Below are positions 1-46,305 of a DNA stretch of 46,305 nt, piece after piece. Each line of letters starts with the position of its first letter. The first letter of the stretch is position 1. The notes under the pieces were generated by a model. The model did no database searches and was not told the DNA's origin. It was given only the letters and a program-made list of their open reading frames with translations. Position numbers and translations under genes: made by a program. The stretch is from Candidatus Fermentithermobacillaceae bacterium (GTDB lineage Bacteria > Bacillota > Sulfobacillia > Fermentithermobacillales > Fermentithermobacillaceae): assembly GCA_012842425.1 (NCBI GenBank), contig DUSU01000095.1:1-46305 (forward strand), in the 5' to 3' direction.

Positions 1-1
1 C

Positions 2-1072
2 ACCTCAACGGTCACGGGGACATCTTTTGGGACCATAAGCACGCTGGGCATCGCCCTGATGGGTGTCTCTGAAGCCAGCGGCATACCTGCCCCTCTGATG
101 GCCGGGGCTATCGTCTCGGGCGCGTACTTCGGAGACAAGATGTCTCCCCTGTCGGATACGACCAACGTCGCGCCGGCAGTCTCGGGCACAGCGGTTTACG
201 AGCATATCAACTCCATGATGTTCACAACGGTCCCGTCACTGGCCATCTCGGTAGTCGCCTTCTACTTCCTGGGCCTAGGTGCGGGAGGCGAAGTCGACCC
301 GGCTTCCATCGAAGCGTTAAAGAGCAGCCTGGAAGCCAATTTCAACGTAGGACCGGTGACCCTGCTGCCCGCCCTGACGATACTCGTCATGTCGGTCAGG
401 AAGGCTCCTGCTCTTCCCTCACTGGCGGCAGGAGTCGTCGTATCCTGCCTTTCTGCCATTGCGACCCAGGGTACACGCATTCAGGCCCTTGCAAAGGCGG
501 CGACCAACGGGTTCACGGGCCAAACCGGAAACCAAGCGCTTGACACTCTCCTCACCCGCGGAGGGGTTATGTCCATGCTCCCAACGGTCTTGCTCATACT
601 GGCGGCTACAGCGCTGGGCGGTGTGCTTAGGGAAACCGGGACGGTTAGGCGACTGGTAGACGAGCTCCTCGTCAGAGTGAAATCCCGGGGAGGTCTGGTG
701 CTCGCGACCTTGTCTTCGTGCTACCTTACGCTCGTGGCATCCGGCAACCAGATGCTGGCCATCATCGTGCCGGGCCAGGCTTTCAAAGACGCTTTTGCCA
801 TGAGGGGCCTCCATCCAAAGGTTCTGTCGAGGACGCTGGAGGATGCGGGAACTCTCGGGGCGCCCCTCATCCCCTGGAGCACGGCCGCTCTTTTCATCCA
901 CGGCATGCTGAAAGTGCCGTCCACAGGCTACTGGAAGTACGCTCTCCTGAATTGGATAACCCCTCTGGTGGCGATCGCACTGGCTCTTACGGGCCGGTGC
1001 CTGTTCCATTTGGAAGTTGGCACCGGAAGAATCACTGAAAACCCTGAAGGAGGAATTCACGGTGATCATTGA
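2..1072 (+). CDS. nhaC: Na+/H+ antiporter NhaC family, 5'-truncated by the window edge
   Basis: The frame is open upstream of the listed ATG (TSTVTGTSFGTISTLGIALMGVS...). It contains GDKMSPLSDTTNVAPAVSGT and multiple TM segments typical of NhaC. Confidence 0.85.
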   Translation, partial: TSTVTGTSFGTISTLGIALMGVSEASGIPAPLMAGAIVSGAYFGDKMSPLSDTTNVAPAVSGTAVYEHINSMMFTTVPSLAISVVAFYFLGLGAGGEVDPASIEALKSSLEANFNVGPVTLLPALTILVMSVRKAPALPSLAAGVVVSCLSAIATQGTRIQALAKAATNGFTGQTGNQALDTLLTRGGVMSMLPTVLLILAATALGGVLRETGTVRRLVDELLVRVKSRGGLVLATLSSCYLTLVASGNQMLAIIVPGQAFKDAFAMRGLHPKVLSRTLEDAGTLGAPLIPWSTAALFIHGMLKVPSTGYWKYALLNWITPLVAIALALTGRCLFHLEVGTGRITENPEGGIHGDH

Positions 1073-2036
1073 CGTCCACAATCACTTCTACCCCATGGCC
1101 TACCTCGAGATGGTGAAAAAGGGAGGCTGCGTGGCACAAGCGGGTCGCGACGATGAGGGAAACCTCCTCATCATCTATGAGGGAGACTTCAACGTAGTGG
1201 ACCGGGGACACAGGGACCAAGATTTCCGACTGGCCGAGTTGGACAGATTCGGCATCGACGCCCAGGTAGTGACGATGACCACCCCGGGAGTCCACATTGA
1301 GGAAGCATCGAGAGGGATCGAGATGGCAAGGGCCTCAAATGAGGGGTTCGCAGAGATGGCAAAGAAGAGCGGAGGCAGGTACGCCCCTCTGGCCGCGCTC
1401 CCGCTCCAAGCACCGAAGGCGGCCGCCGATGAACTCATCCATGCAGTTACAAAGCTGGGCCTTAAGGGCGGGACACTCTTTACCAACGTGTGCGGCAAGC
1501 CGCTGGACCTGCCCGAGTTTCGTCCGGTGTTCGAAGCCGCAGCCTCGCTGGGAGTCCCCTTGTTCATCCATCCGACAACCCCTGTACCGGCCCAGATGTT
1601 CCTCGACTTCCGTCTTGCGGCCACCGTGGGCTTCACGACGGACACAACGGTCACCTTCGCCAGGCTGATTTTCTCAGGACTTCTGGACGAGATCCCCGGT
1701 CTTAAGCTGGTGGCGTCGCACCTCGGGGGTACCCTCCCCTTCCTTGCCGAGAGGCTAGACAGGGGTTTCGAAGCCTACCCCGAGTGCAAGAAGCCCAAGA
1801 AAAGGCCGTCGGATTACCTGAAAGGGATCTTCTACGACTGCGTCCTGTTCGACCCCCGGACGGTTGAGTTCGCCATCGATACGATGGGTGTTACTCAGTT
1901 CATGGTGGGAAGCGACTACCCGCATCAGATAGGCAGTCTGGAGAAGGCAGTAAAGGTCGTCGCCGGCCTCGACCTGAGAGACGCTGAGAAAGAACTCGTC
2001 TTTGGGAAGAACGCACAGAAGCTCTTTGGACTATAG
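1062..2036 (+). CDS. Amidohydrolase family 2 (ACMSD/gamma-resorcylate decarboxylase-like) metal-dependent hydrolase
   Basis: IDVHNHFY metal-binding start, HPTTP, SHLGGTLPF and GSDYPHQIG. GTG start at 1062 preceded by AAGGAGGA; the listed ORF start at 1017 lies inside nhaC. Confidence 0.85.
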   Translation: MIIDVHNHFYPMAYLEMVKKGGCVAQAGRDDEGNLLIIYEGDFNVVDRGHRDQDFRLAELDRFGIDAQVVTMTTPGVHIEEASRGIEMARASNEGFAEMAKKSGGRYAPLAALPLQAPKAAADELIHAVTKLGLKGGTLFTNVCGKPLDLPEFRPVFEAAASLGVPLFIHPTTPVPAQMFLDFRLAATVGFTTDTTVTFARLIFSGLLDEIPGLKLVASHLGGTLPFLAERLDRGFEAYPECKKPKKRPSDYLKGIFYDCVLFDPRTVEFAIDTMGVTQFMVGSDYPHQIGSLEKAVKVVAGLDLRDAEKELVFGKNAQKLFGL

Positions 2037-2087
2037 AGTTCACGGAGCTGTGGAATCGGCGCAGCCATAGACCCAAACAAATCGGCA

Positions 2088-2107
2088 GGGCGGGGAAATC
2101 CCCGCCC
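2088..2107 (+). terminator. Stem-loop GGGCGGGG-AAAT-CCCCGCCC
   Basis: Perfect 8-bp GC-rich hairpin 50 nt after the amidohydrolase stop, followed by TTCCATTCT. Confidence 0.6.
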
Positions 2108-2183
2108 TTCCATTCTGACACTCATTCTTTGGTATCTTTGAGCAATCTCAAGAGATCCGACAAAACGACCGCCTCAGGCCGGT

Positions 2184-2366
2184 TTAATACCTCCGCCTCT
2201 TGCGGGCGCGCGCAGCTTCGGACTTCTTCTTGCGTCTTACGCTCGGACTTTCGTAGTGCTCGTGCTTGCGCACATCCCTGAGGATACCCGACCTCTGACA
2301 CTCTCTCTTAAAGCGGCGTAGGGCGCTGTCGAAGCTCTCTTCCTTGCCAACTCTAACCTCTGGCAA
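2184..2366 (-). CDS. rpsU: 30S ribosomal protein S21 (bS21)
   Basis: [60 protein letters not shown] start at 2366 has a GGAGGGA SD; the 84-aa ORF start is too far upstream. Confidence 0.88.
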
Positions 2367-2531
2367 ACTCTGTCCCTCCCTCCGCCGCAGGAGTTCCTCC
2401 CGCTCCTGAATAACAACTAGGATTGTACAATATGTCACTTCACTAGGTCAATCAGGACTGAAGCGGCACCGGAGGACAGTTCTGCCTGCCGGATACCTTT
2501 TGTCACCTAGAGACGCGGGGCGGGTTCTCGC

Positions 2532-3641
2532 TTAGGACTTACGGTAGACTTCGCGCCACGATTGGGCCTGGCGCTCAAGGGCTAGGTCCACCAGTCTCCG
2601 CACCAGTTCGGGAAAGGCGAGGCCGCTCGCCTCCCACATCTTGGGGTACATGCTAATCCGGGTAAACCCGGGGATGGTATTAAGCTCATTTACGTAGACC
2701 TTTCTCGCCTTCGCGTCGACGAAAAAGTCCACCCTGGCCATGCCCTTGCATCCCGTGACGCGGAACGCCTCCACCGCGATCTCCTGCACCCGCGCCATCA
2801 TCTCGGGGTCCAGGTCAGCCGGAATAGCAAGCGCCGTCGTGTCTTCGATATACTTCGCTTCGTAATCGTAGAACTCTCTGCCGGGAAGGATCTGCCCGGC
2901 TATGGATGCGACCGGCTCTTCGTTCCCGAGGACGCTGCACTCAACCTCCAGACACCCCTCCATCGCGGGCTCCACAAGCGCTTTTGTGTCGTAAAGGAAT
3001 GCCCGGTCAAGAGCTGTCGCCAGAGCATCCGGGCTCTTGACCTTCGTTACCCCCAAGCTCGACCCTGAGCCTGAAGGCTTCGCGAAGAGTGGAAAGGTGA
3101 CCCTGTTAAGCAGGTTCTCCAAAACCTCCTGCCTGTTTGTCCTCCATGAATGCCGCCCCACGGGTATGGCAGGCACGTGTGGGACTCCCGCTGAAGCGAG
3201 GAGCCGCTTGGTCGTGTCTTTGTCCATGCACACCGCCGAAGCCAAGACCGGAGCGCCAACGTAGGGGATGCCCGAGAGCTCAAGAAGGCCTTGGAGCGTG
3301 CCGTCTTCGCCGTAAGGCCCGTGCAGGACCGGGAATACCACGTCGATCTCATGGAGCGCCATCTTGCCGTCGCCGTTAACCCAGACCCCCTTCTTGTCCG
3401 GGTTAGGCAAGAGGCAGCACGATGGCCCCATCTCGACCAGCACCTCTGTGCTCCCGCTCGCGAAAAAGGCTTCGCCGTCGCCTAGGTACACCCACTGCCC
3501 TTGCCTGGTCACTCCTATCGCCACGACCGCGAAGCCCGCTTGCCTGGCGGCACCGATCACCGAAAAGGCAGACATAACAGAGATCTCGTGTTCGCCCGAT
3601 CTCCCGCCGAAAACAACTCCCAGCCTAAGCACATGCATCAC
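2532..3641 (-). CDS. ddl: D-alanine--D-alanine ligase
   Basis: GVVFGGRSGEHEISVMSA, LHGPYGEDGTLQGLLEL, VNELNTIPGFT. Confidence 0.93.
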   Translation of the reverse strand: MMHVLRLGVVFGGRSGEHEISVMSAFSVIGAARQAGFAVVAIGVTRQGQWVYLGDGEAFFASGSTEVLVEMGPSCCLLPNPDKKGVWVNGDGKMALHEIDVVFPVLHGPYGEDGTLQGLLELSGIPYVGAPVLASAVCMDKDTTKRLLASAGVPHVPAIPVGRHSWRTNRQEVLENLLNRVTFPLFAKPSGSGSSLGVTKVKSPDALATALDRAFLYDTKALVEPAMEGCLEVECSVLGNEEPVASIAGQILPGREFYDYEAKYIEDTTALAIPADLDPEMMARVQEIAVEAFRVTGCKGMARVDFFVDAKARKVYVNELNTIPGFTRISMYPKMWEASGLAFPELVRRLVDLALERQAQSWREVYRKS

Positions 3642-3647
3642 CCTAAG

Positions 3648-4925
3648 TTAGCGTCTCGCTGAACCGGTTACATCCAAGGGGCCCGCTTCTTGGACCGTCA
3701 CGCTAATTACCTTCCCCTTGAGGTCGTCTTCTCCGGAAAAGCGGCACCTAACGTAGTTCCTGGTGAACCCCGCCAAGAGCCCATCCTTTTCGCGGTCGTC
3801 TTCCACCAGGACTTCAAAATCTCTCCCAACAAGTCTACGGTGAAATGCCCCGGAGAGTTCCCGTCCCAGCGAGATCAGGGCCGAAACTCGTTCTTCCTTT
3901 ACCTTCTCAGGCACCTTGTCCTCAAACGCTGCGGCTCTCGTCCCCGGACGAACAGAGTACTTGAAAGCGTGGATCCTTGAGAACCCGGCCTCCCTTGCAA
4001 CCGTCAGACTCTCCCGAAAGTCCTCTTCTGTCTCGCCGGGGAACCCTGCGATTATGTCGGTGGTTAGCCCGAGGTCCGGTGCGACCCGCCTTGCCCTCCC
4101 CACGATGTCCATGAAGAGGGCCACATCATACCTGCGCCCCATCATCCGCAAGATCCGATCGCTCCCGCTCTGAAGGGGAAGGTGGAGGTGATGGCACACG
4201 TTGGGCAGCCTGAGGCAGTCAAGGAGTTCGGGGGTGACGTCGTGGGGCTCCAGAGAGCTTATCCTCAAGCGGATGAGCCCCTCAATCCGGCCGACCTCCT
4301 CGACGAGCCGGGGGAGATTGCCTTCTCCGTAGAGACCGATATGGGTACCCGTCAGCACAATCTCTTTGTACCCACGCTGAACCAGCCTCTCTGCTTCCCT
4401 GATGACGCTTTCGGGGCTTCTCGACCTGGAGGGGCCCCTGGCGTAGGGGACTATGCAGTAGGTGCAGTAGTCGCCGCACCCTTCCTGGATCTTTAGAAAT
4501 GCGCGGGTGAGGTCCGGCTGCTGGACCTCGGTCTCCTCAAACTCCTCACCCGCCACATGGGGTTTCACTTCGACTACCGGCGCCCCGGTCTCAAGGGCTT
4601 CCAGGACCAGATCGGCCAGACGGCTCCGTTCCCTGACGCCCGAGACCGCGATTACGCCGGGGATCTCCTTAACCTCGTCTGAGGCAATCTGGGGATAACA
4701 ACCCGTCACAACAACCTTAGCGCCCCTTCTCGCCGCAGCCCGTATGGCCTGGCGGCATTTCTGGGCGCTCCGCGCGGTGACGGCGCACGTGTTTATCACT
4801 ACTACGTCGGCATCGTCCTCAGCGACGACAAAACCCTTCCTCTCGAAGCTCTCCCTGAGAAAATCGGTATCGTAGCGGTTCTGCTTGCATCCAAAGGTGC
4901 GGAAAGACACCGTCTTCTTCGGCAA
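3648..4925 (-). CDS. mtaB: tRNA (t6A37) methylthiotransferase MtaB, radical SAM
   Basis: TFGCKQNRYD, KIQEGCGDYCTYCIVPYARG (CxxxCxxC), C-terminal TRAM-like region. Confidence 0.92.
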   Translation of the reverse strand: MPKKTVSFRTFGCKQNRYDTDFLRESFERKGFVVAEDDADVVVINTCAVTARSAQKCRQAIRAAARRGAKVVVTGCYPQIASDEVKEIPGVIAVSGVRERSRLADLVLEALETGAPVVEVKPHVAGEEFEETEVQQPDLTRAFLKIQEGCGDYCTYCIVPYARGPSRSRSPESVIREAERLVQRGYKEIVLTGTHIGLYGEGNLPRLVEEVGRIEGLIRLRISSLEPHDVTPELLDCLRLPNVCHHLHLPLQSGSDRILRMMGRRYDVALFMDIVGRARRVAPDLGLTTDIIAGFPGETEEDFRESLTVAREAGFSRIHAFKYSVRPGTRAAAFEDKVPEKVKEERVSALISLGRELSGAFHRRLVGRDFEVLVEDDREKDGLLAGFTRNYVRCRFSGEDDLKGKVISVTVQEAGPLDVTGSARR

Positions 4926-4987
4926 ATCAGTTGTACCCTGCCCTTTCTTATCGTCCTGAATCTTCGTCGTTTTCCATCATTATATCT

Positions 4988-5704
4988 TTACCGCAGGTGA
5001 TCCGATATGCTCTCGGACACAGTCACTATTGTATAGCCTTTTTCTCTCAGGCCGTCTATGAGTGTGGGCAGGGCCGACACAGTGGGTTCGGTGGGATGCA
5101 TGAGGATAAGCGCTCCGGGCACAACCCCGGCAAGAGCTCTCTTCCAGATGGCCTCCGGTTCAGGCAGTCTCCAGTCTACGGTATCGACGGTCCACAGCAC
5201 GGTCTGATAGCCCATCTCAAGCGCATATTCCACCGTATTGTTGGTCCATTCCCCGTAAGGCGGGGCGAAAAGTTTCGATGGATACACGCCACAAGCCTGG
5301 AATATCCGCTCCTCGCCGCTTTGGATGAGGCGCTGGAGGCTCTGCTTGCCCATTGACTGGACGTGGTTGTGGGCTCCGCCGTGGTTTCCTATCTCGTGGC
5401 CCTCGGACACGATCCGCGTGAGGAGAGCAGGGTTCTTCTCAGCCCAGGTACCGGTGGGAAAGAAGGTTGCACGGACGTTCTTTGACGAGAGGATGTCCAA
5501 AAGCGCCGGGATATGCTCTTCTCCCCAGTCAACGTTGAACATCAGCGTGACATTGGGTTTGCCCGAGTAACCCCGGGTGATGGGAGCGACGCCGGCCATG
5601 GCCTCCTCGGCATCATACATACCCAACAGGTTCAAGAGGCATGCCGCCCACAGGAGCGCCGATAGAGCGGCGCACAAGAGGTACTTGCGCTTGAGGACAA
5701 ACAT
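4988..5704 (-). CDS. Polysaccharide deacetylase family protein (NodB domain, PdaB-like)
   Basis: LMFNVDWGEEHIPALLDIL, HEIGNHGGAHNHV, FAPPYGEW; N-terminal TM/signal. Confidence 0.82.
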   Translation of the reverse strand: MFVLKRKYLLCAALSALLWAACLLNLLGMYDAEEAMAGVAPITRGYSGKPNVTLMFNVDWGEEHIPALLDILSSKNVRATFFPTGTWAEKNPALLTRIVSEGHEIGNHGGAHNHVQSMGKQSLQRLIQSGEERIFQACGVYPSKLFAPPYGEWTNNTVEYALEMGYQTVLWTVDTVDWRLPEPEAIWKRALAGVVPGALILMHPTEPTVSALPTLIDGLREKGYTIVTVSESISDHLR

Positions 5705-5736
5705 AAAGGTACCACCCGGTGAAGCTTATGTGGGAG

Positions 5737-6492
5737 CTATCGCTTCGTAGAACAGCCCGACATAAAGCTCATGAGGACCGCGACCGCCGCTATGCCGGCC
5801 GTTTCGGCTTTCAGGATGTATGGGCCCAAAGAGACGGGTATGAAGCCCTTTGCGAGCACACGCTCTACTTCCGAGGCGTCGAGGCCGCCTTCCGGCCCTA
5901 TGATTATGGAGGCTTCGGTTTGCCCTTTGGTGGCCGAAGCGAGGTCGGCGGTGAGCCCTTCGTGCTCGTGAGCAAGCAGAGGAACGCCCGCTACACCCCG
6001 GTCAAGGACCTCTCCCAAGGTGGTTATCTCATGGATCTCGGGCAGCGACCCTCTCCCCGACTGCTGAGCGGCGGCTTTGGCAACCCGCGCCCAGCGGTCT
6101 CTCCTGGCAAGGGCTTTGTCCTCGCTAAGCCGCGGGATCGTCCTGTTGGTCACGATGGGGGTGAAAGACGTGACGCCCAACTCCGTGGCCTTTTCCACCA
6201 CCAAGTCCAGGCTCTGGTGCTTGAGGAGAGCCGCGTAGAGATGGATGCGTATGGCGGGAGGAGTTACGCGCATCCTGGCGGTTATGGAAGCCAGCAGTTT
6301 TCCCGGCTGAAGCGCTTCTACCACCGCGCTGTACTCGGTTTCACCCAGGACGGCACGGAAAGCCTCACCCGGCGAGAGCCGTTGGGCAAGCGCGTGCCGG
6401 TAGGCCTCACCCGTGAGGGCGATCTGGTTACCTAGAACCATTTGAGGTTCAACGAAGTAAAGGGGCGGGGTATGGCCTTGCTCCTTGTTCAC
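5737..6492 (-). CDS. rsmE: 16S rRNA m3U1498 methyltransferase RsmE
   Basis: LVVEKATELGVTSFTPIVTNRT, IIIGPEGGLDASEVE, SLGPYILKAETAGIAA. ATGA overlap with dnaJ. Confidence 0.93.
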   Translation of the reverse strand: MNKEQGHTPPLYFVEPQMVLGNQIALTGEAYRHALAQRLSPGEAFRAVLGETEYSAVVEALQPGKLLASITARMRVTPPAIRIHLYAALLKHQSLDLVVEKATELGVTSFTPIVTNRTIPRLSEDKALARRDRWARVAKAAAQQSGRGSLPEIHEITTLGEVLDRGVAGVPLLAHEHEGLTADLASATKGQTEASIIIGPEGGLDASEVERVLAKGFIPVSLGPYILKAETAGIAAVAVLMSFMSGCSTKR

Positions 6493-7652
6493 TTGGACCC
6501 TCCGTCAGCCCCTCTCAGTCTGTCGAAGAAAGACCTGGTGTCCGCGAACGTCTCGCCGTCGAATTTGCCCAGTTCCTTCAGTATCTCTTTCTCGCGGCCC
6601 GATAGCTTGGTGGGGACCCTTACGCTCACCCTGACGAGCATATCGCCTCTTCCCTTGGAACGCAGGCGCGGCATGCCTTTGCCCCGGAGCCTGAGGACCG
6701 CCCCGGGTTGTGTGCCCGCGGGCACATCCATCTCGATCTGTCCGTCAATACTCGGGACAACTACCGTCCCGCCGATCGCTGCCAGCGGAAAACTCACAAC
6801 CTGATCGAGGATGAGGTCGTCACCCTGGCGCTGGAACCGCTCGTGCGGGCGGACAAAGACAACAACGTACAGGTCGCCCGCAGGGCCACCCCTCACCCCG
6901 GCATTCCCCTGACCTTGGAGCCTTAGGCGCAGGCCGGAGTCGGCTCCGGGCGGCACCTTGACGGTAACGGTCCTGGTCCTGGACACGCTTCCCCTGCCGT
7001 CGCATTCCTTGCACGGCTTCTCGATGACCTTTCCTGTACCGCCGCACCTCGAACACGTTGTAACCGTCACAAAAGAGCCCAGCATGGTAGACCTGGACGT
7101 CCTCACCTGGCCCGTTCCACGGCAGGTGGGGCATGTCTTTATTTCGCTCCCGGGCTCGGCGCCACTCCCCTGGCACCTAGTGCACCTTTCCGTCCGGGGT
7201 ATCCTTATGTCTCGCTCAACGCCGGTGAAAGCCTCCTCGAGCGTGATGTCGATCTCCAGTTCAAGGTCGTCGCCCCTACGAGGTCCGGTGTCTACCTGCC
7301 TCCGGCCGCCGAAGATCTCCTCGAAGCCGCCGAACAGGTCTCCAAAGGGGAAGCCGCCAAAATCGGTGAAGACGCGCCCGAAAGGATCTCCCGTCTGCCC
7401 CCCTGAGGCTCCCCCGCCCGCGCCTGCGAAAGGACCGTCCGGATGACCGTAGGCATCGTAGTTGGAGCGCTTGGTCGGGTCTGAAAGCACCTCGTAGGCC
7501 TCGTTTATCTCCTTGAATCGAGCCTCGGCGTCCTTATCTCCGGGATTGGCGTCAGGATGGTGCTTCTTGGCGAGCTGCCTGAAAGCCCTCTTTATCTCAT
7601 CTTGGGAGGCGTCCTTGCTGACGCCCAATACCTCGTAGTAGTCCTTTTTCAA
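6489..7652 (-). CDS. dnaJ: Molecular chaperone DnaJ
   Basis: J-domain with intact HPD (KKHHPDANPG), G/F region, four CxxCxGxG zinc motifs. ATGA overlap with the upstream chaperonin gene. Confidence 0.97.
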   Translation of the reverse strand: MKKDYYEVLGVSKDASQDEIKRAFRQLAKKHHPDANPGDKDAEARFKEINEAYEVLSDPTKRSNYDAYGHPDGPFAGAGGGASGGQTGDPFGRVFTDFGGFPFGDLFGGFEEIFGGRRQVDTGPRRGDDLELEIDITLEEAFTGVERDIRIPRTERCTRCQGSGAEPGSEIKTCPTCRGTGQVRTSRSTMLGSFVTVTTCSRCGGTGKVIEKPCKECDGRGSVSRTRTVTVKVPPGADSGLRLRLQGQGNAGVRGGPAGDLYVVVFVRPHERFQRQGDDLILDQVVSFPLAAIGGTVVVPSIDGQIEMDVPAGTQPGAVLRLRGKGMPRLRSKGRGDMLVRVSVRVPTKLSGREKEILKELGKFDGETFADTRSFFDRLRGADGGSK

Positions 7653-9229
7653 AAGTCCATATCCTCCGCCGGCTTACCTTCAGACGAGCCTTGTGCCTCG
7701 TCTTTCTTCTTGATGATCGTGTCAATTCTAAGTATGGCGCAGGCGATCTCCAGCGCAGCTTTGAGCGCGTGGGTCTTAACCGGCGCCGGGTCGATTACCC
7801 CCATGGCTACCATGTCGACTATCTCGCCCGTATCACAGTCCACCGCGAGGCGGTCGCTGTTTTCTTCGGTCTGCCTGGCCATCGCGTCCCCTACCTTCTC
7901 AAGGGGGTTGAACCCCGCGTTCGAGACGATCTGGGCCATCGGGCGCTTCAGGGCCTCGACGACGCAGAGTAGGCCGTACGCCTGCATACCCTTCTGGCTT
8001 AGCCTCATCTTCTCAACTTCCCGGGCGCACGCCAGCTCAATCGCCCCGCCGCCGGCCACGACTCCGCCCTTCACGGCAGCCTGGACCGAGGACGCTGCGT
8101 CGGTGCAGATCCGCTCCCGCTCACCCCTTACTTCCCCGGTGGTGGCGCCCACGAGGATAGTGGCCATGGGTTTGCCCTTTCCGCCCAGTATACGGATGTT
8201 CTCAAGTTTCTGGTCCTCGTAAACCTTCTCCGCCCCACCGAGGTACTTGGCAAGTTCCTCGGGAGGCTTCTTGAGGCCGGTCCTCTTAACCACGCGGGCT
8301 CCGGTGTGTTCGCAGACTTTCCTTAATTCGCTTGACGATACCCGCGTAACCACCATGACTCCCGCGTCGGTCAAGATCTCCTCGGCTATGTCTGAGATGC
8401 CCTTGTCGACGACTATAAACTTCACACCCAGTTTGACCACTTTATCGAGGTTGGCTTTGAACTCTTCCTGAAGCTCCAGATACCGCTGGAAGCCTACTTC
8501 AGTAGAAAGGGCTTCCTCCTCGACCTCTTCGGGCTCCAGGGCATCGTCGACTACAAGGATCTTGGGATCGTCCAGCGATTCGGGCATCTCCTCGTTGAGC
8601 CGTTCCTTATCGACGATGATGCCCGCGAAAACCTCGTTCTCGGCGCCTTCTTTGGCAACTATCGTCTCCGAAAGCTTAAACCGCGGGTCCAGGAGTTTCT
8701 CCTTGCCGACCATCTTGGCCGCGGCCACGACAAGCTCGGCGATATCCTTGTTGTCACGGCCGGCGACCAGCGCGACTTTAAGCAGCATAGGGTCGTCAAC
8801 ATCGTCTATCTTGATGGCCTTCTCGGCCACAATATCCATCGCGCGCTGCACGCCCGCGCGGACTCCGTCAATTATCCGGGTCACCGGGACGCCTCTGGCA
8901 GCCTGGTTTACTCCTTCCGAAAGGAGCGCCCCTGCCATTATGGTGGCCGTGGTCGTGCCGTCACCGACTTCGTCTTCCTGGGCTCTCGCGGTGTTGATCA
9001 CCATTTTGGCCGCAGGATGGTTCACATCCATCTTCGTGAGGATGGTCATACCGTCGTTGGTTATGACGACCTCGCCGAACCTGTCGACCAAGAGAGTATC
9101 CAGGCCTTTGGGACCGATCGTGCCCTCCACCGCGGAAGCGATGGCCCGCACCGCACTGGCATTCGTGAAGAGAGCTGCGAGTTTCTCGTTGATCTCGGAA
9201 GCATCTGCCGCTTGGCCCTTCAAAGTCAA
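7649..9229 (-). CDS. Archaeal-type (thermosome-like Group II/III) chaperonin
   Basis: [84 protein letters not shown]. An insertion between about 'VDDALEPEEVEEEALSTEVGFQRYLELQEEFKANL' resembles the group II helical protrusion (built-in lid). Clearly distinct from the GroEL at 30112-31734. Confidence 0.92.
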   Translation of the reverse strand: MTLKGQAADASEINEKLAALFTNASAVRAIASAVEGTIGPKGLDTLLVDRFGEVVITNDGMTILTKMDVNHPAAKMVINTARAQEDEVGDGTTTATIMAGALLSEGVNQAARGVPVTRIIDGVRAGVQRAMDIVAEKAIKIDDVDDPMLLKVALVAGRDNKDIAELVVAAAKMVGKEKLLDPRFKLSETIVAKEGAENEVFAGIIVDKERLNEEMPESLDDPKILVVDDALEPEEVEEEALSTEVGFQRYLELQEEFKANLDKVVKLGVKFIVVDKGISDIAEEILTDAGVMVVTRVSSSELRKVCEHTGARVVKRTGLKKPPEELAKYLGGAEKVYEDQKLENIRILGGKGKPMATILVGATTGEVRGERERICTDAASSVQAAVKGGVVAGGGAIELACAREVEKMRLSQKGMQAYGLLCVVEALKRPMAQIVSNAGFNPLEKVGDAMARQTEENSDRLAVDCDTGEIVDMVAMGVIDPAPVKTHALKAALEIACAILRIDTIIKKKDEAQGSSEGKPAEDMDF

Positions 9230-9294
9230 TGTGGGTCCCTCCTGTGTCTTGCGAGAATCGGGTCCGGTTATCCGGCCACCCGGTGCCGTCCGGT

Positions 9295-10317
9295 CTACCT
9301 TCCTTTGGAGAAGTAGCCGGTCAGCTTATCTTCAAACATGCTGACAATCGCAACTGCCTTGGAGTAGTCCATCCGCTTGGGTCCCAATATGCCGATTTTC
9401 CCTTCGGTGCGGCCCGCGCTGAACGTACCGTAGACCATTGAAATATCCTTTATGGATTCGGATTCGTTCTCTGCTCCGATCCGAATTGTGGGGTTGGTCT
9501 CGTCGTCTGACTTGGATAGGAGTGTCTGGATCATCCCGTTGGTTTCGATCGCCGAGATGACCCCCTTGAGCCTCTCAACATCCCTGAACTCAGGCAGGTT
9601 CAAGAGGTTCACTGGGCTTCCAACATAGAGCCTCTCGCTATCCGATAGAGTGACGCTCTTTAGGAACTCGACCACCTGCTCGACTATCATGGCGTACCTC
9701 GACGTTTCTTCCTTGAGAAGGCTGTACGCCTTGTCGGCAATCCGGTCCATGGTCACTCCGGTGAGGTTTCTGGACAGCGTCTCCGAGATCGCCCGGAGCT
9801 CCTCGTTGGATACTTCGCTCATTTCTATGAGGCACGTCTCGACAAAGCCGATGTCGGTTATGAGGACCAACAGGGCTTTGTCCGAAGACGCGGGCAAGAG
9901 GTGGATGCTCCTAAAGGTCACGGACTCGCAATCGGGCCCCAATACGAATCCTAGGTAGTTCGATGTTTCGGAAACAAGTCTCACGGCCTCCCGGAGAAAC
10001 GAGACAACATCCCGCATCTTGGTGCGGAAAAGCGCCTCAATAGCCCGGGACTCACCGGCGGTAAGCTTCTTCTTCGGCATCAGCTCATCAACGTAGAACC
10101 TGTATCCACGGTCGGACGGTACGCGTCCGGACGAAGTGTGGGGCTTATCGAGATAGCCTGTGTCCTCAAGGTCGGCCATCTCGTTTCTGATGGTCGCGGG
10201 GCTCACTCCGAGCCGGTACCGCTTTGCGATGACGCGCGAGCCAACCGGCAGGCCCGTCTCAATGTATTCCTCGACAACCGCTCTCAGCACGCGAGCCTTT
10301 CTATCGTCGAGTGTCAC
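9295..10317 (-). CDS. hrcA: Heat-inducible transcription repressor HrcA
   Basis: VLRAVVEEYIETGLPVGSRVIAKRYRLGVSPATIRNEMADLEDTGYLDKPHTSSGRVPSDRGYRFYVD. GTG start at 10317 with AAAGGAGG SD; the listed start at 10341 lies inside the CIRCE element. Confidence 0.95.
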   Translation of the reverse strand: MTLDDRKARVLRAVVEEYIETGLPVGSRVIAKRYRLGVSPATIRNEMADLEDTGYLDKPHTSSGRVPSDRGYRFYVDELMPKKKLTAGESRAIEALFRTKMRDVVSFLREAVRLVSETSNYLGFVLGPDCESVTFRSIHLLPASSDKALLVLITDIGFVETCLIEMSEVSNEELRAISETLSRNLTGVTMDRIADKAYSLLKEETSRYAMIVEQVVEFLKSVTLSDSERLYVGSPVNLLNLPEFRDVERLKGVISAIETNGMIQTLLSKSDDETNPTIRIGAENESESIKDISMVYGTFSAGRTEGKIGILGPKRMDYSKAVAIVSMFEDKLTGYFSKGR

Positions 10318-10334
10318 GTCCCGCCTCTCCTCCT

Positions 10335-10361
10335 TTAGCACTCTCTCCGTGAGAGTGCTAA
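10335..10361 (-). promoter_or_regulatory. CIRCE operator of the hrcA-chaperonin-dnaJ operon
   Basis: TTAGCACTC-N9-GAGTGCTAA, exact match to the CIRCE consensus, just upstream of the hrcA SD. Confidence 0.97.
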
Positions 10362-10370
10362 CCTAGATGA

Positions 10371-10400
10371 AACATAGCACCGGACAAGGAGAGGTGTCAA
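10371..10400 (-). promoter_or_regulatory. Sigma-A-type promoter TTGACA-N18-TATGTT upstream of the hrcA CIRCE
   Basis: Minus-strand TTGACACCTCTCCTTGTCCGGTGCTATGTT, immediately upstream of CIRCE. Confidence 0.75.
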
Positions 10401-10418
10401 TCAGGCTGCGGAGTCGCC

Positions 10419-11540
10419 CTAGGGGACCGGAGGCGCGGAGGGCAGCATAAGTGAGGCAAGGGCCCAGGCCAGCGCCTGAACTGTATTCTCGCACTCTTCC
10501 ATCGTGTTCCCGACGCCCCCACACTCCACAAGGATGGCGTTGGGCGAGTACTTCTGGTTGTAGACCGCCGACTCGTAGAGGATACCTCTTGAGATGCCCG
10601 GATAGGCTTCTTCCAGCTTGTCGCTTAGTTTGCGGCTGACTTCGTAGTTCTTTACCCAATTAGGGTTGTTGGTGCCTACCACAAAGAGTATCCGGGCATA
10701 GGACTTCCCGCGGATCGTGACGGCGGTGATGTTCCTGGGCTGGCTGTCACGGTGGAGATCGATTAGATAGGTGCAAGTAGGGTACTTGTCAAGGATTGCC
10801 TTTACCGTCTGCTCCGAACGGTAGTATGCGCCCACCCGGGTCTCGGAGTCGTGGACAGTCCTGGAATGGAGCACGGGGATCCTGTAGCGGGTCTCCAGTT
10901 CGGCAGCCAGCATCTCGCCGATTTTCACAACGGTCTTTGACATATTAGATGAAAAGGCTTCGGCGGCCTGGGTCTTGCCCAGCTCTGGCAAGTACGATTC
11001 GGTCGCGTGGGTATGGTATATGCCCACCAGCGGGCCGGTGGAAAGGGCCGCGGCAGCGGGAGTCACACCATCGCCCGGCGGGAGCGAGAACATCACGGGG
11101 GTGTATCCCCAGTCATCTTCGAGGTTTTTCGGATCTGTGACGATACCTGAAGCCTCCAGCGCCCGGCTCTCCAGGAGAAAACCCGGAAATCCTGCGAAGA
11201 CCAGGTCTCTAACCGACGTAGGCGTGAAACCCATGAAATAACCGGCGATCCTCAAGGAGAGGGGTACCTCGGGCGTGTCATGCCTTCCTGCTTCGGCGTA
11301 CCTGAGCATGGGGAAACTGAGTCTCAAGACTTCCTTGGCCAGGTCGTCCTTGCTCCACAAGAAGTCGAAGACCGATGCCGTCCGGAGTTCCGGGTCCATC
11401 TCGCCTCCGGATCCGCTGAACGCAGGAAGCGCCGGGCTCACCTTGACCGATAAAGAAAAGACGAGCAGAAGGATGATGGAGAGCCCTTCGACGATAAGCA
11501 GCCGGACCTTTTGATTCCCTTTGGCGCCTACTCTCCTCAC
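10419..11540 (-). CDS. spoIIP: Stage II sporulation protein P
   Basis: GIYHTHATESYLPELG, YLIDLHRDSQPRN, VECGGVGNTMEECENT (SpoIIP amidase motifs); N-terminal TM. Confidence 0.9.
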   Translation of the reverse strand: MRRVGAKGNQKVRLLIVEGLSIILLLVFSLSVKVSPALPAFSGSGGEMDPELRTASVFDFLWSKDDLAKEVLRLSFPMLRYAEAGRHDTPEVPLSLRIAGYFMGFTPTSVRDLVFAGFPGFLLESRALEASGIVTDPKNLEDDWGYTPVMFSLPPGDGVTPAAAALSTGPLVGIYHTHATESYLPELGKTQAAEAFSSNMSKTVVKIGEMLAAELETRYRIPVLHSRTVHDSETRVGAYYRSEQTVKAILDKYPTCTYLIDLHRDSQPRNITAVTIRGKSYARILFVVGTNNPNWVKNYEVSRKLSDKLEEAYPGISRGILYESAVYNQKYSPNAILVECGGVGNTMEECENTVQALAWALASLMLPSAPPVP

Positions 11541-11637
11541 CCCCTAATTCCTTGGATATGAAGCTCGGAGAGGGATAATGCGCGCTGGAGTCCGGGCCGG
11601 CTGCTTATCGTCACTCGTTCTGTCTACCTAAGCACGA

Positions 11638-11982
11638 CTACCGGATTACCGTGGGGACAAAGGCATCGATGATTCCTACGACAAGTGAGGCAAGGAGCGC
11701 GCCCAGGATGGTGACCGACATGCCGGGCACCAGGAACTGGGCTACATAGATTACGATAGCCGCAACGATGAAGCCGATGAGCCCCCTGGATTGGGGTGAG
11801 ACCCGTTCTCCCAGGATGGCCTCAATCGCCCACCCGAGGGCAGCGATCACTAGAGCAGCTATAAGCGCGTTTACAAAGCCGAATAGACGGAATCCCGGAA
11901 GAACAAGACCCATCACCATAAGCACTATTGCCGAGACTATAAACCTCACTATAGCGCCTATCCACGAGTTGCCACGCACCAT
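11638..11982 (-). CDS. Phage holin family protein (PF04020-like) small membrane protein
   Basis: 114 aa, four hydrophobic segments, LPGFRLFGFVNALIAALVIAALGWAIE typical of this family; not accompanied by phage genes. Confidence 0.65.
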   Translation of the reverse strand: MVRGNSWIGAIVRFIVSAIVLMVMGLVLPGFRLFGFVNALIAALVIAALGWAIEAILGERVSPQSRGLIGFIVAAIVIYVAQFLVPGMSVTILGALLASLVVGIIDAFVPTVIR

Positions 11983-12070
11983 TTCTCACCTCCAGACGAG
12001 CCCTATAGACTCAAACAGAGGTTATCCCCGGAAGTAGGAATGTATGCAGCGTATAAGGCTTTGCAGCTAC

Positions 12071-12100
12071 TTGACATCCACCAGGTATTGTGGGTATATT
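12071..12100 (+). promoter_or_regulatory. Promoter of the tRNA cluster, TTGACA-N18-TATATT
   Basis: Consensus -35 and near-consensus -10 ending 12 nt before the first tRNA. Confidence 0.75.
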
Positions 12101-12112
12101 AGTTCGTGTCGC

Positions 12113-12187
12113 TCCTCGATAGCTCAATGGCAGAGCATCCGGCTGTTAACCGGAGGGTTGTAGGTTCGAGTCCTACTCGGGGAGCCA
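12113..12187 (+). tRNA. tRNA-Asn(GTT)
   Basis: Cloverleaf: acceptor TCCTCGA/TCGGGGA, anticodon loop CTGTTAA, T arm GTAGG-TTCGAGT-CCTAC, encoded CCA. Confidence 0.95.
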
Positions 12188-12195
12188 TAATGTGT

Positions 12196-12270
12196 GCGCC
12201 CGTAGCTCAGTGGCAGAGCGGTCGGCTCATAACCGATTGGTCGGGTGTTCGATGCACCCCGGGCGCACCA
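12196..12270 (+). tRNA. tRNA-Met(CAT), probably elongator
   Basis: Acceptor GCGCCCG/CGGGCGC, anticodon loop CTCATAA, encoded CCA. A tRNA-Ile2 with modified CAT is not strictly excluded by eye. Confidence 0.88.
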
Positions 12271-12287
12271 AATGTCGTTATGGCAGT

Positions 12288-12363
12288 GGCCCCATGGTCA
12301 AGAGGTTTAAGACGCCGCCCTTTCAAGGCGGTAACACGGGTTCGAGTCCCGTTGGGGCCACCA
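12288..12363 (+). tRNA. tRNA-Glu(TTC)
   Basis: Acceptor GGCCCCA/TGGGGCC, anticodon stem-loop CCGCC-CTTTCAA-GGCGG, encoded CCA. Confidence 0.94.
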
Positions 12364-12526
12364 TCTGATTTAAGCCCTCTTTATATCCCCATAAACGTTT
12401 TCCGGCCTTTGACGATCTTTAACACTGGTAGAACGCTTATCTATTCCAGCGTGGAACCGATATATCCCTCAGCGGAACTGAGTTTACTGAGTTAGGTCCG
12501 AGCTACCGCGTGAGAGGTGCCTTGGT

Positions 12527-13744
12527 TTGAACAGATGGGTGCAAGTCTACGGCACAGGTAAGAATATCCGCACCATAGCAGCATACATGATTTCAGTTGG
12601 CTTAGTGGGGTTCGGGCCCGTCCTTTATGTTGCCACAAAGGGGGGTGCCCTCCCCGATCCTTTGACCACCGGCGTCTACCTGGTCCTGACCATTCTCGGA
12701 CAGCACTTCTCGGTCACATTCCCAGATATTAACAGCATCGTTCTGGCTGATCCCGTTATCTACGCCGCCTTGTGGGCGTTCGGACCCAGGCTTGCGATCA
12801 TATGCCAAGTCGCCGCGATAATAACCCATCTACTCACCCAAAAAAAGGCGATCTTGAACACGTTTTTCAACGCGTCTCAGTTCAGCTTGAGCATAATGGT
12901 GTCAAGCGTATGGGTGCACGTTGCCAAAAATACGCCTCTCGGACACAACCCTTACTTTCAAATAGTCCTTGTTAACCTCTTGATCTTGACCTTTGAACTC
13001 ATGAACAACACATTCGTATCAATAGCCGTGGCCCTAGACCAGGAGCAGAGGTGGAGAGAGGTCTTTCCACGCCTCTTTTTCATCTCAAGGCGGAAAACCT
13101 TTCTGCTCTCGTACCTCATCAACACGGCGGGAGTGCTCCTTGCGAGCTACATGGGTCTAGCGGGCATATCTTTCGTCTTCGCAGCGGTGTTCGTCCTCTG
13201 GCTCCAGCTCCGGTTTGAGCAAGAACTGGCGGTCAAATCGCTTGAAGCCAACACCGACGCCCTCACGGGGCTCCTAAACGCCCGCTATCTTGAGAGCTGG
13301 CTGGAAAACGATTTCGCCAAGCTTTCGGCCGGCGAGAACACGTGCTCCATCATCTTCATCGACGTGGACGGGTTAAAGGGCGTCAACGACCAGATGGGAC
13401 ACGATGTGGGAGACTTACTGCTGCAGCACCTTGCCAAGGTCCTTAAGTCTGTGGTGCGGTCTTGCGACAGTGTCATACGTTACGGCGGCGACGAGTTCAT
13501 AGTGATATGCGCAAAGACCGATCTCGAACAGGCTAAAGGTATTGCGGACAGGATCCTCACGGCACTCAGGGAGACGCCTCTTGTCAAAGACGGGACCACG
13601 GTGAGCTTCGGGATAAGCGTAGGCCTGGCTTCGTTCCCCAAGCACTCGACGCTCGGTCGCGACCTCGTCCGTTTGGCCGACAAAGCCATGTATCTTGCCA
13701 AGAAAGACGGGGGCAACCGCTACCGGACTGCGGACAACCTCTAG
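12527..13744 (+). CDS. Membrane-bound diguanylate cyclase (multi-TM sensor + GGDEF)
   Basis: N-terminal hydrophobic segments, then DALTGLLNARYL...FIDVDGLKGVND...RSCDSVIRYGGDEF (intact GGDEF and RxxD I-site five residues upstream). Confidence 0.9.
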   Translation: MNRWVQVYGTGKNIRTIAAYMISVGLVGFGPVLYVATKGGALPDPLTTGVYLVLTILGQHFSVTFPDINSIVLADPVIYAALWAFGPRLAIICQVAAIITHLLTQKKAILNTFFNASQFSLSIMVSSVWVHVAKNTPLGHNPYFQIVLVNLLILTFELMNNTFVSIAVALDQEQRWREVFPRLFFISRRKTFLLSYLINTAGVLLASYMGLAGISFVFAAVFVLWLQLRFEQELAVKSLEANTDALTGLLNARYLESWLENDFAKLSAGENTCSIIFIDVDGLKGVNDQMGHDVGDLLLQHLAKVLKSVVRSCDSVIRYGGDEFIVICAKTDLEQAKGIADRILTALRETPLVKDGTTVSFGISVGLASFPKHSTLGRDLVRLADKAMYLAKKDGGNRYRTADNL

Positions 13745-13775
13745 ACCCCCGCTATGCGTAGGTATGTAAGATACG

Positions 13776-15047
13776 TCAGTATGTGATCTTGATGAGCCAG
13801 AACACGGTGTTGTCGTTCCACCCCACATCCCACGGAAAAAACAGCCGGTCCGAAGTGTGGCTTGCAATGGTGACATAGCCTGCAGGGTCTTTCCCGACAA
13901 CTACTGCCACATGGCAGATCTGGCCTTTTGTCTCGTAGCCGATGAGGTCGCCCGGCTCCAGCAAGGAAACCGCCCCGTGAGGATGCTCCGGAGTATGCTT
14001 CACGGCTCCGGCGTAGGTCCCCGAGTATAGTTTCTCGGCTCTGCCGGTCGATAAAAGGTGCCAGATGAGGTCCTCGCCCCTCACCCATGAGGCGCTTCCT
14101 TCGGAAGTATAATGCCAGCCGTAACCTTGCTTAAGTCCACCTGCCAAAAGCACCTGAGAGGCGAAATTGGCGCAGTCTCCGCCGGCGAAAGTGTACACCC
14201 TGTAATCCGGGCTGTACTTACCTGACCCCTCAATGACGGGCACCCCGGCATATCTTACTGCATACTCCATCGCGGCTTGCCTATCGTACTTGCCATTTTC
14301 TCGCGGGCGGCCATCCTCGATAACCTGTGCAGTGTCGGAACCGGGTGGGTCTTCCGGGATAGCCGGGTACTTGCAGGGCGGCAGGTGGTACTCCTCGCCG
14401 ATAGGGTCCGAGTACCAGTCGCGGCGGATCTTCCACTCCCCTCCGCAAAGCACCAGTTCCAGTACGTGCACGGCCCTCGACCCGAATGTGTGGGTCCAGG
14501 AAGGCGCCCCTTCGCCCTCACCGGCGGGACCCTCGGATGAACCGGGAGCATAGGTATACTGCGCGTGTTCGGTGAGTTCCACCCACACGCTGCCACTACT
14601 CTCGGGAGATACGCCGTCCACCTCTATCCTGGCCTTGGTCTCAATGATCTTGAGGCCCCGGTCTTTCGCCCAAGCATGCAGGTACTCTGTGCGGGCGGCC
14701 TCCCTTTCCCACGACCAAAGCCCCGGTTCTGACTCGATATCGTAGTTCCTCTTGAGGTCTTCGGCTTGCCCGTCCACCAAGACGCGAAACCGTTCCTGTA
14801 GCATTTTGCAGGCTGCTTCTCCTGGAGGCGGCAGAGGGACGGTGGGCAGCTCACTGGAAACGGCTGCGGAGTTCTCAAAGGACGCCGGGTGCCTCACCCG
14901 CGCTACGCCGAACGGCGCCAGTACCGCCGCGGCTCCCAAACCCGAACACAAGAGGAGAAAGCCGAGATGGTAACGGGCGTCACGGCGTAAGGCAGCACCT
15001 ATTGATTTCGATACCCGTCGAAAGCACGCCGCCAGACGGTACCTCAT
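13776..15047 (-). CDS. Secreted/membrane-anchored protein with putative amidase domain (Amidase_6, PF12671-like)
   Basis: YDRQAAMEYAVRYAG...GGDCANFASQVLLAGGL...DLIGYETKGQICHVAVVVG...ASHTSDR (Cys/His NlpC-like triad); N-terminal TM. Confidence 0.82.
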   Translation of the reverse strand: MRYRLAACFRRVSKSIGAALRRDARYHLGFLLLCSGLGAAAVLAPFGVARVRHPASFENSAAVSSELPTVPLPPPGEAACKMLQERFRVLVDGQAEDLKRNYDIESEPGLWSWEREAARTEYLHAWAKDRGLKIIETKARIEVDGVSPESSGSVWVELTEHAQYTYAPGSSEGPAGEGEGAPSWTHTFGSRAVHVLELVLCGGEWKIRRDWYSDPIGEEYHLPPCKYPAIPEDPPGSDTAQVIEDGRPRENGKYDRQAAMEYAVRYAGVPVIEGSGKYSPDYRVYTFAGGDCANFASQVLLAGGLKQGYGWHYTSEGSASWVRGEDLIWHLLSTGRAEKLYSGTYAGAVKHTPEHPHGAVSLLEPGDLIGYETKGQICHVAVVVGKDPAGYVTIASHTSDRLFFPWDVGWNDNTVFWLIKITY

Positions 15048-15120
15048 TGGACCACCCCTGGCGCAAAGGCAAGCGTCACATAAGGATACTTGGCGCCAGA
15101 GGGGGATATGACGGGTGGGG

Positions 15121-16335
15121 CTATTCGCCGGTAACGGCTCTGTCCATAGCGCCTCTCACAAGCCTGTTCATATTCAGTACTTCATCTAGGTTGGGCGCAG
15201 TGTACCATTCGGCGTAGCTCACGATCTGTATCTCCGGGTGCGCTGCGAGGTCAATCGTCCTGGGGTGGGGATAGTAGTGCCCATCAGGGTCTTTTGTCAC
15301 GGTCACAACCGGTCTCTCAAGGCTATCGGGATTGAGCCGCTTCACGACCGCGGTTTCGTTCGTTGAGAGTATCACGCCTGTCGCGACCGGGAACGGAGCG
15401 ACGACCCGTGAAAAAGCCGCAACGACCCTCGGGTCGAAGAGTACGCCAGAGTTCTCCACGATGAAAGACAGGGCCTCCAGAGGGTGCATCGCCGCCTTGT
15501 ACGGGCGGTCGGAGGTCATAGCGTCAAGTACGTCGCAGACGGCCGTTACTCTGGCGTACGAGCTTATCCTCTCGCCGGTGAGCCCGCGCGGGTACCCGCT
15601 TCCATCCCAGCGTTCGTGGTGCTGGTAAGCTACGTGAGCCGGCATCAGGCCGAGCGAGGTCTTCCTGAGTATCTCAAACCCGGCTTCGGGATGATCCCTT
15701 ACTGTGGCGAACTCTTCTCGCGTAAGCTCACCCGGCTTCATCCACAATGTGGTCGAGACTGCGGTCTTGCCTACGTCGTGAAGAAGCGCTCCTATTCCCA
15801 GCTCGCGTAGTTCTTTCGTGTTGTACCCCAAAATCCGGCCTATCACCAGGGCAATCAGGGCAACCTGGACGGAGTGGCCGAAACTGAAGTCGCGCAGGGA
15901 TTTTATATCAACCATGCCGATCAGCACTTCTTTTCGCGACATGATGTCGCCAACAAGCATCTCGGCGGCCCTCATCACGTTCATGCAGACCTCATACCTG
16001 GCCTTGCTTATCATGTTGATCCCCGGCGAAAGGCCGAAGTTCCCTGGAAGAAGTGAAAGGGTCTGTCTTCTGGCATGGAGGGCCTCAATCTCGACGAACT
16101 GCCTTATGCTCCTCATTACCTCGTGCTTTGTCTCGAGGCTTACAAGTTCGGGAAGGTCTACATCATCGAAGCCGTCGGCAATGTGAAGAGCCGTGTAGCC
16201 CTGTTCTTCCAGGAGACTTAGGAGTCTTCTGTTTAGAGTAATACCGGCAGCAATGATAAGTCGGCCCTCTTGGTCTTGTACGGACCGGCCCAGGCGCATC
16301 CCGGGTAGAACTTGATGGATGGGTAGGATTCTCAA
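15121..16335 (-). CDS. HD-GYP domain protein, probable cyclic-di-GMP phosphodiesterase
   Basis: LLHDVGKTAV, HHERWDGSGYPRGLTGERI, DVLDAMTSDRPYK. Confidence 0.9.
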   Translation of the reverse strand: MRILPIHQVLPGMRLGRSVQDQEGRLIIAAGITLNRRLLSLLEEQGYTALHIADGFDDVDLPELVSLETKHEVMRSIRQFVEIEALHARRQTLSLLPGNFGLSPGINMISKARYEVCMNVMRAAEMLVGDIMSRKEVLIGMVDIKSLRDFSFGHSVQVALIALVIGRILGYNTKELRELGIGALLHDVGKTAVSTTLWMKPGELTREEFATVRDHPEAGFEILRKTSLGLMPAHVAYQHHERWDGSGYPRGLTGERISSYARVTAVCDVLDAMTSDRPYKAAMHPLEALSFIVENSGVLFDPRVVAAFSRVVAPFPVATGVILSTNETAVVKRLNPDSLERPVVTVTKDPDGHYYPHPRTIDLAAHPEIQIVSYAEWYTAPNLDEVLNMNRLVRGAMDRAVTGE

Positions 16336-16393
16336 CGGCTGAAAAGCCTCCCCTTTTTCCTTCGTAAGCGCTTAGGTAGTAGTTGAGGGTCGC

Positions 16394-16422
16394 TTTACCC
16401 TGTGAGATCTGCTTGCTATAAT
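16394..16422 (+). promoter_or_regulatory. Promoter of the valS leader (TTTACC-N17-TATAAT)
   Basis: Consensus -10 TATAAT with weaker -35, just before the T-box leader. Confidence 0.65.
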
Positions 16423-16424
16423 AC

Positions 16425-16716
16425 AGCCAACTGATCAGGTAGATCCGATGACGGGGAGGAGTAGGCAGGAGTTCTCCCTCAGAGAGCGGGGCATGTGGTG
16501 AGAGCCTTGCGGGAAGAGACTGCCGAAGGTCGCCCCTGAGGACGCGGGCGGAAACGTCCGCGCGGATGGCCACGTTACGGCCGAGAGTGCCGGTAGGGCC
16601 GGGCCCAGGAACTCCGTTGTGGTTCTTCTACACGGGTAGCTCCGTAGGCGCTATTCCCTATCGGAAACAAGGTGGTACCGCGAACTAGGCCCCTTCGCCC
16701 TTGTGGTGAAGGGGCC
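16425..16716 (+). promoter_or_regulatory. T-box leader upstream of valS
   Basis: Antiterminator core GGTGGTACCGCGAA at 16671-16684, Stem I-like elements (CAGAGAGCGGGGCATGTGGTGAGAGCC) and a possible GTC (Val) specifier in CCGAAGGTCGCCCC. Followed by the hairpin GGCCCCTTC...GAAGGGGCC. Confidence 0.9.
16688..16716 (+). terminator. T-box expression-platform hairpin
   Basis: GGCCCCTTC GCCCTTGTGGT GAAGGGGCC; no U-run follows (ATAACTATGATG). Confidence 0.6.
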
Positions 16717-16747
16717 ATAACTATGATGAGACTGAGGTGATTTCGCG

Positions 16748-19390
16748 GTGTCTCACGAAATGCCAAAAGCGTACGAACCCAAGGCGTTCGAGGAAAAATG
16801 GTACCGCTACTGGATGGAAAACGACCTCTTTAGAGCCGAGGTGGGTTCCAAGAAGCCCAGGTTCTCACTGGTCATGCCCCCTCCCAACATCACGGGGTCG
16901 CTCCACATCGGGCACGCCTTGGACCTATCCCTCCAGGACATCATAATCCGACACATGAGGATGTCCGGGCGGGAGACCCTCTGGCTGCCCGGAACCGACC
17001 ACGCATCCATAGCGACCCATGCGAAGATCGAGGAAATGCTCGAGTCCGAAGGCACCTCCAGACATGAGCTGGGCCGTGAAGAGTTTTTGAGGAGAGCCTG
17101 GGAGTGGAAGGACAAATACGGACACATCATTACCGACCAGATAAAGTCCCTCGGCGCGTCCTGCGACTGGTCCAGGGAACGGTTCACCATGGACGAGGGT
17201 TGCTCCAAAGCGGTAACCGAAGTGTTCGTCCGCCTCTATGAGAAGGCGCTCATCTATAAAGGAAACTATATGGTGAACTTCTGCCCCGGGTGCCACACGG
17301 TTATCTCCGATATCGAAGTGCAGCATGAAGAAGTGGATTCTTTCCTCTGGTACATCCGCTACCCCCTGGAAGGCTCAGACGAGTACATCCAAGTGGCGAC
17401 GACCAGGCCTGAGACAATGCTGGGCGATACCGGGATCGCGGTGAACCCGAGCGACAAGCGGTACGCTCACCTGATCGGGAAGTATGCCATCCTCCCCATT
17501 ATCGGGAGACGCCTCCCCATTTTCGCCGATGAGCATGTTGACCCGGGCTTCGGCACCGGCGCGGTGAAAGTAACGCCTTCCCATGATCCCGACGATTTTG
17601 AAATGGGCATGACCCACGGCCTTGAGTTCGTGAGCGTAATCGACACTCACGGAAGGATGACCGCCGCCACCGGGAAGTACGAGGGTATGGACCGGTACGA
17701 GTGCAGGAAAGTGTTGCTCAAGGACCTAGAAGAAGACGGCTACCTGGTGAAAACCGAACCTTACAAGCTCTCCGTCGGACGGTGCCACAGGTGCGACACC
17801 AACGTGGAACCCCTTATATCCGAGCAGTGGTTTGTGAGAATGAAGCCCCTTGCCGAGCCGGCGCTCAAGGTGGTCCGCGAGGGCAAAGTGAAGTTCGTGC
17901 CCGAACGCTTCACCAAGATCTACGAGAACTGGATGGAGAACGTCCGCGACTGGTGCATCTCCAGGCAGCTCTGGTGGGGCCACAGGATCCCGGCCTGGTA
18001 CTGCGACGGATGTGGAAAGACGATAGTGGCGAGAGAAGAGCCCAAATCATGTCCCGATTGCGGCGGGCCATTGCGCCAGGACGAAGACGTGCTGGATACA
18101 TGGTTCTCCTCGGCACTCTGGCCGTTCTCGACGCTCGGGTGGCCTGAAAAGACGGCCGACCTCGACTACTTCTTCCCCACCGACGTTCTAGTAACCGGTT
18201 ACGACATCATCTTCTTCTGGGTAGCCAGAATGATCTTCTCCTCGCTCGAGCACATGGGTCGGGAGCCTTTCCGCACCGTCGTGATCCACGGCATGGTGAG
18301 GGACGCCCTGGGGCGGAAAATGTCCAAGAGCTTGGGGAACGGGATTGACCCGCTTGAGGTCATCGATAAGTACGGAGCCGACGCCCTGCGCATTTCCCTG
18401 ACGGCGGGAACGGCCATGGGAAACGACATGCGGCTCTTCGACGAAAAAGTGGCCGGAGCCAGGAACTTCGTGAACAAACTCTGGAACGCGGCGAGGTACT
18501 GCCTCTCCAACCTGGAAGGATTCACCCCGCCCGAGAAAGTCGCTCCCAAGAACTTCGCGGGCCGGTGGATCCTGTCGCGTCTTGAGCGCACCATACGTGG
18601 CGTCGCAAGCGCCATGGAGAGGTTCGAGCCCGGCGAAGCCATAGGACTCATAACGGACTTCATCTGGAACGAGTTCTGCGATTGGTATATTGAGATCTCC
18701 AAGGAAGACCTGGCAAGAGAAGATCTCCGGGAAGAGACTCAGGCAGTGCTGTGGACGGTGCTCCGGGATTCCGTGGCGCTCCTCCACCCCTTCACACCGT
18801 TTGTTACGGAAGAGCTGTGGTCATATCTCCCGGGTCGGAAGCCCGGTAGAGAAGGCAGCCTGATTGTCTATCCTTATCCTCAGCCGGAGCGCTATCCCCT
18901 CGACGAGGAGGCGGAAGAAGAGGCAGAAGCCCTTATAGAGGCAACAAAAGCCCTGAGGAACATGAGGGCCGAGGTGAACATCGGGACGGGGAAGAAAGCC
19001 CCGGCCATCATCGCTGCCGCCAAACCGTCACGGTGGGAGAAGATGCTCCCGTACATCCAAAGGCTGGCTTGGGCAGAGCCCGTCACGCTTGGAGACGCGA
19101 AGGAATTCTCGGATGTCCAGAAGGCCCTCGTGAGCGTGGCCAAAGGCGCCACCGTGTACCTACCGCTTGAGGGCGTAATCGACATCGAGAAGGAGACGGC
19201 AAGGCTCGAGAAGGCCATGGAAGACTTAGCAAGAGATATCGAAAGGACTCGTAGCAGGCTGTCTCAGGAGGATTTCCTGTCGAGAGCACCGCAGGAGATT
19301 GTCGAAGCGCAAAGAAAGAGGTTCGAAGAAAACAGCGCCAAGCTTGAGACACTGAAGACGAGAGTAGAGATGCTCAGGCGCATGAAGTAA
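16748..19390 (+). CDS. valS: Valyl-tRNA synthetase
   Basis: PPPNITGSLHIGHAL (HIGH), GRKMSKSLGNGIDP (KMSKS), C-terminal coiled coil. Confidence 0.98.
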   Translation: MSHEMPKAYEPKAFEEKWYRYWMENDLFRAEVGSKKPRFSLVMPPPNITGSLHIGHALDLSLQDIIIRHMRMSGRETLWLPGTDHASIATHAKIEEMLESEGTSRHELGREEFLRRAWEWKDKYGHIITDQIKSLGASCDWSRERFTMDEGCSKAVTEVFVRLYEKALIYKGNYMVNFCPGCHTVISDIEVQHEEVDSFLWYIRYPLEGSDEYIQVATTRPETMLGDTGIAVNPSDKRYAHLIGKYAILPIIGRRLPIFADEHVDPGFGTGAVKVTPSHDPDDFEMGMTHGLEFVSVIDTHGRMTAATGKYEGMDRYECRKVLLKDLEEDGYLVKTEPYKLSVGRCHRCDTNVEPLISEQWFVRMKPLAEPALKVVREGKVKFVPERFTKIYENWMENVRDWCISRQLWWGHRIPAWYCDGCGKTIVAREEPKSCPDCGGPLRQDEDVLDTWFSSALWPFSTLGWPEKTADLDYFFPTDVLVTGYDIIFFWVARMIFSSLEHMGREPFRTVVIHGMVRDALGRKMSKSLGNGIDPLEVIDKYGADALRISLTAGTAMGNDMRLFDEKVAGARNFVNKLWNAARYCLSNLEGFTPPEKVAPKNFAGRWILSRLERTIRGVASAMERFEPGEAIGLITDFIWNEFCDWYIEISKEDLAREDLREETQAVLWTVLRDSVALLHPFTPFVTEELWSYLPGRKPGREGSLIVYPYPQPERYPLDEEAEEEAEALIEATKALRNMRAEVNIGTGKKAPAIIAAAKPSRWEKMLPYIQRLAWAEPVTLGDAKEFSDVQKALVSVAKGATVYLPLEGVIDIEKETARLEKAMEDLARDIERTRSRLSQEDFLSRAPQEIVEAQRKRFEENSAKLETLKTRVEMLRRMK

Positions 19391-19431
19391 GGAACCACTC
19401 ACCAAAGGGCCCCGCCCGGGAGGATGCGGCA

Positions 19432-20790
19432 ATGGTTGCGATAACCGGCGAAGAATACGAGCAGGCACTGGCATGGATACACAGTACGATGCGGTTCGGC
19501 TCCAAGATGGGACTTCAGAGGATCCGGAAGCTCACCGAGCTCCTCGGTAACCCCGAAAGGAATTTGGAGTACGTTCACGTAGCGGGGACCAACGGCAAAG
19601 GGTCGGTTACCGCCATGGTCGCATCAGCCCTATCGGCCAACGGTTACAGGACCGGGAGATACATCTCCCCCTACCTCGAGGACTTTAGAGAGAGGATCTC
19701 GATCGGGGACAGGATGATCTCCCGGGAGGACTTAGTAGGTCTCGTAGACGAGGTAAGACCGGCGGTAGAGCAGATGGTAAGAGAAGGCGAAGACTACCCC
19801 ACCGAGTTCGAAGTAGTGACCGCGCTGGCTTTTCTCTACTACGCACATGAGAGATGCGACTACGTCGCCTTAGAGGTGGGACTCGGCGGAAGGTTCGACG
19901 CTACCAACATCGTAACTCCGGCAGTCTCGGTGATCACGACCATCTCACTGGACCACACGGACCGCTTGGGAGACACCGTCGACAAGATCGCCTGGGAAAA
20001 GGCGGGCATCATAAAACCCGGTGTCCCGGTAGTGACCGGAGTCTCAGATGACGAGGCGCTTAGGGTGATAAAGGCCAGGGCCGAAGATCTCGGGTCGCCC
20101 CTTTTCACGGTGTCCAACAAGAGGCGCGCGGACGTAACGTGGGAAGAAGTCTCCTACTCCATGGAAGGCCAAATCATAAACATCCAGGGACCTGATTTCC
20201 GCTATGAAAACGTGCGCGTGCCCCTCTTGGGAAGGCACCAGCAGGCCAACGCGGCGGTCGCAGTAGCCGCGCTGGAGTTCGGGAAACCCAAGAACCGCGA
20301 AGGCAAGTTCCGGTTGGACAGAACCGCCGTGAGGCACGGCGTAGCCACCACTCACTGGCCCGGCCGCCTGGAAGTCCTATCGCGAAATCCTTTGATCCTC
20401 CTAGACGGCGCCCATAACCCGGAAGGGGCCAAAGCCCTTGGAGAAGCTCTGGTCAGTTTCCCCAAGAGGCGGACCGTATGCGTGCTCGGGATCTTGGGAG
20501 ACAAATCGTACAGAGAAGCAACAGCGTCTATCGCGCCCCTCTGCGACGAGGTCATCGTGACCAGGCCGGACACTCCCAGGTCGCTGGATCCTGAGGTGTT
20601 GGCAGCCGAGGTAAAGCGGTACGCGCCCTCAGTCACGGTGGAACCCGACCTCCGCAAGGCCCTAGACGAAGCAAGCAAGAGGACCGGACAGGACGACATG
20701 CTACTCGTCTCGGGTTCTCTCTATCTTGTGGGACCTGCCAGGACTTATATATCGTCCAAGCTTGGTATGACCCGGCAAAGCGGGACATAA
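19432..20790 (+). CDS. folC: Folylpolyglutamate synthase/dihydrofolate synthase
   Basis: HVAGTNGKGSVTAMVASAL, SPYLEDFRERI, GLGGRFDATNIV, LLDGAHNPEGAKAL. Confidence 0.95.
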   Translation: MVAITGEEYEQALAWIHSTMRFGSKMGLQRIRKLTELLGNPERNLEYVHVAGTNGKGSVTAMVASALSANGYRTGRYISPYLEDFRERISIGDRMISREDLVGLVDEVRPAVEQMVREGEDYPTEFEVVTALAFLYYAHERCDYVALEVGLGGRFDATNIVTPAVSVITTISLDHTDRLGDTVDKIAWEKAGIIKPGVPVVTGVSDDEALRVIKARAEDLGSPLFTVSNKRRADVTWEEVSYSMEGQIINIQGPDFRYENVRVPLLGRHQQANAAVAVAALEFGKPKNREGKFRLDRTAVRHGVATTHWPGRLEVLSRNPLILLDGAHNPEGAKALGEALVSFPKRRTVCVLGILGDKSYREATASIAPLCDEVIVTRPDTPRSLDPEVLAAEVKRYAPSVTVEPDLRKALDEASKRTGQDDMLLVSGSLYLVGPARTYISSKLGMTRQSGT

Positions 20791-20845
20791 ACATTGGATC
20801 GAACTATGTTGGCAATCTGCTTAAGTATTGAGGAGGTGCGCGTCA

Positions 20846-21688
20846 ATGCGGAGGTCCCGTCTGGGCCAAAGCAAGGGCCTTGGCAGCAAGCTAATATTCG
20901 TCCTCGTCGCCCTCGCCTTTGTCGGATCGGGTTACCTTATAGGAAGGTACTTCCTGTCGGCGCTTCTCGACAGGCCAGCGGGCGGGGAACCGGTCAGTGG
21001 TCAGCGTCCTGACCCGTCAGGCAGTACTACGACCACAACCGTCCAGATCCAAACCAAGCCTGTGACCCTTTACAGAGTCCAGATAGGTGCTTTCTCCACA
21101 AGCGAGAACGCCGAAAACGCCGCTCAGGCAGCCATCGCGAAAGGCGTGGGCGCAGCGGTCATGAGCCCCGACCCCCTCTATAAGGTATACTGCGGAATCA
21201 CCGGCTCGAAAGAAGCAGCGAATAAACTGGCTCAGACTGCCCAGCCAAAGCTGGCAGGTAGCGTAGTAGCCAAAGACGACAACCTCTACGTGGCAACGAC
21301 CGAAGTCGCGTCCAGGTCATTCACGATAACCGGGCCTACGGCACAAGTGGAGGCGATCCAGAACGCCTTCGTCAAAGCCGACACTGCCGTCCAGTCTCTC
21401 CTTGCTTTCTGGGATGCCCAGTACCTCGGCAAAGAAAACCAGGTCCAGATCTCTTCCATGGAATCCGAGCTTTCTGCTTTGAAGACGGAGCTCGAGGGTA
21501 TAACTCCTGACGCCGGCGTGAAAGCGGCCCACTCCGGGGCGCTTAGGATCATCTCGGATCTCGTGGCGGCAGCTCAGGCGGCCAAGGAAGCAGCCGGTGG
21601 CGACAGCAGCAAGGTCGCGCTTGGCACGAGCACATTCGTGAAGTCCATCGATTCCTATATTCAAGAGCTTAAGAACCTGAGCCCCTAG
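20846..21688 (+). CDS. SPOR-domain protein with N-terminal TM
   Basis: ATG at 20846 after AGGAGGTG; TM LIFVLVALAFVGSGYLIG; SPOR-like LYRVQIGAFSTSENAENAAQAAIAKG. Confidence 0.75.
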   Translation: MRRSRLGQSKGLGSKLIFVLVALAFVGSGYLIGRYFLSALLDRPAGGEPVSGQRPDPSGSTTTTTVQIQTKPVTLYRVQIGAFSTSENAENAAQAAIAKGVGAAVMSPDPLYKVYCGITGSKEAANKLAQTAQPKLAGSVVAKDDNLYVATTEVASRSFTITGPTAQVEAIQNAFVKADTAVQSLLAFWDAQYLGKENQVQISSMESELSALKTELEGITPDAGVKAAHSGALRIISDLVAAAQAAKEAAGGDSSKVALGTSTFVKSIDSYIQELKNLSP

Positions 21689-21689
21689 G

Positions 21690-21765
21690 ACAGAATCTTA
21701 GAGAGGCGGTCAAAGCGCCTCCACCGATTATTGCGCCGCAGAACGCATGCATGTTAAGATTCTGT
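21690..21765. repeat. 11-bp perfect inverted repeat flanking the folC-side/rpsT intergenic region
   Basis: ACAGAATCTTA (21690-21700) and TAAGATTCTGT (21755-21765), enclosing an internal hairpin GAGGCG-GTCAAAG-CGCCTC. Confidence 0.8.
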
Positions 21766-21796
21766 GGTGTCAGTAGTAATGGTGGAGGTGCCGTTT

Positions 21797-22048
21797 TTGG
21801 CTAACATAAAGTCCAGCGAGAAAGACATCAAGAGATCGGAGATCCGTCGCCGCCGCAATCAGGCGATTAAGTCCGAGGTTAGAACCCACATTCGCCGCTT
21901 CAGACAAGCTGCCGCTTCGGAGAACGAAGCCGAGAAGGTCCGGCTCTTCCGTATTGCCCAGAGGGCTATCGACAGGGCGGTAAGCAAGGGAGTACTTAAG
22001 GCCAACACCGGGTCAAGGTACAAGTCCAGGCTCGCCACGCTCATCTAG
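21797..22048 (+). CDS. rpsT: 30S ribosomal protein S20 (bS20)
   Basis: LANIKSSEKDIKRSEIRRRRNQAIKSEVRTHIRRF...RAIDRAVSKGVLKANTGSRYKSRLATLI. TTG start at 21797 with GGAGGTG SD. Confidence 0.92.
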   Translation: MANIKSSEKDIKRSEIRRRRNQAIKSEVRTHIRRFRQAAASENEAEKVRLFRIAQRAIDRAVSKGVLKANTGSRYKSRLATLI

Positions 22049-22105
22049 CGCGTCCCTAGCCTCTTTATCCGGGATAGTATTAGGAAGGTAGACCGCGCCT
22101 GCGGT

Positions 22106-23122
22106 CTATTGTCCTTTGCAGATGCCCGTAAGCAGGTAGTCTACAGCGCGTTCGGCGTCCATTACGCCCGTTTTCATGCCTTCGTCAACTGTGAGGAGCA
22201 GCCTGAGGGCCTTCTCCAGATCGCGGAAGCTCCACGACCGGGACTGCTGCAGGGCTTTCTTCGCCACGTAAGGATGGACTCCCAACACCTGGGGCAGAGA
22301 TGCCTGGGACACACCCGATTGTGAAGCTTCCTTGACCCTCCACATGAGGGCGAAGTGAGAGGCAAGGATCGAGATGACCAGAACAGCGCTGGTTGAACGG
22401 CTCTGTAGGTCCTGGTACTCAGAAGCGGCCTTCGCCAAGTTTCTCTGAGCCACCGCGTCCACAAAACCAAATGCGGTCTTCTCCGGGTCTTGCGAGGCGC
22501 ACACGAGGACGACATGCGGGCTCACCGGCCTCGGTCTGTTTGAGGTCCCGCCGTCTCCGGGACCCATGTACAGGATGATCTTCGTCACTTCCTGCTCAAG
22601 CCTATCCATGCTCCGTCCGGCGATGTTCACGAGAAGTTCGGCCCCCTCGGGGGATATCTTGAGCTGCTCCTTGAGGAGCAAAGACTCTACCCACCGGACC
22701 GCTTCCTGGAAGGACGGCGTGGCGGCGTTCACCACGAGTCCCCCCAGCCTGTCCCAAGCTTCCAGGAAAGGCTTCCGCGCCGGGTTGTCTTTGACCGGAC
22801 ATGACAAGACCAGGCAGTTGCCGGGGGCAACGTAGTCTATGACCGGAGCTTCCTTGCCCCCCAGCAGCGCCTGGGCATCCCTCACCACCCATAGGGAAGG
22901 ACCGAAAAACGAGGGCTGAACAAGGTTATCTCTAAGGACATCCCAGGTAGTTTCCTCGCCGGAAAGGTTCTCGGCGCCGCTTGGGTAGAGCTTGGAAAGC
23001 AGCTCAATGACCTTCCGGTGCCAGTAGACCTCCTCGCCCACGATCAAGTACCCCGCAGCCGTCCTCTCCAAAGACCCGAGGTCACCCGAGGCTATTAGAG
23101 TGGATGCGTCAGTAGGCTTCAT
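22106..23122 (-). CDS. holA: DNA polymerase III subunit delta
   Basis: GYLIVGEEVYWHRKVIELL, SMDRLEQEVTKIILYMG, downstream alpha-helical domain; located next to rpsT as in many Firmicutes. Confidence 0.88.
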   Translation of the reverse strand: MKPTDASTLIASGDLGSLERTAAGYLIVGEEVYWHRKVIELLSKLYPSGAENLSGEETTWDVLRDNLVQPSFFGPSLWVVRDAQALLGGKEAPVIDYVAPGNCLVLSCPVKDNPARKPFLEAWDRLGGLVVNAATPSFQEAVRWVESLLLKEQLKISPEGAELLVNIAGRSMDRLEQEVTKIILYMGPGDGGTSNRPRPVSPHVVLVCASQDPEKTAFGFVDAVAQRNLAKAASEYQDLQSRSTSAVLVISILASHFALMWRVKEASQSGVSQASLPQVLGVHPYVAKKALQQSRSWSFRDLEKALRLLLTVDEGMKTGVMDAERAVDYLLTGICKGQ

Positions 23123-23131
23123 CGCTTCCCC

Positions 23132-24400
23132 CTACCTTGTGGGCGGCGGGTAGGACGGCTGGTAGGTGTTGCGCATGATGAACTGGCGCTCCACTTCCTC
23201 ACCGTTTAGCTTCTTCACTCTGTATGTCTCAACCAAGAGGCCCGGCCGCTTCCCCGGCGACGGGTACTCAGCCAACGTAACGGGCGCAATCTCGTACGTG
23301 TAACCGTCCGGTATGCCGAAAACCCTTATGGTCACCCTGCCGTCTTCGACCCACGCGCCAAAAACCACCTTTTCCTGAGTGTTGTTCTTGATTTTGAGGT
23401 CCAGGTAGTCCCACGCTACCGCTGCGTCCCATCCGGGAGGCACGTAGTCTACTGGGATTCCGTGAGCCGTAACGTACGGGAAGTCCAGACCGGCAAGACA
23501 AGCCGCGTCAAAGAGCGTGGTAGTCACCTGGCAGATCCCGCCTGCAAGGCCGGGCTCCAAGTGGTCTCCTACCACGACGTTGGCGTAGCGGTACCCCTTG
23601 GCCACAGTCCTCTCTCCCGCTTCGCGGTTGAAGCTGTAAACATCTCCCGGGTTCAACACTTTGCCGTGGACCGCTTGAGCAGCCAAAGCAAGGTTTACGT
23701 TCCTGTCCGTATCCTCAATGTCATACTCCGTGGAGAACTCACTGATGAGCGACAAGGCAGGCAGCTCTTGACCTTCAGGCGGCGCCACGGGGGTGTACGC
23801 AACCTCGACGCAGGTACCCTCGATCTCCTTGAGGGCCTGAGCCACGTCTTCCCTCTTCACAACCTGTCCTTCAGTCGGGGGAACTACGACAAGGTCCCGC
23901 TCCACGAACTCGTACCGTGAGCCCTGGGGCTCGGCGGAAAGCGCGGTCGCGATTTCACCGAGGATGTCTCTCGACTCCGGCAAATCCACCGTGACCGGAG
24001 AGGCCATCACCGTCTTCGCTCCACGTTTGGAGAGAAATGAGGGCCAGAGACGCGGGGCCGAAGATACGTATTCGTCGAGAGATCTGAGAACGCGGTACTC
24101 GTCGATAATAAGGCCGATCTCCTCCGGCTTTACCTCGTAGGTCCTGCTGCCCGCAGTGAAAACAATGGGACCTTCCCTAAGCTCCTGGATTCTCTCTAGG
24201 AGCGCCTCCTCGGCCGCGCTGCGTGAGAGCCCGCCCAAGGACACCCCCATGGCCCACACGTTTCCCGACACTACCTCGTGCCGGAAAAGCAGCGCCGATA
24301 TCACAAAAAGCCCCAGCAAAACCGCGGCTAGCACGGGTACGCTGAGCTTGTCCTTCTTTTTTCTATAAGCTGCCATTGGTTCCTCACTCCGGTCCGCCAC
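23132..24400 (-). CDS. VanW family protein with N-terminal peptidoglycan-binding-like domain
   Basis: RNVNLALAAQAVHGKVLNPGDVYSFNREAGERTVAKGYRYANVVVGDHLEPGLAGGICQVTTTLFDAACLAGL (VanW core); TM at N-terminus. Confidence 0.9.
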   Translation of the reverse strand: MADRSEEPMAAYRKKKDKLSVPVLAAVLLGLFVISALLFRHEVVSGNVWAMGVSLGGLSRSAAEEALLERIQELREGPIVFTAGSRTYEVKPEEIGLIIDEYRVLRSLDEYVSSAPRLWPSFLSKRGAKTVMASPVTVDLPESRDILGEIATALSAEPQGSRYEFVERDLVVVPPTEGQVVKREDVAQALKEIEGTCVEVAYTPVAPPEGQELPALSLISEFSTEYDIEDTDRNVNLALAAQAVHGKVLNPGDVYSFNREAGERTVAKGYRYANVVVGDHLEPGLAGGICQVTTTLFDAACLAGLDFPYVTAHGIPVDYVPPGWDAAVAWDYLDLKIKNNTQEKVVFGAWVEDGRVTIRVFGIPDGYTYEIAPVTLAEYPSPGKRPGLLVETYRVKKLNGEEVERQFIMRNTYQPSYPPPTR

Positions 24401-24453
24401 ATGCGGTTTCTAGGTGGCTTCATTCAGGTTTTCTCCCTGATAAGCCGCTTCTC

Positions 24454-27066
24454 CTACTCTATCCCTGCCTGTCCGCACAAGAATGTACTCGTCATTACCC
24501 GTCCGAAAGCCGCTCTCACCGTCACGGCACCTGTTTCGTCCAACCGTAGCATCTTTCCCCCTTTATTGGCCGCTTCCTCTACAAGTTTCGACGGATGACC
24601 GTAGGAATTTGGTCCAACCGATATTATGGAGATTACCTCCATCGCTTGTCCGCCCTCAAAGAGAGTTCCCTTGGTCCGCGAGTATAGCTCCTCAACGTAG
24701 GCATCCGGACTTCCGTGGTGCGGCACCTTCACGACCCTCTGAGGCAGGCCTGACCCGCCCAACAGCACCGTCCTGTAGGTCTCCATGGCCGCAGAGATAG
24801 AAGACGCAGGTGAATCTCCCCAGAACTCTACTTCCATATTGCCCAGATTTAGGATGAAAGCTACGCTGGAGTCGTTTTCTGGCTCTGCATCCCCGTAGCT
24901 CCCCTGCTCGGGGAGTAGGACATCGAGCGACACGCCGTTCCACAGGTACCGGCGACCGGCACGCAGCTCAACTACCTGCGGCATACGGCCTTCGGGCAGG
25001 TTATGGGACCCTGCGATCATGGCTTCTGCGTCTTCTCGAAAGCCGGGAGCCACGGCGACAAGTCCTACCGTAACCTCCGAGCAAAGCACCGGGAGCCCTC
25101 CGACGTGGTCTGCGTGGAGATGGGAGATGACACAGAGGTCGATGCGGTGCAGCCCTTTGGCCCTGAGGTAAGGCAACACATGCCGCTCGAAAGCCGAGGC
25201 CGTGCTCGTGTCGACCATCATCACGGCGGCGCCGCACCTGACTACGGCGCAGTCCCCCTGCCCCACGTATAAGAACGTGACTTCCGGAAGAACGGCATAG
25301 ACCCTTAAGAACGACAGTATGAGCAGGATCGCTGTCGAGCCCAGCACAACCACCCTTTGGACCACCCTCCTCAGGCGGGTTAGGCGGAAAAAAACCGCTG
25401 CTTCCTCGCCAACATGTACCCGCCGGTGGATTGCCTCTAACGTTAACGGCGCCGCCAAGAGCGCCCAGCACGCCGCGATTTCCAACACGCCCGGTGAAGG
25501 CAAGGTGACGCTTGCCATTGGCGCAGATGCAGCGACTCGCGAGATAGCCCTCACGCCCCGGAGGAATATGTGAGGGACCCAACCGAAGAGCGCTCCCAAC
25601 GGGGGGATGAAGGCCGTGACCGCCGCCACCGGAAGCATGAAAGCGGCAAGGCTCCCCCATATACCGCTCAGGAAGAACGACACAATAGAGACCTCATCAA
25701 AGCAAAAGGCCATCACCGGGAGAAGTACCAGGCACATAGTCAGAGGGCGGAGCAGCCGAGTTGCCGCTCGTCGCGCCATGGCTCCAAGGCGAAAGATGAG
25801 GTGGCCTATCTCTACACCGTCCGCGAACTTAAGCACGTGCCCGAACGCCTCGGTGTAGACCCAACCTAGCCACGCCCCCAGGGCACCGGCGAAGCTCAAC
25901 AGGAAACCCGTGTTCGTAAATGGGAACGGGACAGCCAAGGCGACAACCAGCGCAGACGCTCCCAGCCCGGCCAGAGGGTGATACCTGCGCCTGAGAGCCG
26001 GGGCAAAAGTCCTCAGGGAGCCGCTAACAAAAGCCCGGAGGACTCCCGCAGGCCATCCCGAAAGGCACCCGTAGCAAAACGCAACCAGAACGGCCGTCAT
26101 CCTTGAGAGAGTGTGGCGCTTGGTGAGGCGTCGCAAGTTCCTCTCAATCAGGCCGAAAAAGAGGTCCACGTGGAACCCGCATATCCCCACAAAGCGATAG
26201 AAGCCGGACCTCTTGAAATCGCGAGAATCCTCGGGGGTTAGCTCCCCCCTGTCGCCGAGGAAGACGGCTTTTAGCAGAGCGGCGTCCTCGCCGGGGAAGG
26301 TCGAGTCGATGGCGCCGGCCATGCGGGTCTTAAGCGCCGCCAGCACCTTTACCGCAAGGGGTAACCACCCTGCCGACCCTCCTGTCGGCGCCTCTGCCCA
26401 CCCCTCTGTCAACCTTGAGACCCGCTCAATCCCGGCAAGGGCAACAACTCGTTCTCCCAGGAGATAGCGCCGGTAGTCAAACCCCCCCGGGTTCATGGCT
26501 GGCGACGGGACCTCAATCGAAGCGCGGCACAGAACCGGGACGCCGGGGATGAGCTCCGAGACATCCCGAGAATGAGCCGAAGCCTGCACGCCAAACGAGC
26601 CGGCTCCGCCGAAGTCCGGCGAATACGCAAGCGCCCTGAAAGAATACCTGTGCCCGTACGGTTCAGGATGCGGCTCTTCCAGCGGGATGATGAAGTGGGC
26701 TGAGCTGCCGGACCGGGCCATCTCCCGGGCCGCACTGAGGCGCCCATCCCACATGAAACCCCGGGATATCCCGATGATGAGACAGGCAGCGCAGAGCACA
26801 AGAGGAGTTACCGCGCAAAGGTGTCTGCGAAGCGTTCGCCTGCCGGAACCGTAGGGCCGAACTCCGTCGATAAATCGCAGGAACCTCAAGATCAGGATCA
26901 CAACCAGGGTCGCAGAAGCCAAAGCCCCTGCCGCCGCCACGCACTTAAGCGCCGCGCGGGGGTAAGTAGCTCCGGCGAGGGCCAATAATCCGGGAAGGAG
27001 CAGGGGAACCTTGTGGCTTAGTCCTCTGGGGTAACGGTTCTTAGGATAAGCAGAAAGCGACGGCAT
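24454..27066 (-). CDS. comEC: Competence DNA channel ComEC/Rec2 (competence domain plus metallo-beta-lactamase domain)
   Basis: Many TM helices; GDRGELTPEDSRDFKRSGFYRFVGICGFHVDLFFG; C-terminal ISHLHADHVGGLPVL and VPHHGSPDAY. Confidence 0.92.
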   Translation of the reverse strand: MPSLSAYPKNRYPRGLSHKVPLLLPGLLALAGATYPRAALKCVAAAGALASATLVVILILRFLRFIDGVRPYGSGRRTLRRHLCAVTPLVLCAACLIIGISRGFMWDGRLSAAREMARSGSSAHFIIPLEEPHPEPYGHRYSFRALAYSPDFGGAGSFGVQASAHSRDVSELIPGVPVLCRASIEVPSPAMNPGGFDYRRYLLGERVVALAGIERVSRLTEGWAEAPTGGSAGWLPLAVKVLAALKTRMAGAIDSTFPGEDAALLKAVFLGDRGELTPEDSRDFKRSGFYRFVGICGFHVDLFFGLIERNLRRLTKRHTLSRMTAVLVAFCYGCLSGWPAGVLRAFVSGSLRTFAPALRRRYHPLAGLGASALVVALAVPFPFTNTGFLLSFAGALGAWLGWVYTEAFGHVLKFADGVEIGHLIFRLGAMARRAATRLLRPLTMCLVLLPVMAFCFDEVSIVSFFLSGIWGSLAAFMLPVAAVTAFIPPLGALFGWVPHIFLRGVRAISRVAASAPMASVTLPSPGVLEIAACWALLAAPLTLEAIHRRVHVGEEAAVFFRLTRLRRVVQRVVVLGSTAILLILSFLRVYAVLPEVTFLYVGQGDCAVVRCGAAVMMVDTSTASAFERHVLPYLRAKGLHRIDLCVISHLHADHVGGLPVLCSEVTVGLVAVAPGFREDAEAMIAGSHNLPEGRMPQVVELRAGRRYLWNGVSLDVLLPEQGSYGDAEPENDSSVAFILNLGNMEVEFWGDSPASSISAAMETYRTVLLGGSGLPQRVVKVPHHGSPDAYVEELYSRTKGTLFEGGQAMEVISIISVGPNSYGHPSKLVEEAANKGGKMLRLDETGAVTVRAAFGRVMTSTFLCGQAGIE

Positions 27067-27135
27067 GGGTCATCATTCCACACCGTCGCTCCCAAATCCT
27101 TCCACTAGGGCTACCTCAAGTAGCCTCCTTACGCC

Positions 27136-28296
27136 TCATTCGCTCCTTAGCGCCTCCACAGGCGCCAATCTAGACGCGCGATACGCCGGATAGACTCCGA
27201 ACACAAACCCGACCAGCACCGCGAAGCCGAAAGCAACGCCGATGGACGTGGGGGACACGGAAGTCCGGGCCCCCATCTTCCCAACCATTCTAGAGGCAAA
27301 TATGCCGAGCAAGACTCCGGCAACTCCGCCCAAGGAACACAGCATGGCACTCTCGAACAAGAACTGAAGCATCACGTGGAACCGCTTCGCGCCTACTGCC
27401 ATCCGAAGCCCTATCTCCCTCGTGCGCTCCGCAACTGCGACCAGCATGATGTTCATGACACCGATACCGCCGACCAAGAGTGACACTCCGGCGATGGCTC
27501 CGAGCATCAAGGTCATCGTCCTGGTGGACTCCTGGAGCTGGTCGAGCATCTCTTGCTGGGTCCACACATAGACGGCATTCTCACCGTACTTCGACTCGAA
27601 GATACGCTCCACCGTGACCTTGACGACCGGGACGGTATTCTTGTTGGTCGCCTTCATGAAAACTTCGTCAACCCTGTTGGTGCCCCGTCCGCGCTGGGCT
27701 ACCGTGAGGGGGACGAGGATCATGTGGTCTACGCCTTCCCCCAGGTTCTGGCCCTTTTCCTCCATGACGCCGATTATCTGAAATGGCCTCTGGTCCATGT
27801 AGATGGTCTTCCCCACGGGGTTTCTGCCTGCAAAGAGGTCTTGCACCACCTGCCAGCCCAACACGCACACGGGACGGGCTATCTCCATTTCAACGTCTGT
27901 GAAGAACCTGCCTATGTACACCTCGTGTTCCCGGATCTTCGGGAATATGGGTGTGACACCCATGGTGGGTGCCCAGCGCTGTTTCCCCTCGTAAGTGATC
28001 TGAGCACCCCAGCTCACCGTAGGCATTACCATTTCCATATCGGGGACGCGTTCTTTGAGGTTGTTGACCTGCTCAATGGTGAGCCGCGCATCCCATCTCT
28101 GCATGTACATCCTGAGGATGTTGGTGCCTATGCTCTCGAAGTTCTCGATAACGTCGCGCCTTGCGCCTTCGCCGATGGAAACCAGGGCTATAACCGACGC
28201 GACGCCTATGATGACTCCCAGCATCGTGAGGGCCGACCGCATCTTATTGCCCGTAAGTCCCCTCACGGATACCTTCAAAACATCTGCCGTGCGCAC
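27136..28296 (-). CDS. ABC transporter permease, MacB/FtsX type (permease only)
   Basis: RSALTMLGVIIGVASVIALVSIGEGAR, MacB periplasmic core, GVMNIMLVAVAERTREIGLRMAVGAKR. No Walker A/B motifs. Confidence 0.9.
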   Translation of the reverse strand: MRTADVLKVSVRGLTGNKMRSALTMLGVIIGVASVIALVSIGEGARRDVIENFESIGTNILRMYMQRWDARLTIEQVNNLKERVPDMEMVMPTVSWGAQITYEGKQRWAPTMGVTPIFPKIREHEVYIGRFFTDVEMEIARPVCVLGWQVVQDLFAGRNPVGKTIYMDQRPFQIIGVMEEKGQNLGEGVDHMILVPLTVAQRGRGTNRVDEVFMKATNKNTVPVVKVTVERIFESKYGENAVYVWTQQEMLDQLQESTRTMTLMLGAIAGVSLLVGGIGVMNIMLVAVAERTREIGLRMAVGAKRFHVMLQFLFESAMLCSLGGVAGVLLGIFASRMVGKMGARTSVSPTSIGVAFGFAVLVGFVFGVYPAYRASRLAPVEALRSE

Positions 28297-28326
28297 CCCT
28301 ATCCCTCCTTTCCGGACTGGCCCATC

Positions 28327-29901
28327 TTAGTACTTTCGTATGACCATCCCGGGCCGTCCTCCCATGGAGGGATCGTTGGGGTCCTTGGTCATCCCGACCA
28401 CGACTTCCTGGCCTTCGGTAAGTCCACTGATAATCTCGGCAAACATGTCGTTCATGGCTCCAACTTCTACAGGCACAGGAGTCCTCTCGTTTTCGCCTGT
28501 CTTCAGGTCAACAAACCAGTTGTTATCTTCTTTGTACAGAGCCTCCACCGGACACAGGAGAACTCCTTCCTTCTTGGACACGAAGATCCGCGCCTCGCCG
28601 CCCATTCCGGGCCGCAGGAAGCCGGGATTCTGGACCGACAAGGTGATGTTGAACGAGGAGTAACCGTCTCTCAGGTCGCCGCTGGCGCCGATCTTGCTGA
28701 CAACGGCGGGGACCGACTGCTGTCCTTCCCGACCCCAGACCATGACCTGGGCTTCCTGCCCTTCCTGGATCTTGGGGACATCTATCTCGTCGACCCTGAG
28801 CATAAGGTTCATCTCTTGGAAGTTGGCCACCCGAGTTACCCTGGTCCCTTTGCTGACGCTCTGACCCACGGTTATGTTCTGCTCATAGGCCACTCCGTCC
28901 ATGGGGCAGATAACGCTCAGGTTGGAAAGCATGGCCTTCTTATCTTCCAGTTCCGCCAATTTCTCCTTGAACTTAAGCTGGAGGGTCATCGCCTGGAACA
29001 GCGCCTCTCCGGGCTCGAGCTCCAGTATGGGCTCTCCCTCTTTGACCCACTGGCCGTCCCTCACGAAAACCGCCTTGACCTTTCCCGAGACGGACGTCGA
29101 AACCGTTTCTTGAGAGCCAAAAGCCGCGATCTTGGCCGCCGGCTGGTAGTCTATTCCCGGAGCGTCAAAGGCCACGGTGCCCTCATCGCCCACCTTGAGA
29201 AGCCCTGGGTTCCCTATCTCAACCCAGACGTTGTAGAGATAGGCCTGGTCGGCCTTGACGGGGATCGAGTCTATCTTGGTGACGGCTCCCGGCACCTGGC
29301 CCTCAAATCTCTTGGGCATGAAGGCAGCCGGAGTGCCGACCTGGAGGGCGTTATACACGAACTCAGGCACCTGCAGTTTGATGACCAAGCGCCTGTCGTC
29401 GACAACCTTGCACACGTCGCCCTGGGCGGTGGAACCGGCGTCCAGTGCTAGCCCCGAGATAGTGCCGGTCGCCGGGCTCCTTAGGATCAGGGCCGAAGCC
29501 GGGTCGACATTCTCAACCTGATCCGGCGAGACGCCGAACTGGCGCGCCAGCTTCAGCCTCTCACCCTCAACCTCGAGCTCAAGGGACCGGATGGATACCG
29601 ATAGCGTGCCCGGGTCTATGGTAGCAAGCACCTGTCCCTTGAATACGGGGTCGCCCGCCTGGAAGAACACTTCCTTCACGACGCCTTCGGCACTGGTAAC
29701 TACATCCCGCTCTTCTTTGGCCGTGAGCGTCCCCCAGCCCCACACAACAACTTCTATGTCGCCCATGGTCACCGGCTTGGTCGCCATTACGAGCTTGGCT
29801 TCGCCTTCGCTCACCATCGCTTTGACGCCCCAGTACCCGAGCCCGACTATGGCCAGGACTATGACAGTGATCACTGCCCATCTCACCGGAAATCGCTGCA
29901 T
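28327..29901 (-). CDS. HlyD/MacA-type periplasmic adaptor subunit
   Basis: N-terminal TM; GVVKEVFFQAGDPVFKGQVLATID biotinyl-lipoyl motif repeated at GKVKAVFVRDGQWVKEGEPILEL; coiled-coil hairpin. Confidence 0.88.
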   Translation of the reverse strand: MQRFPVRWAVITVIVLAIVGLGYWGVKAMVSEGEAKLVMATKPVTMGDIEVVVWGWGTLTAKEERDVVTSAEGVVKEVFFQAGDPVFKGQVLATIDPGTLSVSIRSLELEVEGERLKLARQFGVSPDQVENVDPASALILRSPATGTISGLALDAGSTAQGDVCKVVDDRRLVIKLQVPEFVYNALQVGTPAAFMPKRFEGQVPGAVTKIDSIPVKADQAYLYNVWVEIGNPGLLKVGDEGTVAFDAPGIDYQPAAKIAAFGSQETVSTSVSGKVKAVFVRDGQWVKEGEPILELEPGEALFQAMTLQLKFKEKLAELEDKKAMLSNLSVICPMDGVAYEQNITVGQSVSKGTRVTRVANFQEMNLMLRVDEIDVPKIQEGQEAQVMVWGREGQQSVPAVVSKIGASGDLRDGYSSFNITLSVQNPGFLRPGMGGEARIFVSKKEGVLLCPVEALYKEDNNWFVDLKTGENERTPVPVEVGAMNDMFAEIISGLTEGQEVVVGMTKDPNDPSMGGRPGMVIRKY

Positions 29902-30059
29902 GCTGTCTCCTCCCCGAAATTAGGCCGAACTTCCTCAAGTTCCGTACTTGTATGTACTTACGAAAATGCCTCCGGATCCTCCCGTTCTAGACGTACAGGA
30001 TCCACAAATGTTCCAGTGTTAACATTCATACCGTTCGCTATAGGAAAGAGGCAAGATCC

Positions 30060-30088
30060 AAGGCCCGGGAGGGAGTCTCCCGGGCCTT
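30060..30088 (-). terminator. Terminator hairpin downstream of groEL
   Basis: AAGGCCCGGGAG-GGAGT-CTCCCGGGCCTT, perfect 12-bp stem. Confidence 0.75.
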
Positions 30089-30111
30089 GCGTATGCGTCA
30101 AAGCGATGTTC

Positions 30112-31734
30112 TTAATAATCCATATCCGGGCTAGGCGGATACGGCGGGTTCTTCTCCTTCTCGGGCTTCTCGGCGATCAGGCAGTCGGTGGTGAGCACCA
30201 TGGACGCCACCGAAGCGGCGTTCTCCAGAGCGGAGCGGACGACCTTCAGGGGGTCGACAACGCCGTTCTTCGCGAGGTCAATGAACTCACCAGAGACGAC
30301 CTCAAGGCCCCAGCCCTTCTTGCCGGAAGCTTTCACCTTCTCGACAACAACGGAACCCTCAAGACCGGCGTTGTTCGCGATCTGCTTGAGCGGCTCCTCA
30401 AGGGCTCTCTTCACGATCTGAGCGCCCACCTTCTCGTCGCCGGTGAGGTCGAGCTCGTCGATAACGGGAGCGACGTTGATAAAGATGGTGCCGCCGCCAG
30501 GGATCATGCCTTCCTCAACACCGGCCCTTGTGGCCGAGAGGGCGTCCTCAAAGCGGTGCTTCTTCTCTTTGAGCTCGGTCTCGGAAGCGGCGCCGACCTT
30601 GATGACGGCGACTCCGCCGGCAAGCTTGGCGAGCCTTTCCTGGAGCTTCTCACGGTCGTAATCGGAATCGGTTTCTTCGAGCTCCTTGCGGATCTGGTTA
30701 ATGCGGGCCTCGATATCCTCCTTGGAGCCCTTACCTTCGACGATAGTGGTCTTCTCCTTGGCGACCTTGACCCTGGCGCACTGGCCAAGCATATCGAGCT
30801 CTACGTTCTCCAGCTTCACGCCGAGGTCTTCCGAGATGAACCGTCCGCCGGTCAGGACCGCGATGTCGCCCAGCATGGCCTTGCGCCTGTCTCCGAATCC
30901 GGGAGCCTTGACTGCGCAGACACTCAAAGTGCCGCGGATCTTGTTAAGGACGAGAGTTGCAAGCGCCTCACCCTCAAGGTCCTCGGCGATAATCAAGAGA
31001 GGCCTGCCGCTCCTCGCGACCTTCTCAAGAAGGGGCAGGATGTCGGCGACCGCAGAGATCTTCTTCTCGTAGATGAGGATGTAGGGGTCGTTGAGCTCGG
31101 CCACCATGGCCTCGGTATTGGTGACAAAATACCCCGAGAGGTAGCCGCGGTCGAACTCCATACCTTCAACAACTTCAACGGTGGTAGCGGTTCCCTTGGA
31201 CTCCTCGATGGTAATGACTCCGTCCTTACCCACCTTATCCATGGCATCGGCTATGAGGCTGCCGATTTCCTTGTCGTTTCCTGCGTTGGCGGCTATGTTC
31301 GCAATGTCTTCCTTGCTCTCGACCGGGATGGCCATCTTTTTCATCTCTTCGACGGCCCTCGCGACAGCTTTGTCAATTCCCCTCTTCAGGAAGATGGGGT
31401 TTGCGCCTGCTGCTACGTTCTTCATGCCTTCGCGGACGATAGCATGGGCGAGAACAGTCGCGGTGGTGGTCCCGTCTCCTGCCACATCGTTGGTCTTGCT
31501 GGCGACCTCGCGGCAGAGCTGGGCACCCATATTTTCATAAGGATCAGAAAGCTCGATTTCCTTGGCGACGGTCACGCCGTCTTTGGTGATTACCGGAGAC
31601 CCGAACTTGCGGTCCAGGACGACGTTGCGGCCCTTGGGACCCAGGGTTACTTTCACCGCGTTGGCCACGGCGGCGACTCCGGCCTCGAGGGCTTTACGCG
31701 CCTCTACATCGTACGCAATCATCTTTGCGGGCAC
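30112..31734 (-). CDS. groEL: Group I chaperonin GroEL
   Basis: [62 protein letters not shown]-terminus [13 protein letters not shown]. Confidence 0.98.
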
Positions 31735-31789
31735 TTCAGTTAGTCCCTCCTAGTGTGGATAGTCTTAACGGGAAACCCCTTAAGAACGG

Positions 31790-32083
31790 CTAGTCTTTCT
31801 GCCTGATGGCGAGAATCTCGCTTTCGCGGATGATAAGATACTCCTCGCCATCGATCTTTATCTCGCTGCCGCTGTACTTGGAGTAGACCACTCTGTCGCC
31901 AACCTTGACTTCGAGAGGAATCTTGGTCCCGTTGTCAAGGATCCGGCCGGTGCCGACGGCGATGACTTCGCCCTCTTGCGGCTTGTCTTTGGCGGTATCG
32001 GGAAGGACGATACCTCCCTTGGTCTTCTCTTCGGCCTGGATCGGCTTTACGACCACGCGGTCAGCTAGAGGCTTGAGCACCAC
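31790..32083 (-). CDS. groES: Co-chaperonin GroES
   Basis: [44 protein letters not shown]. Confidence 0.98.
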
Positions 32084-32131
32084 CTAGAAAGACCCCCTTT
32101 GAAGGTATTTGTGTGATCTTTTACCCTGTTA

Positions 32132-32158
32132 TTAGCACTCAAGAGGTGCGAGTGCTAA
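32132..32158 (-). promoter_or_regulatory. CIRCE operator of groES-groEL
   Basis: TTAGCACTC-AAGAGGTGC-GAGTGCTAA, exact CIRCE consensus. Confidence 0.97.
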
Positions 32159-32167
32159 CCGAGGGAT

Positions 32168-32197
32168 ATTATAGTGAGGCAAAAAGCGCCTTGTCAA
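32168..32197 (-). promoter_or_regulatory. Sigma-A promoter of groES-groEL, TTGACA-N18-TATAAT
   Basis: Minus strand TTGACAAGGCGCTTTTTGCCTCACTATAAT directly upstream of CIRCE. Confidence 0.85.
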
Positions 32198-32309
32198 CAA
32201 GTGATTACCTGCGTGTTCAAGTGTTTATGTGGGGAAACATCCGGGGATACGCTTTCGGCTCCGGAGGCCTGCCTGGGCCGGCCCAGCCTGAGCGGGCAGC
32301 CCATCCCGG

Positions 32310-32963
32310 TCACTCCGCTACCAGGTAACCTGATATCCGGGCCAGGATCTTTTCGCCTATCCCCGAGACACTCAAGAGGTCCTCGATCTTCTTGAAAGGA
32401 CCGCACCTTTCCCTGTAATCGATGATGGCGCGCGCCAGGACCGGCCCAATCCCCGGAAGCGACTCGAGCTCCGCTTGCGACGCGGTGTTCACGTTTAGGG
32501 GATATGTCGGTGAAGGAGTGCCTGAAGAAAGATCGGTTCCGCTTCCCCCTCCTTGACCCGGTGAAGACCCGCTTCCGGGCGGTGGAGACTCGCCTTTTCG
32601 CGGCACGATAATCCGCTGAGAATCCTTAAGGACCGCCGCCAGGTTCAGGAGGTCAAGTTCGGCGTCTTCTTCCGGCCCGGCGAGGGCGATCGCTTCGTAG
32701 ACCCGCTGGCCCTCCTGCAGACGGTACACACCTGGCGACTTCACCGCCCCTCCCACGTGCACAACTAAAGTAGCGGGCTCCTCGGGAGGCTCGGGCTCTC
32801 CAGCGGGGAGTGTCTCAGGAGTCCCGGACCCTGGTACCGGACCTACGGCTTCCAGCCCGGCAGGGGCTTTGGAGGGCCTTACGCCTTGCCACCATATGGT
32901 CACGGCGCCGATGAGGAAAACGGCCGACACGATGTAGATGAGGGTATCCAGCCTACGGTGCAT
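32310..32963 (-). CDS. comEA: Competence protein ComEA (SLBB + helix-hairpin-helix)
   Basis: VVHVGGAVKSPGVYRLQEGQRVYEAIALAG; LNVNTASQAELESLPGIGPVLARAIIDYRERCGPFKKIEDLLSVSGIGEKIL. Confidence 0.93.
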   Translation of the reverse strand: MHRRLDTLIYIVSAVFLIGAVTIWWQGVRPSKAPAGLEAVGPVPGSGTPETLPAGEPEPPEEPATLVVHVGGAVKSPGVYRLQEGQRVYEAIALAGPEEDAELDLLNLAAVLKDSQRIIVPRKGESPPPGSGSSPGQGGGSGTDLSSGTPSPTYPLNVNTASQAELESLPGIGPVLARAIIDYRERCGPFKKIEDLLSVSGIGEKILARISGYLVAE

Positions 32964-33117
32964 GATCGGATCGTATCACGGCGCACCCGGTATGGCAATG
33001 TTTTCCATCGGACATGAGAAAAAAGCGCAATCCCTGTTGTACAGCATCCTGCTCTTGCCTTGCGTGCAGGAACTGCCCGATTTCTCGGAGAAGTCCCTCC
33101 AAAAGGAGCATAAAGAC

Positions 33118-33975
33118 ATGACAGACGAAAAAGCCGGTCCGCAGGTATCCATCGTATCCGACAGCGCGTCCAGCATACCGAAAGAGCTAAGGCGCCAGTA
33201 CGGCATCTCACTTGTACCGATATGGGTGCAGATAGGCAGCGAATCTCTGAAAGAAGGTGTCGACCTTACGGTCGACGAGTTCTACAAGAGGCTCGACGGA
33301 CCTCACATGCCCAGCACCTCCGCCCCTCCTCCGAGCGACTTCGTGGAAGTGTACAGGCAGCTGGCTAAGAAGGTCAAGGACATCATATCGATCCACATCG
33401 CATCCACGGCCAGCGCCACGTTCTCGGTAGCCTCGTTGGCGGCGAAATCGGTCCCCGAAGCAAACATAACGGTCTATGACTCGGGGTCGGTTTCGATGGG
33501 AGTTGGCTTCCTCGTACTTGAGGCAGCCAGGTGCGCCCTGAGGGGGCTTAAGAAGGACGAGATCCTGGCCAGGCTCGACTCACTGAAATCACGCATCTTC
33601 GCTTTTGCGGCGATACCTACCCTAAAGTACCTGCGGAGAAGCGGCCGCGTGAGCCGCGGAAGGGCTGCCCTTGCGTCCCTCTTGTCAATCAAGCCCATCC
33701 TCGAGATCAAGGACGGAGTAATCGGCGTGGTAGACCAGGTCCGCACGTTTCCGAGAGCCCTAGCGAGGGTCCTGGATCTGGCCAAAGGAGTTGCGGGAAA
33801 AAGGCCTGCCGTCGTCGCCGTCATCCATGCCAATGCGCCTGACGCGGCCAACGAGTTCGCAGACCGCGTGAAGAAGCACCTTAACGTAAGAGAACTCATC
33901 GTGGAAGAGGCGGGTCCGACGCTCGCCGTGCACGGTGGTCCGGGCCTCATAGGAATAGTCCTCTATACACTGTAA
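33118..33975 (+). CDS. DegV family (fatty-acid-binding) protein
   Basis: VSIVSDSASSIPKELRRQYGISLVPI, TSAPPPSDF, VYDSGSVSMGVGFLVLEAA. ATG 33118 with AAAGGAG SD. Confidence 0.92.
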   Translation: MTDEKAGPQVSIVSDSASSIPKELRRQYGISLVPIWVQIGSESLKEGVDLTVDEFYKRLDGPHMPSTSAPPPSDFVEVYRQLAKKVKDIISIHIASTASATFSVASLAAKSVPEANITVYDSGSVSMGVGFLVLEAARCALRGLKKDEILARLDSLKSRIFAFAAIPTLKYLRRSGRVSRGRAALASLLSIKPILEIKDGVIGVVDQVRTFPRALARVLDLAKGVAGKRPAVVAVIHANAPDAANEFADRVKKHLNVRELIVEEAGPTLAVHGGPGLIGIVLYTL

Positions 33976-34018
33976 ACACTTCAAAGAAGACAAGGAGGCT
34001 GTCGGAGGGAATCATCCG

Positions 34019-34582
34019 TTGGCGGATGACAAAGGAAGCCTAAACTCGCTTTGCGAGATTATTGCCCTTTTCACCTTTTACAGAGATGAAGCGGAACGCT
34101 GTCGGGAATCCGGCGCGTATTTGGCAAGCTGCGTACTTCTGGCATCGGCGCTGGAAGCCGCCCTCCTAGCCATGGCAGAGTGTTTCGCCCGAGAAGTCTC
34201 CGAGTTCACGCGAAGGTCCCGGGCCAAAGAACTGTCGAGGCCCCGAAAGGAATGGGGACTATCCCAGCTGCTCCTTATCGCCCGCAACCTCGATTGGCTT
34301 CCCTCAAGCCACAGAGAAATAGAGAGCCTGGATCCCCACGATGCCAAGGTCGGCGACTACATCGAAGTGGTAAGGGTCATCCGGAATCTCATTCATCCGG
34401 GGATCTACCTCCGCGAATATCCCGGTGAGGCAATCACCGAAAAACACCTGGACATATCCTACAGAGTCCTGGAGATCGCCTGCGAGTGCCTCTCGGGCAA
34501 ACTTGATAGCGCCATCCAAGCCGGAAAGGCCGGCGCAAAGAAGCGCTCTCGAAAGGGAAACTCAAACCGACGTCCCCTATAA
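34019..34582 (+). CDS. Hypothetical all-alpha protein with HEPN-like features
   Basis: TTG start with CGGAGGGA SD; helical N-half (LASCVLLASALEAALLAMAE) and EVVRVIRNLIHPGIYLREYPG resembling HEPN-type R-(N)...H motifs. Confidence 0.55.
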   Translation: MADDKGSLNSLCEIIALFTFYRDEAERCRESGAYLASCVLLASALEAALLAMAECFAREVSEFTRRSRAKELSRPRKEWGLSQLLLIARNLDWLPSSHREIESLDPHDAKVGDYIEVVRVIRNLIHPGIYLREYPGEAITEKHLDISYRVLEIACECLSGKLDSAIQAGKAGAKKRSRKGNSNRRPL

Positions 34583-34683
34583 TGGCATGACCCGGAGCCC
34601 AATTCTCAATACTAGACGTGAACGGGAAGCAGACTTGTGATCCATTGCCAGCATAAACTTCGCTCGAAAGAAGGGATCAAGGC

Positions 34684-35112
34684 GTGGGACAGACCTTGTA
34701 CGCCGGGCTCCTTGCCGGCCTTGTGGCGGGATTGGTATCAGGAATAATGCTGCAGCTTATGTGGGTTCTCACACCGCTCAGTCTCCTCCTTTCCCTACCG
34801 CCGAATCCGTCTACCGGGTGGATTCCCCACCTGATCATCTCCCTCATATTTGGCATAGTCTTTGCCTTCGTCGCCGAAGCGTTCCTCCCCGGGCGGAGCG
34901 GCGCGGTGGCGGGCGGCCTCATAACTGGCCTCCTCGCGTGGATTGTAGGACCCCTCACCCTGGTCCCTCTCTGGATCGGTCTTCCTCCGCAGTACACCCT
35001 CGCGTCGAGGTGGCTTAAGGTACTGGCCGCGTACTTGGCTTACGGACTTGTCCTCGGCGAGGTTTTTCACGCGTTCCGCGAGAGAATCCCTGAAAGGCGG
35101 CGAGCAGAATGA
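34684..35112 (+). CDS. Small integral membrane protein, function unknown
   Basis: GTG start, four hydrophobic segments, glycine-rich (AGLLAGLVAGLVSGIML); ATGA overlap with the next gene. Confidence 0.65.
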   Translation: MGQTLYAGLLAGLVAGLVSGIMLQLMWVLTPLSLLLSLPPNPSTGWIPHLIISLIFGIVFAFVAEAFLPGRSGAVAGGLITGLLAWIVGPLTLVPLWIGLPPQYTLASRWLKVLAAYLAYGLVLGEVFHAFRERIPERRRAE

Positions 35113-37313
35113 CCAAGAGGCTGTTCTTGTTCCTACTTCTTGCGCTCTTTGTCGCGGTCTCCATCGTGACGCTGAAGGTCACTCCGCTGCAAGCAGAAGA
35201 GACGGTTGAGGTGATGCTCCCGGGAGGCTACAGGATCGAACCCGTAGTGACCGGGCTGACTTTCCCCACGTCAATCGCCTGGGATGACCAGGGAAGGATG
35301 CACGTCCTGGAAGCGGGATACGCATACGGCCCCAAGGAAGTCGGGCCGGGCAGGGTGCTAAGGATCGAGGGCGGGGTCCCGACTACCGTCGTGGACGGCC
35401 TCAATTCTCCCGCCACAGATATCAAGTTCAAGGAAGGTGAGATGTACATCGCCCACAGAGGCACTCTCTCAGTGATGAGAGACGGAGGTCGCGTCGACCT
35501 CATCACAGGACTGCCTTCCGGAGACCACTACACCGGCGAAATCGCCTTTGACGATGAAGGATGGGTCTACATAGGCAACGGGACCGTGACAAACTCCGGA
35601 GTCGTCGGCGACGACAACTTCCGGTTCGGCTGGGCGGCGGAAAACCCCAACCTACACGATGTGCCTGCCAAGGACATAAGACTCGCAGGCCACAACTACG
35701 AGTCGCTGGACCTCAGGACGCCCAACCCGGCCGACAAAACGGTCACAGGCGGGTTTTCACCGTTCGGGACCCCTACGGCGCCCGGACAGGTCATTCCAGG
35801 CAACCTGAAGGCAAGCGGCGTTATCCTCCGGGTGAGGACGGATGGAAGCAACCCCGAAGTTTACGCGTGGGGGCTCAGAAATCCGTTCGGCCTGCGTTTC
35901 GACCCATCGGGAAGGCTCATCGCCGTTGACCAAGGCTATGACGACCGGGGAGTAAGGCCGGTTGCCAACGCCCCCGACCCGGTGTACGAGATCGTCCAGG
36001 ACGGATGGTACGGATGGCCCGACTACGTTGCGGGCATCCCCATTACCGACATGGGGTTCAGGTCTTCAAACCAAGATGCGGCGCCGGCCTTCCTCATGGC
36101 GGAACATCCGCCGCTGCAGCAGCCGATTGCCACTCTGAGCCCTCACACTGCGGCAATGAAGTTCGACTTCGCCCCGAGAGGGTTTGACGGTGAAGGCAAG
36201 ATGTTCATCGCCGCTTTCGGCGCCGGAGATCCGGCCACCGGCGTAGTGGGCGAGATAACGGGCAGCAAGGTCGTGACGCTCGACCTGGCTACCGGCAAGG
36301 TGGAAGACTTCGCTTACAACCGCAGCCGTAAGCCCGCGGGCCGTAACCTCTCCGGGCTGAACCATCCCGTGGACGTGAAATTCGGACCCGACGGCAGCAT
36401 GTACATCGTAGACTTTGGAGTGTTCGAGATAAACGGGCAAGTACCGAACGCCGTGCCGGGAACGGGCGTCATCTGGAGGGTGTTCAGGCAGAGGTCCGAG
36501 TACGCCGAGTTCTTGAGCGAAACCATGAAGAAACTCGAGTCGGCCCCTCCCTGGAACCCTGACTACGAACCGCTCAGGGCACAGGTTGAGGAGTGGGTTA
36601 AGTCCCAGCCGACCCAATGGGGAGTGTATTTCAAGGACCTCACCTCGGGGAAAACCTTCGGCGTGAATGAAAAACTCCCAGTACCTGCTGCCAGCACGGT
36701 GAAGGTAGCAGTAGTCCTTTTCGCCAGTAACTTGGTAAGTCAGGGCAAACTGTCGTGGGATGAGAGGCTCACCTATTACGCCGACCGCGACTGGCGCAGC
36801 GGGGCCGGCACCATGCAGTACACGGCCAAAGACGGAGACTCTTTTACAATCCGGGAACTCTGCGAGAAGGCAATCCGGGACAGCGACAACGTGGCATGGA
36901 AGATGCTCGAACGGAGGCTCGGCAAGGAAAACCTCATCTCGTTCATGTGGGGTCTTGGCGGCAAGAATGTCTACCCCGGCGGGCAGAACATTTCCACCGC
37001 CAAGGATAACGCCGTATACATGGAGGCAGCCCTGAACTTCGCAAAGGAGAGCCCTGAAGGCGGCAAGCTCATATTCGACTTGGCCAATACGGTATGGAAC
37101 ACCGGGCTCAACCGGTACATCGATGAAGTCGTGGTTGCCCACAAAGAAGGCGACATAACCGGCGTAGCCGACGACGTGGGGATCATCTATGCCAAGCATC
37201 CGTACATCCTCTCCATCATGTCGCAAGGACATGACGACGTAGAAGCCGGGTTTGAACTCATCGGACAGCTTTCCAGGATGGTCTACGATTACCAGGTCGG
37301 ACTCGAGAAATGA
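35109..37313 (+). CDS. Secreted fusion protein: PQQ-dependent sugar dehydrogenase-like beta-propeller + class A beta-lactamase-like serine hydrolase
   Basis: Signal peptide (...VTPLQA|EE); propeller motifs GDHYTGEIAFDDEG and YAWGLRNPFGLRFDPSGRLIAVDQG; C-terminal S529-T-V-K532, S592-D-N, K679-E-G. Confidence 0.85.
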   Translation: MTKRLFLFLLLALFVAVSIVTLKVTPLQAEETVEVMLPGGYRIEPVVTGLTFPTSIAWDDQGRMHVLEAGYAYGPKEVGPGRVLRIEGGVPTTVVDGLNSPATDIKFKEGEMYIAHRGTLSVMRDGGRVDLITGLPSGDHYTGEIAFDDEGWVYIGNGTVTNSGVVGDDNFRFGWAAENPNLHDVPAKDIRLAGHNYESLDLRTPNPADKTVTGGFSPFGTPTAPGQVIPGNLKASGVILRVRTDGSNPEVYAWGLRNPFGLRFDPSGRLIAVDQGYDDRGVRPVANAPDPVYEIVQDGWYGWPDYVAGIPITDMGFRSSNQDAAPAFLMAEHPPLQQPIATLSPHTAAMKFDFAPRGFDGEGKMFIAAFGAGDPATGVVGEITGSKVVTLDLATGKVEDFAYNRSRKPAGRNLSGLNHPVDVKFGPDGSMYIVDFGVFEINGQVPNAVPGTGVIWRVFRQRSEYAEFLSETMKKLESAPPWNPDYEPLRAQVEEWVKSQPTQWGVYFKDLTSGKTFGVNEKLPVPAASTVKVAVVLFASNLVSQGKLSWDERLTYYADRDWRSGAGTMQYTAKDGDSFTIRELCEKAIRDSDNVAWKMLERRLGKENLISFMWGLGGKNVYPGGQNISTAKDNAVYMEAALNFAKESPEGGKLIFDLANTVWNTGLNRYIDEVVVAHKEGDITGVADDVGIIYAKHPYILSIMSQGHDDVEAGFELIGQLSRMVYDYQVGLEK

Positions 37314-37564
37314 GCCAGCCGAAAAAGCGAGCCCGGGGCGATGCCTATCTGGACAAACGATTCCGCCTGGAGGAACAACCAGAGCCGGAGAGATGACTCT
37401 GCCTTCAGAAATAATCAGGGGGTGCGAGCTTAGCAGCGGACCACCCCGGCCTGTTTGGTTGACCCGCTCATAGCTTAAGGATAGCATGATTATGATTGGG
37501 ATTGGGTGGAGGAGGGGCCGGGACCCCTCTTTGTGCCGTATGTACGATGTTGGGAGGGGTTTAG

Positions 37565-38830
37565 TTGCAGCCAAAAATAGTAGCGGCGGTTACTTTCCTC
37601 ATCGCATACGCGATGCTCATCCTCGGAAAGATTCATCCCCCTTATGTAGTCTGGAGCGGGTCGATACTACTCCTGGCCCTCAAGGTTATAACGCCCGCAC
37701 AAGCGATAAGCAGCATCAACCTCAATGTGATCGGGATATTCATTGGGATGATGATCCTCTCCGATTTCTTTATCCACTCTCAGGTACCTGCTTACCTGAG
37801 TTGTATGATTGTTAACCCCAAACGCTCGGTCGCGGGAGCCGTGCTGGGGGTCTGCATCCTTGCCGGCGCAGTCTCGGCGGTCGTTGACAACGTAGCCACG
37901 GTGCTCATGATCGCCCCCATTGCGCTGGAGATCTCGAGAAGGCTCAAGATCTCGCCCGTCCCCTTCATAGTAGGCATCGCTGTATCGGCGAACCTCCAGG
38001 GAGCCGCGACACTGGTTGGAGACTCGACCTCTATTCTTCTGGCCAGTGCGGCCAAGATGTCATTTGCCGACTTCTTCTGGATGAAGGGACGGCCGGGCAT
38101 CTGCTTCTCAGTACAGCTCGGGGCCATAGCTTCCTTCTACGTCCTATGCCTCGTTTTCAGGCAGTACAAGGGCAGGTGCGTGAACATCGGGACCGTCAGA
38201 GTTACATCATGGGTCCCAACGATACTGATGGTCCTTATGATGATCACCATGGCGGCATCCAGCTTCATACCAGACCGCCCTGACTGGACCATCGGAGCCA
38301 TCGCTCTGGCGTACGCGGCCATCGCGCTCACCTGGAACATGTTCACGGGATACAAGCCTCTGGACCTCGCGCGCGATCTGGACTGGGCCACCGTCTTCTT
38401 GCTGGGAGGTCTCTTCATCCTGATCGGAAGCCTCACAACCACCGGTCTGGTAGGCGACATCGCCTCCCTCATATCCGGCTGGACCAAAGGAAACGCTTTC
38501 GTCGCCTACAACGTGATCGTATGGATGTCCGTGCTTGTATCGGCGTTCGTCGACAACATCCCGTACACCATGGCCATGCTGCCGGTAGCCCAGCTGGTCT
38601 CGACCGGCATCGGCACGTCGCCTTATGTGATGATGTTCGGGCTGCTCCTCGGCACCACCCTCGGCGGCAACATAACTCCCATCGGCGCGTCGGCCAACGT
38701 GGTCGCCGTATCGCTCCTCAGGAAAAACGGCCACAAGGTTACCTTCGGCGACTTCGTCCGTATTGGACTCCCGTTCACGGTGGCAGCCGTGTTGGTCGGC
38801 TCCTTGTTCAACTGGGTGGTGTGGAGATAG
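37565..38830 (+). CDS. ArsB/NhaD/SLC13-superfamily ion transporter
   Basis: About 10-12 TM segments, SAVVDNVATVLMIAPIAL, SANLQGAATLVGDSTSILL, GGNITPIGASANVVAVSL. Confidence 0.85.
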   Translation: MQPKIVAAVTFLIAYAMLILGKIHPPYVVWSGSILLLALKVITPAQAISSINLNVIGIFIGMMILSDFFIHSQVPAYLSCMIVNPKRSVAGAVLGVCILAGAVSAVVDNVATVLMIAPIALEISRRLKISPVPFIVGIAVSANLQGAATLVGDSTSILLASAAKMSFADFFWMKGRPGICFSVQLGAIASFYVLCLVFRQYKGRCVNIGTVRVTSWVPTILMVLMMITMAASSFIPDRPDWTIGAIALAYAAIALTWNMFTGYKPLDLARDLDWATVFLLGGLFILIGSLTTTGLVGDIASLISGWTKGNAFVAYNVIVWMSVLVSAFVDNIPYTMAMLPVAQLVSTGIGTSPYVMMFGLLLGTTLGGNITPIGASANVVAVSLLRKNGHKVTFGDFVRIGLPFTVAAVLVGSLFNWVVWR

Positions 38831-38881
38831 CCGGCCGCTAATAGACCGGTATCTGGCCGAGAACCGGTCGATGTCCGGCTA
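38828..38881. other. Nested inverted repeats between convergent genes
   Basis: TAGCCGG (38828-38834)/CCGGCTA (38875-38881) enclosing GACCGGT (38844-38850)/ACCGGTC (38863-38869). Possible bidirectional terminator, but without a clear U-run. Confidence 0.5.
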
Positions 38882-38897
38882 CTAACGTTCCGCCAGC

Positions 38898-39863
38898 TCA
38901 CACCGTCACGGGGTTCAGGGGCTCTTGACCGGATAGCAACCGGACGAGGTTCTCTGCCGCCATGACGGCCATCTTGGTGCGAGTCGCTATGCTCGCGCTT
39001 CCTATATGAGGGAGCAGCACGACATTGTCGAGCTCAAGCAGCGGACTATCCTGAGGCAAGGGCTCGGTTTCGAAAACATCGAGACCTGCCGCAAAGATCC
39101 TCTTCTCGCGCAGGGTTTCAATGAGTTCTTGTTCGCGGACGACGGCTCCCCGCGACGTATTGACCAAGACCGCAGTGGGCTTCATGAGAGAAAGCTCTCG
39201 CCGACCTATCATCCCGCGGGTCCTATCGGTGAGGGGCACGTGGATGGAGACAAAGTCAGATTCCTTGAGGAGGCCGTCCAGATCGCACCTTTCGACCCCC
39301 AGGCCGGCCTCGAGGTCCGGATGAGGCCTGTCGGACGTGTATAGCACCCGCATTGAGAAACCGCGAGCCCGCCTGGCCACCGCTTGCCCAATCCTACCCA
39401 GGCCGATGATCCCCAAGGTCTTTCCGTAGAGATCGACTCCGGTGAGGAGCATCGGAGACCAAGTCTTCCACTTGCCTTCCCGCAAGAACCTCTCTGCCTC
39501 GGTCACTCGCCTCGCGGCGGCCATCATCAGGGAGAAGGCAAGATCTGCGGTGGTCTCGGTCAGGACTCCGGGTGTGTTGGTGACCGTAATGCCCCTTCGC
39601 ATGCACGCTGCCACATCGATGTTGTCATAGCCCACTGCCATATTGGCCACGACTTTGAGTCTGGGCGCGCGGTCCAGAAGTCTTTCGTCAATCCGTTCGG
39701 TCAGCAGGCTGAAGAGGCCATCTACATCCCCGACCTCGGCCTCAAGGACATCCCTGGGAACCGCTTCGTCCTCCCTATCCCAGATGCGGTACTCGCACCG
39801 CCCGGCAATTATGTCCATGGCCTCTTTGGGAATCCTTCGCGTTATGTAAACTTTAGGTTTCAT
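38898..39863 (-). CDS. D-isomer 2-hydroxyacid dehydrogenase (glyoxylate/hydroxypyruvate reductase-like)
   Basis: GKTLGIIGLGRIGQAVARRARGF, VNTSRGAVVREQELIETL, GLDVFETEPLP, LLPHIGSAS. Confidence 0.92.
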   Translation of the reverse strand: MKPKVYITRRIPKEAMDIIAGRCEYRIWDREDEAVPRDVLEAEVGDVDGLFSLLTERIDERLLDRAPRLKVVANMAVGYDNIDVAACMRRGITVTNTPGVLTETTADLAFSLMMAAARRVTEAERFLREGKWKTWSPMLLTGVDLYGKTLGIIGLGRIGQAVARRARGFSMRVLYTSDRPHPDLEAGLGVERCDLDGLLKESDFVSIHVPLTDRTRGMIGRRELSLMKPTAVLVNTSRGAVVREQELIETLREKRIFAAGLDVFETEPLPQDSPLLELDNVVLLPHIGSASIATRTKMAVMAAENLVRLLSGQEPLNPVTV

Positions 39864-39964
39864 TCAAATCACCTCTCGCTGCAAGCATTGTACCAATCTT
39901 TCGGAGGTTAAGCGGACTCTCATAACGAAGTGAGAACCTGATGACATGGACGGGAGGGGTTCAC

Positions 39965-41287
39965 TTGACAGACACTGCCCTACTGAAAAAGCGGGTATGT
40001 GAGGAGATCGATAAACGTAAGGATGAGATAATCCAGATAGGCAATGACATTTTCGCCCATCCTGAGCTCGGATACAAAGAGTTCAGGACCAGCGAGCTGG
40101 TCGGAAAGGTTTTCAAGAAGATGGGGCTCTCCTTCCAGGACGGGCTCGCGATAACCGGCAAGAAGGCCCGCATCCCCGGGAAAGACCACAAACTGAACGT
40201 CTGCATCATGGGCGAACTCGACTCAGTCTTGTGCCCCGATCACCCCCACGCCGACCCGGAGACCGGCGCTGCCCATTCCTGCGGGCACAACGGCCAGATC
40301 GCGGCCATGCTCGGGGCCGGATTTGGGCTGGTTTTCTCCGGAGTCATGTCCGAGCTAGACGGCGATGTGACCCTCTTGGCGGTACCGGCGGAAGAGTATG
40401 TTGAGATCGAATACCGTGACGCATTGCGGCGCGAAGGAAAGATCAAGTTCCTGGGCGGCAAGCAAGAAATGATAGCCATCGGAGCGATGGACGACATCGA
40501 CATCTCGATGCTCACCCACCTCTCCGCGTTTGATGATCCGACCACGAAGGCCAGGTGCGGCGGCACCAACAACGGGTTTATCGGAAAGAATATCTTCTTC
40601 AAAGGTAAAGAAGCCCATGCCGGCGGAGCGCCTGAGAAAGGCGTCAACGCCCTCAAGGCAGCCATGCTCAGTCTTACCGCTATCGACATGCAGCGTGAGA
40701 CTTTCCGTGAGGCAGACACCATCAGGATCCACCCCATAATCACCAAAGGCGGCGACCTTGTGAACATAGTGCCGGCCGACGTGCGCGTGGAGACCTACGT
40801 AAGGGGTAAGACCGTGCCTGCCATCCTGGAAGCCTGCAAGAAGGTCGACAGGTGCCTCCGGGCAGGAGCCCTCGCGTTCGGCGCCGAGGTAGAGATCCGC
40901 ACGTTGCCCGGATATCTGCCCAACATCAACAGTCCGGACCTTGTGGAAATCCATAGGAAGAACCTCGTGAGCCTTGTCGGCGAAGATTCCGTGAAGGTCT
41001 CGGAACACCATTCCACGGGCTCCACCGACATGGGCGACATCAGCGCCATAATGCCTTCCATCCACCCCTACGGTGGAGGCGTGGTCGGAAACGCACACAC
41101 GAAGGACTACGAGGTCGTCGACCCGTACGTTGCCTACGTCCTCCCGGCTAAAGCCATGGCGATGACGGCCGTTGACCTCCTGGCCAACGGCGCGGCCGAA
41201 GGGCTCAGGATCAAGAACGCCTACAAACCCCTCTACACCAAGGAGACCTACCTCAAGATGTGGGAAGAGGCAGTGAGCGGGGAGTAA
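39965..41287 (+). CDS. M20 family amidohydrolase/peptidase (aminobenzoyl-glutamate hydrolase-like)
   Basis: IFAHPELGYKEFRTSELV, AAHSCGHNGQIAAMLG, FKGKEAHAGGAPEKGVNAL, STGSTDMGDISAIMPSIHPY. Probable TTG start at 39965 after GGGAGGGG. Confidence 0.88.
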   Translation: MTDTALLKKRVCEEIDKRKDEIIQIGNDIFAHPELGYKEFRTSELVGKVFKKMGLSFQDGLAITGKKARIPGKDHKLNVCIMGELDSVLCPDHPHADPETGAAHSCGHNGQIAAMLGAGFGLVFSGVMSELDGDVTLLAVPAEEYVEIEYRDALRREGKIKFLGGKQEMIAIGAMDDIDISMLTHLSAFDDPTTKARCGGTNNGFIGKNIFFKGKEAHAGGAPEKGVNALKAAMLSLTAIDMQRETFREADTIRIHPIITKGGDLVNIVPADVRVETYVRGKTVPAILEACKKVDRCLRAGALAFGAEVEIRTLPGYLPNINSPDLVEIHRKNLVSLVGEDSVKVSEHHSTGSTDMGDISAIMPSIHPYGGGVVGNAHTKDYEVVDPYVAYVLPAKAMAMTAVDLLANGAAEGLRIKNAYKPLYTKETYLKMWEEAVSGE

Positions 41288-41372
41288 CTGTCCGGGTGTG
41301 CTTTCACGGACCGGCAGCTTTCAGGCGGCCGGGAGTAGGCCGAGGCAAGAAAGAAGAATAAGAAGAGGAAAA

Positions 41373-41407
41373 AGAACAGAGCCCGCCTCAGAGACGGGCT
41401 CTGTTCT
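41373..41407. terminator. Bidirectional terminator
   Basis: AGAACAGAGCCCG-CCTCAGAGA-CGGGCTCTGTTCT, perfect 13-bp stem between convergent genes; T-rich tail on the minus strand. Confidence 0.85.
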
Positions 41408-41501
41408 GGCCTATGCGTCTTATCTCTTGCCTCGCTGTCTACTTTCCCGGCTTGGCTCCTAATATTGCAGGCCTCTTTCCACCGCTCCGTTCCCTATGTT
41501 G

Positions 41502-41933
41502 TTATTCCTTGGTGAAGTACCTCTTCAGGAGTCCGGCAAGCGCCCGGGCGTGCCTGGCCTCATCGCGCGAGGTCTCGTCGAAGTAATCGTGGGCGGCGTC
41601 TATGCCAAGTTCCTTCGCCTTCGTAGCGGCTTCCTTCTTGGCCTTGTTCGACATCTGCTCTCCGGCCAGCATCTTCTTCAGGTTCTCTTCGGTTGACTCA
41701 GAGATCTGTCCGGTGAGTTCGGCGTAACCTGCAGCGTGAGCCGCTTCCTCATTGGCGATCCTCACGAGCACCTCGCCTATCTCGGGATATCCCTCACGAT
41801 AGGCCTGCCTGGCCATTGCGAGGTAGAGACCGACTTCCATTGTCTCGCCGGCAAAGTTCTTCCCCGCCATCTCCTCAACTTCGGTGCCTTTGCATACTCC
41901 GAGTTTGACTTCATTGATAAGGTCCAGGTTCAC
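41502..41933 (-). CDS. Rubrerythrin-like ferritin-family protein lacking a rubredoxin domain
   Basis: Two EExxH-type repeats ([20 protein letters not shown]); no C-terminal CxxC pairs. Confidence 0.85.
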
Positions 41934-41936
41934 TTG

Positions 41937-42413
41937 TTATTCCTCCCGTTCTTCATTCTGGAGTGTTTGCGCCCGTTCCCGACAGTCATTGCAATATCCG
42001 TAGAAGCAGCAGTCCATCGCTAGGATATCCCAGCTCGTCGTCGCCGAACCTTTGCTTAGTAGCTCGTGGAGGAGGGGCTCCAGTGCGCCGTTGGTGTCGT
42101 CCACCCTGCCGCAAAGGCGGCACACCAAGTGGGCATGGGGTTCTACATTGGCGTCGTAGCGGTAGACATTGTCTTCCATGCTGATGCGCCGGAGAAGTCC
42201 CGCTTCCTCGAGAGAATGTAGAGTCTGGTATACGGTGTTTGGACTTAGACCGGGGAAGTCCGGCTTCAGATGGCCGTAGACCATCTCCGGGCTGGGATGA
42301 GCCTTGCTGCCCATCATGTACCTCATGATGGCAAGCCGCTGAGGGGTAACCCGCAGACCTGCGAGTCTTAGAGCTTGCTCTTCACCGGATACTACATGCT
42401 GTTTCCTCTGCAC
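41937..42413 (-). CDS. Fur/PerR family peroxide-responsive repressor
   Basis: LAGLRVTPQRLAIMRYM, LSPNTVYQTLHSLEEAGLL, HAHLVCRLCGRVDD, YCNDC (two CxxC zinc pairs). Directly precedes the rubrerythrin gene. Confidence 0.88.
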   Translation of the reverse strand: MQRKQHVVSGEEQALRLAGLRVTPQRLAIMRYMMGSKAHPSPEMVYGHLKPDFPGLSPNTVYQTLHSLEEAGLLRRISMEDNVYRYDANVEPHAHLVCRLCGRVDDTNGALEPLLHELLSKGSATTSWDILAMDCCFYGYCNDCRERAQTLQNEEREE

Positions 42414-42446
42414 TCGGGTTCACTCCTTACTGTAATGAATACTACT

Positions 42447-42461
42447 TAGTAATCATTACTA
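42447..42461. promoter_or_regulatory. Per/Fur-box-like operator upstream of perR
   Basis: TAGTAAT-C-ATTACTA, perfect 7-1-7 palindrome resembling TTATAATnATTATAA, 34 bp upstream of the perR start. Confidence 0.8.
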
Positions 42462-42699
42462 TGTCAATAGCTGAGAACGATTTTTCCGGCTTTTTTATAT
42501 GTAGCAGAATCCTTGTCCTCATATCATTCCTTGCCTTGCAGAACCCTCCCAGAAACTGGACCGGTACCAGATCGAGGCAACCATCCTCAGGTGGTAAATA
42601 TGCGTCTAGCAGGGCTGTTGGCAGCCATTGGCTTTGCGACGGGCCGGACAAGTCCTCTAGAATTTATTGATAGAAAAATCACTAATAGGAGGTCACCAC

Positions 42700-43320
42700 A
42701 TGAAGCGAGTACGGATCCTGGCGGTACTCCTAGCCATAGCTTTCATACTCCTGAGCGGTGGACAAGCCTTCGCCGCGATGACTCCGGAACAGCAGGCTCT
42801 CTACGATGAGTGGTACCTGGCTCGTTTCGGGCGTCTCCCGGCGAGCTCACCGGCAGCACCAACACAGCCTGAAACGCCGCAGCAGCCGACCACCCCTCCG
42901 GCATCAAGCCCGTCGAAGGGGAAGATTGCTCCGGTCGAAGCATCGGCGTTTGAACAGGAGATTCTTAGGCTGATCAACCAAGAGCGGGTGAAGATAGGCC
43001 TTAAGCCTCTGAAGATGAACCCTTATGTGGCGGCAGTTGCACGCGTTAAGGCAGAAGACATGATCCAGAACAACTACTACGCTCACGGGTCCAGCTACGG
43101 TTACTCCGGTACCATGCTGAGCTATTTCGGTGTCTCTGTGAGCCTTTCACGAGAGAACATCTGCCAGGCCACGTCGGCCCTCGGGGCACACAACGCCTTC
43201 ATGGGGAGCAAGTCTCACAAGGAGAACATGCTGAAGGCGTACTGGGAAGAGGTCGGAATTGGCGTCGTGCGCAAGCCGGGCACACAGATCTACTACGTAG
43301 TGGAGATCTTCGTTAAGTAG
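42700..43320 (+). CDS. Secreted CAP/SCP-domain protein (YkwD-like)
   Basis: Signal peptide; Pro-rich linker; FEQEILRLINQERVKIGLKPLKMNPYVAAVARVKAEDMIQNNYYAHGS...GSKSHKENML. ATG 42700 with AGGAGGT SD. Confidence 0.9.
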   Translation: MKRVRILAVLLAIAFILLSGGQAFAAMTPEQQALYDEWYLARFGRLPASSPAAPTQPETPQQPTTPPASSPSKGKIAPVEASAFEQEILRLINQERVKIGLKPLKMNPYVAAVARVKAEDMIQNNYYAHGSSYGYSGTMLSYFGVSVSLSRENICQATSALGAHNAFMGSKSHKENMLKAYWEEVGIGVVRKPGTQIYYVVEIFVK

Positions 43321-43382
43321 CTATGCCGGGCAGTTCTGCCTAGCAGTTCGGCGAGGTAACTCGCTCAATAACAAGCCTGCAT

Positions 43383-43402
43383 GAGGGGACTTCGGTCCCC
43401 TC
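43383..43402 (+). terminator. Rho-independent terminator after the CAP-domain gene
   Basis: GAGGGGAC-TTCG-GTCCCCTC followed by TCTCCTTTCC; stable UUCG tetraloop. Confidence 0.85.
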
Positions 43403-43498
43403 TCTCCTTTCCTGAAGTAGCCATACAGCCCGCGTAGACATAAAGATGGATGAAGTCTTGAGTGGCATTACTATTGTTCAGGGCAAGGGGAGATAGGC

Positions 43499-46048
43499 AT
43501 GTATTTGCTTATGAACAACCACGAGGTGCGTTCCCAAAGAATAGCCTGCCCACCTGCTGAAGTACTGGAAAGCACCTGCCAGCTCTTCAGCCTGCCTTTC
43601 CGATATGAGAAACGGTCCGGGATCTTCGCCGTACACCCGCCTCTTCTTGGGAAGAACATACTCATCGAATCGATAAAGCCCATTCGCCTCCTTGAATCGC
43701 AACTCCATAGCCAGCTTATGGCCGAGCTCTGGCTCTTGGAGCAGCTCCTATGGGTATCCGGCGCAGAAGTGGTCCTGCGCGACTCGTCGCACCCTGAGGA
43801 AGCGTCGAGGAGAAAACTCGTTCTCGAATATGCTTCCCACTGGGATGTTGTCCTTCTCGTCTTCCCAGGTCAGAGCATGTCCGATTGCGTTGAGCCGCTG
43901 GCCATTTACCCCTGGTGGCAATGGGCCTGCGCTAGTTACCGTCTGGCGGGACACCTCGCTGCCGGTCTGGGTCCCTCCTCTCCGACTTTCACGAGAGCAT
44001 CGAGTTTCAAGATGACCAAGGAGATGAAGACTTGGTTTTCGGAGACGCTCCAGTGGACCAACGCTCCGACGGTGCTTCTTTCCGTGCCGCTGATAGATGG
44101 GTACGTGGACCAGTTCGTGGAGCTACTGTCTCTTACCGTAAGCCACGGGGTCCTTAAGTACTTCAAGAAGCAACCCTTGCCGGCTGCCGCGAGGGATTAC
44201 CTAAGGCGAGCGTCCGACATGGGGGCGAGAGTCCGTGTTCCCGTCCCTGTCCGGGAGGCGGCGGAATCCTCGCCCACGGTAGAAAGCCTGCTCGCCATAG
44301 CTCCCGGAGTTCCTGCCTACACCGCGCCGGCGACCGAGCCTCCGGTCACACCGGCCTACCCCATCACCGCACCTGAGCCTCCGGTCAAGACAATGGGTCC
44401 CCTTGGACCACGTGAGGTCGCGCCTGTTAAGCAAGATGCACTGAGACCCGAACCTCCGGCAGAACCTCAGACCCCGGAACAGCCGCTGAAGGAGCCATTA
44501 AGCGCACTTGAGCTGGCCCAAGCAGACTTAGCGAAGCATCGAGACCCGCAAACCCTGGCTCAGAAAACCGCCGCATGGCGTGACAGAATGCAGCGTGTAC
44601 AAATACCACCGATAACTCAAGTTATCCGTCCGAATCCGCTCATCCAGCCGCAGGTCGTCACCCCACCTGTCGCTCCATCCACCATCTCATCAGCCGTCAC
44701 ACCGGTGACTCCGTCCGCCTCACCGGCGGTCCCACCGGCTGTCCCCTCCGCCGTTCCGCCGGTCGTCCCTCCGGCGCCCTCGGCTGCAGGCTCATCCACC
44801 GGACAGCCGAACCAGCCGCCCACCCAGCGGCCTGAACAGGAGCATGCACCACGGGCGGCCCAAGAGTTGACCCGGCAGACTGAGCAGGAACCTAGGCAGC
44901 GGGTAGCCCAACAGACGATGCAGCGCTCTGAACAAGAATCGGGCCAGAGAACGGCTCAGCCTCCCGCGCAACAGACTGAACAGGCACCCGCTCAGCGCGT
45001 TTCTCAGCAGCCCGCAGAGCGGCCGGAGCAGACAGCCGGGCAGCCGGAAGAACAGCAACCTGCCCAGCGGCCGGACCTAAGAGCCGTGCAACAAACAGGG
45101 CGACAGCTGTCTCAGGCGCCGTCACTCGATTCCGCACAACAAGCATATCGGTGGCCGGCGCAGCGGTCAGAGCAGGAACCCGGACAACAGCTGGTCCGGC
45201 AACTAGTTCGTACGTCCGGGCAGGAGATCATCCAACAGGTAACCAGAGAGTCTCTTCAGCGTTCTGATCAGGGGCCGGGTCAACAGCCCATCAGACAGCC
45301 TGCCCGGCGTTCTGAACAGGAACCGGCTCAACAAGCGGCCGTACCAGAGACGCAGCGGCCCGAACAGGAAGCACGGCAAAAGGTGGACCTGAAGGCGGCA
45401 CAGCGGCCAGAACAACGACCTGCCCAGCAAGTAGAACAGCAACACGTGCAGCCGCCGCAGCAGCGAGCCGGGCAACAGGCAACCGGACAGCAGACAACCG
45501 GGCAGCAGACAACCGGACAGCAGGCTACCGGACAGCAGGCTACCGGACAGCAGGCAGTACGGCAACTGCCTCAGGCCTCAGAGCAAGAACCCGCACAGCA
45601 AACGTCTAGGCAGGAAACCCGGCCGGCGGAGCAGGAGTCCACGCAACGCGTCCCGCAGTTCCTCCAGCCCGCTGCCGTCTATCAAGGTCCGCAGTCGGGA
45701 AGGTCCCCCATCCGGCAGTACGTTCAGACACCCGCCGTTGTTCTCGGACCGAGCTCCCGACGTCTTGGACCCGGAGCCATCCAAGAAGAAACCAGGGCTA
45801 CCGGGCCTGTAACCGGTGTTACTCCGACCGTACCGCCTATAACCAACCTTCCGAGAAGCCAGCGGGACGATGAGAGGCTCATGCAGCTGCGCCAAATGCT
45901 CCTGGAGTCCCCCGAAACCGCTGTCAAACAGGCGGCGGAGATCCTCTCGAGCAGAGGCATCAGCCCCACGCCCGAGAAAGTTGAGGAGTATGTAGAATAT
46001 CTAAACCGTATGGTCCTCCGAAAAGAAGACTCAAACGTGCCTGACTAG
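43499..46048 (+). CDS. Large repeat protein: globular N-terminus (possibly degenerate amidase-like), Pro-rich linker, sixteen 16-aa Q/R/E/P repeats, helical C-terminus
   Basis: ATG with AGGGGAGATAGGC upstream; uninterrupted 849-codon frame; period-16 repeat unit [QR]-[RQ]-[PST]-E-Q-E-P-x-Q-Q-x(6). Confidence 0.85.
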   Translation: MYLLMNNHEVRSQRIACPPAEVLESTCQLFSLPFRYEKRSGIFAVHPPLLGKNILIESIKPIRLLESQLHSQLMAELWLLEQLLWVSGAEVVLRDSSHPEEASRRKLVLEYASHWDVVLLVFPGQSMSDCVEPLAIYPWWQWACASYRLAGHLAAGLGPSSPTFTRASSFKMTKEMKTWFSETLQWTNAPTVLLSVPLIDGYVDQFVELLSLTVSHGVLKYFKKQPLPAAARDYLRRASDMGARVRVPVPVREAAESSPTVESLLAIAPGVPAYTAPATEPPVTPAYPITAPEPPVKTMGPLGPREVAPVKQDALRPEPPAEPQTPEQPLKEPLSALELAQADLAKHRDPQTLAQKTAAWRDRMQRVQIPPITQVIRPNPLIQPQVVTPPVAPSTISSAVTPVTPSASPAVPPAVPSAVPPVVPPAPSAAGSSTGQPNQPPTQRPEQEHAPRAAQELTRQTEQEPRQRVAQQTMQRSEQESGQRTAQPPAQQTEQAPAQRVSQQPAERPEQTAGQPEEQQPAQRPDLRAVQQTGRQLSQAPSLDSAQQAYRWPAQRSEQEPGQQLVRQLVRTSGQEIIQQVTRESLQRSDQGPGQQPIRQPARRSEQEPAQQAAVPETQRPEQEARQKVDLKAAQRPEQRPAQQVEQQHVQPPQQRAGQQATGQQTTGQQTTGQQATGQQATGQQAVRQLPQASEQEPAQQTSRQETRPAEQESTQRVPQFLQPAAVYQGPQSGRSPIRQYVQTPAVVLGPSSRRLGPGAIQEETRATGPVTGVTPTVPPITNLPRSQRDDERLMQLRQMLLESPETAVKQAAEILSSRGISPTPEKVEEYVEYLNRMVLRKEDSNVPD
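44825..45667 (+). repeat. 48-bp-period (16-aa) repeat array inside the 43499-46048 CDS
   Basis: Units such as QRSEQESGQRTAQPPA, QRSEQEPGQQLVRQLV, QRSDQGPGQQPIRQPA, RRSEQEPAQQAAVPET, QRPEQRPAQQVEQQHV align with no length variation except one nested insertion. Confidence 0.9.
45476..45550 (+). repeat. Five tandem 15-bp repeats (A/T-TGQQ) nested in repeat unit 14
   Basis: CAGGCAACCGGACAG, CAGACAACCGGGCAG, CAGACAACCGGACAG, CAGGCTACCGGACAG, CAGGCTACCGGACAG. Confidence 0.95.
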
Positions 46049-46157
46049 CAGAACAGAAGACCCGACAGGCAATGTGCCGGTTGACCCGATGATGTACTAG
46101 AGAAACTGACGGGCCCCAAGGGAAACGAAGCGCCCCTCCGGCGCAACGAAAGATCAA

Positions 46158-46186
46158 ACCAGGAGAGCACGCTCTCCTGGTTTGAC
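46158..46186. terminator. Hairpin between the convergent repeat-protein gene and the window-end gene
   Basis: AAACCAGGAGAG-CA-CGCTCTCCTGGTTT region: strong inverted repeat CCAGGAGAGC/GCTCTCCTGG. Confidence 0.75.
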
Positions 46187-46204
46187 GTTTCTGCGCTGCA
46201 TCTA

Positions 46205-46305
46205 CTACGGGTTGACGATGGGGGGAACAAAGTAGTCTTGCAGCTGCGGCGGGTTGAACGGCGGGAACTGTCTGTTGAAGAACTCGATGCACGGGTTCTC
46301 CGCAA
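46205..46305 (-). CDS. 3' end of a gene truncated by the window edge, unknown product
   Basis: Minus-strand frame AENPCIEFFNRQFPPFNPPQLQDYFVPPIVNP* ending at TAG (46205-46207), followed by the hairpin. Not in the supplied ORF track because it is partial. Confidence 0.4.
   Translation of the reverse strand, partial: AENPCIEFFNRQFPPFNPPQLQDYFVPPIVNP

Follow-up and report, generated by a model that had tools for sequence, protein, structure and literature searches.

A probable split of the class I heat-shock operon in uncultured heat-loving bacteria, with a Group III chaperonin gene retained beside dnaJ

The window analysed here is a stretch of 46,305 nucleotides from a draft genome of a Candidatus Fermentithermobacillaceae bacterium. 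Its minus strand carries a promoter, a CIRCE element and the genes hrcA, cpn3, dnaJ and rsmE in that order, which agrees with the initial annotation in both gene order and positions, and neither grpE nor dnaK is present between hrcA and dnaJ. A sigma-70-type promoter-like element (10371-10400, minus strand; TTGACA-N18-TATGTT, the second hexamer being preceded by TG) matched 10 of 12 consensus positions, with 0.1 such matches expected in the consensus scan, and was separated by 9 bp from the CIRCE operator, the putative HrcA binding site (10335-10361). The latter is a perfect inverted repeat, TTAGCACTC-N9-GAGTGCTAA (0 mismatches, 0 expected in shuffled sequences). The heat-inducible repressor gene hrcA (9295-10317, minus strand) was identified by TIGR00331 (318 bits, cut-off 197, E 8e-95). 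Its mechanically called reading frame, 9295-10341, starts within CIRCE, and GTG at 10317, which is accompanied by AGGAGG, is the likelier start. The perfect operator and the hrcA profile match support the proposed control of this operon by HrcA.

Downstream, cpn3 (7649-9229, minus strand) encodes a chaperonin of 526 amino acids, and dnaJ (6489-7652, minus strand) a full type-I DnaJ (TIGR02349, 442 bits, cut-off 377, E 2e-132) with a J domain (PF00226; HPD within KKHHPDANPGD), a zinc domain (PF00684) and a C-terminal domain (PF01556), so that the HPD and zinc motifs are indeed intact as reported. The run ends with an rsmE-family 16S rRNA methyltransferase gene (5737-6492, minus strand; TIGR00046, 142 bits, cut-off 41). 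The 4-nucleotide stop/start overlap of cpn3 and dnaJ described previously is present at 7649-7652 (minus strand), although it reads TTGA (start TTG, stop TGA) and not ATGA; it suggests that translation of dnaJ may be coupled to that of cpn3. The overlap between dnaJ and rsmE is also 4 nucleotides and reads GTGA. The genes hrcA, cpn3 and dnaJ would be co-transcribed and induced by heat.

The cpn3 product matched PF00118 with 386 bits, and its best natural match in the PDB was Ch-CPN (5x9u, 515 bits vs 250 bits for the best thermosome). Ch-CPN of Carboxydothermus hydrogenoformans is the prototype of the Group III, archaeal-like chaperonins (An et al., 2017, PMC5635000). In the phylogeny the protein was placed among bacterial Cpn3 sequences, separated by branches of 4.8 from GroEL and 5.4 from thermosomes, in a tree whose support is partly low and whose junction of Ch-CPN with Group II involves long branches. 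In the region of the nucleotide-sensing loop it aligned without gaps to Ch-CPN and had a 6-residue gap relative to the thermosome alpha subunit of T. acidophilum, indicating that this loop is absent. The group is also characterised by a 16-mer assembly, a built-in lid and folding that depends on ATP. An ordinary GroEL was excluded by the profile, the PDB scores and the tree; the phylogenetic check against GroEL thus leaves the assignment to Group III standing. It should be noted that the protein is classed by its sequence features and not by operon context: apart from one case, Group III genes have been described as part of the Hsp70 operon, and an interaction with DnaK has been suggested (PMC5635000, which cites Techtmann and Robb, 2010), whereas here the gene is flanked by hrcA and dnaJ and lacks grpE and dnaK as neighbours.

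A second perfect CIRCE (32132-32158) lies ahead of groES (31790-32083, minus strand; an open reading frame assigned by its sequence and its position ahead of groEL) and groEL (30112-31734, minus strand), which encodes an ordinary Group I chaperonin (PF00118 match in the genome search; 742 bits to GroEL in the PDB). No CIRCE beyond these two was found in the genome, and the predicted HrcA/CIRCE regulon comprises the operon of hrcA itself and groESL. CIRCE preceded hrcA in 44 of 45 loci of the class and in all 132 other loci scanned, and it was found before none of 30 hspR-like genes.

The initial annotation had concluded that either DnaK is encoded elsewhere or this DnaJ has a different partner, and a search of the remaining genome supported the former. 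Both DnaK (860 bits) and GrpE were detected by profile search on another contig, C11, behind a MerR/HspR-like reading frame, and their absence from the genome is thereby ruled out. The draft assembly comprises 113 contigs and is 84% complete, and statements about its whole content rest on profile searches. The best family match of the C11 regulator was HspR (NF047375, 78.3 bits), below the 105-bit NCBIfam cut-off, and it is called HspR-like only. Such a reading frame was located ahead of dnaK in 26 of 29 genomes with the non-canonical arrangement, including the present one, and in neither of two canonical-operon genomes checked likewise; the three non-canonical genomes in which it was undetected are G401, G432 and G530 (the last at a contig end). 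Upstream of the 30 hspR-like genes, no HAIR site was found even with three mismatches allowed, and de novo dyad searches and 7-mer counts in front of hspR revealed promoter-like words and no convincing operator. The HspR-like protein may control dnaK and grpE. With regard to DnaJ, the operon copy was the sole J-domain protein found in this genome, which has one DnaK and, being 84% complete, could be missing a second J-protein; the same was true of the closed chromosome CP062796 (G416), again with one DnaK, and the operon copy was also the only J-protein in G234, G415, G419, G408, G400, G401, G403, G402 and G422. Because it is the only J-domain protein in both its own genome and the closed relative, the operon DnaJ almost certainly serves the distant DnaK, and a different partner is unlikely.

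Comparison of the neighbourhoods across related genomes, as had been recommended, revealed that an hrcA-cpn3-dnaJ order without grpE and dnaK is recurrent. Outside the class but within the same phylum, the order was hrcA-cpn3-grpE-dnaK-dnaJ, and grpE followed cpn3 in 117 of 117 loci examined. Among 44 chaperonin-bearing genomes of the class, 6 had this standard order, 36 lacked grpE-dnaK at the locus, and 2 had contigs that end too early. The operon arrangement seen here recurred in at least 10 genomes of the order and in CP062796, and chance can be dismissed as its cause. In three members of the window's family (G389, G411 and G412), cpn3 was gone as well, leaving CIRCE-hrcA-dnaJ-rsmE. Since cpn3 directly follows hrcA already in the standard order, grpE and dnaK were lost from behind it; the earlier suggestion that the chaperonin occupies the dnaK/grpE position must therefore be abandoned.

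In 13 genomes, a gene of about 90 codons between cpn3 and dnaJ was found to encode only subdomain IIB of DnaK (hereafter mini-IIB); it is absent from the window, where cpn3 and dnaJ overlap. The match is confined to roughly residues 231-311 of E. coli DnaK (profile E 4e-18 to 1dkg). An AlphaFold2 model (pLDDT 88.3) is predicted to adopt the subdomain IIB fold, with TM scores of 0.79-0.80 to this part of the DnaK nucleotide-binding domain (PDB 5oow and 1dkg), and every one of the 50 PDB hits at E 0.001 or below was an Hsp70/DnaK structure or complex. Of the ATP contacts, E267 was kept in 2 of 13 sequences, and K270 and S274 in none. On the basis of this limited match and the lost contacts, mini-IIB is a DnaK-derived domain and not a DnaK. 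Most of the hairpin 276-302 is retained, with P284 and H295 in 13 of 13 sequences and G292, P293, L296, D297 and T301 in most of them. The hairpin was more conserved than the helix, a weakly significant difference (one-sided p 0.04, with sites picked by DnaK conservation). In E. coli DnaK this hairpin contacts GrpE, and Y285R or deletion of residues 285-295 weakens the GrpE complex about 30-fold or 115-fold, respectively (PMC10825016). No consistent pattern of co-occurrence was observed between mini-IIB and a second DnaJ. General databases register mini-IIB merely as a piece of Hsp70, and a free-standing subdomain IIB gene was not described in the literature searched.

We consider it very likely that these uncultured heat-loving bacteria have a split class I heat-shock operon and build one Hsp70 machine from two differently controlled operons. 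An ancestral CIRCE-hrcA-cpn3-grpE-dnaK-dnaJ-rsmE operon would have lost grpE and dnaK. HrcA would then repress cpn3 and dnaJ in the operon to which it belongs and, by way of the second CIRCE, groESL. The separate hspR-like-dnaK-grpE locus would supply DnaK and GrpE, and DnaJ would remain the J-protein of DnaK despite the distance. Heat would free CIRCE of HrcA, yielding Cpn3, DnaJ and GroESL, and separately release the HspR-like regulator, yielding DnaK and GrpE. The functional replacement envisaged initially, in which the chaperonin moved into the place of dnaK/grpE and partners DnaJ instead of DnaK, could draw on the adjoining cpn3 and dnaJ with their 4-nucleotide overlap, the common promoter and CIRCE, and the intact DnaJ. 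It is nevertheless highly improbable, given that DnaK and GrpE are encoded on C11 of the same genome, that cpn3 follows hrcA even where grpE-dnaK is still in the operon, and that the three genomes without cpn3 keep hrcA-dnaJ. Deletion of grpE-dnaK from the contig by assembly error or binning loss, which the draft state of the genome might suggest, has a negligible chance of being correct: independently assembled genomes show this junction as well, the overlapping reading frames are clean, dnaK-grpE lies in another, conserved context, and in closed CP062796, which has the same arrangement, cpn3 (1.147 Mb) and dnaK (1.786 Mb) are about 0.64 Mb apart. A version of the split-operon explanation that adds a source for DnaK, to which we would give somewhat less than an even chance, holds that a transferred hspR-dnaK-grpE(-dnaJ) segment made the dnaK-grpE of the HrcA operon redundant, so that these were deleted and cpn3 and dnaJ kept. 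In its favour, within the class, HspR-linked DnaKs grouped in a single clade apart from those encoded in HrcA operons (SH-aLRT 100), some genomes have a DnaJ inside the hspR operon (6 of 7 of these DnaJs grouped together, support 98), and mini-IIB was slightly closer to HrcA-operon DnaK in 12 of 13 cases (mean about +3.6 bits). However, an AU test did not reject monophyly of the DnaKs of the class (p 0.72), so that displacement from outside the class is not demonstrated, and relocation within the class accounts for the same data.

For mini-IIB, decay of a functionless dnaK remnant appears improbable. The gene does lie at the former dnaK site, is missing in 23 of the 36 genomes without grpE-dnaK, and is divergent, the three more distant pairs examined being 20-48% identical. 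On the other hand, pN/pS in six close pairs was 0.16-0.43 in frame vs 1.1-3.8 in the other two frames, which shows purifying selection in these pairs, and the 13 genomes, which belong to several families, share the same limits of the domain. The confidently predicted fold and the overlap of its ATG with the cpn3 stop as TGATG in G423 and G453 also argue against decay. We tentatively suggest, with more doubt than confidence, that mini-IIB might be a new small protein, co-expressed with Cpn3 and DnaJ under HrcA, that binds GrpE (or Cpn3) and couples the half of the chaperone system under HrcA to the DnaK-GrpE half under HspR, since the GrpE-contacting hairpin is mostly kept while the ATP contacts are lost.

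The proposal that Group III chaperonins cooperate with DnaK rests largely on their common operon, and this link is cut in the present lineages. Here, natural lineages keep cpn3 and dnaJ together under HrcA without dnaK, and some then lost cpn3, so that the supposed link becomes directly testable by comparison. In addition, DnaK/GrpE and the sole J-protein are apparently under two different repressors, and a conserved DnaK-fragment gene has been brought to light in relatives.

Class I heat-shock genes in Bacillus form an hrcA-grpE-dnaK-dnaJ operon under CIRCE. The present system resembles it in CIRCE, an autoregulated hrcA, dnaJ at the end and a second CIRCE at groESL, and differs in lacking grpE-dnaK and in having a chaperonin gene between hrcA and dnaJ. 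HspR-regulated dnaK operons occur in Actinobacteria and others; the second locus is similar to them in its MerR-type HspR-like gene beside dnaK, in dnaK preceding grpE and in dnaJ sometimes following, whereas its regulator gene comes first, its regulator scores below the cut-off, no HAIR was found, and HrcA/CIRCE coexists. Unlike subdomain IIB within DnaK (5oow, 1dkg), mini-IIB is a free-standing gene that has lost the ATP contacts. Finally, the chaperonin shares with Ch-CPN its sequence class and the lack of the loop insertion seen in thermosomes, and both systems contain an ordinary GroEL and place cpn3 between hrcA and dnaJ; in contrast with the Group III cases in the literature, grpE and dnaK are gone from the cpn3 operon across a whole set of lineages.

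The absence of grpE and dnaK noted in the initial annotation holds for the hrcA operon; in the genome (GCA_012842425.1), both genes could be identified on another contig, C11, where a MerR-type HspR-like gene is followed by dnaK and then grpE (locus L024, 10268-13404). All results presented here are computational, most of the examined genomes are metagenome assemblies (that of the window is 84% complete), and genome-wide absences were assessed by profile search. The closed Ca. Fermentithermobacillus carboniphilus Bu02 genome (CP062796; G416) has the hrcA-cpn3-dnaJ run (cpn3, Group III chaperonin gene) at ∼1.147 Mb, with dnaK located at 1.786 Mb; thus, the separation of the two loci is real.

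The order on the minus strand of the window is promoter (10400-10371), perfect CIRCE (10335-10361), hrcA, cpn3, dnaJ and rsmE, and the coordinates initially assigned to this operon were correct. The start codon of hrcA is probably the GTG at 10317, which is not within CIRCE. The cpn3/dnaJ overlap, previously read as ATGA, has the sequence TTGA, and dnaJ and rsmE overlap by GTGA. Only two CIRCE sites with up to three mismatches were found in the genome, namely that of the hrcA operon and a second perfect copy preceding groES-groEL in the window. Directly upstream of the operon is spoIIP (stage II sporulation protein P, TIGR02867; 10419-11540), on the basis of which this lineage may sporulate.

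Judged from its sequence, the chaperonin is a Group III chaperonin, and the archaeal-like identity proposed initially agrees with PDB sequence matches, a missing loop segment and phylogeny. Thermosomes were its nearest NCBIfam families, with scores under their cut-offs, and its top natural match in PDB was Ch-CPN of Carboxydothermus (515 bits), followed by thermosomes (250 bits). Alignments to these PDB matches revealed that it lacks the nucleotide-sensing-loop segment, as do Group III chaperonins as defined previously (PMC5635000). The phylogeny suggested earlier as a check placed it deep within bacterial Cpn3, remote from GroEL.

We examined the distribution of this gene order in a sample of 399 genomes of Bacillota, of which ∼127 contained cpn3. 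Outside Sulfobacillia, grpE directly followed cpn3 at all 117 loci examined, likewise with dnaK behind cpn3 where the contig permitted. Within this class (154 genomes, 44 with Cpn3), 6 genomes kept the standard operon hrcA-cpn3-grpE-dnaK-dnaJ, 36 had lost grpE-dnaK from it (hereafter non-canonical) and 2 had too short a contig. Three genomes from the family to which the window belongs (G411, G389 and G412; loci L294, L295 and L296) have lost even cpn3, leaving CIRCE-hrcA-dnaJ-rsmE; therefore, DnaJ is the most faithful partner of hrcA and the chaperonin is dispensable. Two genomes of one family (G530, L236; G532, L237) carry an ORF of ∼300 residues at the former grpE-dnaK site between cpn3 and dnaJ, and the L236 copy has a nucleotidyltransferase-like motif, GSAATGLCVPGSDLD. 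In addition, cpn3 is read as two overlapping ORFs in G423 (L022/L246) and is broken near its start by ∼860 bases in G402 (L018/L240), which may reflect sequencing error, insertion or true disruption.

We checked 29 non-canonical genomes; in 26 of them, including that of the window, an HspR-like gene was directly ahead of dnaK, with grpE after dnaK wherever the contig extended far enough. The C11 locus has neither CIRCE nor HAIR, none of 30 hspR-like genes had CIRCE upstream, and no HAIR or other common operator was found before them; thus, the HspR-like protein is a putative regulator of dnaK-grpE, inferred from its position only. HspR-linked DnaKs formed one clade (SH-aLRT 100) that excluded the HrcA-operon DnaKs, even the ones from Sulfobacillia, and an AU test did not reject all class DnaKs as one clade (p 0.72). 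This clade may have originated outside the class or by relocation inside it. In G528 (L285), there are two DnaKs of the HspR lineage, the second accompanied by a DnaJ of its own, and G425 (L286) has an extra partial DnaK, closest to HrcA-operon DnaKs, beside GrpE and a J-domain fragment.

Some non-canonical genomes have a second dnaJ at the HspR-like locus. The operon DnaJ was the sole J-domain protein found in the genome of the window and in ten further non-canonical genomes, among them the closed CP062796, and the copy in the window has an intact J domain and an intact zinc domain. The simplest reading of these sequences is that DnaJ serves the distant DnaK; it may also have a separate role alongside Cpn3.

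In 13 of the 36 non-canonical genomes, an ORF of ∼85-110 residues (mini-IIB) lies between cpn3 and dnaJ (L012, L014, L016, L018, L020, L022, L190, L192, L193, L196, L235 and other class loci); it is absent from the window. As a conserved, separate gene of ∼90 codons, it matches DnaK residues 231-311 (subdomain IIB) and nothing beyond. We consider it a protein because pN/pS in six close pairs was 0.16-0.43 in frame versus 1.1-3.8 in other frames, its predicted fold (pLDDT 88) resembles DnaK lobe II (TM 0.79), and, in G423 and G453, its ATG and the stop codon of cpn3 overlap in the sequence TGATG. Among residues near-universal in 158 DnaKs, R261, K270 and S274 were lost in all 13 and E267 in 11; in DnaK, E267, K270 and S274 contact the adenosine. 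The fold core is kept, as is most of hairpin 276-302 (P284 and H295 in all 13; G292, P293, L296, D297 and T301 in most), although the hairpin versus helix contrast was of weak significance. In Escherichia coli, this hairpin contacts GrpE, and the DnaK-GrpE KD rises from 3.8 nM to 120 nM with Y285R and to 440 nM on deletion of 285-295 (PMC10825016). By analogy, since most of this hairpin is kept, a reasonable guess is that mini-IIB acts in a GrpE-binding or GrpE-competing capacity. For 12 of the 13, the sequence was slightly closer to HrcA-operon DnaK, consistent with mini-IIB being what is left of the lost dnaK. Searches of general libraries gave a weak Hsp70 match and nothing more, and the literature searched did not mention it.

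Group III chaperonins have been described as encoded in dnaK operons, with one exception, and cooperation with DnaK has been suggested (An et al., 2017, PMC5635000; 2017 review, PMC5220055). The Sulfobacillia lineages without grpE-dnaK beside cpn3 represent a large set departing from this rule.
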